The position numbers were made by a program, and so were the translations under genes. From Bacteroides sp. (GTDB taxonomy: Bacteria; Bacteroidota; Bacteroidia; Bacteroidales; Bacteroidaceae), in contig JAJPZL010000193.1 of the NCBI GenBank assembly GCA_021204375.1, positions 1 to 17,929 of the forward strand: a stretch of DNA of 17,929 nucleotides, read 5' to 3'. The notes beneath the pieces were generated by a model. That model did no database searches and was not told the DNA's origin. It worked only from the letters and a program-made list of their open reading frames with translations. Shown one piece after another: positions 1 to 17,929 of the stretch (positions are counted from its first letter, which is position 1; every line of letters begins with the position of its first letter).

Positions 1-46
1 GTATAAAATAGAAGGGGAAAATATAGATAAGTCTCTCTTTCGCATA

Positions 47-1933
47 TTACTGTACTATTGTCTGTTCATAAATTAATTTTAGTGCTTCACGCCGTTGCAT
101 TCCTTCGGGAATGGATATTCCGGATAACCGGCTCCACTCTTCAGCACTCTCTTTATCGGTCTCTTCATCCAGACGGGCTTTCCATTCCGGAATATAGCCT
201 CTGAGTCCAAGCTTCTGTACCATAGCGAAATCCTTATCTTCGGGGATCATATCCTGGTAATAGATCAAAGTTGCTTTCTGATCCATAAGCTTTTCCTGCA
301 GGGCCTCTATATCAGTTTCCCGAATGCTCTTTCCATGCTCTATGGAAAGCGAAGCAGCCACTCCTGCTGCCTGTCCAAGCGCCATCCAGCAAGGTTCCAT
401 CCGTAAGGTAGAAAAACCGATATGGCTTCCTGAAACAGGTACAGGTATCAGCAGGTTATCGATCGCTGCAGGTACAATTACTCCGAAAGGTACGGTATAT
501 ACCGCAGTAGGATGACTGAAAAAACCATCCAATGCCATTTTACCCGGTTCTCTCTTTTTTACCGCATGCGAATCAAGCGCATAGTGGCTGGCAGTAATAC
601 TGGCGGCATGTAAAGGAGGCCGTTCCCCTTCTTCAACCGGCAGGGCATCGTGGGCGGTAAAGAAGTATTCTCCTTCAAACCGTCTTCCCTCCCGGACATA
701 TACCTGACGGGGGAAATGTCCGTTATCCGGATATTCGTCCGAGGCAAGCCCCCATTCCCGGCAGGCATTACGGAACCTTTCAGGCAGTTCTTCATCATTT
801 TGTGCAAACCAGAGTAGCCCAAGAATATACTCCTTTAACCGTTTCGCATATCTGTCATGCCACTCCCAGTCTGCCGTAGGCCAGGGATAATTCTCTTCCG
901 GCAGGTCTGTGGAGATCAGAGCCAGGTGCTAATTGTTGGCATCCATTTTCTGATTGGGTAGCGTGGTCATACTGGATATTTTCCATATACCCCACACATC
1001 TCCCGGGATCCGGGTGGAATTCCCTTCCCGGATAGCTTCCCGGTTATTTTCCATCATCTCTTCGGTTATTCCCAACATATCCGCACCGACGTGTCTTCCG
1101 GAGTATACATCGTCGATCAAAGAAATGTACTCCTCGCGGTTGTAATTTTCCGGTCTCTCCGGTAATAGGCGGATCTCCGGATCGTTGGTCAGGCACAGCC
1201 GGTAATTATAAGCTTGCAGGGCTTCGTCTCCCTCGTGCGTGCTTCCTTCCAGTTCAGGTCATTTCCATAGCTTGTAGATACGGCCTGCTCCGGGCTCGTT
1301 GAATTCTGCTCCGGATTCACGTCCTATGTGGTAAGGTACTCCTGAAGCTCCCCCCAGGTCTCCCTCATAGGTGGCATCCACAAAGACCTTACCTTTGTAC
1401 TTTTCGGTAGTGCTATTAATCCGGTTGGTAACCAGGATGGAGGCTATCTTTCCATTCTTTATCTCTACATTATGTGCAGCAGCATCAAACTGCCGCATGG
1501 TAAGTATGGTAATATTATCTCCCTCTTTACGGATCATCTCTTCAAATACAATGGCAGCCACTTTCGGTTCAAAATGGTAACCCTGGCTACAATCCCTTAC
1601 CTGGGGAGAGTCTTTTCCGTATCTGTTCACATAGTAGTGGTAAACTCCATCTACAAACTCTTTGAACAATCCCGTAGTTGCTCCTTTGGTGGCTATATCC
1701 GTCGCCCCCAATCCGTTGACAGGAAGCCCTCCCAGATGCTCTGTCCTTTCCAGCTCAACCGACCTTTTTCCTTCCCGTGAGGCAGCAATAGCTGCCATGA
1801 TCCCTCCCGGTGTACCTCCTACAATAACAAGATCAAAAGAGGGTTTACGGATGCACTGGGAGAACAGCCCCCGGCTAATAAAATCATACAGGCTGGGAGA
1901 TAGAAAAACCGGAAATTATTTTTTATATTTCAT
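47..1933 (-). pseudogene. FAD-dependent oxidoreductase (FAD_oxidored type), broken
   Basis: Last gene of the minus-strand operon. Read through its lesions it encodes about 628 residues. A dinucleotide-binding motif (VGGTPGG, about residues 38-44) follows the N-terminus, then LERTEHLGGLPVNGLGATD, and near the C-terminus RMEPCWMALGQAAGVAAS, the order seen in PUL-associated FAD_oxidored proteins. Their reaction is generally unknown. Lesions: an apparent extra A in the A6 run at 1919-1924 sends the start ATG (1931-1933) into TAA at 1916-1918. A compensating missing A at 1844-1846 restores frame; between them the shifted frame reads a lipoprotein-like signal (MILLAGGC). In-frame TGA lies at 1259-1261 (family residue probably Gly or Arg) and in-frame TAG at 929-931. 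The remaining stretches are open in one frame to TAA at 47-49. ATG lies one base after the stop of the upstream gene, so the two were probably translationally coupled. Family call is firm; inactivity is inferred from the lesions. Confidence 0.85.
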
Positions 1934-1934
1934 C

Positions 1935-3893
1935 TTATTCGGAGATTATAGTCGCATTATCAACATTCATGATCAGGGTATGATCCTTAGCTATCCGGAT
2001 CTCCCGGGAAGCAAAAGGAGTTTGGTTGTAAGGATTGTCATACCGGTAACCGGTTTTAAGAGCCTTTATCTCTTCATTGACACTGAACTCCTTTTCCTAG
2101 CCGAATTCTATTGTTCCGGAAGCCGAAGAGTGGTAAGTAACATCCAGTCCGTTACACGCTACTTTACTCCCGGCGATCTTTTCCACAAACTCTTCAAAAC
2201 TTCCCCACTCCTTGCGGGAGCCGGTCTCACAGATCCAGCTGTTTTGCCGTCCCGGTACAACCAGATCGTTCATGACTCCCGCCTGATCCGGTTGCCAGGT
2301 AGCAGGTTTCTGCGAATAGAGTGCTACGTATCCGTCCCCTCTCTTCCCGAAATACCATCCGTTCTTTTCGACCACTTCGTCGAAAGCTGCCTGAGGAAAA
2401 TAGGCGTGTGACAGATCCTTGCCTACACCTTCCGGAGAGTTATAGATACAGATCACAATATTCTTATGCTGGGCTGCCCGGGGAAGGGATTCATTGCCTG
2501 CCCAGTAATTCGGGCTTCATTCCAGGTCCATTCCTCCGGGATGGTTGGTAAATACGATGGCACGGTTATCCAGATTTGCCTGCCAGATATGCTACTGATA
2601 GGCAACCGCGCCCGGCCGGTAATCCTGAGCACAACTTACCATATAATCGTTGGTACGATACGTCACGAAATTGGCTTCGGAAAGGGCAAAACGATCCAGG
2701 CGATTGTTGATGACCTTCCCGTATTTCCGGATCTGCTCTTCGTAACGGTTGATATAAGGATCATAATTCCCGTACGGATAGGTACCGTACTTCTCAGAGA
2801 TCTTTTTCGACATACGCACTACTTCCGGATGGATAAATTCCTGCATCTGCCAGTATAGATGAACATCTTCTTCCCGGTCAAAAGATAAACCGTAGAGCGG
2901 GGCATCATCCACCTCCATACTGGTTTTCTGATAGTTCAACAGGGAAGTCGTATAATCCGTAGCAATATCTATAATAAGTTGCGGACACCGGTAACTGCTT
3001 CCGCAAAGAGCTACATTCCCCATAATATCCCGTGGCAGGAAGGCTCCCTCTCCAAATATAAGTTTCAGGGTAGGGGACATATCGTGGCTGCCCCGGAGCA
3101 GGGAGCTCGCATACATACGACCACTGGTAGAAGCCAGAGAACCGTGGAACTGGTTAAGAGCCATATCGAACATAAGCAGGTTCAGTACCATTTCCGCTCT
3201 TTTCCTCAGGAGTGGATTTTCCGCATGATCATACAAATTGATCAGCAGTAAAATATCTACTTCGTAATAACTCGATAACCATTCGCTGAAACCAAAACGG
3301 AAGAGGAAATCAAGCCAGCGGTTCAGCAGATACTCTGCATGTTCCACATGTTCACGTCCTGTCAGCCCGCTGCTGAACGTACGGTCTTTATACAACTGGC
3401 CCGCTAATAATTCGGCCGTATGAAAAAGTGCCTGGTGGTTCTCCGTATGATAACACCGGTAAGTCGTATCCCTCCGGGCATCGTTCCACCAATATTTAAA
3501 GTCCAGGATGCAGTTCTCTACTTTTTCAGCCATTTCCGCAGAAAGAGTAGGCTTTTCCTGCTCCATATATTGCAGGCGCAGCAATCCGTTCATCACAAAA
3601 TCGGTACAATCCCGGTTGCTCCGGATCAGGTCGATCACCTCCTGAACATATCCTTCTTCCGTTTTCATTCCTGCCAGTAAACGCGCCACCTGGGTAAATA
3701 TACCTCTCAGGTCTGTTTTATCCCCGTTCTGAATACAATAGGTAAGGAAAAGTTCTCTTCTCTCCTCATAATTACCGCGGGGAGTATGCCAGTACTCATC
3801 CTCTGCCGGCATCGGTTTAGTAAAGTCTCCCGCAGTAGCATATCCGGCTACACCCAGCAAGAAGATCAAAGTAAGTATATAAGTTAATTTCAT
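1935..3893 (-). pseudogene. Secreted PUL protein of unrecognised family, candidate polysaccharide lyase, broken
   Basis: ATG at 3893 opens a clear Sec signal peptide (MKLTYILTLIFLLGVAGYATA), so the product would be exported. The first 430 residues are rich in helix-like segments and contain CYHTENHQALFHTAELLAGQ, followed about 45 residues later by FSEWLSSYYEVDILLLINLYD. The C-terminal third looks strand-rich (for example HIWQANLDNRAIVFTNHPGG). This recalls the alpha/alpha-toroid plus beta-sheet build of several polysaccharide lyase families, but I do not recognise the family and assign no activity. The gene is colinear over about 652 codons but interrupted by TAG at 2592-2594 (Gln context, AYQ-stop-HIWQ), TGA at 2517-2519 (LE-stop-SPNYWAG) and TAG at 2097-2099. 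Protein-like sequence continues after each stop, ending at TAA 1935-1937. It starts 26 bases after the esterase stop and ends one base before the oxidoreductase ATG. Confidence 0.75.
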
Positions 3894-3919
3894 GTTTTCC
3901 AGGAATCAAATAATAGGTT

Positions 3920-5205
3920 TTATTTCACTAATTTTCCGATCTACTGCCACGCTTTGCCCCACTGTTCCGGATAACCGAAATGGGCCGCCTCTTCCATGAT
4001 AAGCAGTGTTTTGGGAGCCTCAATAACGTTGTATGCCGAGAACATAGAGGTCGGTGGACATACCATATCGTTATAGCCGAATGAGTAGAATCCGGGAACC
4101 TTCAGTTGGCGGGCAAAATTTACTACATCGTAATAAGGAGTTACTTCACTCTTTATACGGATCACTTCAGGAGAGTCGGTTGTATGACGGAACAGATGAG
4201 GTCAGCCACCGGCACGGTTATGCAGGTAACCATTCAGGTCACAAAGTGCCGGATAGAAGGAGACCAGCCCGGTTACCCGGTTATCCAGTGCAGCCGTAAT
4301 AATAGCTAATGCTCCTCCATGGCTTCCACCCTGCACAGTCAGGTTCTTCCCGTCGAACTGTTCCAGTGTAAAAAGATAATCCACTGCCATTACACATCCC
4401 AGGTAAACCCGTTTATAATAGACTTTCTCCCGGTTGTCCCAGTTAAAATGCTGGTAGCCGGAGAGCCCGCCCCGTTCAGCTCCGCATAGAACTGTGGATC
4501 CAGCGTAACCGGAATACCGTGGATCTCTATTTCCAGGGAGATAAATCCGTTCTCTGCATCCGCCCGGTTACCGTTATAGGGACGGATCCCGGCTCCGGGT
4601 ACCCGGAGAATCGCCGGGTATTTACCGGGAGTAGTCGGTACACACAATATCCTGTAGATCCTTCCTCCGTGTTGATAATGCTGGATACTTACTTCATATA
4701 CATCTGCTTTGTCCGAACTTCTCTCCGGCAGATGCCGCAGACGGGGAGAGAGTGGAATACGGCTGTTCTCTGCTTTTGCCTTTTCCCAGAACTCGTTGAA
4801 ATCCTCCGGAAGAAGCGTGGTCGGGACAATCGTTTCGGGCTCAAAAGCAGCCGTCGCCTTCCCTTCATACCGGTTCCCTTCATACATAGCAAACACCCTG
4901 CACCGTAAAAAACCGGCTGTCTGCATGGTACCCCCGCTGATAGAAAGTTTTCCGTTCTTTAAAATAATCCTCTTTTGCCGATAAGGATCCATCATATCGT
5001 AAGAGAGCTCATACTCGATCTCTACATTTTCGATCGAGATACTGTTTTTTGTAACCGTTACCTCAAACTTCACCGGCTCGCCCGGATGATAGTTCCAGTC
5101 GGTATGATCGGGAGCCACGATCACTTTCACCATCCGTTCTCCCGGTTGCGCAAATAATACCAGACAGGCGAGCAGGCCACTCCATAGAATCAAACTTCTT
5201 TTCAT
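3920..5205 (-). pseudogene. CE7-family acetyl (xylan) esterase, broken
   Basis: CE7 enzymes are alpha/beta hydrolases that remove O-acetyl groups from sugars and oligosaccharides. The gene starts with ATG at 5205 and a short signal peptide (MKRSLILWSGLLACLVLFAQ). An N-terminal beta domain precedes the hydrolase domain. All three catalytic elements are visible: nucleophile Ser in GGSHGG (about 4319-4336), Asp in FGYNDMVCPPTS, and His in EEAAHFGYPEQW. Reconstructed length is about 428 residues, normal for the secreted Bacteroidota branch. Lesions: one base is missing in the C-rich run at 4466-4473, after about residue 244, so the frame runs out at 4390. In-frame TGA at 4202-4204 replaces the Trp of the conserved AGGWPHLFR stretch. 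TAG at 3941-3943 cuts off the last few codons (IGKLVK) before TAA at 3920-3922; this last one could instead be a slightly earlier natural end. The catalytic Ser, Asp and His all lie beyond the frameshift. Confidence 0.87.
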
Positions 5206-5224
5206 CGTTACTCTTTTTCGGGTG

Positions 5225-7171
5225 TTATTCGATCACGGCTGCCCAGCCACCGTTCCTGACCATTTTAATCGCTATTTTCTCTCCCGTTCTTACGCTCTTC
5301 TCTTTTTTGCGGTAATCCATAGCCTGGCGGTCAGTATTGATACCATCCTCGAACCAGGTCATCTGATAAGATCTCCCCGCAGGAAGAAAATCGAGGCTGA
5401 TCTCAAATTCCCGGGCTCTCTCTTTATTATTGGTAATACCCCCTATAAACCATTTTTCTCTTTTCCGCTTAGCCACTATGATGTACTGGCCGGCATCTGC
5501 TTCCAGGGCTATCGTCTCATCCCAGGTAGTCGGTACACGGGTGATGAACTCCGTACAATCTGCATTCCGGTAGTAAAGGGTCGGGTTATCTGCCAGCATC
5601 TGTAAACCACTCTCAAAAACGACAAAAAGGGCAAACTGGTAAGCCCGAGTACCGATACTGGCCGAATTAGGACGATCTGCCTGGTATATATCCGGCTGCA
5701 TGCTGATCATGGCTCCCGGAGTATAATCCATCGGCCCCACCGTATTACGGATAAAAGGCAGGTACAGGCTGTTATCCGGGTAGCATCCACCCATCTGTTC
5801 CATGCCCCTTACTTCTTCGTAGGAGATCACATTCGGATAGGCATATTCCAGTCCGGCAGGTTTGAATGATCCGTGGAAATCCACCAGCAGGTGATGTTTG
5901 GCTGCCTCTCTGGCTACTTTTTCGTAGTAATTTACCATCCATTGGTCACTCCTGTCCATAAAATCTATCTTCACTCCTTTCACTCCCCACTCTTCAAAAG
6001 TTTTGAAAAGTTCAAAATTATTCTCTACGGTAAGCCAGGTAAGCCACAGGAAGACCCCCACATTCTTCTCTTTACCATACCGGATAATTTTATGTACATC
6101 TACATCCGGATTGGGAGTATAAGGGTCGCGGGTCGACAGGGCCCATCCTTCATCCATAATGATATATTCAATCCCATACTTAGCAGCAAAGTCGATGAAA
6201 TATTTGTAAGTATCCAGATTAAATCCTGAAACAAACTCTACATCCGGTCCATACGGAGTCGCCCCGTTCCACCATTCCCAGCTTGCCTGTCCCGGTCTGA
6301 TCCAGGAAGTATCAGCCAGTTGGTTCTTAGCAGCCAGTTTATAGGTCATGGTGTTCTCTATGATCTGTTTATTATCGGTAGTGATCACAAAATAGCGCCA
6401 GGGGAAACCTCTTTTTCCGGAAGTCTCTGCTATATAATCCGCCTCTTTTACTATCTTCAGGCTACGGTCTCCATCCTCCCCGAATTCAAGGGGAACAGAA
6501 GGAAAGAGGGAGCACATACCGTTCTTCCCATCTCCCCGGAGGAACATACACGGATAGTCAGCCAGGTCTGATTCGGAGATCAATATTTTAGTACCTGTAT
6601 GGGTATCGATCATCAGAGGAAGAAGAGCCATTTTATCTTTCGGTCTCCACTCGTTGGTGGTTACCTGTGCATAGACCTCTTCATAGGCTGTTTTAAAACC
6701 ACCAGGTTGTTGCACAGTAGCAGTATAGGCAGCCGGAAAGCGAACCAACAGATCTTCTCCGGTTACATACAGGGGAGATTTACGGTCGGTGATGAACCGG
6801 TAGGCTACTCCATCGTCATATGCACGGAATTCTATTTTATAATTCCCTTTGAAAGAGAGCGATAATTCGTTGTAGTGATTGGTTACGGTAGAAAATTTAA
6901 GAGGAACTATCGGGGTAAGCTCTTCCTGTACACTGCGGGTTTTCCGGCTGCTGAGCCGGGGTTTTTTTCCCAATGCCTCATCTGCCAGCCGAAGAGCGAT
7001 TTTCTCTGCTGTTAATACCTCTTTTCCGTTACAATGTACGGAATAGGAGATCTGGTCTGCTATCCGGACAGTAAGCCGGATATTCCCATCCGGAGAATCC
7101 AGGCTGATGGTCTGTGCGCGTAATACAATAAGTAGTGAAAAACACAAAGTAAATAAAGCGATCCGTTTCAT
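5225..7171 (-). CDS. GH97 glycoside hydrolase (alpha-galactosidase/alpha-glucosidase family), intact
   Basis: The only gene in the window with a complete reading frame: 648 residues from ATG 7171 to TAA 5225-5227, normal for GH97. A signal peptide (MKRIALFTLCFSLLIVLRAQ) indicates export to the periplasm. The N-terminal beta-sandwich spans roughly residues 22-275. The catalytic barrel follows, beginning near SWEWWNGATPYGPD (about 297-310), with IEYIIMDEGW (about 334-343), KIDFMDRSDQ (401-410) and SYEEVRGMEQ (450-459). A C-terminal beta domain closes it. In GH97 the Asp of the KIDF-type loop is the nucleophile of the retaining branch, which includes alpha-galactosidases; inverting SusB-like members lack it. 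D403 therefore points to the retaining branch, though substrate is not proven. The gene sits 24 bases after the GH105 stop and 19 bases before the esterase ATG. Its intact frame among broken neighbours may reflect selection, chance or recency. Confidence 0.95.
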   Translation of the reverse strand: MKRIALFTLCFSLLIVLRAQTISLDSPDGNIRLTVRIADQISYSVHCNGKEVLTAEKIALRLADEALGKKPRLSSRKTRSVQEELTPIVPLKFSTVTNHYNELSLSFKGNYKIEFRAYDDGVAYRFITDRKSPLYVTGEDLLVRFPAAYTATVQQPGGFKTAYEEVYAQVTTNEWRPKDKMALLPLMIDTHTGTKILISESDLADYPCMFLRGDGKNGMCSLFPSVPLEFGEDGDRSLKIVKEADYIAETSGKRGFPWRYFVITTDNKQIIENTMTYKLAAKNQLADTSWIRPGQASWEWWNGATPYGPDVEFVSGFNLDTYKYFIDFAAKYGIEYIIMDEGWALSTRDPYTPNPDVDVHKIIRYGKEKNVGVFLWLTWLTVENNFELFKTFEEWGVKGVKIDFMDRSDQWMVNYYEKVAREAAKHHLLVDFHGSFKPAGLEYAYPNVISYEEVRGMEQMGGCYPDNSLYLPFIRNTVGPMDYTPGAMISMQPDIYQADRPNSASIGTRAYQFALFVVFESGLQMLADNPTLYYRNADCTEFITRVPTTWDETIALEADAGQYIIVAKRKREKWFIGGITNNKERAREFEISLDFLPAGRSYQMTWFEDGINTDRQAMDYRKKEKSVRTGEKIAIKMVRNGGWAAVIE

Positions 7172-7195
7172 GATATAATCGTATGTAGTTAGTAG

Positions 7196-8329
7196 TTATT
7201 TTTCCAATAAAGCCGCTGCACACCATAACAGAGGTGCCTGGCCGTGGAGGTCTCCCGTTACCCGTTTCCTCTCTAAATAGTATTGCCGGGTATCTCCGGT
7301 ATTGGTTCCCTAGCACACTTCTCTCAGGTCGTTATCCTCATTCAGGTAGGTCAGTAAAGTAAGCCATGCTTTCCGGGCGATGGGTCCGTATATCTCTGCA
7401 TCCAGTCACCCTTTCTTAACCCCTGTGATCATAGCATAGGTGAACATGGCAGAACCCGATGTCTCTGTCCAGGATTGGGGTTCATCTACCAGCTGACTCC
7501 ATAGCCCCTCCTCATTCTGATAACTGCGAAGGGTCTCCATCATTTTCCGGTACTGAGCCAGAATAGCTTCTCTGTGAGGATTGCCGGCCGGAAGGTATGT
7601 AAGCAGATCGGTCATACCCGCTGCCATCCATCCGTTGCCCCGGCACCAGTAAAAAGGCGCACCGGAGGCATGGTAAAAAAGTCCGTTGGGCTGTTGGATC
7701 GAATCAAAGTAGATGTTCATTTCATAAGCAGCCCGTTCTATATACTCCGGATCTCCTGATGCTAAGTAAGCCTGGCTCTGTATAGTGGTGATCATGAACA
7801 TATCATCGATCCAGAAACGGGTTTGCCAGGAGAGTCCCTGGTCCAGGTATTTCCGGTACTCCTCAGCATGGCTGGTGTTTTTCGGCATTTGCCACTGGCG
7901 GTCTGCAAAATCGATCCCCAGGTAATAGTAAAGTTCATTACCGGTCAGCATATAGAGTTGTAAAGGAACAGAACCAAAAACAGTATGGTCTACATGGTCT
8001 GGCTTCTGCATCAACTCTTTCCGTGATCCCAGTAACGAGAAGAAACGCTCTTCCAGTTGCCTGAGCAGCTTTTTGTCTTTAGTGACATGGACAAACTTTA
8101 AAGCTCCGTACCAGGCACATACTTCTGGGTAAGTTACCTCTCCGGGAGGAGTTTGAATACCATCGAAATTCCGGAAAGGTTCGGACAGATACCTGGTTGC
8201 CAGCAGATATCCTACCTCTTTGGGGATTGCACCCTTCGGGAACTTTTTTAATTCACTTTTCTGAGCATAGCCAAACAGTGTGTTTGTGCAGAGCAAAATG
8301 GCGATCAGCCAACCTGTTTTTCTTTTCAT
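7196..8329 (-). pseudogene. GH105-type unsaturated rhamnogalacturonyl/glucuronyl hydrolase, broken
   Basis: GH105 enzymes hydrolyse the 4,5-unsaturated uronic acid left at the non-reducing end of oligosaccharides by lyases. ATG at 8329 begins a signal peptide (MKRKTGWLIAILLCTNTLFG). Family features are in order: WIDDMFM (about 173-179, containing the catalytic Asp pair), FYWCRGNGW (about 226-234) and SWTETSGSAMFTYA near residue 290, on an alpha-helical barrel. Reconstructed length is 377 residues, typical for GH105. In-frame TGA at 7406-7408 occupies a Trp position (KKG-stop-LDAEIYGPIARKAW) and ends the open product at 307 residues. In-frame TAG at 7310-7312 follows (EVC-stop-GTNTGD). The sequence after both stops is still clearly family-like (DLHGQAPLLWCAAALL) and ends at TAA 7196-7198. 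First enzyme gene after susD, from which it is separated by 138 bases and a hairpin. Confidence 0.88.
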
Positions 8330-8467
8330 CTTTTGTTCCTGTTTAGTCTCTATCCGTAAGTACCATCGGATAGGTTATAAATTTAATCATTATTTGCCGG
8401 GAAACAGGCAGTTCCGGAGAACTGCCTGTGTGGTGATATCCGGAAAACAATTTACCTTATATTTACT
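8330..8467 (-). other. susD/GH105 intergenic spacer
   Basis: This is the longest gap inside the operon. It contains the hairpin described separately and an A/T-rich stretch just before the GH105 ATG. I see no further open frame and no convincing TAnnTTTG promoter box, so the enzyme genes probably depend on read-through from susCD. Confidence 0.45.
8404..8429 (-). terminator. Hairpin between susD and the enzyme genes (terminator or mRNA-processing site)
   Basis: A perfect 10-base-pair stem (ACAGGCAGTT paired with AACTGCCTGT) closes a six-base loop, 39 bases after the susD stop on the minus strand. On that strand the stem is followed only by TTTCCC, so the U-tract is weak. Hairpins after susD are common in PULs, where they may partly terminate transcription and keep transporter mRNA in excess of enzyme mRNA. 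The stem is seen directly; its function is inferred. Confidence 0.55.
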
Positions 8468-10261
8468 TTACCACTCCGGATTCTGAGGATAGGGTTCTCC
8501 GGTGGTAGTCCGTTCGATCTGATCCCTGGGGATCGGCCGTAATCAGTGCTTATCAGCGATATTGACACGAGCCACATGGTTATCATACGCCCTTACCCGT
8601 TACAGAAGAGTTCCTGTACGTGCCAGGTCGTTCCAGCGGCAGTGCTCGGCCAGCAACTCGCGGGTCCACTCTTCCAGGATATATTCCAGGGTCACCTCCG
8701 AAGGCTGAATATCCAGGGCGCCTTCCACACTATTCTCCTTATCACGGGCCCGTTCCCGGATCACATTGATGTATTTAGTCGCATTGGGCAGGTCATTCAT
8801 TTTATAAGCTGCCTCGGCTGCCAGCAGGTAAGTCTCTGCCAGCCGGTAAATGATCACAGGACGGTCCGAACCGTCGTTGGCTTCATTACGGGTACGGTCT
8901 AGGTACTTCATCATGGTAGGATGGTAACCCCGTCCGTTATACATTTCCGGGGCCCAGATCACAAACTTATTTTTGCTTCTATTATGTAGCTCATTGATCT
9001 CTTCTAGGGACATATTATAACCCGGGCAATAAAGAGCGGTGTCACCTGGTGCGATCGTATTCCAGGCAAAGGTAACATCTTGTCCGCCTACGGTAAGCAC
9101 GATCTCTCCGCCGGATGCCCGGGTGCAATACCACACTTTCTGGAAAGTACTGTTATAACGGGTATCCACATCCCGCAGTGTGAACACATCATACGTATAA
9201 GGATTGGGGTTGTTCCATCCGTAAAGACGACCATACTCTACCGTTCTCTCTCCTACATAGGTGTCATATCCACCCACATAGTAGTGGTTAATAGTACTCT
9301 GGCCGCCATATACTATATCCATATCGTAATCCCAGCGGGCAACGAAAAGCTCTTCCGTATTTCTGCTGGAGGGAGCATCATTTGCCTCGTCAAATACGGA
9401 TGCGTAGGTCGGCATTAAATTTACTCCTTGTCTAGGAGCCTCTTCGATCAGTTCTACCGCCATATCGTAAGCTTTCTTATAATACTCCTGTGCTACGGAC
9501 GGATTATAATATTTCGTATGAGGATTATTGAGATAATTAGTTGCATCCTTGTCATGTACCCACGCGTACGTCAGATAGTCCTGGGCCAGTACATGGCGGG
9601 CTGTCAGTGCAGTAGCCCTTCCGGATTCGAAACCACTTACGTATGGCCCCGGCAGGCAAAGTTCGATCGCATCTTTCAGGTCTTCAAAAATAACCTCATA
9701 CGCCAGCAGCATATCGTGTCTTTCGGCAGAGGTAGAAGGAACTGTATTAAAACGGGTAGTCACTGTTACATCCCCGAAATGCTGTACCAACTGGAAGTAG
9801 TAGCAAGCCCGCAGGAACTTAGCTTCTCCCAGGTATTGATCCCTTTTTTCAGGAGTCAGGTAATGGGTGGTCAGGTCTACTTCATCGGCAAACTCAATTA
9901 AAAAGTTCAGTGTATTGAAATTTGCATAAGTCTGTGTCCACAGGCGGGTAGGATACTCATTGGCTGTATTGAATGCCTGGGGATCATACCGGGATATAGC
10001 AGAGGTACGGTTATCCGAAGCAATATTGGATTTATACTCATCCGTTCCTACATTAGTCATGGCATGGTAACCCTCTTCTGAGCCATACCAGCTTCTCATA
10101 TAAGCATATACTGAATTCAGGGTCATTCCGTACCTACAGGGGGTTCTCATAAAATCCTGGACCAGATTGGAGTGATTCTCCTCTTCCAGCTTGTCCTGAC
10201 AGGAAGTCGTTGTAACTGCCAAAGCAACTAATAGTGCTGATAAATATATTATTTTTCTCAT
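8468..10261 (-). pseudogene. SusD/RagB-family glycan-binding lipoprotein, C-terminally broken
   Basis: SusD-like proteins are outer-membrane surface lipoproteins that cap the SusC transporter and deliver glycan. ATG at 10261 starts a lipoprotein signal ending in TTTSC (Cys about residue 21). The tetratricopeptide-type helical core includes the diagnostic EAKFLRACYYFQLVQHFGDV (about residues 138-157), and the region around RLAETYLLAAEAAYKM is also typical. The full gene is about 597 residues, a normal size. In-frame TAA at 8600-8602 (RTGTLL-stop-RVRAYD) ends the open product at 553 residues. In-frame TGA at 8543-8545 (DKH-stop-LRPIPRDQI) follows. The rest (RPIPRDQI, then PQNPEW, then TAA at 8468-8470) is the conserved SusD C-terminus. 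A product lacking the final 44 residues might fold, but would miss a conserved closing segment. susC ends 19 bases upstream. Confidence 0.9.
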
Positions 10262-10280
10262 GGTGTCTATCTTTTACGGA

Positions 10281-13200
10281 TTAGAATGATAAATTAACTC
10301 CAAAAACGAACGAACGGGTAGGGAGCATTACCAGGTTGATCGTACTGGTTGTTTCCGGATCAATACCTCCATCTTTACGATACTCTTTACTGAACCAGGT
10401 ATACACATTGTTCGCTGTAAAGTAGACTCTGGCCGAGGCTACGGAAGCTTTCTGGAGGAATACCGCAGGTATAGTATAGCCCAGGGTCAGGTTCCTGAGT
10501 TTCAGGTAAGAACCGTCATAACGTGCCAGCAGTCCCAGGTTGCTGACCGTTCCTGAAGTCGGACGGGGCCAGCGTGCACCTGTATTCTCCGGAGTCCAGT
10601 AATCCACATTCAGGTTGTTATAGGTACCCCGCAGGGTATTCATATAACCACCGTGCATATCCGAAGTAATGATACCGCCATATTTGTAAGTCCATAAAAA
10701 AGAGAGATCAAAATTCTTGTAGGCAAAGCGGTTGGTGATACCTCCCTCAAATTTAGGAGCCCTGGTTCCCAGGAATACACGGTCGTCCTCATTGATCTGT
10801 TGCTTCTCCTTCGGTGTTACTCCATCTTCTTCGTAATCAATGTGGTGATTTTTGATCTTGATCGTTCCCAGTACCTGGCTCTGGTAAGTAGATTCATCAC
10901 AAAGGCTGTAACTGATCGCCAGGGTTCTGTCTTCCGGAGTATCCTGCCACAATCCGTCAGCCTCATACGAGTAGATCACATATTTATCTTTTCCTAAGAA
11001 ACGGTTATTACCGGTATCCTGTTCCACTCCGGGTCCCAGGTCGGTTATCCTGAATCTGTTACCGAAAATATTGAAATCTGTTGACCAGGAAAGCTGGTTC
11101 TTGCCATCTCCCGGAAGAATAACGGCGGATACATTGAACTCCCATCCCCGGTTCCTGGTTGCTCCCAGGTTGGTCACATAATCATCGGCATACCCACTGG
11201 TAATAGGCAACTTCACACCCAACAGTACATTGGTGGTCTTCTGCTGATAGAGTTCCAGCGTACCGGTGATCCGGTTCGACAGCAGCCCGAAGTCAATACC
11301 CAGGTTAATAGTCTCCGTATTCTCCCAACCTAACGAGTAGTCGGGTACAGAACTTGGTTTTACCCCCTTTACCCCATTATCACCCAGTATATATTTGTTA
11401 TCGGTCAACCGGGAGATAGTCTGGTAAGGGTTAATAGCGGTACTTCCCACATTTCCCCAGCTGGCACGGATCTTCAAAGAAGAGAGAACATCTATATCTT
11501 CCATAAAAGCCTCTTTCTTCATATTCCATCCCAGGGCGATAGAGGGGAAGGAGCGCCATTTATTTCCTTTCGCTAAGCGGGAAGAACCATCGTGACGGAT
11601 GGTAGCCGTCAGCAGGTATTTATCATTGTAGTTGTAGTTCAGCCTTGCCATATAGGAGAGAAGGGTCCATTTCCTGAACTCTCCGTCTGTATCTACCTCT
11701 TCTGCTTTAGAGGGATTGTAATACTGTACATCCCGGTCGTAGTAATCATATGAGTTGATCCAGGTACGTTCAAAGGTGTTTTCCTGATAACTGTAAAGAC
11801 CCGTGAAAAAGAAGTTATGTTTGTGGATCGAGTAGTTCCAGTTCAGGATATTTTCTAGGGTATAATCGGCTGTGAACTGATTTTCGTTGTTAGAGTAGTT
11901 CACTCCACTTCCCCGTTTGGTCGTGTAAGTATCCTCAAATTTACCAATGTGGTGGTATTTCAGGTTCACTCCTCCGTTAAACCGGTAAGTGAATCCATAG
12001 GGTAATTTGATATCTGCATATCCGGTTGTAAAGGTACTGAAGGTTTTCCTCTCGTCAATAACCGCCCCGTTTACCTCATCCAGTAACGGGTTAAATACAT
12101 TCCCGTTACTTCCGGCCAGGGTTAACACCAGGTTACCCTCTTCATCATAAGGAGTAGCGAAGGGGCTTGCCTGCAAGACATGTGCCAGCGGGTTATTATC
12201 ATTTCCCTGGTTCAAGATATAAGTATTGAGGGTAGAGAGACCTACCTTCAGGTATTGGTTTATTTCCGTGTCCATTGATAATTTGGCTGTCATTCTTTTA
12301 AAAGAGTGTCCCCGGTAAGTGTTTTTCTCCTTTATAATATCCAATGGATCCGTTATAGGTAGTTCTTTCAGACCCTCCGCTTATTCCTACCTGATGATTG
12401 GTGGTCATACCGTTCCTGAACATCAGGTCCTGCCAGTTGGTATCCACTCCGTTGTAATAATTGGTCTCTTCCTGTGCGTCCCGGAATACATATCCTACCG
12501 TCATCAGCTTCGGGTCATCCAATCCGGTGAAATCATCCGGAGCTGCATTGTACTGGGACCATTTTCTGAGTTGGAGGAACTGTTCTGCATTCATCAGATC
12601 ATACTGTTTGATAGCCGTTACTACCACATAATATCCACTGTAAGTAACGTTCACTTTTCCCTTATTGCCTCGTTTAGTAGTGATCAGGATCACCCCATTG
12701 GCCCCTCTGGAACCGTAGATCGCTGTAGTAGAGGCATCTTTAAGTACACTCACGCTGGCAATGTCATCGTTATTGATCTCATTCAGGCTCCCGGAGAATG
12801 GAATTCCGTCCACTACGATCAGCGCGTCGTTGGTAGCGGTAATGGAGCGTTTTCCGCGGATACGGATCTGTGCAACGGCTCCCGGGTGAGTATTCCCTCC
12901 GGCCATCTGTACATCTACTCCTGCCGCCAATCCCTGGAGGGCAGCTGCCAGATTAGGTACCGGAGCTTCCCGGAGTACCGCATCGTTCACATTGACCATG
13001 GCACCGGCAATATCCGATTTCTTCTGGGTACCGTATCCCACTACCACTACTTCGTCCAGTAGTTCGGTATCTTCCTGTAAAATAATAAAGAAGGAGGTGC
13101 GGTTCCCTACCTGGATGTGTTGTGTTACATAACCCAGATAAGATACCTGAAGTACACTGTTGGCAGGAACCTCTAGGGTTAAATTCCCGTCCAGGTCAGT

Positions 13201-13414
13201 CACTGTTCCGTTGCTGGAAGAACCTTGCTGTAAAACGGTAACTCCTACCATAGGTCCCGATTCGTCGGAGACATTCCCTGTCACTCTTTTCATCTGGCTT
13301 TGTTGCAGGCCCCATGACTCCGGCTAACCGTCCGACATTCCTTCGGCGGTAGCAGAGAGATGAAAAAACACAAGGCTCCTAAGAGACATAATTTTGTAAG
13401 TGTTTTTTGTACAT
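10281..13414 (-). pseudogene. SusC/RagA-family TonB-dependent outer-membrane transporter, broken
   Basis: SusC proteins are 22-strand barrels that import oligosaccharides with energy from TonB. The sequence shows the N-terminal carboxypeptidase-regulatory-like domain (VTGNVSDESGPMVGVTVL onward), the TonB-box-like stretch DEVVVVGYGTQKK, the plug (IRIRGKRSITATNDALIVVD, then SVLKDASTTAIYGSRGANGV), and a barrel ending in VFGVNLSF. Total about 1,036-1,045 codons, normal for the family. One extra base at 12322-12333 (GGAGAAAAAC context) shifts frame early in the barrel: the first part stops at 12298, while the second is open from there to TAA 10281-10283. The N-terminus is also damaged. The best signal peptide (LCLLGALCFFISLL) lies in a different frame from both the ATG at 13414 and the mature protein, implying two more single-base losses. 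TAG at 13324-13326 interrupts the mature frame. An alternative in-frame ATG is at 13389. Probably first gene of the operon. Confidence 0.9.
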
Positions 13415-13478
13415 AATAAATAGTCTTAATGGTTAAACCTTCAAATTAATTGCGGAAAGTGATCTCTCCTGCGCTGTA

Positions 13479-13506
13479 CAAAAGTAGCAGGATGTGAGAT
13501 GCACAA
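13479..13506 (-). promoter_or_regulatory. Candidate susC operon promoter (Bacteroidota type)
   Basis: On the minus strand TACTTTTG (13479-13486) matches the Bacteroidota -7 consensus TAnnTTTG exactly, and TTG (13504-13506) lies 17 bases upstream as a plausible -33 element. The spacing is slightly shorter than the usual 19-21. Transcription would start near 13472 and give a leader of roughly 60-85 bases before susC. Match seen directly; activity inferred. Confidence 0.5.
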
Positions 13507-13518
13507 CAGTACGAAAAC

Positions 13519-13551
13519 CTGCCATAGGAGATGCCTGGAAGGACATGGCAG
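13519..13551. repeat. Inverted repeat CTGCCAT / ATGGCAG, candidate operator
   Basis: Seven-base perfect arms at 13519-13525 and 13545-13551 are separated by 19 bases. The repeat lies just upstream of the candidate susC -33 element, where an AraC-type activator of the HTCS class would be expected to bind. It could also be a chance match of short arms. Confidence 0.35.
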
Positions 13552-13563
13552 AAAAGTGTACTA

Positions 13564-13576
13564 ATTTGTCACAAAT
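13564..13576. repeat. Palindrome ATTTGT-C-ACAAAT, candidate operator
   Basis: A perfect 6+1+6 palindrome lies between the two divergent promoters, roughly 60 bases upstream of the candidate susC -33 element. It is a reasonable candidate for a regulator site, but its A/T-rich arms make chance occurrence possible. Confidence 0.35.
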
Positions 13577-13656
13577 CCATACTGATAAGCGGGTAAACTA
13601 ACGGAATCTCCCTGCATATTTTTTCCGTTACTATAAAAAGCATCCCTTAAAATTTG

Positions 13657-13664
13657 TACATTTG
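13657..13664 (+). promoter_or_regulatory. Candidate HTCS gene promoter -7 box
   Basis: TACATTTG matches the Bacteroidota -7 consensus TAnnTTTG exactly, about 70 bases before the HTCS start. No clear TTG-type -33 element is seen at the expected distance, so support is from the one box and its position. Confidence 0.35.
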
Positions 13665-13734
13665 CAAAGATCTGATAGTACCCGGAGATACTGGCTCGTT
13701 AGTTAAGGATTGCAGGAGAACGTGAAGAGTCCTC

Positions 13735-16700
13735 GTGAGAGTGAGGGCTTTTCTTTATTTGTCCGTGTATACCTCTTCTCCCTTATATGCCTATGGTCTG
13801 CGCCGGTACTCCAGCCAGAACGGACTCTCCAACAGTGCCATTCTTTCCATCTGCCAGGATGATGATGGGTTTATGTGGTTCGGATCGTGCGACGGGCTGA
13901 ATGTTTTTGACGGACTCAATATCCAGGTTTATAAACCTACTACCGAAACGAATAATCTGTCCGGGAACCTTATAGAATATATTCACGAAGAAGAACCCGG
14001 GATCTTGTGGGTACAGACCAACTACGGGCTCGATCGTTTTGATACCCGTCGGAAAACCATCCGTTCTTTTAAAGAGTTCAAGAACCGCAATTTTTTTGCC
14101 TCTTCCGGAAAAGAGATCTATGTGATCCATGAGAACGGTTCTATCTCTTACTGCAACTCCGGAGAAGAGGAGTTCCGGAAAATAGAACTGCCTGAACTAT
14201 CCATTGAAGAGATCCTGGATTTTGTTATTGATTCCCGCCGAAATGCCTGGATATTTACCCGGGACGGGAAATGTTATATCTATCATATGGAAAGGAATGG
14301 GGAAGAGGTAGTGTTCCGACCTTTTCAGTTATTTACCCCTTCCGAACCTTTACTGGCCTGTTTCCACGAAGGAGAAAGAGTCTATTATATAGATGTGACC
14401 CACCAGTTCTATAAGTTGGACCTGCTCTCGGGAAAGGCCGACTGTATGTTTGACCTGCAGGAGGTCATACACCGGAAAGGCGAAGTCTCCTCTGTCATTA
14501 AACACCACGACGACTACTATATGGGCTTTAAGACCAGTGGACTGGTACGCCTGAAAGAGACTCCTCACAGTAAGACCCCGTATGAAGTAATGGATATAGA
14601 TATTAAACCGGGAATATTCTACCTGGTAAAAGACCGGTACCAGGATGTGATCTGGGTAGGAACGGATGGGCAGGGAGTCTTTATATACTATATTGATGAA
14701 TACTCTATCCAATCTATCCTGTTGAGCGATCTCTCCGTACCGGTCAATAATCCTGTCCGGGCCCTTTGTATAGACCGGTACAGGAATTTATGGATCGGCA
14801 CCAAAGGGGACGGCACTGTAAAGCTCAGTCACTATGATCCGTCCGCTTCTTCCCTGGCTGCCACTTCCTGGTATCACACTACCAATTCTGTGTTGAAAGA
14901 TAATTCGGTGTATGCCTTCCTGCCCAGTGAAAGGAACCTGTTGTGAATCGGGAGCGAAGAGGGTCTTACTTATTACTCTTACCGGGAGGAGCAGATCAGA
15001 ACGCTGAAAGAACCTCCCGGAGAATCTCCCGTAAAGTATGTACATGCTCTCTGTGAACAGGGTGATTCCATCCTCTGGATCGCCACCGTAGGAGAGGGGA
15101 TTGTCAAGGCACGCCTGGGAGGGAGCTGCGACAAGCCTGAAATAACAGAGATCAAACGGTTCATTGTGGAGGAGGGACCGGTGAACTAACTACTTTTTTG
15201 CCGCCTATCCGGAGAACGATTCCATCATCTGGTTTGGGAACCGGGGATACGGAGCTTTTCGTTTCAATACCCATACCGACCGGTACGAGGTGTTCCGTTT
15301 TGACGAAGATGGGGCCAACCAGACGCTGAATGATATTTGTTCTATTATAAAGAATGAGCAGGGGCACTGGTTCGGTACCAGTTTCGGGCTGGTAAGACGG
15401 CACAACGGAGTGCAAAGTTTTTATAACGAAGCCAATGGATTCCCCAATAATACGGTACATGCTATCCTGGAGGACCGGCGGAATAATCTCTGGCTCAGTA
15501 CCAATCAGGGAATGGTAAAATTTAATACCTCTACCCTGACCTACCAGACCTTTAAACACACCAACGAATTAAAGATCACGGAGTTTAGCGACGGAGCCTT
15601 TTTCCGGGATGAGATCACCGGTTCGCTGCTGTTCTGAGGAGTGAACGGTTTTATTACGATCCATGAGAATGAGTATGCGCAAAAAGAATATCTGCCTGCC
15701 ATAGCCTTTAACCGTCTCTCTATTTTTGGCAAAGAGTATAATATTTATGACTTCCTTACCGGGAAAAAAGGAAAACCTCTCCTGGAACTCGACTATAGCC
15801 AGAATTTCTTTTCCGTTACCTTTACCGCCATTGATTATCTGCATGGAAATGATTATACCTATTTTTATAAACTCGATGAACTTAATGATAGCTGGATAGA
15901 GAACGGAAGCCTGAACAGTGCTGCTTTTACCAATATCTCTCCCGGCCAGTACACTCTGTCGGTCAAATACCGCAATAACATTACTGGTAACGAGGGAGAG
16001 ACCCAGCAGTTGTATATAAGAATATTGCCTCCCTGGTATTTAACCAGGTTAGCCTATTTTATATATGGTATATTGGGGCTCGGTCTGGCAGTTGCTATTT
16101 TCCTTTTCAGCCGTAAGTGGTATACTATGAAAAAGCTTTCCATTGTAGAACAGTTGAACCGGCAGCAGAAAGAGGAGGTATATGAATCCAAAATCCGGTT
16201 CTTTACTAACATTACCAATGAATTCTGTACCCCCCTTACCCTGATCCACGGCCCGTGTGAGAAACTGCTCTCTTATCCGGGAAGTGATCCGTATATCCAT
16301 AAATATATAACCCTGATCCGCCACAATGCCGAAAGACTCAACCAGCTTATCCAGGAGCTGATCGAGTTCAGGCGGCTGGAGACAGGGAACAGGCAACCCG
16401 AGATTAAACAGGTATCTCTCTCTTCACTGGCAGAGCAACTGGCCGGCGCCTTTTATGAACTTGCAGAAAGCCGGAATATAATATACCGGGTAGAAATAGA
16501 CCAGGAGATAAGCTGGAACACAGATCCGGCCTGTTTTTCTAAAATTATCAATAACCTGCTCTCCAATGCTTTTAAATATGTAAATACCGAAGGTAACATC
16601 CTTATCAAGCTGTTTGTCATCAATAATATGTTGCATCTGCATGTGTCCAATACGGGAAAGGGTATCCGGAAAGAACAGATCCCCGAGATTTTCGACCGGT

Positions 16701-17764
16701 ATAAGATCCTAGATAATTTTGAATTTTAAAGCAAAGGAATAAATACCCGTAACGGGTTAGGGCTGGCTATCTGCCACAATATGGTAAAATTACTGGGAGG
16801 AGACATCCATGTGACCAGTGAGCCGGACAAAGAGACTATCTTTACGGTTGTCCTTCCTTTCCTGGCTGTTCTCTCATCCGCTGAGAACCTGGTAGAAGAA
16901 GAGCCGTTGCCACCCGCTATGAATTTTCCCCTCCATCTGGAAGAGCAAAAAGAAGAAAAAGACCAGAAAAGACCTACTATACTTATTATTGATGATGATC
17001 CTTCCATGCTCTGGTTCATTGCAGAAGTCTTCCGGGAGAACTATAATGTAGTTCCCATCAATGACTCTACCGAAGTGGCCCGGTACCTGGAGTGTAATCA
17101 ACCCGATCTGATCATTTCAGATATTATGATGCCCGAAGTAGATAGAATTTCCATTGCCCGTATGATCCGTTCCCATCCACTCACTAACCATATTCCCCTG
17201 ATCCATCTTTCTGCTAAAATTACCATTGAAGACCAGGTAAAAGGGATAGAGTCGGGTTCGGATATCTACATAACCAAACCTTTTAATGTCGAATTCCTGG
17301 AGAAGGTGGTAAAACGGCTCCTCCAGCAGAAAAAAGATCTCAAACACTATTATAACTCTACACTAAGTGTCCTGGAACTCCAGGATGGACAATTTATTCA
17401 TAAAGACGATAAGGAGACCTTTGATAAACTCAGGGTTATCATTGAAAAGAATATCAGTGATCCGGAACTTTCGGTAGACCTGCTAAGCTCTTCCCTGGGA
17501 ATGAGCTCCCGCCAGCTCTATCGTAAAACTAAAGCCATGGCGGACAAAACTCCCGCCGACCTGATCAAGGAGTACCGGTTCAGTCTGGTCGAAAAACTGC
17601 TGGTCACCACCCAGCTCTCGATCGATGAGATACTGTACCGTACCGGATTCGCCAATCGGGGAAACTTTTTCAAAGCATTTTCGGCCCGGTATGGAACGAC
17701 TCCGAAACGTTTCCGGGAAATGAAGAAGGAAGAAGCCGGGTTGGAAGTAAAGAGCAATGAATGA
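13735..17764 (+). pseudogene. Hybrid two-component system sensor/regulator (HTCS) of the PUL, broken
   Basis: HTCS proteins sense an oligosaccharide in the periplasm and activate the adjacent PUL. Reconstructed length is about 1,342 residues, typical. In order: a weak signal peptide (AFLYLSVY), propeller repeats (GLSNSAILSICQDDDGFMWF onward), Y_Y_Y domain (about 15830-16040), one membrane segment (about 16045-16115), HisKA (about 16180-16370), HATPase (INNLLSNAFKYV, NTGKGI), receiver (IIDDDP; phospho-Asp codon 17120-17122; ITKPF) and AraC-type DNA-binding domain (about 17440-17745). In-frame stops: TGA 14944-14946 (Trp of the repeat motif LWIG), TGA 15635-15637 (LLF-stop-GVNGF) and TAA 16727-16729 (NFEF-stop-SKGINTRNGLG). 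An AACT tandem duplication at 15184-15191 shifts frame. The phospho-accepting His is Asn (codon 16217-16219) and the receiver MPxxDG glycine is Arg. There is no ATG start; GTG 13735 or 13741 is the best remaining start, after AGGAGAA. Confidence 0.9.
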
Positions 17765-17800
17765 TCCTGTTCCAATCCGGAATGATCCCGTTCTTATAAG
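17759..17800 (+). repeat. Imperfect 21-base-period direct repeat at the HTCS 3' end
   Basis: GAATGATCCTGTTC (17759-17772) recurs as GAATGATCCCGTTC (17780-17793) with one mismatch. The 21-base period equals seven codons, so the HTCS terminal Glu-TGA is repeated in frame. This suggests a small tandem duplication across the gene end, or a longer ancestral reading frame continuing to a later TAA. Confidence 0.4.
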
Positions 17801-17929
17801 GAGGTGTCCTCAAAGTAAGTTAGCTTATTCGTTTGTCCTGGTCAGCGAAAATGAAGCATCTATCCGGAGATTACATAGAATTAAAATTTAAAATTATCTA
17901 TAATCTATAATTGGGTACCGGTTAAATTT
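17765..17929. other. Noncoding tail downstream of the HTCS gene
   Basis: No convincing gene is visible. The stretch contains the 21-base-period repeat, a GAGG-TGT-CCTC mini-hairpin near 17802-17812, and an A/T-rich end with two tandem copies of ATCTATA (17896-17909). I see no clear factor-independent terminator or transposon end. Confidence 0.4.

Follow-up and report, generated by a model that had tools for sequence, protein, structure and literature searches.

The stretch of DNA analysed here (hereafter the window) is the complete 17,929-base contig C386 of a Bacteroides MAG, G000 (3.30 Mb in 506 contigs, completeness 79%, contamination 1%), and its lesions were read from the assembled MAG contigs. 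Pfam searches on the open pieces identified an FAD oxidoreductase, an AXE1 esterase, GH97, GH88, SusD and SusC (plug and barrel), and the pieces of a regulator matched propeller, receiver and AraC parts. An adjoining SusC/SusD pair, CAZymes and a hybrid two-component regulator (HTCS) give the window the composition of a polysaccharide utilization locus (PUL); they were recognised by Pfam/TIGR matches and by synteny to a second Bacteroides genome (G128). With seven of its eight genes broken, the locus does not encode a working set of gene products. We conclude that it is the remains of a PUL that was once functional. The syntenic locus of G128 (contig C13, 49606-67878) shows the same order of HTCS, SusC, SusD, GH88, GH97, esterase, unannotated protein and FAD oxidoreductase, but there all eight genes are full-length frames, with amino acid identities of 42-76% to the locus in G000.

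Genes and lesions of the locus

Lesions were called with a protein-to-DNA aligner permitting frameshifts, using reference homologues from G128, G074 and G030. This yielded 14, arguably 15, in-frame stops spread over seven of the eight genes and about seven one-base shifts in four of them (FAD, esterase, SusC and HTCS). The original prediction had described scattered point lesions across the PUL, with 15 stops and about seven shifts in four genes. The comparison with homologues bears this out, except that the 15th stop depends on the reference and that no 4-base shift was seen. As had also been claimed, family sequence resumes after the lesions: each time, the alignment picks up again and reaches the end of the homologue, or nearly so. 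Given the amino acid identity of 42-76% across the lesions and the nucleotide identity of 94% to the sister MAG G085 over 13.7 kb, chance is excluded.

All genes except the regulator lie on the reverse strand. The FAD-dependent oxidoreductase (47..1933) is broken by stops at 1261 and 931 and by four one-base shifts in its leader (1868-1925), seen as four one-base differences from G085, whose frame is continuous there. The gene for an unannotated PUL protein of ~640 aa (1935..3893) contains stops at 2594, 2519 and 2099. The G128 homologue of this protein gave no sequence match in Pfam, NCBIfam or PDB, and a 'heparinase-like' label, having no such match behind it, was dropped; the protein (L149:8476-10422) was found in G128 and G074 as well. 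The AXE1-type esterase (3941..5205) is disrupted by a frameshift at ~4467-4474 and a stop at 4204, and the GH88-type hydrolase (7196..8329) by stops at 7408 and 7312; both genes are unbroken in G085. Between them, GH97 (5225..7171, 648 aa) is intact in the window and frameshifted in G085. SusD (8468..10261) carries stops at 8602 and 8545, and the SusD of the sister is stop-free but frameshifted.

SusC (10281..13407) has an N-terminal stop at 13326 and a frameshift at ~12324-12327. The stop was called with the SusC of G128, and with that of G074 only at the two lower frameshift penalties. Leader and body of SusC lie in different frames in G000 and G085 alike, so the two probably have an older leader frameshift in common, which translation from a start codon further on may bypass. 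The HTCS (13726..17764, forward strand) is broken by stops at 14944, 15635 and 16727 and by a frameshift at ~15178-15184; the debatable stop beside this frameshift (15182) appears when G030 serves as the reference but is absent with that of G128. Regulator, transporter and enzymes had been predicted to have decayed together, and all three classes are indeed damaged, with the exception of GH97, which escaped in the window. The HTCS part (13750-17839) is 87% identical to L054 (G085:C268) over 4,098 columns, with gaps of up to 3 bases. Compared with 94% for the rest of the locus, and on a separate G085 contig, this may reflect faster divergence or a paralogue.

Comparison with the sister genome and age of the lesions

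The orthologous locus of G085 lies on contig C398, matching JAJQBG010000190 ('Bacteroides sp. isolate C.2_15'). The two loci are 94% identical over 13,701 columns. Their alignment opens 12 gaps totalling 13 bases and shows no large deletion between them over its 13.7 kb, in agreement with the proposal that function was lost before deletions set in. One of the 15 stop positions compared is shared (2099), and the other 14 are sense codons (Gln, Trp, Arg or Gly) in G085. The sister locus has lesions of its own, with one shift apiece in FAD, GH97 and SusD and three in HTCS, and with one stop in SusC and another in HTCS. Comparison with orthologous PULs, which had been suggested as a check, thereby found full-length frames in G128 and, in G085, separate lesions beside the shared stop. 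Stop 2099, and probably the SusC leader frameshift, is common to the two sister species and the other lesions are separate, so the single event originally envisaged does not hold. A SusD frame elsewhere (L297, G000:C178, 15092-16612) is intact in G000 and contains a stop in G085, so decay is seen in both directions.

In the 46 codons behind the shared stop 2099, G000 and G085 differ by 7 missense changes and 1 silent change, compared with 18 missense and 68 silent differences in the rest of the ~640-aa gene (Fisher P = 0.0003; the latter figures were obtained by subtraction from the gene totals). Judged by this substitution pattern, the sequence behind 2099 evolves as if untranslated and the sequence before it as coding. 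Because the tail is rich in missense and the rest of the gene in silent differences, the two genomes most likely inherited this stop and do not read through it, with the truncated protein kept under selection upstream. With a neutral tail behind it, the shared stop appears unlikely to have arisen twice by convergence.

Differences between G000 and G085 at codon positions 1, 2 and 3 number 243, 125 and 858 (~5,600 sites each), so that third positions hold 70% of them. This strong bias indicates that most of the divergence arose under constraint and that most lesions look recent, as expected from the very recent loss originally proposed. It counts against neutral decay that the sequence behind most G000 stops still looks constrained, so that those stops must be young.

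Polarisation with outgroups, which left out 294 unpolarisable codons and 105 codons with several changes, assigned 252 silent, 105 missense and 8 nonsense changes to the G000 branch and 266, 73 and 2 to the G085 branch; the nonsense share expected under neutrality is ~3%. On the G000 branch, the missense excess predicts 2.0 to 3.8 nonsense changes in place of the 8 seen (P = 0.001 to 0.04, by baseline), where the baseline was estimated by hand and the window had been picked for its stops. This surplus of stops speaks against decay by relaxed selection but may be loosely compatible with recent neutral decay. It was also considered as a sign of recoding, a reading that loses force because the window was selected for its stops and the baseline is uncertain. 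Coding-strand G-to-T changes number 18 on the G000 branch vs. 5 on the G085 branch (17 vs. 3 in a second count), a surplus that perhaps reflects weakened repair of oxidised guanine.

Glycan importers and core genes across the genome

The SusC profile TIGR04056 gave 51 matches in G000, 50 of them listed, and grouping the pieces per contig resulted in 43 loci; as scoring covered 49 of the 105 candidates from a first look, the importers found may be fewer than all. The loss is not confined to a single locus, as had been assumed, since 41 of the 43 SusC loci found are broken. A stop occurs in 38 of these, two (the window's own and that on C482) are split without a stop, and the SusC on C209 is in fragments, its counterpart in the sister being a single frame. 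Only the SusC genes on C151 and C193 are whole among the 43 loci.

The SusC matches contain 76 stops in 36,063 matched codons (2.11 per 1000 codons), and SusD (2.19; stops in 13 of 39 matches) and GH2 (1.67; 5 of 17 matches) show that accessory genes are disrupted genome-wide. Among ABC-transporter domains, a set in which core and accessory genes are mixed, 7 of 38 matches in G000 contain stops (2 of 43 in G085), at a density like that of SusC; this runs counter to a clean divide, and the damage therefore reaches beyond PULs. This, and the fact that SusD and GH2 come close to SusC in stop density, weakens the idea of a loss confined to SusC. Reference-free ORF statistics, computed for 357 kb of G000 sampled as 52 contigs or pieces, showed fragmentation, although the comparison stretches had been chosen near PULs.

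Among other genomes, SusC matches with a stop amount to 14 among the 50 listed of 52 in G085, 16 among the 50 listed of 54 in G056 and 4 among the best 20 listed in G128. None were seen in G001 (38 of 38 matches), in the best 21 of 37 in G030, in the best 26 of 38 in G074 or in the best 18 of 38 in G038. The stops in G056 indicate that decay extends beyond the species pair of the window. In this 99% complete genome, individual SusC genes among those listed contain up to 6 stops (e.g., C53:19850-22825 and C23:22756-25110). We conclude that glycan import is eroding genome-wide in G000, mostly through lineage-specific lesions, and that the erosion in the sister is milder and separate.

Core genes of G000 served as a control. 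Stops were present in 0 of 7 matches for translation GTPases, 0 of 3 for tRNA synthetases and 1 of 11 for helicases, leaving 20 of the 21 core matches stop-free. If core genes had the stop rate of SusC, their 3,045 matched codons would be expected to contain 6.4 stops in place of this single one (P = 0.012). Twelve of the 21 lie in frames of about the same length as in G085 or G128 (8,868 codons), although pairing by length tends to pick out intact genes; the remaining eight stop-free matches have shorter frames, lack a partner or sit at the end of a contig. Broken genes (DPP IV, HTCS, cation efflux, GH92, SusC and DUF4961) alternate on C183 and C178 with intact ones (PurD, RlmL-like, ZnuA-like, TMEM260-like and epimerase).

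These controls bear on the possibility that the stops and shifts are artefacts of assembly or sequencing, or stem from DNA that was old and damaged. The MAG is fragmented and 79% complete, several indels lie in short homopolymers and most stops are C-to-T or G-to-A changes, all of which would fit such an origin. However, random error is not expected to spare core genes or to produce an inherited stop, common to an independent MAG, with neutral sequence behind it, and the strong third-position bias of the differences is also unlike random error. We regard this explanation as very improbable and conclude that the lesions are real and do not represent sequencing error.

Alternatively, the stops could be read as sense, by a changed code or suppression, with the genes still working. 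Although the constraint still apparent behind most stops and the presence of Gln or Trp in the sister at 10 of the 14 unshared positions would be in line with this, TAA, TAG and TGA all occur among the stops, where a reassignment should make one codon consistently sense, core genes included. Further, recoding would account neither for the frameshifts nor for the near absence of stops from core genes, and constraint is lost behind the single shared stop. We therefore give it hardly any credence.

Decay of glycan import in a Bacteroides lineage

We propose that the locus is genuinely decaying, that this decay is recent and still under way, and that it belongs to a loss of SusC/D-type glycan import throughout the genome; to this reading we assign a probability of roughly 0.85. 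Foraging for glycans would have ceased to pay in this Bacteroides lineage, and selection on glycan uptake would have collapsed recently, after a smaller and older loss common to the sister. We presume that ordinary mutation under relaxed selection produced the decay, and that the lineage had changed its host or niche; association with a host, a diet lacking complex glycans or the cost of exposing SusC could each be the cause. That the lineage is host-restricted or niche-shifted, as first suggested, is plausible.

Selection may also have acted directly against the importers, for example as phage receptors or antigens, in place of a mere release from selection. The 41 of 43 broken SusC loci, set against 8 of 17 GH2 matches in stop-free frames of >800 aa, and a number of stops exceeding the prediction from the missense excess would speak for this. 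Several lesions per gene are nevertheless what drift after loss would leave and are not expected from selection for loss, SusD and GH2 resemble SusC in stop density, and the enzymes and the regulator of the window decay as well; we consider active selection unlikely. On a broader reading, less probable than our main one but not negligible, a Bacteroides lineage could be abandoning SusC/D import wholesale, at speeds differing by species, because a new association with a host made importers useless or, as phage receptors or antigens, costly; a few importers and several glycosidases would be kept.

Bacteroides are textbook glycan generalists, and the literature search found no printed case of PUL-wide pseudogenes in this genus. 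The decay of G000 fits early reductive genome evolution, a process of an already known kind, with Sodalis, Serratia symbiotica and Mycobacterium leprae as further cases. The nearest published parallel found is that of the Desulfovibrio ectosymbionts of termite-gut Trichonympha, which are reported to be in early reductive genome evolution, with many accessory pseudogenes, a core that is kept and parallel loss in relatives (PMC7608387). G000 differs from these in that its loss centres on SusC/D glycan import and takes place in Bacteroides, and in that large deletions are absent from the stretch compared. G000 would represent a bacterium caught early in losing its glycan-foraging machinery. If true, this is a species with nearly all importers found disabled and no large deletion in the compared stretch, and with a less decayed sister (94%) and a relative that has this locus in full length at hand, it would become possible to measure, and not just infer, in which order, how fast and why niche-driven gene loss proceeds.

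The two whole SusC genes, L301 (G000:C193) and L300 (G000:C151), are each paired with a stop-free SusD. The counterpart of the C193 SusC/D pair in G085 is 92% identical and adjoins BlaI/BlaR-like regulators, a TonB-like gene and S-adenosylhomocysteine hydrolase, and the partner of the C151 SusC is an fn3/purple-acid-phosphatase-N protein. These two importers may mark what G000 still imports.
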